From the NCBI GenBank assembly GCA_020002185.1, contig CM034533.1:68856119-68920118 (forward strand): a stretch of 64,000 nt of DNA, written 5' to 3'. Of the stretch, positions 1-64,000 are shown piece by piece (the stretch's first letter is position 1; every line of letters begins with the position of its first letter). The notes under the pieces were generated by a model that saw nothing but the letters and a program-made list of their open reading frames with translations, searched no databases and was not told the DNA's origin. This DNA is from Paraescarpia echinospica (taxonomy: Eukaryota; Annelida; Polychaeta; Sabellida; Siboglinidae). Both the position numbers and the translations under genes were made by a program.

Positions 1-1263
1 GTTATCCTCATTTACACGTCACACAGGACAGCCACTGCACTTGCACAGGCTCCATATGACGTCATGAGATAATTTTATTGTTACTGTCTGTGGACCCTAT
101 ACTATAATATTACGCCACAGTCATGTTAGTTACATGGTAGATAATGTCATTAGAAGTGTTCCAGTGACACCTGGTTGATCCCTAAAAAAGACAGGTCTAT
201 GCCAAGTTAATGGGCGTCATGTAAACCTACCCCTGGCCTAGGCTAGGGCCTAGGCCGAAGGTTTACCCGGCCCGGACAGGGTCCATGCAACACGACACAT
301 GAACTTGATCAAGCACGGGAACGCCGTTACAGTTAACTGTTTTAACATGTCATGCGAAACATCCACGACTGTTTATACTGTACACTTTGTGTAATCTGGT
401 TTGGACGTTTTGATCTACCCAACATAAATGCAACTAAAAATTGTGGGATTTGTGAAAAAAATTAACCGGGTCTGGACCTGTTTGAAATATCACTGCTCGG
501 TTGTTGTGGTCTATGTCTGACGTTGAGTCTATCATTTACCTCGTTATTAACTACAAACGCATGGATGTCTGTTGCTGAAACGACCACTAACGATACCTAA
601 TATATATGTTTTAGATCGCCCACATGTCAACGGATGTAGTTCATGCAAACAATCACATAAATATGCCGTTATTAACTTTCAAAAAACAGCAAGAACTCAC
701 CACTTCGTCATTCCACGAGCGGACGCGTTTTGTTTTGCCTACCAATCACCAGATGGCTGTACATGTCATCCATCAGTTTCTACACAGGTATTTGGGGCTA
801 AAACTATTTACAATTTGTTAATACAAATGTTTAGAATATAATCAGCATTATTAAAATAATTAATTTGTTGTGATAATAAATATGAAGTTTAGAAACGGAT
901 CAGTTAGTGTCTGGACTCGATTACCCAAACTCCGTAGTGAGGCGCCACCGTTTGTTGCGCTCGCGGGTGCTTGGAATGGTTGGAATCTTTCTTATTCTGG
1001 GCCTGTATTCTTGAAGAAACAGATTTTGTACGTAAGAAGTTGCGCAAATATGGCGGATTGTTTCTTAGTTGCGAAATTTCGCAAGTTAGTATTCTCAAAA
1101 CGAATTTTCGCAACTGAGAAATTCGCAACTTGCGTACATCAATCTCGCGAGGGTTTGCTTGCATTGCAACGGATACGGTCATTAGTTTGCTTAGTCTCGC
1201 TTAACCGACTCTCGCCTGGCTGCGTGACTTCGACAGAACGATAGTCCGGCTTAGTCTGCAGTT
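1..1263. other. intergenic, no gene recognised
   Basis: I see no convincing coding exon here; the short open frames show no family signature. The stretch holds two inverted-repeat structures: a hairpin at 221-266 and a foldback at about 1029-1137 with a perfect 16-bp palindrome at 1069-1084. Both are described under findings. Confidence 0.5.
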
Positions 1264-2080
1264 TTCAATTCCCGGTGGTTTAATGGACGTTTCCCGGAAC
1301 TATGGCACCGTTATAATATTTCTGTATTGGAACTATATCCTATCGTAGCGGCATCGGAGCTGTATGGTCAATATATGGCCAACCATTCTATTTTTGTTCC
1401 TCACCGACAACCAAACCGTGGTGGACTTCATCAATAAACAGTCAGCTAACGACTCTCACCTGGTGCGTGTAATTAGACGCCTGGTTGTCTCTGCTTTGAA
1501 ATTTAATGTTTTTTTCTTTAAATCAAAGCATATTCCAGGAAAGACTGATGTCATTCCTGACAAACTGTCCCGATTTCAGGAGGCCGCAGCTCAACAGATG
1601 GCACCTTGGCTTCAACTGCGGCCAACAGAGATTCCTGCAACATTCTTCCCAGTGATTATGCATCCTTGTCTGATGGTACAAAACATGCATATAAACGGTC
1701 TATCGCCTCTTATGCCGCTTTCAGTCAGAAACATTTCCCCACCTGTTCCGTTTTCCAGCCTCAACAGGTACTTTAGCTACCTTTATAGCAAGCCTCTTTT
1801 CCAAGCCCTATGCTCCAGCTACTCTGTTGACATATATGTCCGCTTTGTCGTATATCCACAAGTTGTCTGATATGCCTGATCCAACTCAGCATTTTGTTAT
1901 AAAGAAACTCTTAGCCGGAGCCCAGAGGCTGGGAGGTAAACCCGACACTCGTCTACCAATTACTCCGACAGACCTGTGTAGGATTGTCGGCGACACACAC
2001 TTTACGGTCTCATCAGCCTATTTACGTTACAGCATGTTTCTCTTGGCATTGTCTTTGACTGGCTTGGCTTGGCCTTGACG
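1264..2080 (+). mobile_element. DIRS/Ngaro-type retrotransposon fragment (RNase H plus start of tyrosine recombinase)
   Basis: The translation from about 1264 resembles the RNase H domain of DIRS-like retrotransposons: an SVLELYPI motif near 1325, then TDNQTVVDFINKQ from 1403 and KHIPGKTDVIPDKLSRFQ near 1530-1577, the usual end of this RNase H type. A frameshift separates the first motif from the second, near 1375. From about 1815 another frame gives ALSYIHKLSDMPDPTQ and LPITPTDLC, which looks like the N-terminal part of a DIRS-type tyrosine recombinase. It stops at about 2078, before the catalytic Arg-His-Arg-Tyr region. The copy lacks gag, the reverse transcriptase core and both ends, so it is a dead fragment. 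The family call rests on remembered motif patterns. Confidence 0.65.
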
Positions 2081-3000
2081 TTAATCCTTCCCTTCGCTTG
2101 CGTTTTGTTTTTGTTATTTCCATTCAAATGCTTCGCTGGCGTTAAGCCTATTATCACCTACGCATCCACATATATCTCAATGGCAGTGCTACATTATGTT
2201 TTGTATAGTAGCTATATTGATTAGTTACCAGGTTCCCTTGAACATTTGTCTACGTTATTGTTTTTGGGGTAAGACCAAATTTACATTTTAGTCATTTTAC
2301 ATAGGCGGCCATTATAACGTTTCCTTCATTTCCTGCAAAATTTGTCTTGCGATTTTCTTGAAAATTTCACAGCATATTTAACCTCCGTTGACACAAGTGC
2401 TATAGAAAACTTGTGAAATTCTCATACCTCATTTTTCAGTAAAATCCACCCAAACCTGACACCCCTCAATTTCGCCCCAATCTGGTGACGGATTTTGAAA
2501 TATTGGTGCGTTCTGCAAAATAGCCACTGTGCGAATATGCGAGCGATTAGCGTATATTTATTGCTATCTTGTGAAAGATCTAAAGCAGTTCTGCCAGTAG
2601 TACATTCAGTATTCACTGGACTAACATGTGCCACGTTAAAAGTGCTCGAAAAAATTCACACATCACACTAAAACGGTATTTTCAAGGGCACTCTTTAACT
2701 GGGTAATGGCGGACGAATCCTTTATGTGGTCTTACCACTGATCTCTATTTATAAATAGAGGTCAGTGGGTCAATCACCGCCAGGAACACGTGAGCACCGT
2801 TAAAACGGTAAAACAGCAAAATATAGCCTCAATTATCAGGCGCCGTGAGGTGGCAGCATTGTCCCATCACAACGGCCTGGATTATAAAAGTACGGCTACC
2901 CTGGCATGCTGGGTAATGTTTGAACAACATCCAGCAGGTTTTAGGAGGGGGTTCACACTTTTGAGAAACGGAATAATCTTAACATAAACATTCAGGGGAT
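2081..3000. other. intergenic, no gene; contains a 34-bp palindrome
   Basis: No coding signal is recognised. The clearest structure is a near-perfect inverted repeat at 2735-2768 with one mismatch, centred on TTTATAAA. The segment at 2941-2971 is homologous to 6378-6408 on the other side of the RTE-type LINE. Confidence 0.5.
2735..2768. repeat. 34-bp near-perfect palindrome
   Basis: The left arm CCACTGATCTCTATTTAT pairs with the right arm ATAAATAGAGGTCAGTGG with a single mismatch. It would form a cruciform or hairpin with no loop. No transposon end or gene is attached to it that I can see. Confidence 0.8.
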
Positions 3001-3018
3001 TCACATCTTCTTCTTCTT

Positions 3019-4012
3019 CTATGTGCCATGTCTGTCACAGGCGTTGTCGATCATGGCCCTCCATACCGCACGGTCGTGTGTAGTTTGTAGCAGTTCTGTT
3101 GTGCTCCTTCCACACCATGTTGAGAGACTATCTATTATTTTTATTCTCTGGCGTCCTCTGGATCTTTTTCCTTCTATCTTTCCTGTTGTTACTATTTGTT
3201 CTAACTTTTTCTTTCTCATGACATGGCCTATAAATCGTGCTTGTTGTGTTCAAACTTTGTTGATGATCTTTCTTTTTGATTTGGCTGTCCTAAGGATGAC
3301 TTCATTGCTTTGCTTTGCAGTCCATGGCACTCGCAGCATTCTTCTTAAGAACCACATTTCAGTGACTTCTGTGTTTTTTTGTGATCTTTTGGTTATTGTC
3401 CAGGATTCACATCCATATAGCAATATGGGCTCTATGTAACATTGCAGTACACGTTTTCTCCCTTCAATTGATATATTTTTATTTGTTAAAATGTTTTTCA
3501 TGTGGTGAAAAGCTGTTTTGGCATGAGCAATTCTTCTCTTTATCTCATCGTTGCATCGACCGTCGGATGTTATTAGTGATCCCAGATAGTTAAACGTTCG
3601 GACTTGCTTCAAAACAGTGCCATATGCTATCACGTTGCATGTTGGAGTGTAATTTTTCTTTGAGAAGACCATGATTTCTGTTTTCTTTTTGTTCATGGAC
3701 AGATCTTTTTTCTCAATTTCCCTTATTACTGTATCTAGCATTTGTTGTAGATCTATTTCGTTCTCAGCAATCAGTACCGTGTCGTCTGCATATTGTAAAT
3801 AATTCATGTTGTATCCCCCTACTTGAATGCCTGACATATCTTCTAATGTGCGTAAGATAATCTCACTGTATAGTGAAAAGAGATCGGGTGATAGGACACA
3901 CCCTTGTCTTACACCACGTTTTATTTCTTGAAATTTACTGATGTCATTTTCTATTCGTATTGCTGCTGTTTGTTCCCAGTACAGATTTCTCTCAGATCTT
4001 TCCCATCAATGT
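3019..4012 (-). pseudogene. RTE-type reverse transcriptase, C-terminal part
   Basis: In the minus frame entered by a second frameshift near 3990, the translation gives GVRQGCVLSPDLFSLYSEI and the catalytic box LQYADDTVLIAEN, followed by the thumb motif FNYLGSLITSDGRC, LYGCESWTI and FLRRMLRVPW. An in-frame TGA at about 3247-3249 interrupts the protein. Beyond it the frame continues with the usual tail, RFIGHVMRKKKLEQ and KRSRGRQR, ending at 3019. The active-site YADD is intact, but the breaks mean this copy cannot make a full protein. Confidence 0.85.
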
Positions 4013-6001
4013 TCAAACTTTCCAGCATTGATATGATTTCTTCATGACGAACTCTGTCAAATGCCTTTGTGTAATCAATAAAACATACAGATCTTTTTGC
4101 ACTTCCAGTGCTCTCTCAATCAGTGTTCGTAGGATGTATATTGCATTACTTGTACCTTTATCCTCTACAAATCCACATTGTTCTTCAGCAATTTCCGGCT
4201 TTATTTTGTTTCTCACTCTGGTCATAATATTTTTAAGCAACATCTTGGTGAAGTGACTCATGAGACTAATTGTACGGTGTAGTTCACATTCAATCGCACC
4301 TGGTTTCTTTGGTATTGCTACAAAAATGGATCTGGATAAATCAGTTGGGATTCGTCCGCTGTCATATATTTTGTTCAAGAAATCTGTTACTATATCAATA
4401 CCAAATTCCTCTAAACACTCAATCATTTCAATGGTAATATTATCTGGTCCAGCAGCTTTTCCCTTTTTTATTGATCTGATGGCTTTTCGAACCTCGTCCT
4501 TCAATATAGGAGGATCATCAAAGTTCTTCTTAATTGATGGTCTTTCACCCCTTTCATCATCGTACAGTTCACCAATATATTCTGACCATCTCTCGAGTAT
4601 TTTGTCTTTGTCCATTATTATGTTTCCTTCTTTAGATTTCAGGCAACCTGTAGCTGAGCATGTTCTTTTCCCTGTGATTTCTCTTATTCTAGCATGCATG
4701 GATTTTGTGTCGTGCTTATTCTTCTGTTCAATTTCTTTGCATTTTTCATTAAGCCATTCCTCTTTCGCTAGATTACATTTGGCCGTTATACCATTGTTCA
4801 TTGCTACATATGCATCATGATTTTGCTTAATTTTCCTCCTTTCATCCATCAACTTTAGAATATCGTCAGTCATCCATTTTTTCTTTGCTTTTCTGCATTG
4901 CCTAGGAATAGTTTCTTCTGCAGCCTGTGTTATTGATTCCTTCATTTGTTCCCAGTGGTCGTCCACATCTTGAATGTCATTCAGAACATTGAAACTGTTT
5001 TGTACTGCTACATTGAATTTCTCTTTGATCGCTGAATCTGATTTTAGTATATTCATATCTAGTTTCAGGTTCCTTGTTGCTCTTTTCCTTTTCTTCAGTT
5101 TCAATCGGAACTTGGCTCGCACTGGCACATGGTCGGAATCGCAGTCTGCCCCGGGAAAGGTTTTTGCCACCAGTAGGGCATTTCTAAATCTTTTACTGAC
5201 CAGGATATAATCAATTTGGTTCCGTGTACGGTCTCCTGGACTTTTCCAAGTCCAAAGTCTTCTTGGGTGTTGTTGGAACCAGGTGTTTCCTACAATCATG
5301 TCATGAGATTTTGCCCACTCTATTAGTTTATCTCCTCTCTCATTTCTGCTCCCCAGGCCATATGGTCCAACTATGTCTTCGCATCTTCCCTCACCAACTT
5401 TAGCATTAAAGTCTCCCATAACTATTACAATCTCCTGTGATTTGCAATGTGATTTTGCTAATTCAAGATCATTATAAAATGTCTCGTGCTCTTCATCAGA
5501 TTTGTCTGCGGTTGGTGCGTACACTTGTATGATGTTAATGTTAAATGGTTTGCCATTGATTTTCACCAAGAGGATGCGATCCGATATGGTCCAGTATCCT
5601 AGTAAGCATTTTGCTCTTTCTTCATCCAACATAATTCCAACTCCTCTTTCATGTTTATCGCCTCCTGAGTAAATTATTGTGTTATTATCTGATGTCATCA
5701 GTCCTGCCCCTGTCCATCTAACTTCACACATTCCCATTATATTTATCCCCAATCTTGTCGCTTCTTGTTTGATGTTTTCTAGTTTTCCTTTCTGATATAG
5801 AGTTCTTACATTCCATGCAATATTCAAAATCTCTCTGTTGCACACAGTAGCTGGATGACGATCTGGCGTCACCTGTCGCACATGACTATCCCTACCGAGC
5901 GAGGTGGTCCTGTCAGAACAACCGTTCACGCTGTTAACGTTATCTTCTGTGGTTTTGTGGGTCATGATTGTCTTGGGAAAGATACAGCAGTGGTTTCCCA
6001 T
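4013..6001 (-). pseudogene. RTE-type endonuclease/reverse transcriptase, N-terminal part
   Basis: This 662-codon open frame starts with an endonuclease domain: WNVRTLYQKGKLE, MGMCEVRWTG, QVYAPTADK, VMGDFNAKVG and the C-terminal SDHVPVRAKF, which together make the catalytic Asn, Glu, Asp and His set of the exonuclease-endonuclease-phosphatase fold. The reverse transcriptase follows, with KGKAAGPDNITIEM and CGFVEDKGTSNAIYILR. After DLYVLLI (about 4090) the frame is lost, so the sequence that should carry the first catalytic aspartate (the FIDY region) lies in another frame. The last roughly 20 residues are therefore frameshift product. It would supply the target-nicking and first part of the cDNA-synthesis activity in an intact element. 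Confidence 0.85.
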
Positions 6002-6345
6002 TGCCTTCTTCCGGTTTTTGATTTGTTTTACTCCAAAGAACAGTAGCTCGTACTGAGCTGTGCTCGCCGTCGTTGTCCATACAACTGGATCTTCCGCCGC
6101 CGGAACTGAGGGGACATGATGTCCATCACATCCTCTGCTTTGCTATTTGCCCCATAGCTGGAACATGATTTGTGAGGGTCGGGACGTGTCCAAACACTGG
6201 CGGGCCCTGCACCCTGCACATATCGGGCTCATGCTGCTCTGCCAAGGTTTTTCGTGGCTGGACCACGAGATCCCATGCAGGTTTGGCCTGGAGCCGCAAG
6301 GTGTCCAGTTACCATATGGTGTCGCAAGGAGGCACTGCATAAGTC

Positions 6346-7285
6346 TTGATTGAGGAGAGGCATCTTAAAGATCAAATTTGAGGAGGGCCTTCACATTTTG
6401 GAGAAAGGGGTTCACGTGAACCCTGTGAACTCCCCTGGCTACGGGGCCTACCTAAACATCTTCTTTTTCAATAAAAAGTAATTTTGAAATCAGTCTTATT
6501 GCTACGTTTTGGATCTAGCTTATACGTACAAAAGTGATACTCAAGGTCTGCTCGTTAACCATACATTGATTTTCATCAGCAAAGGGAAGCTAGTTTATTT
6601 AGATATTTCTTAATTCCAATGCTTTGTTTCTCATGCACAGTGTAGGTGTGCATAATTTAACATGCATCCGATGTTGAGAAAAACAATGATCAAAGACCAT
6701 TCGCCTGGCTGTGTACGTCAAAGTTCGTTGTGTTTACAACAAACGATAGCCCGTTATCAGTCATTCGGATTTAACACATTTATTCACCTGTTAATTGTAT
6801 TAATATTTGAATTGTGTGTGCCATTAGACATTTGAACTGAGTAATATCCAGTTTTAAGTTGGATATGAGTCACGAATATACTATTGTTTGGGCCGAATTC
6901 ACCAGATCGAAGTTGTGTGCCGATTTCACCAGACAACGGGACATCGTACTCGGGGGTCGAAGTCACCAGAGTTATGGGCTAAATTCGCCATGTAATTAAC
7001 TTCAGACTGTTTCAAACCCGGGGGCAGATAAGTTGTTTCAACACCGGGGCCGAGTTGTCTCCAAACCGGGGCCAAGCTGTCTCGAACTGGGGCGAGGTGT
7101 CTCAGGTCAAGTTGTCTCATAGGCCGAGATGTCCCGGCACCTGCCCGTCTGTCTCGGCCTTGATAATATGTCGGTTATAGGCCAAACCAACCAATCAGAT
7201 GAAGGTTTCAGTGCAACGCAGTATTTCGATTTGGGACACCCAATTCCGGAATTAAGCATGGCGGCTATTCTTGTTCCGGTATGGG
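6346..7285. other. intergenic, degenerate 22-24-bp repeats, no gene
   Basis: No gene is recognised. At about 6990-7140 there is a degenerate tandem array whose unit resembles GTCTCCAAACCGGGGCCAAG, with about six imperfect copies. It yields short open frames that are artefacts of the repeat. Confidence 0.45.
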
Positions 7286-7680
7286 TCATATTCCGATTTG
7301 GTCCGTAACATGTGTTTCTGGAGCCGTTATATCGCGTTTCAAACGATGTAAGATTAATTTATGCCATTTCAATGAGTGACAATGATCTGCTTCATCAGTT
7401 CGTGCCATTCGACGATGTTGAGAGCACGTAGCTTTGTGATGTCCCCGGAACTGCGCAGTTGCAAGCCAACTTTGGCCCACGAAACTCGAAAGCCGTCCCT
7501 GTCCGGCTTGAGGTATTCGTCAATGGCAAGCTGGGCAGGGACGTTCGTTGGCAAACGTAGCACGTGTCCGAACAGTTGCCACCGGGCTTTTCGGGCCAAC
7601 CGGCTGATCGATCGCACTGACATCGACGATATAATAATTCCGTTTCTTAATATAGCGCTCGTTAAGTAAATAAATACCAA
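7286..7680 (-). mobile_element. LINE reverse transcriptase C-terminal remnant
   Basis: On the minus strand the translation includes ARKARWQLFGHVLRLP followed by NVPAQLAIDEYL. This is the conserved region after the thumb of many endonuclease-type LINE reverse transcriptases, where arginine-rich residues precede GHVLR. Nothing of the catalytic core is present. It is a 3' fragment of a LINE different from the RTE copy at 3-6 kb. Confidence 0.5.
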
Positions 7681-7779
7681 TCAAAGCGCTTCGCACAATA
7701 AAATGGCGTGTAGACTAAACGCTAAATTAATTAAATAAGCTAAAATAAAAATAAATTAGGGTATACAAATATTTCAAAC

Positions 7780-8470
7780 AATGAAATTAAAAACCAATAC
7801 TATAAAATCTTGTCTTTTATACGTGGCAGCCAGTGTTTGCATCAAGGCAGGTAGTGCAGGCGAAATATATATGTTTTCAGTTGTTTCCGGAAAGCCGCCA
7901 ATGTCCCAGCAGATCGCACACATTTTGGCAAGCTATTCCACACCTGTGGGCCTGTCACTGCAAAGCTGCCCCGTCCGATAGCTCTTTGACACCGCCACCG
8001 CAAGAAGCGTAGCGTCACTCTCCGATCGCAATGCACATCATGTGCCACATGTGGGCGCGTTGCGCACTACCGCACAGTTGAATAGTCCGGGGCTAAGCCA
8101 TGCAGGTTAACTGTGTAGGTATATATATTGAAGGAGATTCGCATTCTGATCGGCAGCCAATGCAGTGACTGCAGAATCGGTGTGATACGATCTCGCCGTC
8201 TGATGCGGTTGATGAGGCGAGCGACCGAGTTCTGCGCTCGTTGAAGAATTAAGTCGGTTGGTCTGCCCATTGTTCAATCGCAGCATGCACGAGTCTCGCG
8301 TCAGCAGGTGACGAATTCTGCCGATCAGGCGCAGGTGGTAGTAGGCCGAAGATTAGTAGCGGGAGATGAGGCGGTCTAACTGCATGTGTCGGTCGAAGTA
8401 GTAGCCTAGATTCCTCGTTGCATCTGTTGATTGCAAGTTAACTCCAGGTAGTTCCAAGCTGGGACTTCCA
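7780..8470 (-). mobile_element. L2/CR1-like LINE 3' fragment
   Basis: Minus-strand frames show SSAYYHLRLIGRIRHLL (about 8300-8360), LQRAQNSVARLINR (about 8240), LQSLHWLPIRMRISFN (about 8150) and QVWNSLPKCVRSAGTLAAFR (about 7890-7950). These are the thumb and C-terminal motifs of L2/CR1-type reverse transcriptases. The catalytic core is missing and several frame changes and stops are present, so it is a 5'-truncated relic. Confidence 0.75.
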
Positions 8471-9739
8471 TAAACACAAATTATATTATAAGGTTTCTGT
8501 AGTCATCTTCTGTGGGTAATGCACACCGATTATCTGAAGCAAATGACGGCAATGGTATGAGTCCAGTCGGTTTAACCCCGTCTGAGTCAGCCCCCAGGCC
8601 CAGGTGCTCATGTTGTGGGTCGATCAGCACTGTCAGAACGAATGATGATATAGATACTATAGGCGGAGCCGTAACTTCAAACTGATCTGATTCCGCCTGA
8701 ACTAGACTGTCCACAGCTTCCGAAATGCTACATTTGCGAGCTGTTTACGGCGTGCAACATCCTCTGCGTCTCCCAGTAGTGAGCTTAGCTTCTTTGTCAT
8801 TCGGTCGGTGTGTCTCTGGACAGATACTCCTTTTGTCGCTCGAATATTTCAGTGCCTAGCGGACAGTTTGGAATTCAGCACCATCTGAACAATCCGACAG
8901 AGGGCTGTATGTTCCACGCGACGGGCTAAATACTCTCTTTGTAGCTGTTTGGTGTAATTATCCCGTTAAACATGTTAAGATACGGAGTTATTTTATGAAT
9001 TATTAAAATATGTAGGTTTCTTTGTTAATAATTGTTAAGTTACCAATTTTACCATGGTATCGATTTTTTTTATATGTTCATTACATTTCGGAACTTCATT
9101 AACTGCGGGTCCCCTTGGAAAATACCTAAACAAGACCAAACAGACTCTGGTACAGTGCATTATTTTGTGATAGTTTTCCCGCTTAACTACGTTTGCGTTT
9201 TAACCTTTTGGAATAATCGGTATGCGCGATTATGCGAGTTGAATTTACTCTGCCGATGCCGAAAGTTGTTTTTGAACGTAAGTACTCCAACTCGGATGTT
9301 GTCATTGTTATCAACACAAGACAACACCACAGGCACAGACACACACGCACACGCACACGCACACGCACACACACACACACACGCACACACTGACACAGCC
9401 ACAGGCCCACACTGCTTACAGTCTACAGGCGTCAACTGTCAGTAGACAACGCTCGACTGTCGCACTGTCTGTCAGAATGTCATTGACATAGTGATCACTG
9501 ACCGAGTCTTGACTTGACTCAGTGACAATCTTGCGTTGACGAATGGTCATTACACGTCAGTTCAGCACAGGTTATGATCGATAGATGTTATAGTTTTATA
9601 CAGGTTCTTTAACATCTACAGGTCCTCTTTTGGCTTCTAGGGAGACTAGGCGAGATGTCTGTTACGCCTGCTCATCAAACTGTATGGTGCACATGTGCTG
9701 ACGAGTTGTTCCATGATAGGGGTGGGGGGCTATGTAGTC
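8471..9739. other. intergenic, no gene; CA-rich microsatellite inside
   Basis: I recognise no gene. A compound (CA)n/(CG)-interrupted microsatellite lies at about 9335-9390. It creates His/Thr- and Val/Cys-rich open frames on both strands that are not genes. Confidence 0.5.
9335..9392. repeat. (CA)n microsatellite with CG interruptions
   Basis: The dinucleotide CA is repeated for about 55 bp, with regular CG steps making an ACACGC hexamer pattern in the first half. Confidence 0.9.
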
Positions 9740-10045
9740 GAGCTTAATTGGGTGGTTTTTCCATCATTTGTCTAATTTTCCCTCAAAGGACTGGACTGAT
9801 GGAGCTTCATCCACAAACTGTGAGAGGCTGTTCCATATGTCCGTGCATCGGTGTACAAATGATTTTTTTATGTTTAACCAACATCGTCCTTTTAATATTT
9901 TTAGATGGTGCCCCTAATGATTCATTATCCCTCAATGTTATACAGTTTGATGACACTGCTGTATCATATTTTTCTGATAAAATGTTATATATTTCAATCA
10001 TGTCTCCTCTGAGGCGACAATATGCCAGAGTTAGAGTAAAGTAAA

Positions 10046-10370
10046 AGGTAAGTTCTTATATAGTGCAGTATCCAGTCCTCAGGAGTGTTCAAAACACTAC
10101 TCCCTGGCAGACCTGTTCAATCGAACACCATCTTGACTTCTCTGGGAAGCATTCAGCCATGCTGCAATTAATGTGCGAAGACTATTTGTACACATATAAC
10201 CATCACTGTCTCTAGCCAGGTAATCATTCATACAGCTGAGTAAACTGAAGCAATGTAGACTGTAGAGTAAACAAACTTGCCCAAGGTTCGACACTGCCGC
10301 ACAGGATTTGAACTCGCATTCTCTCAGTCAAGAGTCCGGAGCTCTTACCGCTGCACTACTGCGCTCCACA
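10046..10370 (-). mobile_element. tRNA-derived SINE, full-length copy
   Basis: On the minus strand the element starts near 10368 with a tRNA-like head containing an A-box-like TAGTGCAGCGG and a B-box-like GAGTTCAAATCC. A body follows that is shared with copies at 27067 and 32206. It ends with GTCCTGAGGACTGGATACTG and a TATATAAGAACTTACC-type tail. It sits inside the CR1-like LINE. Imperfect flanking repeats, CCAACTTTG and CTAACTCTG on the minus strand, may be the target-site duplication. Confidence 0.8.
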
Positions 10371-10916
10371 AAGTTGGTAATTTCAGTCTTTGTGGACGTT
10401 CATTATATTCAAGATCTTTGAAACCGGGATTTAATTTGGTTGCTGTATGCTGAACATTTTTAACAGCTGTAATATGTTTCATTAAGAACAGAGTCAAAAG
10501 TGCAACGAATTATCCCCATCATTAAATTGGCTTTATTAATTTTTCTGACATATGTGCCTCGGAGTTAAATGATGAGTCAAAAGTGACCCCAATGTCTTTC
10601 ACCTTGTCCATACTTGCCAGCATCATATGATTAGTGTGTAGCTGTCATTTCTTATGGTTGATGATCCTATTCTCATATGGCTGTATTTACCTGGGTGGAA
10701 TTTTAAGAGAGATTCGTATGTCCAATATTCTGGGTAAGATCTTGTTGAAGCCTTGTTCAAACCTCTTCGGTGTAATTTGGATGGAAGAGCTTCATATCAT
10801 CCGCAAACAGGAATATTTCGGAGCTCTTTATAACATCAGGTAAGTCATTGATCAATATAACAAAAAGGAGGGGGGCTAATCATCGATCCATATGGTATGC
10901 TGCTGATGACATCATG

Positions 10917-11240
10917 CTAATGTGAAAATGAATTATTGACCCTAACACGTCTTCTATGGGCCAGCAGAGCTGCAACCCAACTTAGAATGTTTCCTTGAAT
11001 TCCATAGCTCTGGAGTTTCTCTGAAAGTCGTAGATGTGAAACTTTGTCAAATGCTTTCATAAAATCACAGTATACCACATCAGTACATCCACCATTATCT
11101 AATGTCTTAGTCCATGAGTCAAGTACTTTCAGTAATTGAAGAACTATAGACCGACCTTTGATAAAACCAAATTGCTTGTCACTCAACAGGTCATTATCTT
11201 TCTTGTGTTCAGTGATGGTATCTCTGATTATTCCCTCCAT
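10917..11240 (-). pseudogene. CR1-like reverse transcriptase palm fragment
   Basis: This open frame covers the fingers-to-palm part of the LINE reverse transcriptase. It includes KQFGFIKGRSIVLQLL and the block around VVYCDFMKAFDKVSHLRLSE, in which the aspartate before FMKAFD is the first catalytic residue. After NNSFSH it meets a stop, where the family would continue into the GVPQGS motif. In the DNA beyond the stop a degraded version of that motif and the FADD box can still be read at about 10920-10790. Confidence 0.75.
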
Positions 11241-11444
11241 TATTTTCCCTACAATGCTCGTTAGACTGAATGCACTGATTTTTGCTTTCTTTCTTGTGAA
11301 TTGCAGATATATGTTTGCTGTTTTTCAGTCTGTGGGGAGCATGCCTGTTTTCAGTGATGTGTTAAATATGACGGATAGTGAAGTGCTGGTACTCTCTGCC
11401 AATTCATTTAGGGCACAAGGATGGAGGCCATCAGGTCCAGGTGA

Positions 11445-11930
11445 TTAGAATGTCTTTAGCTTCAATGCCACTATCGATGGGTTGATAGTGCAAGATTCAA
11501 TTGTGTTATGACACCTTGTTGGTTCTTCCAGAATGTCACCTTCTGGTTCTCTCATAAATACAGAGGAGAAACGATTTGCCAACCCCTGGGCTTTTTTCAA
11601 GTCTGTCTTTGTCAGATCATCCTTGTCTTTGTTTTTTAATAAGTTGGGTATTCCCGTTCTTGTCTTCATTTTTGCCTGTGCATAATGTGAGAACTTCTTG
11701 GGATTCTGTTTTATTTGATTTATGATATCTTTTTCATATAGTTTCTGTGCCTTTCTTGTCAGTCTCCTGACCTGATTTTGGAGTCTACAAAATTCCCGAT
11801 AAATTTGGGCATCTTTGGAGAGAAGATATTTTTTCCACAACCTGTTTTTTATATTTTGGTTCTGGTTTTCACATCCAATGGATCTGGGTATTTTTTGGCT
11901 CTTTCCGTTATCACCTTCTTTGGTATGCAT
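11445..11930 (-). pseudogene. CR1-like LINE, linker between endonuclease and reverse transcriptase
   Basis: This frame is rich in basic and polar residues: LWKKYLLSKDAQIYREFCRLQNQVRRLTRKA, then PKKFSHYAQAKMKTRTGIPNLL and GLANRFSSVF. It matches the general pattern of the connector before the reverse transcriptase fingers in CR1-type LINEs. It joins the palm fragment downstream and the endonuclease pieces upstream in the same orientation. Confidence 0.7.
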
Positions 11931-12126
11931 TTTTCTTCTGCATCTCTAAGTTTAAAAGTAGATATCTAATTGAGCTTGCACAAATTCCTGTTGATTGGAA
12001 AATTCATCCTCCCAATCAATGTTAGCATGTCTTTCATTTTGGTGTAATCCCCCTTGTCGTATTTATAGACAGTTTTGCTGATTGGTTCATAGACTGGTGT
12101 GCAATTGAGAACCACCTTGATAATAG

Positions 12127-12873
12127 GGCCTGTAAGTCTCGCACCTCATTTTTGATCTGGAATCATCTGGCGACATCAACTCCATTTCCGCCAGCTTAAA
12201 TAATGGGGATATGTTTTGTTTTTGGTTGTAATAATAAAAGTTTTTCCAAATCGTGTTCTTTTTTCTGGTTTCGGCCAGATGATCACAAGTTGAAGTAGTG
12301 GGAAAAACTTTGCCGATAAGAATGTTCGTGGTAATTGTGCACCTTAATCAAATTGTTATCACGGTTTGACAAGCAATGGTGGCGACTTTGACTTGGTCTT
12401 TGTTGACAATGATAAATATGCATACTTTTGTTCAGTACGACATGTTATTGAACTAATGCATACTTTTTGGTGATTGTGTGCATTTAGGCAAGTTTATCAG
12501 ATATAAATCGTTATCGAACTGTTTTGAAATAACAACTTATAACATTTTAACATTCACGGTTTTTAGGATGAGCAATAATCCGGTGTATCTCGTTTTAACT
12601 CCCATTTCTTACATAATTGTTAATTATGTTATGTAATCCATATGTTATATTTCATATTTTAATATGTACTGGTTCTTGTTACAATAACTAAATATTATTA
12701 TCTTTCATTTAGACAAAAAACAGTTTCGGGATTTAAAAAAATTTCAGTATATGACCGGCATTGACTGTTGCCTGGCTCATTTTCTGCATTTTTTATTTCC
12801 TTTATAATTCATTTAAAACTGAAGTGACAACGCATGCGTAATCTCGCCATGTATCATGACACACTTACAGGCC
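12127..12873 (+). mobile_element. short THAP-domain DNA transposon, nested in the LINE
   Basis: The 747-bp segment interrupts otherwise collinear LINE coding sequence. Its ends are inverted repeats: GGCCTGTAAGT at 12127-12137 and ACTTACAGGCC at 12863-12873. Inside, a frame beginning at ATG 12203 gives the start of a THAP zinc finger, the DNA-binding domain of P-element-like and some other transposases. No DDE catalytic core is visible, so it is a deleted or non-autonomous copy. Whether GGCC belongs to the terminal repeat or is a 4-bp target duplication cannot be settled here. Confidence 0.6.
12203..12298 (+). pseudogene. THAP zinc-finger N-terminal fragment
   Basis: The 31-codon frame starts MGICFVFGCNNKS and continues to FFWFRPDDHKLK before a TAG at 12296-12298. 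It has the C-x4-C pair at residues 4 and 9 and an FxxFP-like FWFRP block typical of THAP domains. After the stop the same frame still reads WEKLCR, which fits the family, so the TAG looks like a nonsense change. The later Cys and His of the C2CH finger are not resolved. Confidence 0.6.
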
Positions 12874-13250
12874 ATACAGAATGGTCACGTCTTCCTAGTG
12901 CTGAGGATGTCTCGATTGTTGAGATCTCTGTATCTTCACTAGTGAGTACAAGGTCAAGGAGTGATAACTAGGTTGTCTTTACCTCTAGTGGGCTCTGTAA
13001 TATGTTGCACAAAGTAACAGTCTCAAAGTTTTTCAATAAATTTAAATTCTTTATCCTCAGTACTTGCTGCTGTAGTTGAGATTGTTTCCCAATCAATCTT
13101 AGGATAGTTGAAATCTCCAAGTAGTAAAACATGTAACAAAAATTCTCATTTATTTTATCAAGTGGTTTGTTAAGGTTGTAATTGTTCTCGGTGATACTGT
13201 TTGGGCTTCTATAAAAGGAGCCTGTGATAAGAGTATTTTACTCTTTCAGT

Positions 13251-14569
13251 TTTAAAGTCCAAAACTGTGCTTCATTGAACTCTACGTCAAACTGGTGCAC
13301 TTAAAATGTCAACGAATTGTGAATAAACAAACTTGGTCATCCCTCTGCCCTATGTCCTCAATAATGTACATAATTTCCTTAGAATATCCTATTCATGCTG
13401 CTTTACAAGAACTTACCTTCAACTGCTGTTTGTGTTATCTGATGGCTCACAGGGGTTAACTACAATATACCTGTTCTTGTATTATTTTTCTAATATTCTT
13501 GCTGTCTCCCTGATGTAATCTGGATAAATTCGACCAATCATCTTACTGTAGTTTATAGTCCTTTGGCCTAAGGTCCAAGGGACTATTGCCATCACTCTGC
13601 ATCCGCCGTTAGCTGCCGTAACTCAGAAACCGTTCAGCAACTTTTTCTCTAATTTTGCATAGACATATCTTAGGGCACTGCCACCATGCACGAGAAATCT
13701 GTGTTTGATTGAATCATTTTAAGGGCTCCCTAGGGCCTCCAAGGACCCTAAAACTGGTAAAAATGTAACATTTTGCCTATTTTTTCAAAAACTGTTGAGC
13801 AACGTTTTTTCTAATTTTGCATAGATGTATCTTAGGGTGCTGCCACTATATACAAGAAATCTGTATTTGATTGAATCATTCTAAGGGGCCCCCAAAGTGC
13901 ACAAGTTTTACATTATCTAGTGATGTGGTTTTGAGAAGGGCCCTTGAGACCACCCCCAACAGTAGATTTTGTTTAATGTGCCACAAAGTCAGCAGCATGA
14001 CTAAACTCTGCAGCCTAGTGTTACTGTTCCATTGAGACCTTGACTAATCTTTAATTGGTCATGGTGCCCAGGCAGAGTAGACACACTTGACCCCTGTTAG
14101 ACTGTACAGTTCCCTAACACTTTTAAACTGTATCTTCAAAACTATTGATTTTCTATAATTGCAAGTTGTGTTTATTTTGATGTTCATTTAATTATTATAA
14201 AATGGTGTGACTGTGGTGTCTATTGGTTAAAGATGTATTGTCTGTAGAAACCTGTAGGTGACAAACATAGAAAAATTAATATTCTGTCACCTGTAGGTGA
14301 CAAACATAGAAAATTAATATTCTGGACAACTATAGAGTGAAATATCCTACACTTTATTGATATCAAATGCATTCTACTGTTCTGTTTATGCTTGCCATGC
14401 CTTGTGTAGACATGGTACTGTGTAAATCAATTGTATCAGTATAGACTAATAATTACAGATTCACAATAAATTATAGTTGACACCTGAAACAACCAAATGT
14501 CAACCATTAGAAGAGTTGACATAGTTTCACTATACACAAGCAAGAAATCTGTATTTGATTGAATCATTC
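13251..14569. other. intergenic, diverged direct repeats, no gene
   Basis: No gene is recognised. Two related units of about 175-bp period lie at about 13620-13740 and 13785-13900, each containing CTAATTTTGCATAGA and a GATTGAATCATT block. A further fragment of the unit is at 14543-14572. A tandem duplication of a roughly 40-bp unit lies at about 14249-14324. Confidence 0.5.
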
Positions 14570-15030
14570 TAGTGTCATCAGCATATAGTAGAACATACAT
14601 TTTCTACATCAGCATCACTAAGGTTGTTGTAAATTTAACCAGGTACCATGTTATGTCCGTTATAATTGTGACTAACAGTGTTCAAAATTATTCAGGTAAA
14701 TAGCAAATAACAAAGGACACAAGTTTTCTCCATGCCATACCTCTACATCACATGAGAAGAAGGCTGACCCAGCCTGGCCCTGATTTATACATGATTTAGG
14801 ATTTTTTTACATGTTGTATACAACTTTCAACACATTACCATTACTACCACATGAAATTATCTTAGACCACAGTGAGGACCGGTCTACTAAATCAAATGCT
14901 TTCTTATAATCGATGAAGGCACAATCAAGCCTTTTGTGTCGAGACAAATACAATTCAACCAATACCCCTATCTGAACACTGCCTGTTCTTCACCTATTAC
15001 ATTCGCTTTGTTTAGGTATGTGGTCAGTCT
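14570..15030 (-). mobile_element. LINE reverse transcriptase fragment
   Basis: On the minus strand the translation gives RLDCAFIDYKKAFDLVDRSS (about 14890-14945), which holds the first catalytic aspartate, then SKIISCG and VLKVVYNM. A GENLCPLLFAIYLN block follows (the R/V-QGENLSP region), then the active-site LYADDT at about 14575-14595. Several frameshifts separate these blocks. The motif set (FIDYKKAFD, QGENLSP, LYADDT) marks an endonuclease-type LINE, but I cannot fix the clade. It lies upstream of the first ARMC9 coding exon. Confidence 0.7.
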
Positions 15031-15441
15031 GGTGTTCTGAAAAATCACTAAGGATTAATGAACACTTGTGCAGAATGTCACCCACTTGGCAGGTTTAATT
15101 GGTCTATTCAGCAATGAGGACACTGCTTAGGCCTCACTCTGGACAGTGTCACTCACAGTGTTGCGTATTGTCTTAGTTGGTGCATTGAGCTAATCTACTT
15201 GACCATGAATCAGTGGTGGCTTTGGTTGTGTATTACACCCAGCTGTGGAGCTAAGATTCTCTGCCTACTATTGTTTGATGGAAACTGTGACTAATCTGTA
15301 ATTGGTCACTGGCAGTAGCTTGTGTCAACAGATAGCATTAAGCCACTAATTTTCTAATTTTGCTCAGGGCCCCAAAAAATGCAAAATTGTCCTCCTGTTT
15401 CTCTGCTGCTCCCTCCTGCAGTCCCACTGATCTCTAGTTTT

Positions 15442-15670
15442 AATAACACATTAACTGATATATACAATCTTCACGAAACGGTCTACTCAAGTATTTTATT
15501 TCCAGGTGCATCTTCACTGGCATGCATATAGTCTCCACTAAACACGTCAACATTTTACTTCCATCATAACCCTTAATGATCTCTAACTATGATTCACCAA
15601 AAAACATTTCATTAATAATTACAAACTCACATTATAATCCAAAGGACTTCAGGGCCTCTTGGCCCAATTT
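15442..15670. repeat. about 220-bp direct repeat, copy 1
   Basis: The sequence from TAATAACACA onward is repeated, with roughly 80 percent identity by eye, at 17266-17485. Shared blocks include TATTTTATTTCCAGGTG and CATCATAACCCTTAATGATC. Each copy ends a short way before a real splice acceptor (15699 and 17496). Confidence 0.75.
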
Positions 15671-15712
15671 TATTTTTTAAATGTATAATGTCTTTTCAGG
15701 CAGCTTGAAGAC

Positions 15713-15763
15713 ATGTCAGGAATGGTAGCATTTGAAGGTGAACTGAATTCCATTGTAAAAGAG
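15713..15763 (+). CDS. ARMC9: ARMC9 coding exon 1
   Basis: Encodes residues 1-17 ([17 protein letters not shown]). The exon itself begins at 15700 after TCTTTTCAG, leaving 13 nt of 5' UTR, and ends at a GTACGT donor. Phase 0. Confidence 0.85.
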
Positions 15764-18700
15764 GTACGTATTTCATGTAAATAATACATTGTTCATTATA
15801 GTTACTCATTTAGTTAGCATCTAGATTCTGTGTTTTAAGCAATTCATGGAGCACATTAGCAGAAGCTAGATAGATTAGGATATCGGGGGATACAAAATGT
15901 GTCCAGATTTTTTGGGTCATCAGGTCCTATGAATTTATTCAGCTTTTCACAGGACTTAATTTTCCCTAAAAGCATTAAATACAATTTTATCTCAAAAATC
16001 GTCATGTTATATTGTTTTTGTCAACTTGCATGCACAGTATTCACATCTACATTTTATAATCTGATGTCAAAGACAGTATTTTCCAAGACAGTAAACGGAA
16101 AGCAATATTGTAATTTAATTTTAGAAGTTTATTATTATTACTAATTTGTCTTTCCACTTCATATTTATTCATAAATTTATTCATCATTCAAACTCCGATA
16201 ATGAGTACCTGTCATTGAAATGCATTGCATTGTTCAATGTTGGCATCTTTTGTGTGACAAACAGTGGCGCCCCTCAGTGGAGTCTGCAATAATCCAGGAA
16301 AATGTTTTTGACATTTTAGCTCGCATTATGTTCTGTTCAGACAATTAGAATGACAGTGCAAATTTATCTAAGGTTGATATTTGGCAAGTTGGCAGCTTGT
16401 GTAGCTTTACTGCACAAACAATGTCTTGCAAATATGCACAACCTCACGATATATGGTAACGATAAATGGGATATAGCCACTGCGACACTTCTGATATATT
16501 TAATAACATGCTGTTCATTTACCACCACCTTTACCTTGGCGGACAGTCGGTCTGATGTTTTAAAAAGATCCTCCGGCTCAGCTAAAATTTCAGGTCCAAC
16601 TTCCAGTAACATTTTGCGAAGCCTTGAGTATCGTGATTGTACAAAATTACTTTTCCTAAACAATCAGCATATCCCTTATAAAACCGTACTTCAATTTTTA
16701 TTTCATGTACCTTGAGTTTCATGAAATAAATGCCTATCAGCTATTGCAGTACAAAGTATATAATCATAATGTTTTTCAGTACTTGGAATTCAGCAACTTT
16801 GACAAGACATTGAATGTGTTTGACGAAGAATGTGCCGAGAAGGGGAAGCCAGTGGCTCCTACTGATGGACAACCAAAGTCAGATGAAAAACTTATTTCCG
16901 TCCAGGTAATTCATTTGTCTCCTTTCTGTACACACCTGTTTTAACTAAGTGTAGATTTACAATTATGTATTTTCTCTGTTTAAGCGTGTTATTTGTTCCA
17001 GTAACAACTGTACTAGTAGAATTAAACAAATCCAATATACAATATTTATAATGATTTTAAAATATAAATAATTCACCTAATGACTGCACGTATACAGGCT
17101 AGCAACTACAGCAATGATGGAAAATAACAAGCACGTTTGAAAACTATCTTGGTGAAACAAATTGCAGACAAGCAATTTATGGAGTAGTTAAACTATGAGG
17201 GTATATTGATAGAACTGTATTTCAGTCACAATAGCAGAATATTAGGATAAAATTAAACAGTATTTTTAATAACACAAACTAATATGTACAGTCTTCATGA
17301 AATGGTCTACTCGAATATTTTATTTCCAGGTGTATCTTCCATGGCATGCACTAAACATGTCGACATTTTATTTCCATCATAACCCTTAATGATCTGTAAC
17401 TATAATTCACAAAAAACCATTTGCTTAATAATTACGAACTAACAATATACACCCTGTAGTCCAAACTCTTGGCCGATTTTTTACTTTTGTTTTCAGAATG
17501 ACATGTTGAAGCAGTTTCATCTGGGGAAAAATAGAGAATTCTTTCAACTTTGGAATGAGTACATTCCTGATAGCGTTCGCTCAGACGACATCGTTGCACA
17601 AAAGCTCGAGTTTTACCTGCACATCTATTTTGCCATCCACCCGTTAAAAAAAGGAGAAACGGTAGGTTTTTGTAATAATCATTAATAGTTTCTTTTCATA
17701 TACATTTACCGTGCAATCTGGTTTGTTTTACACTCATGCAGCATAGTGTAATATTAGCTGTAAATCTTATTTACTCAATATTTTGTTGATATGGAATTTC
17801 TTCCTGCCACTACCTGTTCTTGTTGTCTGCTCCTGTATTGCTTGAATAATACCTTCCTCATACTATCATTTATTAATGTATAATAATTTAGAAACTTTGG
17901 GTCATGTATTTGTTGACATTACCTCTCAAGTAATTTCTTTTATTTTTTTCTCAAATATTTTGAATGTGTCAATCTTCATTATCAAAATTATTGCCATGCA
18001 AGGGTGTGTCACATAACCATAGTCATGTGACGAGCTGTGAAAACACTTCACTGACAAAGACTGCACAATGCAGTTGAAATATTCAAAAAACAAAAATAGT
18101 AAGTTTAGTTAGAAGTAACGTCAACATATATTGAAATAAGCATACAGAAACCAGAACATTGTTGCATTCATGGACTTCTGTTGTGTCTCTTTAACCTATG
18201 ACGTGTTCTTCTCCCAGGTAAGCCATGAAGATGTTGAGGCTGGAATGGCCAACTTCAAGACATATCTGGAGACACGAGGTTCTTCCCTCAGTCAGACGAC
18301 AGAGTTCCTGCCGTTCTACGCCCTCCCATTCGTACCCAATCCAAAGGTTCATCCATCATACAAGGAACTGTTTTCTGTAAGTTCTTTTTTTCACCATTAT
18401 TTTAATTTAAATACACCTTTTTTCCGTTCATTTTTATTCAAAAATCATGTCACACAATATAATCTACTATTCATTATTAATATAGCTGTATTAGGTGGCA
18501 CATCACAAACCGATTGTAGTTCTGAGTTGTTCTGAGGTGTCATTTGACATGTCACATGACTTGTGTTGTAGGACAAGTGGGCGCCCGAGCTGAGTGACCG
18601 GCTCGACAAGTTTCTCACACTGGCTCTTCAGTCGGTCAGCCAGTCGCGTCTCTTCCAACTATTTGTATCCTTTTTCTTTTGAGCAGCGCTAAGGACTGGA

Positions 18701-21700
18701 TACTGCTATATAAAAACTTACCTTTATTATGGTGTGACGTGATGTGTGGTCACGTGATATAAGAGCCACTGGTGACACTTGACCAGTCTGTGTGAAATAT
18801 TCTTGGTCACAGAAGTAAGCAAAGATGATATTTGTGTCGTTGCTGAGGTTTTAAGAATCCAAACCCTGGGAATTTGTCCATGTCTAATTCTGCATGCTAA
18901 CAGCTTTACAGTTATCAGATGGTCTTATGACACATATAAAAACATGATTTAATGAATATTAATGCATGCACAGCCTGAGTCGATAGCTCCACGAGTACAC
19001 ACCTGCGTGGAAGACTATGTTGTTATTCTCCTTGACTGATGCACAGAGCGCCAGGGGCAAGAGTGAGTATGCAACAGGAATCAGGAAACTTTCTAATCAG
19101 TATCACACCTCAACTTTCTCTGTTTCCACAAAGTTGTTAACTGTCGCTATAAACATATAAATATATTATTATTATTATCAAAGAGCATTCGTTCTGTTAA
19201 TTTTTGTACAAAAAACATTCATCGTAACATTCTCCTGCAATGAACATGTCTGATTTCCTAAACTTGTGATAAACTGTGGTCTTTACGTCTATTTAAGTTA
19301 TATTAGTCAAGTAATCTACTTATTTGAAACAAATACCTATGTTCAAACCCTAGAAATAAGACATTTGCAAAAAATATTTTGCATGAAACTAGTAAACATG
19401 GTTGGATATTTTCATGATAACTCAAGTTGGTGTTTGAATTATTCTATTTGCACGGGTTGATGTATAAATAATTTTGATTGTTCAAAATAAGTGGATTATA
19501 CACTTTAACATAATGATTGTATGTGTCCGGACATGTCAAAAGAATAGCTCTCTGAACACATCAGTATAGAAAATTATAATTTTTTGTAGATTTTTAGGGT
19601 TACGAAAACATATAGTGTTCGAATACAAACTGTCATTATGGTACATATACAGATTACTTTTGTGCCAACAGGAGTAATTATTGTTGAGATCAGATGTTCA
19701 GGAAGCACTCGTATCACTAGCTATAATTGAATTTGTATGTTTATGTACTGTTTGTCAGTATTGTATTTATTACACTTAGGTATAGATTCCTTGGAGCAAA
19801 AATTAAACGACAGTGAAAGACGAGCTGGTGCTTACATGAAGCGATACAACCGCATACAGGTGTGTATAAAGACAACCAACATTAACAACAACAACCGTAT
19901 ACAGGTGTGTACAAAGACAACCAACATTAACAACAACAGCCGTATACAGGTGTGTATAAAGACAACCAACATTAACAACAACAACCGTATACAGGTGTGT
20001 ACAAAGACAACCAACATTAACAACAACAGCCGTATACAGGTGTGTACAAAGACAACCAACATTAACAACAATAGCCGTATACAGGTGTGTATCAAGACAA
20101 CCAACATTAACAACAACAACCGTATACAGGTGTGTACAAAGACAACCAACATTAACAACAACAGCCGTATACAGGTGTGTACAAAGACAACCAACATTAA
20201 CAACAACAGCCGTATACAGGTGTGTATAAAGACAACCAACATTAACAACAACAACCGTATACAGGTGTGTACAAAGACAACCAACATTAACAACAACAGC
20301 CGTATACAGGTGTGTACAAAGACAACCAACATTAACAACAACAGCCGTATACAGGTGTGTATAAAGACAACCAACATTAACAACAACAACCGTATACAGG
20401 TGTGTACAAAGACAACCAACATTAACAACAACAGCCGTATACAGGTGTGTATAAAGACAACCAACATTAACAACAACAACCGTATACAGGTGTGTACAAA
20501 GACAACCAACATTAACAACAACAACTGTATACAGGTGTGTACAAAGACAACCAACATTAACAACAACAGCCATATACAGGTGTGTATAAAGACAACCAAC
20601 ATTAACAACAACAACCGTATACAGGTGTGTACAAAGACAACCAACATTAACAACAACAACTGTATACAGGTGTGTACAAAGACAACCAACATTAACAACA
20701 ACAACTGTATACAGGTGTGTACAAAGACAACCAACATTAACAACAACAACTGTATACAGGTGTGTACAAAGACAACCAACATTAACAACAACAACCTTAT
20801 ACAGGTGTGTATAAAGACAACCAACATTAACAACAACAACTGTATACAGGTGTGTATAAAGACAACCAACATTAACAACAACAGCCGTATACAGGTGTGT
20901 ACAAAGACAACCAACATTAACAACAACAACTGTATACAGGTGTGTATAAAGACAACCAACATTAACAACAACAGCCGTATACAGGTGTGTACAAAGACAA
21001 CCAACATTAACAACAACAATCGTATACAGGTGTGTATAAAGACAACCAACATTAACAACAACAACCGTATACAGGTGTGTACAAAGACAACCAACATTAA
21101 CAACAACAACTGTATACAGGTGTGTACAAAGACAACCAACATTAACAACAACAGCCGTATACAGGTGTGTACAAAGACAACCAACATTAACAACAACAAC
21201 TGTATACAGGTGTGTACAAAGACATTAACAACAACATTAACAACAACAACATTAACTGTATACAGGTGTGTACAAAGACAACCAACATTAACAACAACAA
21301 CATACAGGTGTGTATAAAGACAACCAACATTAACAACAACAGCCGTATACAGGTGTGTACAAAGACAACCAACATTAACAACAACAATCGTATACAGGTG
21401 TGTACAAAGACAACCAACATTAACAACAACATACAGGTGTGTACAACCAACATTAACAACAACAGCCGTATACAGGTGTGTACAAAGACAACCAACATTA
21501 ACAACAACAACTGTATACAGGTGTGTACAAAGACAACCAACATTAACAACAACAGCCGTATACAGGTGTGTACAAAGACAACCAACATTAACAACAACAG
21601 CCGTATACAGGTGTGTACAAAGACAACCAACATTAACAACAACAATCGTATACAGGTGTGTATAAAGACAACCAACATTAACAACAACAACCGTATACAG

Positions 21701-24700
21701 GTGTGTACAAAGACAACCAACATTAACAACAACAACTGTATACAGGTGTGTACAAAGACAACCAACATTAACAACAACAGCCGTATACAGGTGTGTACAA
21801 AGACAACCAACATTAACAACAACAACTGTATACAGGTGTGTACAAAGACAACCAACATTAACAACAACAACCTTATACAGGTGTGTATAAAGACAACCAA
21901 CATTAACAACAACAACTGTATACAGGTGTGTACAAAGACAACCAACATTAACAACAACAACTGTATACAGGTGTGTACAAAGACAACCAATATTAACAAC
22001 AACAATCGTATACAGGTGTGTACAAAGACAACCAACATTAACAACAACAATCGTATACAGGTGTGTACAAAGACAACCAACATTAACAACAACAATCGTA
22101 TAGAGGTGTGTACAAAGACAATCAACATTAACAACAACAATCGTATACAGGTGTGTACAAAGACAACCAACATTAACAACAACAATCGTATACAGGTGTG
22201 TATAAAGACAACCAACATTAACAACAACAACTGTATACAGGTGTGTACAAAGACAACCAACATTAACAACAACAATCGTATACAGGTGTGTACAAAGACA
22301 ACCAACATTAACAACAACAACCTTATACAGGTGTGTACAAAGACAACCAACATTAACAACAAATTGTCTTTATAAGATACTAAATAAAAGTAAATAAGTA
22401 TCAATGCTGTGAGAATTCTTTGATTTATAGTATTGTACTTCCTCTGCTCTACATGTGATGTGGAGATGTTGAAAGTGCTTCATTTAAGTACATTTCTCCA
22501 TCTAGGGCGATTATCACAACTTGATCAGTATCACGGCAGATCTGGTTGATTCGTTGGAATCCACAGTACAGGGCAACCCAGTAAGTACACATAAATTTGT
22601 ATTCTGGATTTTAGAATATCAATAATTATATTATTACTACCAGCTTATTGTATTTTGTGATTCTATTTGGAGTCATCATAGAATGCACTAGAAGCTTTAT
22701 GTTTCATTTTGATTCCCACAAGGACACATCTAGCTGATTGATAGCAACTGATTAGAGACACATTTATAATATCTTACTGTGACATCTCTCTGAATAGAGA
22801 CCGTAGATTGACAGGGTGTTTGTGTGATGGGTGTCACTCAGTAGAAACAATAGATTGACAGTGTTTGATTGACAGATGTCACCAACTAGAGACACTAGAT
22901 TGACAGTGTTTGATTGACAGGTCTCTCCTGAGTACCTGCAGCAGATCTGTGTGCGACTGTTCAGTAACCAGATCCGCCAGTCGGTGGACTTAACGCGACC
23001 AGGCACGGCTGCGGAGGTGCTGCGACAGTCTGTGATGCCACCACAGGGGTAATGTTATGTTCTTTATTGATGTCTCGCTCCAAATCTTTGTATTATGTAA
23101 TTTGGAATATGTTTTTTTAATCTGGAGAAGTTTGATGTTTGAATCTGTAGTTATTCTGTTGGTTTTATGTTTGACATTTTTATTTATTGGTATATTTATA
23201 AGACAATCTAGTTATATAGTTGTGACACAGAAGGTAAACAAATGAAACTATACAAAACAATTACAGTATTGATATATACATTTTTCATTTGAAAATAGTA
23301 CATGGATGCTTGTTCAGATCTAAGCGAAATGTGTAATCGGAATGTCGTATTATGCAACAGATTAGCAAATACACAATGTCTGTGTACTTTTCTAAAACAC
23401 ACATGCACACACACACACACGCACGCACGCACGCACGCACGCACACACACACGCACGCATGCACGCATGCACACACACACACGCATGCACGCATGCACAC
23501 ACACGCACGCACGCACGCACGCATGCACACACACACACATACACACTCGATGTTGTAAGCTATTGCTGATACATTGTTATACTTCCCGCAGCCTGCAGCA
23601 GGGTGAGGCAGCTCCCAATGTGTCCCTGGACTATGAGAAGATCAAGGAGGATGTCAGTCGAGGCACTGAGCGCACTGTAGCCCTACTCCTGCAGGCTCTA
23701 CGATGGGTAGGCAATCACGATCCAGTGACGTCACTGTCACAGAATGTTCTCTCCCTTGGCTCCTTGCACAGAGGGAACAACAGCAACCTTTGTTCTGCTC
23801 TTTCATTGATACTTGTCCAAAGTTTCACGTCTGTCCCCATCTTCAAACATAATAACGTTTTAGTTTGTTCTAATTAATTGTAATAAGTTGTTATAGTAAA
23901 AATCTGCCCTAAATCAGATTTGCATGTCTTAATCAGGTTTTGAATATTTCTTTCATAGAGTTGATTTTTCAGAAACTGACAAAGACTTCTCCACCAGAAC
24001 GAGATGCGATGATGGCAGCTTACATCAACAACGACGTGCTTGGTTGTGTTCGCCCAGGAGCTTACAGGGTATGACAAAAACACGTTCCATGCCAACAAAA
24101 TGTTTACCAATTGAATAACTGCAAATAGGCAACAAATTCTTTACCATTATCAAGAGCACCGACTTATTATTGCTAAAAAATAATTACAGTTCTTGCCATC
24201 GATATAGATGGTATGCATTTGTTATATTGTCAACAACTTTCTAATGATGAAACAAAATAGTTATTTAAATGCACCATATTTCAAATCTTATCCAGTGAGT
24301 TTCTATTATTGTGCACACGTGTCTGCTTAGTAATAACACATGTTCATAGTTTTGTATTGTTTCATGACCAACAAATTCTAGTTAGTTAGCACTTTGTCTT
24401 ACAGGATGTCTTAATATTCCATCCATTTCCAAAACTTATCATTTATCAGTTTTTGGAATTAAAAAAATTATGTAAAATAAAGTACTTGTTTTATTATTGT
24501 TAAAGTGTACAATATTTGCTACAAGCATGCAGAAAGGCCAATCAAAGACAAGAATCGCAACGTACTTACCACTGACGAAGATCAGTTGAAGAGATAGAGG
24601 GAACATTTTGATGACTGCTGAACCGTCCACCACCACAGAACCCACCAGATATCCTACCAGCTGAAGAACTACTCCAGGTAAACTGCGAAAACCAAGCAAG

Positions 24701-27700
24701 GCAGAGATCGAGAAAGCCATTCATCACATGAAGTGAGGGAAAGCTTCTGGCCCAGATGAAATTCCTGCCGAGGCAATAAAGGCTGACATGGAAACCTCCA
24801 CAGAGATGCTGCATGATCTGATTGGGAAGATATGGGATCAAGAAGAAATATCGACTAAATGGAAAGAACGATACCTGGTGAAACTCCCAAAGAAATGCAA
24901 GAACTACAGAGGGATAATACTGCTGTCAGTGCCCGGAAAGATCCTCAACAGAGTCATCTTGGACAGACTGAAAACAGTCGTGGATGCCAGACTCAGAGAT
25001 CACCAGGCAAGCTTCTGTAAAGATAGATAATGCACCGACCAAATAGCTACACTCCGAATCATAGTTAAAAAATCAATGGAATGGGACTCATCCCTGTACA
25101 TAAACTTAGTAGACTATGAGAAGGCGTTTGATAGCCTCGACAGGGAGACACTATGGAAGCTCCTGCAACACTATGGGATACCAGAAAAATTTATTACCCT
25201 GATACAAAGTAACTATGAAAAGACAACAGAAAACAGAAGAAATGGTATCCAGTGGACACCTTGGAGCCAGTTGGAGGACCTGGACTTTGCAGATGACCTC
25301 GCTCTCCTGTCACACAGTCACCAACAGATGACCTCACTCTCCTGTCCCACAGTCACCAACAGATGACCTCACTCTCCTGTCCCACAGTCACCAACAGATG
25401 ACCTCACTCTCCTGCACCCACAGTCACCAACAGATGACCTCACTCTCCTGTCCCACAGTCACCAACAGATGACCTCACTCTCCTGTCCCACAATCACCAA
25501 CAGATGACCTCGCTCTCCTGTCCCACAGTCACCAACAGATGCAGGAGAAAACAGATTCTAAACATAATGTCAACACAGATAGAACTCAACATCAACAGAA
25601 GGAAGACAAAGATCATGAAAGCCAACACGAAGAATAACAGCCCAGTCACATTAGGCAGGGAACCACTGGAAGAAACCGACTCCTTCACATACCTGGGAAG
25701 CGTAATTAACAAGAGTGGAGGCACAGAAGAAGACGTCATAGCAAGGATACAAAAAGCAAGAGAGGCATTACTCATTTTGAGAAACATTTGGAAGGCAAAA
25801 CAAATCAAGCTTAACACCAAATTGAGGATATTCAACTCAAATGTCAAGTCAGTGTTACTCTATGGCTCGGAGACATGGCGAATTACACAGAAAACACTAA
25901 AAAGATGACAGACCTTCATCAACAAATGCCTGCGTAGAATCATACACCTAAAGTGGTCAGACAAGGTATCCAACACTACACTATGGGAATGGACCAAACA
26001 ACTACCAATAGAAAACAAAATAAAGAAGAGAAAATGGAGGTGGTTAGGACATACACTGAGGAAACCTGCAACAAACATCACACGACAAGCAATTACATGG
26101 AACCCCCCCAGGGAAGAGAAGAAGAGGAAGGCCAAGAAACACCTGGCAGAGAGCCAAGGAAAGCGAAAAAAAGCAGATGGGAAAAACCTGGAAAGAAATT
26201 TGAGAAAATGGCATCAAACTGACAACAGTGGAGGACCATGGTCGATGGCATATGGTCTCAGTGAGCAAACAGGCCTAAGTAAGTAAGTACAAGGTTTGCT
26301 TCTTCTGACGCTGACTGTTTTGTGTTGTAGAAAGCCGTATTGAAACATCTCAACTCTGACAGCGAAGTTGTGCGGCAATATGCAGCTCGACTATTCAATG
26401 CTTTTGCTTCACTATGTGATGGTAAGTTGTATTATGCATAAGTTGTAATGAGGTCTCAATTGCTAACGTAGATGTTGATGCTGAAATCATTACAGTTGTA
26501 TGTTTTCCCATGTTGGATTCGATCTATTTTATGTAAGTTTGGAAATAGAATTTTCAACACCTCACCTTGTGCTCCAATGACACCATCAGAGGAGTTGACA
26601 AAATATCTGCAAAGAAAAGTTGAGTGAATTCTAATCTTGAGCAAAATTACTGTGGTTGTAGGCAGGTCCTATCTGGCTCAAAACCCTCACCTGATGCGAA
26701 GTCTCATGGATAATCTTCGGGCTGATGACCGAGACTCCCTCACACGTGAGAATGTTCTCGGGTGTCTACAAAAACTCAGTCTCAGGTAAGTACTGTTAAC
26801 CAAGTCAGTATTAAACATGTTATCTTGAAAAGTGAGTAATACTGTATGTAGAAAAGTAACAGAAAGACGAAGAGATGACTTGGGTATGTACATTCATATA
26901 AGACTCAGTGGGTCTGGTGATACAATGTATTACACTGTCTACACTGCCTGCTCGGCATCTCTCACACACCCGAGAGATAGAGATGACATGTGAATCCTAT
27001 CTTCCTTGGATATAAACACCTTTTTGTTGTGTCATTATTATTGAACCTAGAGAGATAACCCTTTCAGAGCACAGTAGGGCATCGATAAGAGCTCCGGACT
27101 CTCGACTGAGAGAACGCGGGTTCGAATCCTGTGCGGCGGTGTCGAACCTTGGGCAAGTTCGTTTCCTCTACATTGCTTCAGTTCACTCAGCTGTATGAAT
27201 GAGTACCTGGCTATAGACAGTGGTGGTTATTTATGTATGAATAGTCTTCGTGCATTAATTGCAGCATGGCTGACTGCTTCCCAGAGATGTCGAGATGGTG
27301 TTCGATTGAACAGGTCTGCCAGGGAATAAAGTGTAAAGCACTTTGAGCAGTCCTGCGGACTGGATACTGCGCTATATAAGAACTTACCTTTACTTTCAGA
27401 TACTGGAAGCCCAGGTAAAAGTAAAACTGATTTTGTTCCTCATAAAAAATGTTATGTCATTGTTATGAAATATACATTATTATTATTACTTCCTTCGTAT
27501 AACTGGGATGTATCAATCCCAACTACGACAACAGATTAAGGCCCAATGCCAACACACATTTTTGTTATGATATAAAACTACCTTACGAAATTGAACGTAA
27601 TTTTTACATTGCCACATTTCCTAAGACTGCAGTGTTGTGTGGTTTCAGACGAGCTTTGCAGTCGATGATGATCGAGGAGGGCATCATTGGGTGGCTGGTA

Positions 27701-30700
27701 TCAGTGCTGGAGGACAATGACTCCCTCTCTGACTACACACTCGAGTACTCCATCGCCCTGCTCATGAACCTGTGTCTACGCACTGCAGGTGACTGTCTTT
27801 CTCCATGACCATGTCCCTTGGTGCACTATTATCATACCATTGGTGCACTAGCATCGTACTGCAGTACATGTTCTAGTTGTTGACTTCTATATATATTGTC
27901 GTTGTTAGAATGTTATGGTCTTAACGAGGGGGTTCATTCAAATAGTCGGCCTTTTTCAGAACAGTATCGCAAAACCTACCCTTCTGTGTGGGTGGTCATT
28001 GCTTGTCGTCCTCAGTGGTTCTTTTACATCCCAGATATTGAGATGAGACTGGTGTTAATATGATATCCGAGTCACGAGGGATATACGGTCCCCAATGTTG
28101 AAAGCTAGGTTTTTACACCAAATGTACCATGCCCGGACGGGGTTTTGAACTCGGAGTGCTGGCATTCCAGGCGGATGTAATAATCACTGGAATACCTGGC
28201 ACTCTCTGTCTCTCTTATGTTAGATAATGGCAGTTTTTGGATCCAGAATCTAACGTTACAATCTAAATTATTATTGTCAATGTCATCTGATGATACTTTA
28301 AAAAAATTTGAATGGCTATGAAAATATTGATAGAAATGTGTTCCTCCTCTATGAAAGATGAACGAAGAAGAGGACATGAAGTTAGGTGAGTAAGGGAACG
28401 TCAGAACGTATTCATTCTCACAGAGGATGATAGATGAAAGGAACTGAGTGTGTAAATGCTAGCAGTGTGAGTATGTTTAAAAACAAAATCTATAAATATT
28501 TAAAAACATAGATAAAACAGCTGGAATCTCAGTAAGTCACTTCTTCATCCACAAGCCATCAGGGTTATTGCTCTGCATAATACTCAAGTCAAAATGCCGT
28601 ACGATGCATTTTGTTAAAATGTTTTCATACAGGGAATGCACTCCGACACATGTAGTGAAGACAGAGCCCTGTCATACAGTTCTGTTGATCTGTTGCAGGC
28701 AAGCGGAAGTGCACAGAGAACGGTCAGTTGTTACTGAAGGTATTGACAGACCTCCTGGGCCATGACAACCATGAGGTGAGGGAACACTCCTAACACTGTC
28801 TTCTCTTGCTTGTGTGCATTCTGTCCAGCCAGGGTTGATGGTAGTGGTGCTATAACCCTGCTGGCCTATAACCAGCACATTGCACGGATGGTTGCTGAAT
28901 CATTTGTCCGTCGTCCCACTTTCTGTTTTTCTTGGTCTTGATTCAAGGAACTAGGCAGAAGTTTCCAACACCAAAGAGCAATTCCAGGAAATGTGCTGTA
29001 TGAGTGCAACAAGGAGTGGTAGTGTGTGCGATCCCTGGCGTATACCCTACACAGTGTACACAAGTTCACACAATCATTTGTACTTCGTCGCAATTGCCGT
29101 CTTCATTGGACTTAATTCCAGGAACCAGGCCCATGCACCTAACATGAAAGAGCAATTCTAGGGAATGTCACAAAATCGAGTGTAAGTATTAATAAATTGG
29201 CGGTACCCGATTTGACATAGCAAGTTATAGGTTCAGGTGCACTAGGATACGGAGTGAATGAGAGACATAACGTGACATCAGATATGTATGTACGAGAAGC
29301 CAACTGGCATTCCCATTTAATACATCAACAATAAACAAAAGCGGTTCAGTGATAGTTGGCCAACGGTTACTCAATTATGACATTATATTTATAACACCAT
29401 ACATTGTACTCAACGAGTATGCATCCAAATACGAAATAACATGGGAGACAATTTAAACAGCTGGTCACTTACATGAAGACGGGTATACACCGTTGTAAAG
29501 TCTATGAACTGTAACCAATGAATGTCTCGTGATGTGTGAATGTCAACGTTCGCATTGGTCGGGTTCGGCGAGATGTCAGGATGAAGTCGAAAGTCGCTCG
29601 GCGTTCGGCGAACGAATTCACGTAGATGAAAGCAGGCGACTCGGGCGATCAAGTAGACGGTAGATTTGCTTTGTCGATCCCACGCGAATCACCAGGCGAC
29701 GACATGGAAACGATGTCACGACTTCGGCGATGTCGAGAAGGTCTGTCACGGAGTCTGTGTTACGACAGCTAGCAGACGAAACGGTGGTGGCCTTGCATTC
29801 GAAGATCACATCAAAAAAGGAACTGCAGTCGGTTATCGCTCAGTCTTCTTCAACGCGTGAGAAGTGCAGCGTCTCACAACTAATCAGTACTGTTGAAATC
29901 GTAGAAATATTTACTACAGGCGTTGGGCGGACACACGTTTCAACCCAATTCCTGGAGACGAGAGTGCAACACTTTCTTCTGCTCAAATGTTCGTCTGGTC
30001 ACGAATGGCAGTCCGGCCCTTATATAACTTGACGACCGGAAGTTAGTCTGACTAATCACAACACTTAATACAAATTAAAGTCGCTTCAAAAACTGGCTCC
30101 CGAAACCATTCACACTTCGAAGCAATCCATTCAACTCGCTGAGTTTAAAATAGATTTTGCGAGCTAAACGTATGGGTATATAAGTGCTCATTCAATCTTT
30201 AACTTACATGAATTACTTACATAATTAATATCACTGGATTCCCTGTATCGATCCGGATACCACAATATTCATCGTATATTCCAACTCTCATGAATTAATC
30301 CATAATTTTAATAAAACATGCACTCTATTCATAAGCTCCGTGTGACCCTAGTGTTTTTCACACCTACATTTCTGTAAACAACTTTTATAACTTCATAATA
30401 TCATCTTTTTATAACCACAACATAAGTAGTTTGACAGGTCACCATATTACCAGTCATGTTAAATAATTTCTACAGGTACCAAATTTGGTATACCTAACCG
30501 TAGAATTAGTGGTGTACGCTACAAATGAAATTAATTAAATCTGACTCGTCGGCAGTTAAAACGTTACACGCCTTAATCGCCAGAGGACACCAGCGTATAC
30601 CTCCGCGACAATACATACCAGAGATGGCAGCACCACCCCATCAACCATACTTGTATACAAAACCACTGTTCTAAAGCCTGATTAAATTCTATACAAACCA

Positions 30701-33700
30701 CTTTGTGACAGGGAATCCCTGTGATTACCCTATTACCTGTGTGACCATCGTTACAAGCCAGCAGTAATGTTACAATGATTAGCCGACAGCCAAAAACTGA
30801 ATATATGTAATACGATTGTTTACGCAGCAACTGACAAATGCGCAACTGACAAATACACATTTTGAGAGGTCCCATTTTGATAGGGTGATATGTGCTTGGC
30901 AGTCCCTGGCAAGTGAGGATGCTTGTGTTGGCTCCAGGTGAAATACTATGTGTCTGGGTTGTGTTCTCTTGACTGAATGTATTGACATCCTAACCGTGTG
31001 TCGGTAGATCATCCCCTATGTGAATGGCACACTGTACAGTGTCTTGGCGATGCCCACGATACGGGAAGAGGCAAAGGCGATGGTAAGTTTCAACAAGTGT
31101 CTTAGTCTTGTCTTTACTGGATCTGCTACATTGATTCTGTTACACCTGTTAATAATAGTAAAAGAAGGTTTTTGATGCCTAAATCCTAAGAAAATTGAGG
31201 ATTTCTTATGTAGATATGTGTTTCACAAGGTCTCGTTTTCAGCAAGACAAATTTTCATTATTCTTTGTCCGAGCCGTGCTATTTTAGACATACTTTCTGA
31301 CATGACGTTGCATTGTTTGAGAAATACACACAGTTGAGCCTTCAATATTGTGACCTTCGAGGTATATCTTTAGATAAATTATGAAGTTTATCAGTCATAT
31401 GCATTGTAATTATGAACATATAGTATGTCTTTTAAGAAGATTTATGGTTAGAATACAGCGTGGGTGGTGAACTGTCGAAGGGTGTGTTTGTTGTCAGGGA
31501 ATGGAGGAGATCCTCTGCTGCTTTGTGAAGGAAGATCAGCCAGACATGAACCGACAGATCGAGTTCATTATCAAGCAACTCAATTCTAGTGAGTGTTGGA
31601 AGGGTCACAGTTTATTTATATTGCTTATTTATTTTATTATTTAGTGTGCTTTCAGCAGCTTGCATGATTTCAGCTGTTTGGGGGTTCAGAATGCAGTGCG
31701 AGATTGAAGATCAGTTGATTATGTGGGTTCAGTTGTTTGTGTAAGTTCAATTGATTGTGTAAGTCAGTTGACTGTGTCGGTTCAGCTGCTTGTTTGGATT
31801 CATTAATTTGTGTGGATTCAGCTATTTGGAGTTCAGAATGCAATGCAAGATTGAAGATCAGTCGACCAGTAGAGATGTTATCACTGTGTGTATTTTGCTT
31901 GCAGCTGAGGAGCCAGAAGAAACTGAATCTGATGATGAAGATGACGAGGAGGATGAGGTAGGACAGAAGGTCGTCTACTCCTTCCAGTGTGCATGTGGCA
32001 CACAATAAGGGTGTAATTTATATGGTGTATAAATTACCTGGTAATACCTAGCTACTGACAGTGGTAGATATACTGTATGTCAATGAACAATCTTCACGCA
32101 GTAATTACAAAATGTCTTAATGCTTTCCAGAGAAATCAAATGAATGTGTGTGTTGAAATGAGCAGGTCTGCCAGGGGTGAAATCACTTAAGTGCAATGTT
32201 CAATAGAGCGCAGTGGTTCAGTGGATAGAGCATCAGACTCAATCGAGAGAATGCAAGTTCAAATCCTGTGCTGCGGTGTCAAATCTTGGACAAGTTTGTT
32301 AACGAGTGATTGAGTACCTGGCTATAAACAGTGGTGGATGTGTGTGTATGAATAATCTTCGCACATTAATTGCTGCATGGCTGAATGCTTCCCAGAGAAG
32401 TCGAGATAGTGTTCGATTAAACAGGTCTGTGAGGGAGTAAAGTTTAGAGCTTTGAGCAGTCCTAAGGACTGGATACTGCACTATATAAGAACTTAAGCTT
32501 GTGTAATGTGCTTAGAGAAGATTGTAGGAGGACCAGGATGCCATGGAAACAGATCTGGACAAGGCAGAGCTGCTCAAGTTAAGGGCAGGGGAACTGTGTG
32601 GCGACCGACTGCTCAACACCTATTACATCAGCACGATCTCCCCGCCCATATATCGCAAGAGAAAGGTCAGTCTCATACTTTGTCTGTTTGTCAGCACTGT
32701 CTCTCTCCTCTATATCACAAGGCAGCAAGAGAAAGGTCACTCTCATACTACGTCAGCACTGTCTCTCTCCTATATATCACAAGAGAAAGGTTAGTCTCAT
32801 ACTATGTCAGCATGGTCTTCCCACCCATATATTGCAAGAGCACAGTCTCCCCGCCCATATACAGCAAGAGAAAGGTTAGTCTCATACTATGTCAGCACTG
32901 TCTCTCTCTCCTATATATTGCAAGAGAAAGGTTATCTCATACTGTGACCACAGTCTCCCCGCCCATATATCGCAAGAGAAAGGTTAGTCTCATACTATGT
33001 CAGCACTGTCTCTCACTCTCTCTCCTATATATCGCAAGAGAAAGGTTAGTCTCGTACTAGGTCAGCACTGTCTCTCACTCTCTCTCCTATATATCGCAAG
33101 AGAAAGGTTAGTCTCGTACTATGTCAGCACTGTCTCTCACTCTGTCTCCTATATATCGCAAGAGAAAGGTTAGTCTCATACTATGTCAGCACTGTCTCTC
33201 ACTCTCTCTCCTATATATCGCAAGAGAAAGGTTAGTCTCATACTATGTCTGCATGGTCTCTCTCTCCCATATATCGCAAGAGAAAGGTTAGTCTCATACT
33301 ATGTCAGCATAGTCTCCCCACCCGTATATCGCAAGAGAAAGGTTAGTCTCATACTATGTCAGCATGGTCTCCCCACCCATATATTGCAAGAGCACAGTCT
33401 CCCCGCCCATATATCGCAAGAGAAAGGTTAGTCTCATACTACATCAGCACTGTCTCCCTCCTATATATCACAAGAGAAAGGTTAGTCTCATACTATGTCA
33501 TCATGGTCTCCCCACCCATATATTGCAAGAGAAAGGTTAGTCTCATACTATGTCAGCATGGTCTCTCTCTCTCCCGTATATCGCAAGAGAAAGGTTAGTC
33601 TCATACTATGTCAGCATGGTCTCCCCACCCATATATTATAAGAGCACAGTCTCCCCACCCATATATCGCAAGAGAAAGGTTAGTCTCATTCTATGTCAGC

Positions 33701-36700
33701 ATGGTCTCCCCACCTATATATCGCAAGAGAAAGGTTAGTCTCATACTATGTCAGCATGGCCTCTCTCTCCTGTTTATCGCAAGAGAAAGGTTAGTCTCAT
33801 ACTATGTCAGCATGGTCTCCACACCCATATATATTGCAAGAGAAAGGTTAGTCTCATACTATGTCAGCGTGATCTCCTCATCCATATATCGCAAGAGAAA
33901 GGTTAGTCTTATACTATGTCAGGATGGTCTCCCCACCCATATATTGCAAGAGCACAGTCTCCCCGCCCATATATCGCAAGAGAAAGGTTAGTCTCATACT
34001 ACATCAGCACTGTCTCCCTCCTATATACCACAAGAGAAAGGTTAGTCTGTCATCATGGTCTCCCTCCCCATATATTGCAAGAGCACAGTCTCCCCACCCA
34101 TATATCACAAGAGAAAGGTTAGTCTCATACTATGTCAGCATGGTCTCCACACCTATATATCGCAAAAAAAAGGTTAGTCTCATACTATGTCAGCATGGTC
34201 TCCCCACCCATATACCACAAGAGAAAGGTTAGTCTCATACTATGTCAGCATTGTCTCTCTCTCCCATATATCGCAAGAGAAATGTTAGTCTCATACTGTG
34301 ACCACTGTCTCCTCTCTCATATATCGCAAGAGAAAGGTCAGTTGATATTGACAGATCCATTATGTCACTCACCTAGCAACCAGGTCTGACAAGCTTACGA
34401 AAATGGCCTCTGCAAATTTGAAGCTGTTTGTTGGACATTCCGTGGTGTTGTTCGGGTTCGAATCATGTGCAGAGTGTCGAACCTTGGGCAAGTCGAGATG
34501 GTGTTCAATTGAACAGGTCTGCCAGGGAGTAAAATGTAAAGTGCTTTGAGCAGTCCTGAGGACTGGATACTGCGCTATATAAGAACTTACCTTTACTTTT
34601 TTTACTTTGTTACTTGAAGTTCTAGCCCCAATTTGTTTGTGACAGCAAAGAGCAAAGTTGTTTCTGTGAGTACAATGTGCGGGAAAGTTTGATCTAGCAA
34701 ACATATGCTGCTGTAATAATGTAAATGTATATATTTGTAGACATTGTTGCTAAGGCAAAGCTTCATTGGGATGAGTGGGATCTCATGAATAATTAGGATT
34801 CCGACATCAGATTTTGGATCTGTTTGTTGACACTTAAACTTGATATCTAAATGTTAAGAAAGAGTTGTCCAATTAGTGTAGCTGTTCTGTGAAATCTATG
34901 CTAAGAAGATACCTAAACTTTATGCTCCTATCTGTATTGTTTTGGCAATACAATTTTACAGAGATTGCTAAATATTCTGCAGTCCTAGCTCAAACGAAGA
35001 TTTTTATGCATCATTGTTCATGACATAATGCCTAATGATTCTTGTTTATTGCACTTCTTAGCCCAGTTTTCAGAGGATATAGACACCATAGATGTATGTT
35101 ATTATTAACGCTAGTTGTTGTCTGTGTTTGTATTGCATCAGCCACATGATTCTGTTGCCGCTATGGAGGAAGTGCTTCAGCGTCCTGTCACCCCTAGTCA
35201 ACTCAAAGGTGGAGACGCACCTATTGTACATGTCCAGCCTAGAGCCAGGTAAACATTTCTATCACAACAGTCAATCGTAATGTATAAACTATTTACCGAT
35301 ATTCAAGTTTGACTTGTTAATAAAAAACTGACAATTGTATATTATAAGCTATTTCTAACAGGGTGCTTAAATTGTTTTTTAGGACTTGCCAAAGTCTTTG
35401 CAAACTTACAGTGTTCTCAGCAACCTTGTATAATTTATAACTACCGGTATGCTGTTTCTTATGATTTTATCCACTATTTTTCTATGGTTGATTGTCTTTG
35501 GTTTAAAGCGGCTCGTTTGTTGCAGAAATGGTGCCCAGTCATCGCTAAGAAATAGTTCAAGACAGAATTCTCGCCCAAGCTCTCGTGACTTGGTACGACC
35601 TCCAACACGCTGCGGCTCATCCAACGGAACAACTCCTCGGGTGGCTCCACCTGTTGGTGGGTAGTGGTACTAGTTGGTTGAAGCTGTTGGTTTCTGTTAA
35701 GCATTGTTTATCGTATTGCAGTTACTATGTATCATTTAGGATACAAAGTAATGGTGCAATATGAAAAAGCATTTCATATGAAAAAATTTCTATTCATTCC
35801 CAAAGAAAAATATTATTATGTTCACAGATTGTTTTAACATTTTTGATTAGTAACGGTTATGTGGAAATTAGTGAAACAAGCTCATTACAACAAATTTGGT
35901 AGCAAATATAATAAATTGATTGTGTCAATCGAACTGGTTTTGGTGTGCTTTCAGCGACTGATAATGAGGGTTCTGAACTGATTACGAAGGCTATTGGTCA
36001 GACAAGAAACCTGGCCTTGGGCACTGACAGCAAGAGTGTGAAGCCTTCCCCCAAGGCATTGCAGAAGGTCAATGCCAATGGAAAGTGAGTGATTGTTAGT
36101 GGTGCATCTGGTTTTGATGGAACATGTTTAAAAATACACAAAGCTTACCTGTTGATGTTATTGAATTTTGCATTCACATTGCGAGTCATTTTGCACAGTT
36201 TATCATCTGTATACAATAAATTGTTGGAGTTATCGCCAAAGATGTGCAAAAGGTATACTTGTGATATACATGTGCTGTGGTCTACATCAAAATTACATAC
36301 TCTATTATGAAGTATGGATTGGGTGATATGTTCAGCACTGTGTAACTGAGTGTATATCATTTTATAAAATGTAATAGTAAAAAACAAGAATTAGTAAGAT
36401 TGCCATGCAGAGAATATACCCAGGCAGACAGCAAGGGGTCAAAGAAGCTATTCCCTTATCAAGAATCCACCATTTGTTCATCTGTATGAAGTCTGTGTCT
36501 GTCCTAACGGCGCAGGACAAATCAGGGTTTAAACAGTGACTTGCTGTCAAATTTATTGTAAAACATTTCCTTTACGTAAGTTACCAGAGTTATGCTTATC
36601 ATGATATAAACCGTGCACTGAAGAGGGTTCATATCTCATCCAAGATAAATGATAACAAGTGTGAGCATGTGAACTATACGTAAAGGGGTTCAGGGCAAAA

Positions 36701-38012
36701 TGAGATAAATATATTTTTTTGTAGAAAAAATTACTTTTGTTCATCATCCACCAAGTATAAATTAAAACTGACACATGAGACTGGAAAATCATCATAGTAA
36801 GGGATCTCAAAACGTCGATATCAGACGAAATTACTTTCGTTTGGGAGAAGGGGTTCAGAGGCAGCTTTGTCTGGTGTCAGATATCAATATTTTATACTTC
36901 GGACCGATACTGTTAATGTATTGATATCATCATATCAATGTTTACAAACTTTAGTCTGGGAGGGGATGGGGGCTGAGGCCAGATGGAAGTAATTTTGTTT
37001 TATATCGGACATTGACGTTCTGAGATGATCCCTAACAAAACCTGAAACCTTTGTTGAATATTTAAATTAGAGAATTTCCCCATTCTGAAATTTCACTGGC
37101 ATTGGTGGCGTTTACTGCATTTTACTCCGAACCTATCATACGACAACCAGTGAATTTATGGCTGTCTCTTTCTGTCTGTAGCATTGTCGAGTACCAGGCA
37201 GCGTTTAGTTCTCGACCTCGCATCGTCCGTACCCCCGATGGAGGCCGCCCTACAAGTCGTGGGTCAGTTGGGGAGGGTCCATTGCCCCAACCCAAGTACT
37301 CCGACTCTCTTCCTACACCACGCCCCAGCTCTGGAGGGCGTTCATCCAGTGAGTAGGCATGAAAAGGGGCGACACAGACACTTATGTTTGAAAGATCTGC
37401 TGTGACAAAGGATGTTATTGAAGTGTTAATGACATCTGGTTGTGGAAATCTTTACGTCTCGTTGTGGAAATCTTTACATTTTTAATGTGCTCAGTACAGT
37501 TCAGTTGACTCTACATGTTTATCCCAATTTTATTATTTTTTATGTAATTGTTTGATTTAAAATTATTATAAATATAGGTAATACAACAAAATAAATTTCT
37601 GGGCTCTGTGTCCATTGTCGTGGTTAGGTCAGAAACGGTACACTTACCCACAACTTGCAGCAACAGTTGATGTAGACATAATAATAAATGTTATTTATTC
37701 ATGATAAACCATATAAAGTATAATTTTCTTCTTCTAATGGTTGTGATTTTAAAACATAGATATACAAAAAAACATATTACTTTGTAAAATTATACACGTA
37801 AGAGAGTAAATTGTAGTAGAGACATTAAAAGTGGATTCAGGTAAATTAAGTCAACACTTTTTAGCATAGCAAATTAAGGAAGGATATGGGTAAAATGTAT
37901 ATACATGTTCATTGTGGACTCATTCACTGTTTCAGGTAATTCCGCCCTTACACCGCCTGGATCGGCCAGTCCTCGTGTGCAGGGAGGTGGGAAACGCAGC
38001 CGAGCAAGATGA
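15713..38012 (+). CDS. ARMC9: ARMC9 orthologue (LisH and armadillo-like repeat protein), 24 coding exons
   Basis: The spliced frame has 834 codons plus a TGA; the 24 exon lengths sum to 2,505 nt, a multiple of three. Known family role: ARMC9 is a ciliary basal-body and tip protein that acts with TOGARAM1 and other Joubert-syndrome proteins in cilium stability and Hedgehog signalling. Here, residues about 9-45 form the LisH dimerisation motif ([18 protein letters not shown]). The block around [20 protein letters not shown] (about 145-165) is near-diagnostic of ARMC9. Residues about 204-228 ([20 protein letters not shown]) look coiled-coil, residues 320-565 are the helical repeats, 572-592 is an acidic stretch, and 650-834 is a low-complexity Ser/Pro/Arg tail. 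Length is close to the long vertebrate isoform. The start is the ATG at 15713; an acceptor at 15699 implies a 5' UTR exon upstream that I did not find. Confidence 0.93.
16780..16905 (+). CDS. ARMC9: ARMC9 coding exon 2 (LisH motif)
   Basis: Residues 18-59, with acceptor TTTTTCAG and donor GTAATT. Holds most of the LisH motif, [18 protein letters not shown]. Phase 0 at both ends. The 1-kb intron before it holds no recognised element. Confidence 0.93.
17266..17485. repeat. about 220-bp direct repeat, copy 2
   Basis: Diverged copy of 15442-15670, lying in intron 2 and ending just before the exon 3 acceptor. Confidence 0.75.
17497..17661 (+). CDS. ARMC9: ARMC9 coding exon 3
   Basis: Residues 60-114, acceptor TTTTCAG, donor GTAGGT, phase 0. 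Contains [10 protein letters not shown] and [17 protein letters not shown], strongly conserved in the family. Confidence 0.95.
18218..18376 (+). CDS. ARMC9: ARMC9 coding exon 4
   Basis: Residues 115-167, acceptor TCTCCCAG, donor GTAAGT, phase 0. Contains [18 protein letters not shown] and the ARMC9 signature [16 protein letters not shown]. Confidence 0.96.
18572..18664 (+). CDS. ARMC9: ARMC9 coding exon 5
   Basis: Residues 168-198 ([20 protein letters not shown] to RLFQLF), acceptor TTGTAG, phase 0. The donor TTTGTATCC is weak against consensus; the frame would hit a stop a few codons later, so an exit at 18664 is needed. Confidence 0.88.
18675..18730 (+). mobile_element. SINE 3' tail fragment
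   Basis: The stretch AGCGCTAAGGACTGGATACT followed by a TATATAAAAACTTACC-type end matches the 3' tail of the tRNA-derived SINE seen at 27067-27397. Only the tail remains, 10 bp inside intron 5. Confidence 0.65.
19048..19063 (+). CDS. ARMC9: ARMC9 coding exon 6, 16-nt microexon
   Basis: AGCGCCAGGGGCAAGA, preceded by GCACAG and followed by a strong GTGAGT donor. It encodes SARGK plus the first base of a serine codon. Exon 5 ends in phase 0 and exon 7 needs one extra base to avoid an immediate TAG, so an exon of this phase is required between them. Sixteen nucleotides give exactly that. Confidence 0.6.
19780..19859 (+). CDS. ARMC9: ARMC9 coding exon 7 (coiled coil)
   Basis: Residues 204-230, from [14 protein letters not shown] to MKRYNRIQ, acceptor ACACTTAG. 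The end ATACAG before GTGTGT is the seed of the 45-bp minisatellite that follows directly. Ends in phase 0. Confidence 0.9.
19846..22365 (+). repeat. 45-bp minisatellite of about 55 copies built on the exon 7 donor site
   Basis: Each unit reads, in pieces, CGTATACAG, then GTGTGTACAAAGAC, then AACCAACATTAACAACAACAAC. The first half-unit is the real end of exon 7. Nearly all units keep ACAG followed by GTGTGT, so each carries a copy of the 5' splice site. Variants include TGTATA/TGTACA and AACCG/AGCCG/AACTG/AATCG/AACCT. Length irregularities occur at about 21215-21260, 21295-21305 and 21428-21450. The array is stop-free over most of its length on both strands, which produces long repetitive open frames that I do not call genes. 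Confidence 0.97.
22506..22580 (+). CDS. ARMC9: ARMC9 coding exon 8
   Basis: Residues 231-255 ([20 protein letters not shown]), acceptor CCATCTAG, donor GTAAGT, phase 0. It continues the MKRYNRIQ of exon 7 exactly as in vertebrate ARMC9, which shows that the whole minisatellite is spliced out in the expected transcript. Confidence 0.95.
22796..22920 (+). repeat. three roughly 45-bp units carrying acceptor-like ends before exon 9
   Basis: Three imperfect tandem units share AGATTGACAG and GTGTTTGATTGACAG; the last one ends at the true acceptor of exon 9. Several ATTGACAG copies are therefore decoy 3' splice sites within 125 bp. Confidence 0.8.
22921..23048 (+). CDS. ARMC9: ARMC9 coding exon 9
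   Basis: Residues 256-298, starting [20 protein letters not shown] and ending in VMPPQG. Acceptor TTGACAG, donor GGTAAT; ends with two bases of a glycine codon. Confidence 0.95.
23400..23545. repeat. (CA)n/(CACG)n/(CATG)n compound microsatellite
   Basis: About 145 bp of alternating purine-pyrimidine sequence in ARMC9 intron 9, with ACGC and ATGC blocks. It ends about 45 bp before the exon 10 acceptor. Such tracts can adopt Z-DNA. Open frames across it are artefacts. Confidence 0.92.
23592..23706 (+). CDS. ARMC9: ARMC9 coding exon 10
   Basis: Residues 298-336, including [20 protein letters not shown] and LLLQALRW, acceptor TTCCCGCAG, donor GTAGGC, ends in phase 0. LDYEKxK and LLQALRW match conserved ARMC9 positions at the start of the helical-repeat region. 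Confidence 0.95.
23973..24068 (+). CDS. ARMC9: ARMC9 coding exon 11
   Basis: Residues 337-368 ([18 protein letters not shown] to GAYR), acceptor TTTTTCAG, donor GTATGA, phase 0 at both ends. Confidence 0.92.
24510..26288 (+). mobile_element. RTE/SR2-like LINE reverse transcriptase segment in ARMC9 intron 11
   Basis: Plus-strand motifs in order: [10 protein letters not shown] (about 24562), [11 protein letters not shown] and [15 protein letters not shown] (about 24700-24780), [20 protein letters not shown] (about 24900-24960), [20 protein letters not shown] (about 25096-25155), [13 protein letters not shown] (about 25279-25315), [13 protein letters not shown] (about 25685-25720), [10 protein letters not shown], and a [11 protein letters not shown] tail near 26038-26070. 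It ends in an AAGT-type simple tail at 26277-26288. Stops, a missing segment before the FADD box and a tandem expansion show it is dead. The 5' half (endonuclease) is absent. Confidence 0.85.
25297..25542 (+). repeat. 35-bp tandem repeat seeded on the reverse transcriptase active-site box
   Basis: About seven copies of a 35-bp unit (CAGATGACCTCACTCTCCTG followed by TCCCACAGTCACCAA) lie in tandem. The first copy is the codons for [13 protein letters not shown] of the LINE. Because 35 is not a multiple of three, the expansion rotates the reading frame. Confidence 0.9.
26331..26421 (+). CDS. ARMC9: ARMC9 coding exon 12
   Basis: Residues 369-399 ([20 protein letters not shown] to FASLCDG), acceptor TGTTGTAG, donor GTAAGT. 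Ends with one base of a glycine codon. The LINE 3' tail ends only about 42 bp upstream. Confidence 0.95.
26662..26785 (+). CDS. ARMC9: ARMC9 coding exon 13
   Basis: Residues 399-440 ([19 protein letters not shown] to [10 protein letters not shown]), acceptor GGTTGTAG, donor GTAAGT. The [16 protein letters not shown] junction with exon 14 matches the family closely. Confidence 0.96.
27067..27397 (+). mobile_element. tRNA-derived SINE, full-length copy in intron 13
   Basis: Starts with a tRNA-like head: TAAGAGCTCCGG, then GGTTCGAATCC, a perfect polymerase III B box, at about 27120. The body includes GAGTACCTGGCTATAGACAG and the 3' end reads GGACTGGATACTGCGC, then TATATAAGAACTTACC. It is the best-preserved copy and lies on the sense strand of ARMC9. 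Confidence 0.85.
27649..27788 (+). CDS. ARMC9: ARMC9 coding exon 14
   Basis: Residues 440-487, including [20 protein letters not shown] and [19 protein letters not shown], the most conserved armadillo-like block of ARMC9. Acceptor GGTTTCAG, donor GTGACT. Confidence 0.97.
27789..28698 (+). other. ARMC9 intron 14, nothing recognised
   Basis: A 910-bp intron of ordinary AT-rich sequence. I see no transposon or repeat in it. Confidence 0.6.
28699..28775 (+). CDS. ARMC9: ARMC9 coding exon 15
   Basis: Residues 487-512 ([20 protein letters not shown] then HDNHE), acceptor GTTGCAG, donor GTGAGG, ends in phase 0. Confidence 0.95.
28776..31007 (+). other. ARMC9 intron 15, diverged 100-bp direct repeat, otherwise unassigned
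   Basis: Two related segments of about 100 bp lie at 28896-29002 and 29070-29168, sharing AATCATTTGT and AAAGAGCAATTC. The segment 29190-30560 differs in texture and could be an old insertion, but I find no diagnostic ends. Confidence 0.45.
31008..31082 (+). CDS. ARMC9: ARMC9 coding exon 16
   Basis: Residues 513-537 ([20 protein letters not shown] then EAKAM), acceptor TCGGTAG, donor GTAAGT, phase 0. Confidence 0.95.
31498..31588 (+). CDS. ARMC9: ARMC9 coding exon 17
   Basis: Residues 538-568 ([20 protein letters not shown] then [10 protein letters not shown]), acceptor TTGTCAG, donor GTGAGT. End of the folded helical-repeat region. Confidence 0.96.
31905..31957 (+). CDS. ARMC9: ARMC9 coding exon 18 (acidic stretch)
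   Basis: Residues 568-585, [17 protein letters not shown], acceptor TTGCAG, donor GTAGGA, ends in phase 0. The same acidic linker is present in vertebrate ARMC9. Confidence 0.92.
32030..32200 (+). mobile_element. SINE copy, diverged and lacking its tRNA head
   Basis: Contains TACCTGGTAATACC-like, CTGACAGTGG, CTTCACGCAGTAATTAC and GAGCAGGTCTGCCAGGG blocks that match the body of the SINE at 27067-27397. It is directly followed by another copy at 32206. Confidence 0.65.
32206..32494 (+). mobile_element. tRNA-derived SINE in ARMC9 intron 18
   Basis: Begins GAGCGCAGTGGTTCAGTGG, has a B-box-like AGTTCAAATCC, the shared body (GAGTACCTGGCTATAAACAG) and the tail GGACTGGATACTG with TATATAAGAACTTA. 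It ends 33 bp before the exon 19 acceptor. Confidence 0.8.
32528..32665 (+). CDS. ARMC9: ARMC9 coding exon 19
   Basis: Residues 586-631 ([20 protein letters not shown] to PPIYRKRK), acceptor GATTGTAG, donor AAGGTCAGT, phase 0. MEADLDKxEL and GELxGxxLL positions are conserved in the family. Its last 36 nt are the seed of the second minisatellite. Confidence 0.93.
32630..34340 (+). repeat. about 55-bp minisatellite of about 29 copies built on the exon 19 donor site
   Basis: The unit is GTTAGTCTCATACTATGTCA, then GCATGGTCTCCCCACCCATA, then TATCGCAAGAGAAAG, with length variants of roughly 50-61 bp. The first instance of CGCAAGAGAAAG is the real end of exon 19, and each later copy is again followed by GTTAGT. 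Some units insert an extra AGAGCACAGTCTCC block. Open frames in it are repeat artefacts and include stops. Confidence 0.96.
34451..34603 (+). mobile_element. SINE copy with internal deletion
   Basis: The tRNA-like B box GGGTTCGAATC and CGAACCTTGGGCAAG are joined directly to TCGAGATGGTGTTCAATTGA, so the middle of the body is missing. The 3' tail is typical (GGACTGGATACTGCGC, then TATATAAGAACTTACC). Confidence 0.8.
35142..35248 (+). CDS. ARMC9: ARMC9 coding exon 20
   Basis: Residues 632-667, including [20 protein letters not shown], acceptor TTGCATCAG, donor GTAAAC. LQRPVTP is conserved in vertebrate ARMC9 and confirms the call after the minisatellite. Confidence 0.93.
35526..35656 (+). CDS. 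ARMC9: ARMC9 coding exon 21
   Basis: Residues 667-711, a Ser/Arg/Asn-rich linker ([20 protein letters not shown]), acceptor TTGCAG, donor GTGGGT chosen because phase 1 is needed to enter exon 22. Probably disordered. Confidence 0.88.
35955..36084 (+). CDS. ARMC9: ARMC9 coding exon 22
   Basis: Residues 711-754 ([20 protein letters not shown] to KVNANGK), acceptor CTTTCAG, donor GTGAGT. Ends with two bases of a codon. Confidence 0.88.
36085..37181 (+). other. ARMC9 intron 22, unassigned repeat-like sequence
   Basis: From about 36400 to 37060 there are recurrent AAGGGGTTCA motifs resembling those beside the RTE LINE at 2.95 and 6.39 kb, which suggests an unclassified interspersed repeat. No ends were identified. 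Confidence 0.35.
37182..37348 (+). CDS. ARMC9: ARMC9 coding exon 23
   Basis: Residues 754-810, starting [20 protein letters not shown], Pro/Ser-rich, acceptor TCTGTAG, donor GTGAGT. Confidence 0.9.
37936..38012 (+). CDS. ARMC9: ARMC9 coding exon 24 (terminal)
   Basis: Residues 810-834 ([20 protein letters not shown] then SRAR) and the TGA stop at 38010-38012, acceptor GTTTCAG. The basic Ser-rich C-terminus resembles that of vertebrate ARMC9. Confidence 0.92.
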
Positions 38013-40030
38013 AAATAATGACATTATAGGGGTTGGTTTGTATCGGTTAAAACCACCCCCCACTCACCAATACGTGTAAGATTTTGACTGATCCAATATG
38101 GCGTCTGAAACTATAGCAAATATTCGATGGATTCATCTGACGTCACATGGTTGCCAAGACATTGCCCACCGTGCAGCCCAATTCTGTAGTGTCAATGTGC
38201 ATTAGTGTATGTTCCACTCAATAGGTTGCGCCACTGTATCTGTGATTTATGTCCCTGTGATAGATGGCGACAATCCAGCCATCATCCACTCATGCATAAT
38301 GCTGTATGTTTCTGGAGACTGTGAATTAATGTGACCGTCCCTTGTATAGTGGCAGTATTTTATCATATAGGATGAGCTCATTCAGTGGGAGATGTCTTCC
38401 CAGTGTACGGTTTTCACAAATATGATCACTGGAGATCACAGAAGTTTTATTTTGCTGAATATCATCACGTGGAATCTGCTGCAGCCACCTGTTGAGTTGG
38501 CGTTTTTGTCATAGTAGAAATGAGGAAAGTGTGAGACATTTGCCATTCCAACTTGCGTTATCTAGTACTGAACTGTCAATGATACTGCCCTAGTTAAGCT
38601 CAATAATATTATTACAGACATGCCATATGGTTTTGTTGAAATCTGTGTTATTGACTAAAAATTCCATATGAAATAGTGTTGCATTTTGCAATAGTTCAAA
38701 CAGTCACATTACCATCAAGTGTCTGGCTTCAAAATATACATACATAAAAAAATCGTTATGTTCCACCTGAAATTACCAGGTGCTGCTATCTGGCAGGCTA
38801 TGAAATAGAGGCAGACGCACATCAAACCAAATCAGGTTTTGTCAGGAATTTACCTAGTATAGCTACAAAAGTTGTTTCTTATTGACCTTTCTTTTGTTTT
38901 TAATTTTATAGTTTTTTGATGAACACAACATCAAATTTGTGTTACAACACTTTTTCCATGTTGAAGCAAATCCGTATTAAAATTGTTACTGTATTCCTCC
39001 CCAAATCCAGTAATTCTGTATTTTATAGAGAAAGTCCATGTGATGTGGCCTTTGTTAATACCGGTATGTGCTTTAGTTACTCTCAGGTTTTAAGAAATAC
39101 CTAGACTATAATTCAAAGTTTTCTAACGAGTGTGAACATTGTAAGATGTTGGGTAGTGTAAGTAGTGTTAATTTATTTTTTGTCTTGTTTTGTTTCCATA
39201 TCATATGTCTACCCAGACAGAAAATAATTACCATAAATGCAAGTAAGAACCTACATTTCGACCTCACTATTCACCTGAATAGGGAGGTGACCATATTAGC
39301 AGGATTAATTTCCTAAACTTTATTGTTATGAAATTAATGCGGAACTGTCACAGGTTGACCTTAATTGCGAGGTGGCTGTATTACTAAGGTAAGTGCAAAG
39401 CGAGGTTCAACTGTAGTTTGAAACTTTTTGATCCTATGCTATAACTAGCTTAGTTAGGAACACGTTTATATGGTTTGCTTATTTTGTTGAACTAGGTCAT
39501 TGTCGTTGTATGCAAAGTAACTTGTAATATATGCATCTTAATTATTTTTTCACTTCGTCTGTTATATGTAGTTCCAGGAACTTGAAAATATTTGTTTACA
39601 GACTGTGATACTGTTTTGTTATGAAGTGGTGTATGTGCGCATGTACCATTTCCCTTTGATACTGATAAACATTCAACTATTAATGCTGTGTTGGTTGATT
39701 TTACTTAATGAGTAGATGGCATTCTGTATAGGCTATGTAATTTATTTATCATTCTGGCAGCACATCTGTACAAAATAATGTGTTCTTGTTGGCATGTAAG
39801 ACGTTATTTAGGTTAAATGGGCATTTATTTTAAAATATATAATTAATACAATTATTTGTTTATGCATTAGTTTGCAATAGTTGTATAAATATATACTTGT
39901 GTGTTAATTATTTAAAAACCAAATATTGTTTTAAATGTTTTATACATACTGAATGAGTTTATTTCAACAACAACTACATTTACGACACAAAAAATGCCAA
40001 ACATACAATAATAAACCACCGAATTGAAGT
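38013..40030 (+). other. ARMC9: ARMC9 3' UTR and downstream flank
   Basis: No coding exon follows the stop. The sequence is AT-rich and unbroken by transposons up to about 40 kb. An AATAAA polyadenylation signal candidate is at 40010-40015. The true end cannot be fixed without transcript data. Confidence 0.4.
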
Positions 40031-41089
40031 TGAAAAAGGCAAGGATTTTTTTTATATAACTTGTATACTAATTAATTAGTTACAATGCAGTATAATGTAA
40101 ACAATTTTAAAAAGCTTATATTGAATGTAGCAAAGACTAGAATTACCAGATGGCTTCTTGTCAAGAAGGCTTCGTGAGTAGACTACGTATGACATTCCGC
40201 TCGGATAACGTCATCACAGACATGTGACACGTAGTTCCCCTTGGTGATGGTTATTTGCTACCCCTCCACACACAAGTGTATGTAACACACGATGTCAATA
40301 TTGTCAAAAGTACCTTCAATTTAACACTAATCCTGAGTCTGACCTTCAACGTAAACCTAACTCTTTTTGCACATCAGACCAACCAAAAAGGGCATTTGTA
40401 CATGGAGGAATAGCGCGAAGCTCCCTCCTTCCCCTCATGGTTCATTTGTATTTCAGTTCTTCGTATCTACATCACGTCGTTTACGTGTCTCCTTCAATGT
40501 TCAGTAATCTAGGCTGATTATTGTTGCACACAAAATCGTCATTCCTATGCGTGGTTCGTGCACTAGAACAACAAAAATGATACATAGAAATGTGGAAGAA
40601 CAGCTTAGTAATAGTATTGTGCGATAATCGTTTTTATAAGATTATTTTATAAGTCCTGCAGCAGGAACACCGCACTAGTGCCCCAACTGGTCCATGCCAT
40701 ATTCGTTTAATTTCTTAATGTGAGCGAAATTACCGAGCGGCACATAGAGTCAAACCATTGTCTCTCCGATCGACATTGGTGCTCTAAAACCTGGACCAAC
40801 GCGCCTCATGAAATTCCATAAATTTAAAACTATTTTCTTAAACTAATTATTAACTATACAGTTTAGCTTGTCACTTAACCAGGGGGTACGCCCAAAATTC
40901 CCCATCTTACGAACACCCTTTCTAGAAACGACCCCCTCTCTTATACGAACCCACACCCGTTTTCATGCTAAAGGGTTGTGGAAGCTATGTCCGAGTGAAC
41001 AAATGGAAGAATAGCGGTTGATCTGGGATGTCTAAATAATTACTTGTTTACGTCGGTTGGAGGCAAAGAAGTGCACTTAGTCCTTAACT
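40031..41089. other. intergenic, nothing recognised
   Basis: No gene, repeat or transposon signature is visible in this stretch. Confidence 0.5.
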
Positions 41090-41420
41090 ATTCGTCGATG
41101 ATGGAGTTAATCAGCAGGACGATGTAACAACATGTGCTTTAGGAAGATATTGTATGCAGACAATATGACTTTAGTAGCGGGAAACACGCAAGTGTTGCAA
41201 GAAGGGCTGGAGAAGTACAACGAATTGTTCGTGAAATAGGACCATATAGAGTGATGACGATTTGGACAGCAGAGTGAGGAGTTGGCCAACAGGTTGGAGA
41301 AAAGGAGATCAAACAACGGGGTGAGTTTGTTGACTTTGACAAGATGATTATTGAGCATGTGTGGTTCCAGGCAGAGGCAGCTAACACTTGAAGCTCAGGC
41401 GGCAAGAATCCCTTTCGGCT
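41090..41420 (+). mobile_element. LINE reverse transcriptase scrap (catalytic-box region)
   Basis: Plus-strand frames give MELISR (about 41103), ILYADNMTLVAGNTQVLQEG (about 41149-41210) and QQSEELANRLEKR, with the catalytic box degraded to YADN. The pattern fits the family of the minus-strand fragment at 44930-45363: the order SALxPLLFxxxMELISR then YADDxxxVA is typical. Stops and frameshifts are frequent. Confidence 0.6.
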
Positions 41421-42219
41421 ATATCCAAATTTTTAATCGCCCTGAATTTTGTCGACGATTCTGAATAAATCAACTTTTCTGAAACGAGACCTTTCAAGTA
41501 GCTGGATGTCGTTGACGTATCTAGGGGATTTAAATGATATCTAAAAACACGAACCCACACGCGGCCATTATATTGCGCTATGTGATACCTAGCTAGAGTT
41601 GGGGCTACTCGGGGTTGTCCAAGGAGTTGCACCCTAATTTGGGCGCGAACACAGCTGGGTGCGTGTCGTGCAACCGTCCCTAGTGGCTATGTGCCACCTA
41701 GGAACTAATGGCTAACTTAGGCGTAATTAGGAGTTGGGTGCGTGTCATGCAACTGGCCACAGACCACCAACGGGTACGGGTTTTTTTTTTAACAAGGGAA
41801 CCATGAAGGAACACTAACTGTTGAGGTCCCTTGAACCACAGACATTTGACGAATTGTGCACTTTTTGACAAAAGCATGAAAATTGGCACATAATGGAGTT
41901 TATGATATGTACAATCATATTAAGCTAGGTACCCATCGCTATCGACATGGTACCCAGCCGCCATCTTGATTTTTAAAATGGCCGCAAGTATATCAGTGTA
42001 TAAGCAACATAGAAATATGATCTTGGTGTCTAAACCAACATTTCTAGGGTCAAGGAATCCATTTCATGTGCAGTATTCAAAGATGATGGCCATACTGAAA
42101 TTCAAGATGGCCACCATGGACATTCATGACCCAAATATATCAGCTTCTAAGCAACATATAAATAAGTTTTTTGTCTAAACCAACGTACATTTCCAGGGTC
42201 ATGGAATCCATTGTATCGG

Positions 42220-43389
42220 GAAAGAAGTGTCTGAGTGTACGTGATGAGATCCGGAGTACCACGTACAGGGGTCGGTTCTTGGGCCGGTGCTCTTCAACGC
42301 CTACATTGCGCCACTAACGAATTTACTCAAACGACACGACGTACAACACCATCTGTACGCCAACGATACGCAGTTACACGTCGATTTTCCACCGTTTGAG
42401 CATACAAATGCTCTCATCAGAATGGAGGCTTGCATCAGTGAAGTTAAAACGTGGCTCTATGACAACGGACTGGTTCTCAACGAGGGCAAAACGGAAGCAG
42501 TTGTTATACGTTCATCGAGCTTGCGCAGACCAATACTCATTGATCATATCGACATATGCGGACAATAGGTAGCGACATCGACCATCGTTCGTGACCTTGG
42601 TGTTGTAATCGATGCTGATTTATTGATGGCGACGCAGGTGGCAAATGTATGTCGAAGTGCTTACTACCATCTCTCGAGAACTGTTCGTGTACGAGAGGCA
42701 ATGACGACCAGTGTCTGCAAATGTCTTGTCCATGCACTTGTAACATCCAGAATTGATTATGGAAATGCGATGCTGTTTAGTATACCTGACCGTCTGCTGC
42801 ACCGTCTAGAGAGATTCCAGCGGTCAGCCGCTCGTGTTGTGATGCAACTTCGACGAGGTGACCGGCGAATATATCACTGCGGTCCTACAACAGCTACACT
42901 GGCTCCCAGTGAAAAAGCGCATCGAGTACAAGTTACTCATGGTTGTACACACGGCACTGTATGCAGGCACACCAGTGTATCTCGCGTCACTGCTACATCG
43001 TCACTCGCCATGCAGGACCCTACGCTCTGGCAGTGGTCTGCTTCTGGACGTTCCACGCGTGACCCTAGAACGTTATGGTCGCTGGGCGTTTGTTTGCATG
43101 TGCTGGGCCGACATTGTGGAACTCTCTGCCTCTGGAACTACGCGCGATTGAGAACATTAGGCAGATTTAGCCTTTGTATTATTCATGCATATAGTTTTAA
43201 TTAATTGTTAGTCTTATTTATCTCAGAATCACATTTTAGTATCTAATCAACTTATCTAATGTAATTTAGGCTTTTATTTATAATTATTTTTTTTATCCAG
43301 TATGTTCACCTGTTCAGCACTTTTGCTAATCGTTTATTTTATCATTGCCTTTACCCGTAATATTACTATGCATAGGTTTATATATATAC

Positions 43390-43421
<32 letters not shown>

Positions 43422-43629
43422 GATATTATAGCATATGGCATGTATATATATATATATATATATGTATATACTTGGATTTTGCTTCCTACCTCTATTTATT
43501 TTTCTTATTTATTTCTCTTAAATGCGTTTTTTATGCTTCTTAGATGATTGCTGATTTGTAAACACCCGTGAACAGGTCATTAGTCCCGGATTTGATGGTG
43601 AGTAAATAAAATTTATTATTATTATTAGT
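42220..43629 (+). mobile_element. L2-like LINE, 5'-truncated, ending in (ATT)n
   Basis: Plus-strand motifs: GVP...VLGPVLFNAYIAPL (about 42255-42315, across a frameshift), HLYANDTQLHVDF (catalytic box changed from YADD to YAND, about 42350), NEGKTEAVVI, DLGVVIDADL, CRSAYYHLSRTV, ALVTSRIDYGNAML, LERFQRSAARVV, then after a frameshift LQQLHWLPVKKRIEYKLLMV and GTPVYLASLL (to about 43000). It ends in AAATTTATTATTATTATTA at 43611-43629. This is the L2 branch of the CR1/L2 LINE group. The changed catalytic residue and frameshifts make it inactive. Confidence 0.82.
43380..43470. repeat. (TA)n microsatellite
   Basis: Two TA-rich runs at about 43380-43420 and 43443-43470 in the 3' part of the L2-like LINE. 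Confidence 0.9.
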
Positions 43630-44170
43630 TCTGCCATTTGCTATATCATCATAAGAAGGCCATATTGAAATTCAAGATGGCTGCCATACATGGAAGTTTT
43701 ACGAACATAATTTTAGTGCCTCTTGATGTTGAGAACTCCATGACGAATCCATAGATCGTTCATATGTTTCAAGGTCAAGGAATCCAGTTGTGCTACTTAC
43801 ATAATTTCCAGATGACGGCCATATTGAAAATCAAAATGGCTGCCATGTAAATCATATGTCCGAGTATCTCAGCTTCTATACAACACAGAAATATGATATT
43901 GGTGTCTATACCAATATATTCAGAGTTAATTAATCTACTTCTTCCACGTGTTGTTGTATCCCCAGATGACAGACATATTGAAATTCAAGATGGCCGACAT
44001 CCAAAATCATATATTTTTATTTAATTTAATTCACCTTCCGTGCAATACAAAACATACTCTGTATGTTTATTCTGGTAATACACGTGTACATTAATATAAA
44101 TAGGCTACGACCATCAAATGATGGTCACACAGAATATCAAGATGGCTGCCATGCATATAATACGTTCTAG

Positions 44171-44927
44171 GAAGGTGATCTGAACGTGTGTTGGGTGTAG
44201 GAATTCATACCTGGTTTATGGTACGTGTTTTCACGATTATAACATTTCTCATTTCAGGCTGTTGCAAAAATTTACTCAGTTATATTCTCAACCATAATAT
44301 ACCTCACAATATACATAGTCATAAAAAATAATATCACAATTGGACTACACTTAGATTTGCTACCACTGTGCATTAGGTCATGGCATGGCATCGGTGCCTC
44401 TGGGAGTTCAGGTCCAGCATGGTTTCCACACTGAATCAGTTGAACTCCAACCACAGTGTCCAAGATTAGGAAGATGGAGATTTGGCGCATAAGCAATTTG
44501 ATAAACAGCCATTCTCACATATTGGCACAGAGCATGTTTTGTTGGTGGAATATTCCAAGTCGTACCAGATCCCTGGGCAAACGGCTGTTTCCGTGATTAA
44601 TCCACCTTGCTAAATGTAAAAGTCTTAATGTAAATTTCGGTGACGAACCTCTCTATCTTATTTAAAGTACACAAGTCGACGTATTATGATTGTGATGACA
44701 GGACGAGGAAGACACCTGTAACAGCGAGCCCATGTTAATCATACCGACTTCTTCCCCCGACCAAGGAAACAAGAGACTATGTCACACCAACTCAGGATAT
44801 AACATAGCATTAATGTTTCCGATTTCACAGGTTGTTGGCAACGTTCAGCCATGTTCAAAATCAAGATGATACTTATCGACATGGTACCTAGCTTGACATT
44901 AATCAATATATATATATATATCATAGT
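44171..44927. other. intergenic, nothing recognised
   Basis: No supported gene. Short open frames have no family signature. Confidence 0.45.
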
Positions 44928-45363
44928 CTACATATGTGCCAATTTTCGTGCTTTTGTCAAAAATTGCACCATCATATCCCTTAACCGCTGTACCAGATGA
45001 ACAATAACAGCTTTAGAGCTCTCCCCTGTCTCAAGCCAACGTTCGCGTTTACTTCTTCTGAAATGCTGGGCCCATGCACTGATAGCTCTGCCCTTCGCTT
45101 CTTCAGAGTCAATTTCGTCACGATTTCTGTGACCCCCAGCCACCTAAATGTTGCCTTTTCCATCTCTTGCGGTATCGTGTCATAAGCTCCAGGTATATAA
45201 ATCCCATAGCCAAATTCTCGTATCCATCCAATTTGTTTTCGACCAGCTGCCTAAAAGAAAACATCATATCAACTAAACATCTTCCTCCTGAATCCTTGTT
45301 GACTTCTCCAATGTCACCTTCCCTTACCCTTCCACTTGAAATTCTCTCAAATACATTCAGCAT
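44928..45363 (-). mobile_element. LINE reverse transcriptase fragment (first catalytic block)
   Basis: Minus-strand translation includes LVDMMFSFRQLVENKLDGYE, then NLAMGFIYLE (where family members have GFIDLEKAYD, so the catalytic aspartate is changed to tyrosine), MEKATFRWLGV and NVGLRQGRALK. It is a decayed piece of a reverse transcriptase whose later part resembles the plus-strand scrap at 41.1 kb. Confidence 0.65.
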
Positions 45364-45408
45364 AATTATGGATTAGAAACGTGATGCCTCTGTATTTTCT
45401 TTGTTTCT

Positions 45409-45409
45409 A

Positions 45410-45507
<98 letters not shown>

Positions 45508-45538
45508 CACCTCTCTCTCTCTCTCTCTCTCTCTCTCG
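45409..45538. repeat. (CT)n microsatellite
   Basis: About 130 bp of CT/TCTG repeats starting with GTCTGTCTGTCTGTC. Polypurine/polypyrimidine; open frames across it are artefacts. Confidence 0.95.
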
Positions 45539-47580
45539 ACAACACTCTGCTTCGAACCAAACTCCAACTCCTACACGGGCACCTACAACCAGAATCTCGA
45601 CAACAAAGAATAATTGACAGCCGGCATGGCGCAAAACGTCGTATTTTAATACGGGGAAGTATGCCAAGTCACGACGGGTTGTCTCTTTTGTGAACACATG
45701 TAATTAGCGCATGCGTAGCTAACACGACATCGCTGCGATTCTGCGATGACGTCATTGTGACTTAATTGTCCATCTTTTTGGATGTTATGATATAAGTTTG
45801 ACTTGTTAATCACTCAAACGGTGCGGGACTCTCATCACGCGACGTGCGTTGTTCGTTCCATAACAACCTGCAGTATGTACGACGTCGAAGTGCATGACAG
45901 TGTTTTATCACGCGTATTATTTGTAGGCACTTCCACCCGGAACCTCCTGCCCCTAGCGCACATAGAACTGCAGGACAAGAATCGAACACTAGAGTACACG
46001 AGGATATACGACTGACTTTTGGCAGAAGTTATCCTCATTCCGATCGAGGAACGTACTGCAGACAACGATGACAAGGAGATCTGCAGGAAAGATTGTTCGA
46101 GAATTTCGACGGAAAGAGACGAGACATATTGGGATTGTGACATTAACAATAATACTTGGACGTTCATATTTAAGGTGCAAAGAGGTCTGGATTGCTGTAA
46201 TTTATTTTAGGTAATCATATGGTCGGGAGGAGAGTAAACTCGTTTCACTGTTCATAGCATTGAATTGGCAAATCACACCTCCTCGATCCTTCCCCTAACA
46301 GGGTTTTGTGGTTGGGTGGCCGGCTTGCAGATTCCTTCTATGGCTTACCCGCTGTCTTTAACTGTCAGTCATTTTCAACGTTCTGTCCGGTACATTGATT
46401 ACCATGACAAAGACAATGACTGGCTGATTGTTGACGGTGCCGTTTTCGTCATTTAATACATATTCGATGGAACCTTTAGTGGAAAATAAAACTGATAAAT
46501 TAAATTGTATTGCTTGTTTCACAAAAAACTGCCGTTATCGCTATGCTTGTGCCTACATCCAATGTCTAACTAACAGTACTGTCTCACGTACGATCCAACA
46601 TGTCCAGAAATGCTTTGCGCCGACCAATCTTTCGTTGTGTGACTCGGCGTAAGTTTATTGCGACATTTCGACTGTATCCTTTAAACTAATAATTTTCTCT
46701 CCGCGTACCCGTGAGGTTTGAGACGATCGTCGTGGTACTCCAATAATTTTAACATAAAATATATAGACTCTATAATAAACAATAGTCTAACACATAATGC
46801 TATTGATAATATAAACAAAACTAAACGCCAAATGTATAACAAAAACACAAACCCCGCGGGCACATCATCCAGACTCGGATACGACACGTCCAAATTAGAC
46901 GAGAACGTGGCCAGGGGAAGATGTTCAACCGCATCATGGAAGACGGTGGAGTTAATCACGAACTCCAAACAGTCCACCTAAGTTGCATGCCGACTGCTAA
47001 GGATATTGCACCTCCACGCTGGATGGATCTCAGAGCAAAGTTGCATCTTTCGCATGCAGATCCGTTATAGTTTGTTTGGAATTAAGTTTCGCTTTGACGA
47101 CAGATACGTGCGCCTGCTTCCTTACAAATATTCTTCATCACCAAACGCTGCGTTGAGATGATCAAATTTGTTGAAGTGTCCGTAGTTGACGGAGCCGTTC
47201 CACAACTCCAGCTTCACGATGAATGCTCGTACTCTAAATAAACCAACTTCAAGACTTAGCCATTTTCCTATATTTCTCCACAAGCTTATAGAAGTGGTCA
47301 AACAATTCGGCGATTTCAACTTTTAGCCATTCCTCTTTAGTTCCATGTTCTCCATGACAGTGAATAGACCGCAGTGTGGTATACTTGCGCCTCATGTATT
47401 GGTCCGTATGCAACTCTTGGAAAAAGCAGAATCGAGTATTGAGAGCGTTGAATTTGGTGGTACTGACATATTGGCAACATCATCAAGGTATGCTCTTAGC
47501 TCTGGTGGGACTACCTGTGATGCGAGAGCGTATCGATGGATAATGTAATGATATATTTTTGAGTGGTGAAACATGTCACC
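45539..47580. other. intergenic, several short unassigned open frames
   Basis: Open frames at 45803-46015, 46019-46210, 46265-46456 and 46681-46977 look somewhat protein-like in composition, but I recognise no domain and see no convincing splice pairing. They could be decayed transposon coding sequence. Confidence 0.35.
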
Positions 47581-47581
47581 T

Positions 47582-48628
47582 TCACTCGGGAAAAACTGCT
47601 AAGAATGGCCAGCACGCCGACCACGCACACGCGCGCACAATATAATCCTTCGGCCTCCATATATTTGGAGACTTTTCGGAAGACGCCCTTCTAAACACTT
47701 TTGTATCATCTGCAAATTTCAACACCTTGCTAGCTATATCATCGTCCAAATCGTTTATATATATTAAGAATAATATAGGTCCCAGTACTGATCCCTGTGG
47801 AACCCCACTCAAAACTGATTTCCAGTTTGAAGCCTCCTCATCAACAACTACCCGTTGTCTTCTGTCAATCAGCCATTTTTCTATCCAGTTAATTATACCA
47901 TTTCCTATGCCATGGGCTTTTAGTTTAAGCAGTAATCTTTGATGTGGCACTTTGTCGAAAGCTTTTTGAAAATCTAAGTAGATGATATCTACTGGTGATC
48001 CATCATCTACCCACTTAGTGATATCTTCCAAAAAACATAACATATTTGTTAAGCATGACCTCGCTTTTAGAAACCCATGTTGAGATGGGTTTATCAAGTT
48101 ATGTTTAACAAGAAAATCCACCATGTGATCTTTAATTAGTCTTTCTAATAATTTACAAATCACTGATGTTAAACTCACTGGTCTATAGTTCTCTGACTTG
48201 TTTCTCGAACCTTTTTTAAATAACGGTATAATGTTTGCTTCTTTCCATTCTAAAGGAACCACTCCCTCTTCTAATGACATGTTGAAAACTGTTGCAAGCG
48301 GTATGCTAATTTGTTCTACAATTTCCAATAGTAGTGTGGGTGGAATACCATCCACTCCAGGTGATTTATTATCCTTCATAGCCCTAATTTTCTTAGCTAC
48401 CATTTCTGGGATTACAATTAACTGTCTTAAATAGTCTGATTCTGCCCACTTGAACTTAGCCTCTGGTACTGGCAGTGAACTAGTGTCTTCTCTGGTAAAC
48501 ACTGAACTAAAATACTCAATCAGGTCTTCTGCCATTAAGAATCCTTCTGATATTATATTTCCAGCACTATCTTCTAGAGGACCGACATTATCCTGAACTT
48601 TCTGTTTGCTTCGAACATACGCTAGCTA
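47582..48628 (-). mobile_element. CR1/Jockey-group LINE reverse transcriptase, mostly intact domain
   Basis: A 317-codon minus-strand frame (48535 to 47582), extended upstream to about 48628 by VQDNVGPLEDSAG. Motifs in order: KIRAMKDNKSPGVDGIPPTL, ANIIPLFKKGSRNKSENYRP, QHGFLKARSCLTNM, DIIYLDFQKAFDKVPHQRLL, WLIDRRQRVVV, VLSGVPQGSVLGPILFLIYI and LKFADDTKVF. All three catalytic aspartates are present. The frame leaves the family just after the FADD box, and no endonuclease or tail is present, so it is a truncated fragment of about 1 kb. Confidence 0.88.
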
Positions 48629-48724
48629 GCCAACCATTCGCTTAACCCCTGGAAAACCGCGTACCCCAGTTTGGGAACCGCTGCCTTAAAGCAAATCCCG
48701 CTGAATTGCGCAAGTAGTTTTCTG

Positions 48725-49520
48725 CTCTTCACCTTCCCCACTCCTTTCCCACCACATTCCCCACTCCTTTCCCATCACCTTCCACATCACCTTCCCTACT
48801 CCTTCCCCATCATCTTCCCCATTCCTTCCCCATCACTTTCCCCACTCCTTTCCCAACATCTTCCCCACTCCTTCCCCATCATCTTCCCCATTCCTTCCCC
48901 ATCACCTTCCCCACTCCTTTCCCAACATCTTCCCCACTCCTTCCCCATCACCTTCCCTACTCCTTCTCCATCATCTTCCCCACTCCTTCCACATCACCTT
49001 CCCTACTCCTTCCCCATTACCTTCCCGACTCCTTCCCCATCATCTTCCCCATTCCTTCCCCATCACCTTCCCCATCCACTTCCCGACTCCTTCCCCATCA
49101 CCTTCCCTACTCCTTCCCCATCACCTTCCCCACTCCTTCCCCATCACTTTCCCCACTCCTTTCCCATCACATTCCCCATTACCTTCCCCATCACCGTCCG
49201 CATTACCTTCCCGACTCCTTCCTCATCACCTTCCCTACTCCTTCCCCCTCACCTCCCCCACTCCTTCCCCATCACCTTCCCGACTCATTCCCATCACCTT
49301 CCCCATCACCTTCCCTACACCTTCCTCATCACCTTCCCCACTCTTTCCCCATAACCTTCCCCACTCCTTTGATCTAGTCCCATCACCTTCCCCCCATCAC
49401 CTTCCCCACATCCTTCCTCGTCTCCTTCCCAATACTTCCCAACCCATTCCCCATCCCTTCCTCTTCCCTTTCCCCATCTCCATCTCCTTCTCCATCCCCT
49501 TCCATCACCTCCTTCCCCAC
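48725..49520. repeat. pyrimidine-rich minisatellite (CCTTCCCCATCA / CCTTCCCCACTC)
   Basis: About 800 bp of interleaved units such as CACCTTCCCCACTCCTTCCC and CATCACCTTCCC. One strand is nearly pure pyrimidine. Long Pro/Ser/Phe open frames on the plus strand are artefacts. Confidence 0.95.
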
Positions 49521-51585
49521 CCACATTCCCTATTTTAGAAATGGGTGAAGGGAGTTCGTATTTTTCAGTGCACAAATTGAAGGTGATACATTCTTCAGAG
49601 GGCGCCACTGTTGCGTTCTTTTCGATTTACCGGTAAGAGAAAGCCACCGTTACTTTATTATCGGCTGCACGCAATGCCGTAATTGGCGACAGTAGAACGT
49701 AAACGATCAGCCGGAACGAGACCGAAATACTGTAACGGTGATAACTGTCGCCTTTGCCCTTGGTTTGTTGCTCCAAGGGTGGTGTCCACATAACCATTGT
49801 TAATCTAACGTTGGATCATTGTAAGTATACCTCCCCCAAGGCGCCGAGTCCACTCGCCTATTAATTTGTATGTACTGTCACTTTCTAGGACAAGTGGCCT
49901 CTCATCTACCAATCGGCGATATATAAAAAACCGATAGTTATTTAGAGTTATTTGCTTACCCATTTGCGATCTGCTCTATTTTTTTTCTAGAGGTCTTTCT
50001 CCTAGCTGAGATAATTGAGTGTTGATAAACACTTAAGATGGCATCAGTCCTAATTAATTGAATATTAAAATACTGTAATGGGAATAATTGATGGCTTGTT
50101 GCTTCACGGATGCATGTATACAGCTAGAAGAAGTACATCTATATTATAGTAATTTAGTTTCATATTTGTTGGTGGGAATATTGGTAATTCCCCACGCTAG
50201 TTGCTTGCATCCGAATGGCCACCATACTGTTAATGTATTTCTACAGGCCGGAAAATGGTCCAGTAATGGTGGTGGCTGCATACTCCATCTCTCTCACCAT
50301 TGTTAAGTAGGCAGTGCATTTACACAAGAGGAGCCCGCAGCGTAGTTTTCTGCGTATGGAACCTAGTTTGTGGCTGGCCTTCTTGGACGCTCTGTCAACC
50401 GTGAACAGCAGCGGACGCATTACGTAACACCCGACCACCGCATGACGAGGGTGGTTGGCTGCTAGTTGGCCGGCGACCCCTAAAAGCCCTGTCCGTGCAC
50501 TCGGTCGCTCCTCGCTGCCAGCGCCGGAAGATCCAGCCACACCCGACGGTGTCTCGCGCAGAACAAGTCCGAAACCATCGACAATCAACGCGACGTCAAC
50601 GACGATGGTAACGCTAGCAGATATGTAACATTTCGTTGGTGGAAATCCGTATGCTGACTTGAAATTCACAATACAGATACATATTACATCGATAAACCGG
50701 TCGACCCCAATCGACCAGGCTATGAAATATACCTACAAATACATCAAACAAAATCCGCCAATCATGCAGGCGGTTCGATCAAATTCCGTTTTCTAGACGC
50801 CAGCATATGATACGATGGCCACCGCATAGGACTTTGTGACATTGTTTGCGTTTCAGAAAACACAGTGTACATTTTCAAGATGTTATACTCTTGAAAACAG
50901 TGCCATGTGCTTATGCTGGAGCGAGATATGTTTAGCGTAATCAAGATCACTTTTAGTGATCTATGTCTATATAGTATAATTGGCAAAAACCTGAATGTTA
51001 TTACGCCAATATGAGGAGGGGGTGTGTGCAGTAGCACTGCAGGAACGTTAGATGTGTCTCCCCAGTCTAGCTATAAACGTGTCTCACTGTCATGTCATTG
51101 CATTACTTGGCAGCACCAGTATCATAAAAGCAAGAACCAATGATCTAATACATTGGTGTTCCTGTCGTAATTCGGATGCATAGTGTACGTGTTAGAGTGA
51201 ACGGATCACTTTGTACGATTTCGAAATAGTTCTGTGTTTGCATAATTACATTGCCACCAGATGATTGACAGCGCTCATTATTAACGGTATATTTAGCTGT
51301 TTCCGTGAACTATCGGACACTGTTGAGCTGTTTCGGTTAACTATGGCTTTATTTTCATTGAACCTATCAAAAGCATGTTTAGAACAATTGGACATTTTCG
51401 GCAGTTGGTTATCTTCGTGGTTTGTATGTAGATGTCAATATGTTATGTAAATCCCCGGGCTGACATGTGTTCTGCATTGCTGCGAGAATAGTGTGTCGTT
51501 CTCCCATCATTTCCCTTCGTTTCCGGAGTGAGGCTGGCCTCGATACTGATTTTCTTTGTCTTCTTCCTCTCAGTTCTTGCACTGC
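49521..51585. other. intergenic, no gene recognised
   Basis: A GC-richer patch at about 50340-50640 has a 142-codon minus-strand frame with no domain that I recognise. Nothing else is supported. Confidence 0.4.
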
Positions 51586-51589
51586 TCTC

Positions 51590-51716
51590 TCCACCAGCCG
51601 TCTCCACCAGCCATCTCCACCAGCCATCTCCACCAACCATCTCCACCAGCCATCTCCACCAACCATCTCCACCAGCCATCTCCACCAGTCATCTCCACCA
51701 GTCGTCTCCACCACCC
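51590..51716. repeat. 12-bp minisatellite (CCATCTCCACCA)n
   Basis: About ten copies of CCATCTCCACCA/CCATCTCCACCG variants. All three plus frames stay open through it because the unit is a multiple of three, so long open frames here are uninformative. Confidence 0.92.
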
Positions 51717-51887
51717 CTTATTCTTTCGCTCTCTTTACAAAATCCTCCCAACGCAGTCTTGGTCGTCGATGTCGTCGTCGTCTGTGTTTACATTTCACTT
51801 TGCTTTTTTCTGCTTTCTCTGCCAACTGTTCTATTCTCATTCACTCGATGTGTTGAATCAAGCTACGAGAAATTGTTTCTGGCGTAG

Positions 51888-51978
51888 GTAACGCATAACC
51901 GGAACTACCTGACGACGGTTCTTCCATGGTGTTTCCTGCTGTTATCACTTCTACCATGCTCGGAGACAACGCATATCG
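51888..51978 (+). CDS. collagen/EGF gene, putative exon 1 (signal peptide)
   Basis: Follows GGCGTAG and ends at a strong GTAAGT donor. In the phase demanded by exon 2 it reads [20 protein letters not shown], a hydrophobic signal-like segment, and the joined codon G+TA gives valine. It lacks an ATG, and an in-frame TAG lies directly upstream, so another exon must supply the start. Confidence 0.45.
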
Positions 51979-54900
51979 GTAAGTAGTGTAACTATCTAGC
52001 AGTCGAGTTGTGTCGTTGGAAAGTTCCAATACGTTTTAAACAGTTGTATTAGGATTTATGTGAATATTACAAAATATTGCTCTCCTGTACCTGCCAACTC
52101 TCCCGGAATTTCCGGAGTATCTTTTATTTTGTGCGTATCTCCCTGTCTCCCGGAATACAGGCAAATCTCCTGGACTTTCGCTCTTAAAATCTCCAACAGC
52201 ACCCCCCCCCCTCCATGTCTGCATAATCCGTAGTGATGGTTGAAACGTGTGGTACCGTATCAGTTCAATTGATTGATTCCAATGTTTATTTGATCCACTG
52301 TTCACTAAAGCACACACGTATGTCATTACTGTTTTTCTCATGCAGTAACTATAGGTGAACATGTAATCCCACGACCCGACCAGAACCCGATCAGCTATCA
52401 TATTGTGGTAGTGATGCGAGACATGAAATTTAAACGAGGTAAAGTCACGGCATTCCACGCGTATTTCAACGAGACTCCAACAATATTCTGTTTCCAAATA
52501 TGGCGCCCGGTGGAGGAACTAGCAGACGACAAGAACGAGCCTACCCGCTCGATGACGCTGACGGGCGAACATTGCATCGATAACGGTCCGCCCGAGAACC
52601 TGACGGTGAGCAGCGAACACATGAAACGGCTATGTTGTTTTTGCGTGTTTAAAGTAGCACAAAAGATATGTCGTGCAAAGATCGATTGTAGATAACTATT
52701 AGTTGCTTAATTATAATATAAATTTCGCATATTGGTTGTTATGACTGTTCTTAGAAAACAAGACGATGACACTAAGTGAATATTTATTAACACGTTGTGC
52801 ATATTGATTAAATATCCATAAAGCAGACAAGCAGCCGGGCGGCCGGGCAGCCGGGCAGGCGCGCAGGCTCGCACTACTTCATTGTAGGTAAAACTAGGCA
52901 AAATATAATAGGTGATCTACTTAAATATGGAAATATGTAGGCTGTAAGCTAGGCTTGAGTAAATATTGGTTCTATTCAAATAGGGGAGGCTTCCTCTCTC
53001 ACACAAAGGGAATTAGCAGGCAGGTGCCCGTAATTGGTCTTTTCTATAAATAAAGTCCTTGCACACTCTGAACTACAATGAGATAAGACCTCTGACCAGT
53101 CTGACTTTGACTTTACTGTCCGTTGGCACTTGACGAATAAAGAGTATAGTTAGTTTAGTGACATCATTGTTTCAGTGAAAAACAAACTATAAGTGTCACT
53201 GGCAGCCACACACTCAAGGACCCACCCAGACCAAGATAGTAAACATTACAGTATAGACACCAAAGAATTAAGAGATAGCTAGCTACTAGTTAAGTATGAG
53301 CTTACAAAACTGACAGGAAACATGCAATAATTGTACTAAATACTCCAATCACAATGCTTTGGAAATGCCAGCAGATGATTCAAAGATTACATTATAAAGA
53401 CATGATTGTGAAAATATGAATATATTTTATGGGTCGTATTTTATGTCAAATGTCTAATTATTTCTATTAAAAAAATTCACCCTATTAAAATGATACCTTG
53501 GCTATGGAAGTCCTATTGTTTAAAACCTACAAAGCACTCCTAAAGCACTCGTGTCATTCATAATTCCATGCAAAGTGTAAAATTGCACAGGTTGTACGGA
53601 ATATATAAATATTCATAACATTAATGTAACTGGAAAAATGCGTGCTTGTATAGGTTTGGGGTCAAATGCATAACATTCTGTGTTGACACTTAGGTCATTT
53701 TGACGGCCAAAGAGCAGATACCAGTTGAGGTGGGCGATCGTCTGGGATTCATTCAGAGAGGGAACCATACGCTGCCTGTAACGTTCACGCCTCACGGCAC
53801 GACCAGGATCTACTACCGTGAGTTTGCTAAGGACGATGTTTACATGAAGCTTGGCGAGGAGATCATGTTCAACCATATCAGCACGCCATTCAACTTCTCC
53901 GTCAGCGTCACATACACAGAAGGTACAGTGCAAGGGCAAATATGTTCTCTTTCAGACAGTACACATATTACATTCATATAAAGTATAACCTTCCAGTGAT
54001 GTCGTTTACCGTGACCTTTGCGAATAGGGCAATTACAATATTCGTTTCACCCACACGTGCTTTTCCATCTCAGTTTAAATACTCTTTTACTCGCATCAAG
54101 AAGTGTGACGATGGTCTCAAACTTCCAGTCACGAATAGAAGTAAGCAAAACCTACATTGTCGTGTATGTGAGAGATGATCCCCTGCCACTGACTCGTTGT
54201 GGAGAACCACGGTAAACGATATCCTCAGTCGGTGGTAGTTGTTGTCATTGGCTAGCACCTTTGTCGTCTTCTGCACTTACCTTAGACAAAGATTTTTAAC
54301 ATTGTTTGGTATTTCCTTAGCTGCTCAAACTGGTGTGTCACCTAGTGGATGCCAATGTATGTACAAAGATAAAATGTAGTGTGTAGACATTTAGCACTGC
54401 ATATTTAATGATGTCTGAATATGCAGATGAGTTGGTGCCAGAAGAGAACGTGACTCTGGTGCTGGGCTACACTGGCCCACAGGGCCACACCGGACCCACG
54501 GTAGGTGACTCCAAGTACATATCAGTTCAATTTTGACTTATCTTTCTGCTCCTAGTTGGTGTCTGCTTCACAACGTCTTGCCCAGATCTGTCGGTCATCC
54601 ATTGCTGTTTGTACATCAAGTTAGATTTTCTGGCTGTGTGTCCTCTTTGACGAGTAGTTTGTATGTCTTTCTTCTTGTTCCTGCCACTCCATGGTTCGGT
54701 TCGCAGACTAGTAGGGGAAGTGCACCGATATTGAACCCCCTAACTTCCGAGCCCTCTTTCTCAATTCCTGTACGTGATACCGAGGACTGTGCACGAGTTA
54801 CTACAAGCTCTCTGTGCAAGCTGGAAATAGAATCAATGCATTTGTTATTTATTCCAAAAAAGGCAAAAAAGTGTTTTTCTTAATTGGTCCAATTTGAGGA

Positions 54901-57900
54901 ATGGGTGACATATATTGGACTACAGTGGTCCTGATATTGGACCAGGTGGTCCAATATAATTGCTTCTGGTTCAATATACGTCATCCATCAATTTTTGATG
55001 CTTTGAAAGAAACCAAGGTTCAGCACACACTTCATACTTATAAAAAGGTAAATCACGAAAACTACATCGTTCCAGTGAGCATACAAATGACATGTGACGA
55101 CTAAGCGCCAAATAGATTCGACATAATTTAATTCTGAACTGAGAACAAACAATTATAGTTTGTCACGAATACAGGAATACACCAACGAAGTGGTTGCCAT
55201 GATAGAATCTGTCACGGATAAACGAACAAGCCAACGAAATAATGGCCAGTAGTGTCTAATAATGAAAAAAAGATACCAGTCAGTAATTGATGGTCCCTGA
55301 TCATCAAATTAGGAATCTTAATTATCTTAATTGGATCTGGTGTCTTTCTGTTTCTTTTGCCAACTGTTCAGTTATCCCTACTTTTGTGCCTTTTGACTTT
55401 TGTTGTTAAAGGTCTTTTATATGGACTGGAGGTTATGATTTCCGACTGGGTGGTTCTTCTTTTGGCCCTAGAAATCGCTGGTTTTGGGATGGGACATAGC
55501 ATTGCAGGAGTGATGACCTTTCTATCCAGCTCTGGTTGATCAGTCAGCTGCCCCGTGATTGGGACTAATGCTTCATAATGACCAGCATCTTCACTCAGAT
55601 TTAGGTATTTGACCATAATTGCACCAGAAATTCCATCCCAAATTCAAGTACACTCTGGTCGTTGTAGATAGCGTGCCGTGGCAACGATCTCTATCTCCCC
55701 AATCACTTCACTGGGATTCGCCATCGATGCGATTTTGTCCTCGATAGATGCGTAACACAGTCTCTGAGGTAGACATGTGTTCACCATCCTCTCATCAATG
55801 TTTTCATAAAGGCCAAAGTTGTCTAGCATATGTGCAACCATGTTGGATCGTAGTGCATCAGCGGAAGTCATTTCTCGTATTCTCATTCGTAGGTTCTTTA
55901 AATTGCCATCGTTGTCTCTTTCTGCATACTGCATATAGAGATCTTAACAACCAACAAAGGCTCGGAAGAAACAACGTCATCTGCGTTGATTGCGCCACAC
56001 ATGAAACCACTCTGTCTGCTGCTTGTGGATGGGCATGGATCACTGGACTGTTCTCGCTCGTGGACAGGCTTTGGTTGTAGGACTGTTGTTCGCTTGTAGA
56101 CGGGCTTGGGTCATTGGACTGTTGTTGCTCACTCGCGGACAGACTAGGCTTGTTAGACTGTTGATCCCTCCTGGATGGGCATGGGTTGGTTGGCTGAAAC
56201 TATTCTGCCTGGTGCTTATTGATGAGCTCAGCTCATTCTGTTGCTTGCTTGTGGATGGACATGGATCAGTGGATTGTTGCTCGTTCGTGGATCTCGCTCA
56301 CGGACGTGTTCGTTGTATTTGACGAGTTGTCATTCTGCATAGTGGCATCTCTGGCAGAATTCGATGGAACATCTATACCAGTTTCCGAGTAGGACAACTC
56401 GAACCTTCCAGCCGCAGCCAAATATACATCAGTCCATATGTTCCGATCACAAGGCCAAATGCCTGTGCACTTGAAACCACTGGCAGCAGCTGCCATGGAA
56501 GCATAGCGTACATATGTCCTTCCGAAGATACGGCAGACTGAGGAGATCGTGACTGTAGTTTTATCGGTCCTCAGCCAACTGTCACATTCCTCATTATAAT
56601 AGGTCATCAGAGGTTTATAGAAAACCCGATCAAGGGATTGGAGACGATGCGTTGTGTGCAGAGGAAGAGATAATATGAAGATTCCATGGTCCCGGGCGTA
56701 TTGGATTGCTTCAGTATTTTTCGTGTGTGACGAATGGCCAACAAGAATCAACAGAACATGTTTGTCTTTGGTGCAGCCGACATGAGATACAAAGTGCTTC
56801 AGCCAGACAACGAAGAGTTCCTTGTTCATCCAGTCTGATTCATTATTCACTATGACGCTTCCAGGTGGCGCCCCTTCCTTCAATGATTCTATTATGTGTT
56901 TACGCCGGAAAAATATCTTTTGTGGAACATATTTGGCCCCTGCACTCATGCTACACACTACTGTTGTAGTAAAGCCTCTCACCACTAATACGAGATCCGA
57001 TTTGCTTTTTCTCTCTTTTTCCAAGGATCCGGCCAGGCTTCTGCACAGTTGTTATACCCGATTCATCCATGTTAAAAACATTTGTAGCATCGAATCCGTA
57101 CGTGTCAACCAATGTTTCTAGTTTATCGTAGAACTCATACACACTCTCACGATTGAACCCTTTGGCTCTCGTAATAGAAGTTGCCTCGGCTTGACGGAGG
57201 GAGAGTTCGGGGTGTCTCCTCATAAAATCACGGTACCAATGTCTGCTAGCTGCATGTTTTTCAGTGTTGAAGCAATGCCTTATCCCATTCGCTTCAGCCA
57301 ACTGATATGCCATATCCATCAATTCTTTCCTGTTCATACCAATCAGCATATTTTCCAAAACATGCTCCACTAGCATTTTCTCCAACTCTGGCGGCAGAGT
57401 GCAAGGGCGACCAAAACACTTTCTTGGACCATTAGCGATTTTGTTTTTGTTGTTTAGGTGCCGCTTCATGGTAGCCTTCGGAATCCCATAGGTCTTGCTA
57501 GTTGCATTGAGGCCGGCGTTTCCATTTCTGAATGACATGACCGCTCTACCCAGTTCCTCTTGGGTCCACTTTCCGTATTTGCCTCTGGAACATAAAATTT
57601 GTCAAACAGATGCAACATTCCCAAGTATTTCCTTGATTTAATATGGTATTTTGTATCTAAAACGAAATAAACCCATTCTCATGTTTTAGTTTTGATCGTT
57701 CTGGCAGGAGGGGCTAGGTTAGAATACGGGATGTTTTTGCCCAAATGAGGGTGATCGACTTATGATGCTTGCTGTGGTTTATGTATACGTGCTACATATG
57801 CAAACCTATACATTTGTCAAAGCTCATAAACTTACCAATCAAATTTTTTGTTTATGTGGTGAGATTTCGATAACAAATTTGCCAAGGTAATACAATTATT

Positions 57901-60900
57901 GACCATTGATGAAAAAAATAAAAGGCAGTTTCACATTCTTGCTTGTTTGTGAATAATAGTCATGCCTATCAAACTTTAAGCAACGTGTGTTGATTATAGT
58001 ATCAATAAAATGATGAGGCCTTTTGAAGAAACAAGTATTACTGTTTTATTTTACTTTCCCGCATATTCCAGCAAAACTGTCTAACAAAGTGAATATTCCA
58101 CAAAATAATATACCCCGTGTTTAAAAATGTAGGCCTCCCCTCTAACTCAACAAGGCCCCGAGCCATAAGTAGGAGTCTAATATACACACGCAGAAACTTC
58201 AATATGACACATTTCCATATCTCATGTGTGTTGGGGTGGTACGTATAGTGGACCACGGGTGTCTTATATCGAATCAGTGGTCTAACATAGGACATCCGGA
58301 CTGGTCCAATATCGGTCGAAGGCATAATTAACTTCTTCGATGTGATTCTCGGAGACTGTAAAGTTTTCCGTCTTCATGCTCCTCATGCACGTTATATAGA
58401 CCTCCTATGACAGTCTATTGTAATCGTTTACAATCTACTCGGTAACAGACTTTGCATCACGCCTTCAAAGTTGGTTAAATATTACAATGAGATGGATAAA
58501 AATACATTTTCATCCCCTTTTGCGCGTCTCCGCGCCGGCCTACATTTTTCGCTATGCGTATAGATGGTATGTTGTGTGAAGCATCCGCCGGGCGGCACTG
58601 CGATCTAATTACTATATATAGGATGCAGAACGGACGGTGGTCCAATTTAAGTACAGGTCCAATATCGGTGTACTTCCCCTATTTCTTCTAGAATATCTTC
58701 TTTGTGACGATGATAGTGTCCTGGACTCCTGGTGATATACTTATGCTGGTGTTATCACCTCATGCTTGTTCTTTATCAAACGTAACATTATATTTAACAG
58801 TTTGTTGTGACATGCGTAGCAGGGATTTAAATATGCGTCAACACAGGTCATTTCGTTTGTCATAACTATTCGTTTCTACACAGGGACCGCAAGGTGAGGC
58901 GGGTCCGCCAGGGCATACGGGGACCATGGGACCATTGGGCCACACTGGAGACACAGGACCCACCGGACCAACCGGAGCAACAGGGGTACGAGGACTTCCG
59001 GGTGCAAGAGGAGCCACCGGGAAACCGGGCGTAACAGGTGTCAGGGGACCAACCGGGGCAACAGGGCCAAAAGGAGACCTCGGCCCAACAGGCTATACCG
59101 GAGATACCGGATATCTGGGACGCACAGGTCCCGTCGGGGCAACAGGGCCACTTGGTCACACTGGAGAAATCGGACCCACAGGAGGCACCGGAAGTGAGGG
59201 TCCGCAGGGAATGACGGGTGTGTTCGGGGCAACAGGCAGTACGGGAGTTGCGGGACCGCGAGGTTTTCAGGGCGAGAAAGGACCGAAGGGAGTGGCGGGT
59301 GTCCAGGGGCCGACTGGTGCGACAGGTCCACGAGGGGAGGTCTACAGAGGTACGTTATACACTTGTGTGTGGATGTCCAACGTCGTGTCATGTCTTCAGT
59401 TTATGTGCAAGTGCAGTTAGGTCTCACGCGTGGTCTCCGCATGTCGGATGTGTTAGATTGACGCCACATAGGGCATGTAGCCTGTTGTGCGTGCGTACGT
59501 GCGAGCGTGCGTGTGTGTGTGTGAGCTTTGTTTTTTTTTCTCTATCATACTCAGTCTTATACTGTGATGTCTTTTTATCTCGCATAACAATGCCTCATTG
59601 TCTTGCCTTGGAGTATATTAGTGTCTTTTCATTAAGACCTACATGGATATTTATTGGCACTAAACAAAGTGAAATGCAATCCATACGTAGCTACTGTTAT
59701 GACACATTGTGTAGTTCGTAAAACAAAGCCTAAAATAGCGACTGTACTACATATGCAACTAATTCCCTGTTAACATGCAATGAATTCCCTCTTACCTTAT
59801 TAATGATATAACGTGTGAATGGACATTCATCACAAGACATGGTCACATAAAACGGTTTCAGACGCCGTGCATTGTTACTTTGTTAGATGTCGACGAATGC
59901 TCTGGCACTGATCACGGCTGCGCGGACGTTTGTGTCAACGACGTTGGATCATATCACTGCGCCTGCAAAACCGGCTTCAGATTGAAGACGGACAACCGAC
60001 ACTGTGAAGGCACGTCCCTTTAAGACGCGGTTACAATCATTACCAAATCATGCATTAGCTTAACCTATTTCCACACATTGGTCTATGTTCCAGAGGAAGT
60101 TTCGGAGGTTCGATCGAAGTTCTATTTTCGAATGGGGTCTTTGAAATGTATGTCGGTACTTTTTTCTTGTCAAATCCGTTTTAAACATTTCCTGTTAGGA
60201 CAAATGACTTTCATCATGCGCTGCACACACAAAGTCTAAACCTTGCACCTTTATGAGTAGCAGCAATAATTTTGTTTGCATCAATTTCTGCAGACACAAT
60301 ACAGTTGCTAACGTTGGTGTTGGTTTTTGCCAAACTATATGCCACTGATATCAATATTCAAGTGACTTTAATAATAGTTATGTTCCATTATGAAGCTGCG
60401 TTGTAGACATGTATGACTACCGGCAATACAGATCAGGGCATTTTTTATTGAATTTTCACTAGGGGAGCAATGTCTTAAAAGGGCACTTCTAATGGGTAAA
60501 AAGGGCAGTTTACGCATACATTAATGATTATGTTCATAACCCTTAGGTATGTATGAAAGCTTAATATAATGTGTTATTATCTTTGTATCCACCTAGTTGT
60601 GGGGCCTACAGTGACGAGTGACGACTGCATCTTGGTATGGAAATAAATGTTACACATATATCCTAGAAACATGTTTTATTATAACCAATACATGCATTAG
60701 TCATACAAACATGAGACGTATCCTGCAAGTCAGAACGTTTGACAGTTGTCTCAATTTGACTAGACGAGTTCCGTGTCTCGGGTGAATTTCCTAACGAATT
60801 CACGCTGTCCGTAGATGTCCCAGTACGGAGCCCAGCATCGATCTTCTTGTCTTCTCCAAGAATCTGACGACAGCGGGTCGAGGGTCATACTAGGCGGTGC

Positions 60901-63539
60901 TTACACTATTCAGTGCCACCACGAGTGGTGCGTTTCTCGTGTCCTCATTCATACTGGTGCGGTGATTATCGACCACGAGGTTGTGGTGGCTCACATACGA
61001 TGAAGTTGGCGCAGACTGACAGTCAACTTACAACCGAGTTCACAGCCATCAGGCAGGAATGGCACATTTATCATGTTTTCCCCCTGCTCGGCTGCCCCTT
61101 CCGCAAAGTCAGATGTCTCATCTGAGATAAGGCGCCTGACGACGCGCACACCATGCTCAACGAACGATCTTAGACTGAGTGACATCACTAACTCCTTCAT
61201 GTCTTTGATGACGTCCTCCTGCTCCGGGTGCATGCGTTCAGACATGTATTCGTAAGATGCTTGCACGACCTCCAACTTGACTGCTCGTCTGTCGCGGCGG
61301 TTTGTACAAACGAACTGGTGATTACACTTTCGTTGTGTTTGGTCCTCTTTTGTGTTATCGGTTGGACAACTCTCTTTCTCCTCCCTTCTTCATGGGAATG
61401 GTCCACCCCTCATTAGGTTCAACTTCTTGATTGCCGCATCAGTCACAGTGGGAAGATCTCTGATGATCAAATCATTCCTTTGCAACTTCTTCTGGGGTGT
61501 TTCAAATATCTCCAGGATGTCTCCCATCAGTGCGGTGATCAACGTTTGTTGGTGGTTCCAGATTCTCAGGAACCCTTTGGCTTCAGCCTTCTCCTTTCTG
61601 TCACTGGTAGTTTCTGGCACCTTTATCTGTTCCCACACCATAATGCAAACAGTTATTTAGCACAGCATCCACCAGCTGCAGCTCGTGCTGGGCAAACCTG
61701 ACATCGTGGTGCCGGGGGAACTGTTTGACATTTCCGGCCTGCGCTGACATCTTCATCCGTCTCGTTGTCCGGAAGAATCGTACGAGTCCCAGTAGATTGG
61801 ACTTTCAGATTCCCAACTCGGGTACGGTGCTGATGACCGATTCAATGGCTAGGTCAGATCGGTGTGCAGCACACCAGAATGTTGCCAAACCTCTCTGCAT
61901 TTGGTCAGCAAGCAGACGCCATGATCCACTTTGTCTGCCGATGTTTGCCGCCTCGCCTTTCAAGTAGTCCAGGGGCACCGTTCTTCTCTGGCGATTGCAT
62001 GACAACTGCTACTTGAGTTTTTTTATTATACCCCAGTGCAAATTAAACCAAACACACTAAAACGAATAAAAAGTAAGCCCTACAAGGGGCCGGTTTGGGA
62101 GAGTGGGGGCACACTGGGGGGAAAGTTGGTCTGACCCCATGGGGGGGGGCAAACGAAAGGGCTGGGGAGGCAATGTCCCCCCCCCCACTTTGTACGTTAA
62201 GAAACGCCCTGATACAAATTGTAATATAGGCATAGAGACATGTATGTTGAAAAACATGTCGAAACTATAAATGGAATTGCAATAATACAGGCACATGATA
62301 TAACAATGCGATGACAAACTAATATGAGGCTTTTTCAGATATCGACGAATGCGAAACTGCAAATGGAGGCTGCCAAATGACGTGCTCGAATGTAGTCGGT
62401 AGCTACATCTGCATTTGCCCACACCAACTCAAACTGTCATTGAATGGAAAAACGTGTGAAGGTAAATGTTGCTTGAGTTAATAATACGTATACATATAAC
62501 ACAAAAGAACATTTGTTCAAAGCATAGGAATAAGTCGCACCAATGGACAAATTGTATGATGTTACATTCCCCAGAGGGCGCCGCTGTTACGAATTTTGAG
62601 ACCATGTAATGATAATAATTGTCCTTGGTTTATTTCTTCATGGGTAGATATGTAGGAAAGCTAGTATACAATAATATGATATTTAATAAACAAATTATGC
62701 AAGTAGCTTGCCGGGTCAGCCCACTAATTATAATTAATTATACATATATTACTTGAAATAGTAGCAAAAACATTAACATTTCAGACAAACACGAGTGTGA
62801 CGTGGACAACGGAGGCTGCGACTTGAATGAACTCTGCATTGACTCGTACGGCAGCCATTACTGCGTCACGAACGGAGTGGCGGTAATCAATGCTGCCAAC
62901 ACTGGTAATATAACAATTACCGATCGCGTCATCGTATTAATTGAGACACCTTAGCCCTTAATTACATTAACTGTTCACATCCGCGAATCGCAGTATTCTG
63001 AAATCTAAAATTGATTTGATCGAGAGTCGAGCGTAACCTTAAATGATGTCATCTTATGTTCCACAGCCCTTTAAATGTTTTTGTCAATGTCAACATTCTT
63101 CTTCGTTCTAATGTAATGATCATCAATCGATTCTTTCTTCCTTTGATCTGACATAAGAATAATAGTCAGATTTCAAGATTGGCTAGTGTAATCTCCATGG
63201 CATACCGTTTGAGCAAATGTCTTTACTGCAGAGCTTACTAATTACGTCTTATTTAATCCTACATATGTTGTATGTCGACTAGCTGACAACATTTACTGCA
63301 CACTGTCGCTGGTTTCAGACGAGCACTCGCTGCAGACGAATGACCTATTGAACCGTGACGTCATGCTGGGACTTATCATCTGGCTCATCATTCTGAGCGT
63401 CATCGTCCTCTCGCTGTTGCTGTGTTTCTGTGTAAGCAAGTACCGCAGTGCGCGTGAGCGGAAGTTCCTCCGGAAGTACGCCACCGAGTCGCTCCGCAGC
63501 GCGTCACGCTACGAAGACCGGAATATCCCATGTTACTAG
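51888..63539 (+). CDS. collagen-like, EGF-containing type I membrane protein, 9 exons identified
   Basis: The exons from 51888 join into 568 codons plus stop with consistent phases. Residues about 8-25 ([18 protein letters not shown]) look like a signal peptide. Residues 31-205 form a head domain with five N-glycosylation sequons (NET, NLT, NHT, NFS, NVT), FQIWRP and VEVGDRLGF. Residues 207-371 are 55 unbroken Gly-X-Y triplets. Residues 374-495 hold two calcium-binding-type EGF modules and a partial third. Residues 511-533 are a single hydrophobic span, followed by a basic tail of about 35 residues. I do not recognise a named orthologue. A cell-surface trimer with matrix or adhesion function is an inference. 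The first exon is tentative and has no ATG of its own, so a further 5' exon is expected. Confidence 0.85.
52346..52605 (+). CDS. collagen/EGF gene, exon 2 (head domain, first half)
   Basis: Residues 31-117: [50 protein letters not shown] and GPPENLT. Acceptor CTCATGCAG, donor GTGAGC. The two cysteines probably pair. Enters in phase 1 and leaves in phase 0. Confidence 0.8.
52606..53693 (+). other. intron, nothing recognised
   Basis: Ordinary AT-rich intron of 1,088 bp. A short GCCGGGC-type repeat lies near 52831-52866. Confidence 0.55.
53694..53922 (+). CDS. collagen/EGF gene, exon 3 (head domain, second half)
   Basis: Residues 118-194: [60 protein letters not shown]. Acceptor CACTTAG, donor GTACAG. 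The alternating hydrophobic pattern suggests beta strands. Confidence 0.85.
54427..54500 (+). CDS. collagen/EGF gene, exon 4 (start of collagen helix)
   Basis: Residues 194-218: [20 protein letters not shown] then HTGPT. Acceptor TATGCAG, donor GTAGGT, ends in phase 0. The first four Gly-X-Y triplets are here. Confidence 0.88.
55368..56265 (-). pseudogene. degenerate C-terminal part of the pogo-like transposase
   Basis: Minus strand, downstream of the DDE region. About 56290-56010 holds degenerate Ser-rich repeats ([19 protein letters not shown]), and 55616-55368 reads [20 protein letters not shown] and [12 protein letters not shown], a type of basic tail seen at the end of Tigger transposases. 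Stops separate the pieces. The frame at 55934-55644 in between is not assigned. Confidence 0.5.
56266..57595 (-). pseudogene. pogo/Tigger-like transposase (HTH_psq, CENP-B-type HTH, DDE domain), frameshifted
   Basis: Minus strand. An HTH_psq start ([20 protein letters not shown], about 57585-57530, just after an acceptor-like TTCCAG) leads to [16 protein letters not shown] second helix-turn-helix region follows ([20 protein letters not shown]) and then the catalytic core: [19 protein letters not shown] gives the first aspartate. A frameshift at about 56965 breaks the protein after RISGER; the next frame resumes [17 protein letters not shown] and continues to [33 protein letters not shown] and [12 protein letters not shown]. 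In the [11 protein letters not shown] motif the second catalytic aspartate is replaced by valine. The protein would normally bind the element ends and cut and rejoin DNA. Confidence 0.9.
58884..59349 (+). CDS. collagen/EGF gene, exon 5 (collagen helix)
   Basis: Residues 219-374: 51 perfect Gly-X-Y triplets from [12 protein letters not shown] to GATGPRGEV, then YR and one base. Acceptor CTACACAG, donor GTACGT. Threonine is in the Y position in 23 of the 51 triplets, proline in only three. Triplet-based coding with no interruption argues for a real structural domain. Confidence 0.95.
59887..60009 (+). CDS. collagen/EGF gene, exon 6 (EGF module 1)
   Basis: Residues 374-415: [20 protein letters not shown] then [11 protein letters not shown]. 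Six cysteines and the DxDEC start mark a calcium-binding EGF module. Acceptor TTTGTTAG. The donor is GCACGT, a GC donor, because both phase and module boundary require an end at 60009. Confidence 0.9.
60012..60990 (+). other. intron, nothing recognised
   Basis: The first part of the intron after EGF module 1. I see no gene and no transposon ends. Confidence 0.5.
60991..62005 (-). pseudogene. hAT-like transposase remnant
   Basis: Minus strand, inside an intron of the collagen/EGF gene. [17 protein letters not shown] (about 61850-61900) resembles the HC.aHrl.La motif of hAT-type transposases and their domesticated relatives. [17 protein letters not shown] and [20 protein letters not shown] follow in other frames, as does a helical stretch at 61275-60991. 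Multiple frame changes are present and no ends were found. Confidence 0.45.
62339..62461 (+). CDS. collagen/EGF gene, exon 7 (EGF module 2)
   Basis: Residues 415-456: [41 protein letters not shown]. Calcium-binding EGF module with six cysteines. The exon is 123 nt long, the same as exon 6, which fits duplication of a phase 1-1 module exon. Acceptor TTTTTCAG, donor GTAAAT. Confidence 0.95.
62785..62904 (+). CDS. collagen/EGF gene, exon 8 (partial EGF-like module 3)
   Basis: Residues 456-496: [35 protein letters not shown]. Only four of the usual six cysteines are present; the last loop has been replaced by a hydrophobic VAVINAANT segment. Acceptor ATTTCAG, donor GTAATA. Confidence 0.9.
63319..63539 (+). 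CDS. collagen/EGF gene, exon 9 (transmembrane span and tail)
   Basis: Residues 496-568. [20 protein letters not shown] then CFC is the membrane span; [15 protein letters not shown] is the stop-transfer and basic juxtamembrane part; the tail ends in a tyrosine before TAG at 63537-63539. Acceptor GGTTTCAG. An ATTAAA polyadenylation signal candidate lies at about 63707-63712. Confidence 0.94.
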
Positions 63540-64000
63540 CCTAGCGCACTGTTCATCGTCTGCACGAATTCTGGTTGTCATAAGAATGCATAATGTTTTC
63601 TGGATGCTAGTCCGTGGTCTAGACGACTCGTTCACCAGAACGCATTCCCGAAAGGCTGTCTTCATGCATGTGCACGTTTGTGAATTATGATAGATAACTT
63701 TATTATATTAAAATATGACAAATATTTTGAACGCTATTTATATACAAGCATGTTATTAAATACTGTTAAATTTTGACTTTGTTTGGTTAACAATTAATTC
63801 GGCCACTTAGGGGCCAGGTAGGAAAGGAAGTTGGAGTACCGGTTTTATTTCTCGGATATTATTTCCCCCATGCAGTTTGTATTACACCTTCGTAGAAGGG
63901 AACTTAAACTTTCAGCAGCAATTTACTTCAACGGAGAATTGTGGTACCTTCTTCTTTAACGTGCATCGCCTGCCAGGTACGCGATGGGCGATGGCAAATT
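63540..64000 (+). other. 3' UTR and flank of the collagen/EGF gene
   Basis: No further coding exon is seen. ATTAAA at about 63707 may be the polyadenylation signal. The rest is unassigned up to the window edge. Confidence 0.45.

Follow-up and report, generated by a model that had tools for sequence, protein, structure and literature searches.

How the spliceosome selects among equivalent 5' splice sites is a long-standing question, for which natural arrays of identical donors provide a clean test, and a 5'-to-3' scanning model has been put forward for mammals. In the human factor VII gene (F7), the repeat copies in intron 7 number in single digits, and the first element is said, in work by Borensztajn from 2006, to straddle the exon 7/intron 7 boundary. 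Among these 37-bp repeats, only the most upstream donor is reported to be used normally (PMC6627357). Arrays spanning an exon boundary are also known from amphioxus, where they are called mirages and occur in Adh3, the globin genes BflGb6 and BflGb9, and TnC, with a similar case in PGBD5; these papers describe many units with AG/GT signals and report that regular splicing is undisturbed (PMC3087553, PMC3902484), and the BflGb6 mirage comprises six and three units in two haplotypes (PMC3087553). Intron gain via tandem duplication of AG/GT-containing segments is treated in the latter source as well (PMC3087553). Here we describe a large boundary-spanning array of donors in an ARMC9 gene that most resembles those of deep-sea tubeworms, which would be a new animal group for such arrays.

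The window, which is the whole stretch of 64,000 nucleotides that was analysed, contains a conceptual ARMC9 model whose exons were linked via reading frame and splice consensus, with GT-AG introns (Table 1). An earlier note on this DNA had named the gene ARMC9, and the Pfam matches of the model agree (ARMC9_ARM, E = 2.5e-51; CTLH_Armc9, 2.5e-49; ARMC9_LisH, 2.5e-12). Among the best 120 of 1593 homologue matches (E up to 0.001), the closest proteins were those of two tubeworms, Ridgeia piscesae (95.7% identity) and the annelid Lamellibrachia satsuma (539 of 560 residues, 96.2%, over the first 560 of the model), and among the homologues listed the Branchiostoma (amphioxus) protein shared 52%. 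In viral contigs, three stretches fitted a pattern for ARMC9 and none was a relative. Exon 6 was inferred because exons 5 and 7 can be joined in phase only through a microexon; SARGKS, the peptide that it creates, is identical in both tubeworm proteins. The number 7 for the following exon is valid only with this 16-nt exon counted.

Table 1. Features of the ARMC9 locus, in positions of the window
Feature	Positions	Strand	Basis or remark
ARMC9 gene, 24 coding exons, 834 aa	15713..38012	+	conceptual model, start to stop codon
ARMC9 exon 6, 16-nt microexon (inferred)	19047..19062	+	flanks cacag / gtgagt
ARMC9 exon 7, ends KRYNRIQ, donor CAG/GTGTGT	19780..19859	+	gene model
Array 1, 45-bp minisatellite, 56 units	19846..22362	+	TRF and unit parsing
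ARMC9 exon 8 (GDYHNLIS...)	22506..22580	+	gene model
Short degenerate 45-bp array, 2.6 copies	22804..22920	+	TRF; ends at last intron base before exon 9
ARMC9 exon 19, ends YRKRK, donor AAG/GTCAGT	32528..32665	+	gene model
Array 2, degenerate repeat on exon 19/intron 19 boundary	32628..34343 (ends approximate)	+	TRF rows 32723-34342, donor list

The first array lies across the donor of exon 7 (TRF period 45, 56.0 copies, 93% matches) and, as an array, is beyond chance. Its first unit straddles the exon 7/intron 7 boundary with 14 bp of exon and 31 bp of intron, and the exonic part, ACAACCGCATACAG, agrees with the unit consensus at 13 of 14 positions; the array therefore starts inside exon 7 and not, as the earlier note had it, exactly at the exon end. 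The motif ATACAG/GTGTGT (the slash marks the boundary) occurs 56 times from 19854 to 22336 when up to two mismatches are permitted, and 55 of these occurrences are exact, the sole exception being a copy at 22100 that reads ATAGAG (one mismatch). This bears out the claim that the 45-bp unit carries the exon 7 donor; the count of about 55 proposed for 19846..22365 holds for the copies downstream of the authentic donor (19859/19860), which brings the total to 56, and the end of the array was moved to the TRF limit (22362). From one donor to the next the distance is 45 bp in 51 of 55 cases and 39, 39, 42 and 56 bp in the other four. An exact match to the array 1 unit was found in none of the prokaryote genome contigs, which were searched as possible host DNA.

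When the first donor is joined to exon 8, the frame is intact and a complete ARMC9 protein results in the conceptual model, as had been claimed for the GDYHNLIS exon. Homologous proteins fit this join: Q-x-DYH is present in 119 of the best 120 homologues (of 1593), and in 118 of these 120, both tubeworms included, the exon 7/8 junction has ARMC9-like flanks and no insertion. The two tubeworm proteins, both database entries, read IQ/GDYHNL at this point.

This layout resembles that of F7, in that the first unit spans the exon/intron boundary and the downstream units carry the same donor, but the F7 unit is 37 bp, its copies are far fewer and the gene is human, whereas the ARMC9 unit is 45 bp, with 56 copies and another array in the same gene. 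Donor use has been reported for F7, whereas for array 1 we infer it. The suggestion that the array exemplifies the amphioxus mirages holds for the architecture and fails for the animal: the name was given in cephalochordates, whereas the ARMC9 proteins closest to this one are those of siboglinid tubeworms, and the DNA is most likely not from amphioxus. The array also has more units than the BflGb6 mirage, with its six and three units cited above. Like intron gain by tandem duplication, array 1 multiplies a splice signal by tandem duplication; unlike it, the array shows no new exon or intron, and we do not claim that intron 7 is new. A literature search covering the titles and abstract openings of open papers returned no boundary-spanning minisatellite in an annelid. 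A paper on earthworm metallothionein discusses intronic minisatellites, which its accessible text does not place at a splice site (PMC12783039), and the accessible text of the Ridgeia genome paper makes no mention of such arrays (PMC9921365). If the tubeworm origin is true, boundary-spanning minisatellites are not restricted to chordates, and ARMC9 presents 56 consecutive donors at one exon, 55 of them identical, in a protostome; the locus thus bears on whether first-donor choice holds outside mammals.

We consider it probable that array 1 is a passive minisatellite, produced by local duplication across the exon 7 donor and tolerated since the most upstream donor wins. A local tandem duplication would have founded the array, and slippage or unequal exchange would then have enlarged and shuffled it, leaving 55 extra donors, of which 54 share the nine-base sequence of the authentic site, CAG/GTGTGT (the remaining copy reads GAG/GTGTGT). 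Splice-site choice would fall on the most upstream donor, by 5'-to-3' scanning or through exon definition, and complete exon 7 at its original short length; everything in the array beyond that point would be spliced out as the start of intron 7, comparable with the 37-bp repeats of F7. That ARMC9 tolerates dozens of decoy donors, as the earlier note proposed, is plausible.

Donor strength was not supported as the discriminator. For pairing with U1, a duplex energy of -10.4 kcal/mol is predicted at the first donor and at 54 of the 55 downstream copies, and -7.4 at the other; with equal energy in 55 of 56 donors, the authentic site is not singled out, and energies are nearly equal in array 2 as well. 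Computed RNA accessibility did not discriminate either, with values no higher than 0.001 throughout the array 1 copies and close to zero at most authentic donors. As acceptors, none of the AGs in array 1 scores above 3.0, with a median of 8.0 for authentic acceptors (range -4.5 to 12.3), but 107 of the 126 AGs do at least as well as the lowest-scoring authentic acceptor, and the matrix was built on 23 sites only, which makes the argument from acceptors a weak one. Upstream of the copies, pyrimidine content averages 0.45, a low value that still lies inside the authentic range (0.39-0.89).

The reading frame bears on a different possibility, namely that inner donors are sometimes chosen and that ARMC9 isoforms arise in which a 15-residue insert, in 1 to 30 in-frame copies, separates the N-terminal region from the ARM repeats. 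The unit length is a multiple of three and open in the frame of the exon, the nine-base donor is common to 55 of 56 copies, and the full ORF stays open for 31 of 56 donors (the authentic one and the next 30). A multiple-of-three unit open in the right frame would nevertheless be expected by chance about once in six, by our own estimate, and donors 32-56 (25 of 56) are out of frame. A search with the array translation yielded, from 231 candidates, a single match, to Ridgeia ARMC9 with 5% of the query covered, in a design confined to proteins of about 290-924 residues that have short words in common with the query; we take this match to be the normal exon 7 of Ridgeia. Since 30 of the 55 decoys preserve the frame, their use would be invisible in this analysis. 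With the frame evidence from array 2 given below, we regard such partial use as quite unlikely.

The second array repeats this layout at exon 19, and we count it in favour of a tolerated, passive origin; the earlier note mentioned neither this array nor the F7 precedent. Its founder comprised about 38 bp of exon and about 17 bp of intron, judged by eye from an alignment with one unit. There are 27 AAG/GTYA donors, the authentic one included, spaced 52-62 bp apart in 19 of 26 intervals and 70-109 bp in the others, and the 24-mer centred on the exon 19 donor has 25 copies. The authentic donor has a U1 energy of -6.5, and 23 of the 26 decoys have -6.7 and one -6.5; in strength, 24 of the 26 downstream donors are thus close to the authentic one. 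By a donor matrix derived from 21 other ARMC9 donors, the authentic site scores 6.5 and the decoys 5.9, which slightly favours the former, unlike the U1 energy. The ORF is kept by the authentic donor alone (1 of 27), 19 donors shifting the frame and 7 running into a stop, so that frame is not generally guarded, which argues against partial use of array 1. A broader reading, in which siboglinid genomes resemble amphioxus in being prone to arrays founded at splice sites and the spliceosome of these annelids passes over dozens of identical or equally strong donors downstream through strict 5'-to-3' choice, with some in-frame ARMC9 decoys perhaps used and protein length dependent on the allele, is speculative and rather unlikely.

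The internal structure of the arrays bears on whether the copy number of array 1 is an assembly artefact in which the true array, much shorter or longer, was expanded or collapsed. Repeat arrays are frequently misassembled, and exact repeats within array 1 reach 277 bp; a repeat of this length fits easily inside a long read, however, and the 55 parsed units comprise 17 distinct sequences in non-periodic order, with four of odd length, which argues against simple one-unit copying. Array 2 is even more degenerate (longest exact repeat 104 bp), and we judge an artefact very improbable. In a homogenisation test on the 51 full-length units (the four odd-length units were dropped), adjacent units were not more alike than shuffled ones, 80% of shuffles being at or below the observed neighbour difference. 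Among the six lags tried, units at lags 2, 3 and 5 showed a slight excess of similarity over the shuffled order (2-4% of shuffles), and those at lags 4 and 14 did not.

U1 snRNP protects transcripts from premature polyadenylation, and A/C-rich sequences can act as enhancers; array 1 might accordingly be kept for an RNA function, as a bank of U1 snRNP sites or as an A/C-rich enhancer for exon 7. The donor 12-mer is unchanged in 55 of 56 copies, and A and C make up 46% and 23% of the array, but the constancy of the 12-mer is not significantly above that of the other unit positions: across the 51 full-length units, 1 of 12 columns is variable in the 12-mer and 9 of 33 elsewhere (Fisher p = 0.25). 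Selection on the donor within the units was accordingly not supported. In addition, a 35-bp array in a reverse-transcriptase-like insert in intron 11 lies away from every modelled ARMC9 splice site, indicating that this genome forms such minisatellites without a splice site too. We give very little credence to a retained RNA function, and array 1 would then have no function of its own, in keeping with a passive minisatellite.

A possible third case, the short array before exon 9, is doubtful as a splice-site array: exon sequence is not clearly part of the repeat, and a 24-mer centred on the exon 9 acceptor had no copies within 3 kb (at least 19 of 24 matches required). Five TGACAG copies lie in and around it. 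Within this gene, array edges were not significantly concentrated at splice sites, either within 15 bp (2 of 6 arrays, random mean 0.74, p = 0.17) or within 40 bp (3 of 6, random mean 1.70, p = 0.22). Nearby copies were found for 2 of 23 donors and 0 of 23 acceptors, which is not above random gene positions (23%) because arrays occupy about one-fifth of the gene. Founder units spanned at least two donors with P = 0.018, at least two sites of either kind with P = 0.064 and at least three with P = 0.006, in a post hoc test on six hand-picked arrays that excluded the AC-rich repeat at 23397-23546 and whose third site is the doubtful one before exon 9; evidence that arrays are over-represented at splice sites is at best suggestive. 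Six mobile-element stretches and one collagen-like stretch were also named by eye and scanned with Pfam.

Reconstructed from reading frames and splice consensus, ARMC9 comprises 24 exons and 23 GT-AG introns encoding 834 residues, and three ARMC9 models were matched in the predicted protein (Pfam). The 45-bp minisatellite on its exon 7/intron 7 boundary (array 1) has 56.0 copies with 93% matches in Tandem Repeats Finder and a base composition of A 46%, C 23%, G 14% and T 17%. As proposed in the earlier note, its unit carries the exon tail ATACAG followed by the intron start GTGTGT, and the roughly 55 donor copies claimed there were counted as 56, comprising 55 exact ATACAG/GTGTGT sequences and one ATAGAG/GTGTGT; the first of them is the authentic exon 7 donor (cut 19859/19860). 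The array was also said to start exactly at the end of exon 7, which has to be corrected, since the first unit begins 14 bp inside the exon (ACAACCGCATACAG) and takes in a further 31 intronic bp. Of its exonic bases, all but one match the repeat consensus, the exception being a synonymous C/T difference. Consecutive donors are 45 bp apart in 51 of 55 intervals (the remaining four being 39, 39, 42 and 56 bp), and the 55 inter-donor units comprise 17 distinct sequences. Variation among the 51 full-length units is confined to 10 of the 45 columns and is most frequent at positions 8 and 35-38; one of the ten variable columns falls within the donor 12-mer.

The gene model joins the exon 7 end KRYNRIQ directly to the exon 8 start GDYHNLIS, in agreement with the junction suggested earlier. 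In the best 120 of 1593 homologues (E up to 0.001), Q-x-DYH was present in 119, and 118 displayed it with an ARMC9-like left flank and without insertion; the two exceptions were P0055, whose left side is unrelated, and P0098, which lacks Q-x-DYH. The best matches among the homologues listed were two Siboglinidae (Annelida), Lamellibrachia satsuma (539/560 identical, 96.2%) and Ridgeia piscesae (536/560, 95.7%), which are further apart from each other (535/569, 94.0%) than either is from the query; Capitella (307/437, 70.3%) and amphioxus (52%) were also listed. Judged by this one gene, the DNA of the window most likely belongs to a vestimentiferan tubeworm. The reading phase suggests that exon 6 is a 16-nt microexon, and the peptide over it, SARGKS, is the same in both tubeworm proteins. 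The donor of the preceding exon 5 is very weak (TTT/GTATCC, U1 pairing -1.3 kcal/mol).

A second, more degenerate repeat (array 2) follows the boundary of exon 19, which ends in YRKRK with the donor AAG/GTCAGT. By eye, each unit combines roughly 38 exonic and 17 intronic base pairs. We counted 27 AAG/GTYA donors including the authentic one, with 19 of 26 spacings at 52-62 bp, and one additional copy that has lost the donor site. When 24-mer copies (at least 19/24 matches) were sought within 3 kb of every ARMC9 splice site (23 donors, 23 acceptors), they were found only at donors 7 (55 copies) and 19 (25 copies). The Lamellibrachia protein (P0001) runs into a long HPGSG/LAVTT repeat beyond exon 18 and the Ridgeia protein (P0002) ends after exon 17, so neither covers the array 2 site.

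All but one of the 56 donors in array 1 shared a predicted U1 pairing of -10.4 kcal/mol, the exception having -7.4; in array 2, 23 of the 26 decoys (donors other than the authentic, most upstream one) reached -6.7, one -6.5 and two -4.1, compared with -6.5 for the authentic donor. This near-equality in both arrays indicates that donor strength is a poor guide to the site used, and a donor matrix built from ARMC9 placed authentic donor 19 only slightly ahead of the array 2 decoys (6.5 versus 5.9). The simplest rule that would yield ARMC9 at exons 7 and 19 is to take the first donor. For the 37-bp repeats of human factor VII intron 7, normal splicing is reported to use the most upstream donor only (PMC6627357). 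The acceptor score of every AG in array 1 was 3.0 or lower, whereas authentic ARMC9 acceptors have a median of 8.0; authentic scores go down to -4.5, a value reached by 107 of the 126 array 1 AGs. Array 2 has a strong acceptor-like site at 32694 (score 10.5), which together with an array donor could bound a 41-nt decoy exon (32695-32735) in intron 19.

Splicing at any of array 1 decoys 1-30 would insert one to thirty 15-residue repeats without disturbing the reading frame, and splicing at any of the last 25 would cause a frameshift. All 26 array 2 decoys fail (19 by frame shift, 7 by a stop), indicating that reading-frame tolerance is not general. The array 1 translation, used as a protein query, matched only Ridgeia ARMC9, at 5% query cover (proteins of ~290-924 residues).

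Both arrays may have started by duplication between short direct repeats. TCAGCAC occurs in exon 19 at 32628 and again in the intron at 32691, and ACAAC, at the exonic start of array 1, is found again in the intronic portion of the unit and close to the array end. A 35-bp, 7-copy minisatellite in an intron 11 insert has CAGATG at both ends, as would be expected under such an origin, although all three are short words in repetitive sequence. This minisatellite lies away from the ARMC9 splice sites, and the array-making process therefore need not depend on splicing. We read the insert as a LINE, with weak reverse-transcriptase matches (RVT_1, two pieces, below the Pfam cut-off).

Array 1 itself exceeds chance; that the placement of arrays on splice sites does so is less certain. 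When six arrays were placed randomly in ARMC9, edges near splice sites were not significantly enriched, their number being equalled in 17-22% of trials. In post hoc tests, two founder units spanned a donor versus 0.22 expected (P 0.018), and P was 0.064 for two or more spanning sites of either kind.

The ARMC9 arrays have the same architecture as the amphioxus mirages, arrays over exon/intron boundaries (PMC3087553, PMC3902484), and as the factor VII intron 7 repeats (PMC6627357). The array was not classed as an amphioxus mirage because its host is most likely not an amphioxus. Array 1 is a boundary-spanning minisatellite that would most likely work like the factor VII one. The annelid host, the 56 donors (versus 6 and 3 units in BflGb6, the one amphioxus case compared by count; PMC3087553) and the two arrays in one gene seem to be new.

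Among the other elements of the window, the 709-residue frame probably encodes a LINE endonuclease/reverse transcriptase, given its Pfam matches, and we read the DDE_1-bearing frames as a pogo/Tigger-type transposase.

Features of the window and their supporting evidence
Feature	Position	Strand	Evidence or remark
Long open frame, 251 aa	3250-4005	minus	reading frame alone
Long open frame, 709 aa	4013-6142	minus	Exo_endo_phos and Exo_endo_phos_2 (Pfam)
ARMC9	15713-38012		reading frames and splice consensus
ARMC9 exon 5	18572-18664		
Array 1	19846-22362		Tandem Repeats Finder
Short degenerate array	22804-22920		ends at exon 9 acceptor; exon sequence not clearly included
Intron 11 minisatellite	25290-25541		
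Array 2	~32628-34343		
C-rich minisatellite, ~770 bp	48730-49499		repeat scan; no exon link made
Open frames	56266-57601	minus	DDE_1 match; HTH_Tnp_Tc5 below cut-off (Pfam)
Collagen triple-helix coding stretch	58866-59417	plus	Collagen (Pfam)
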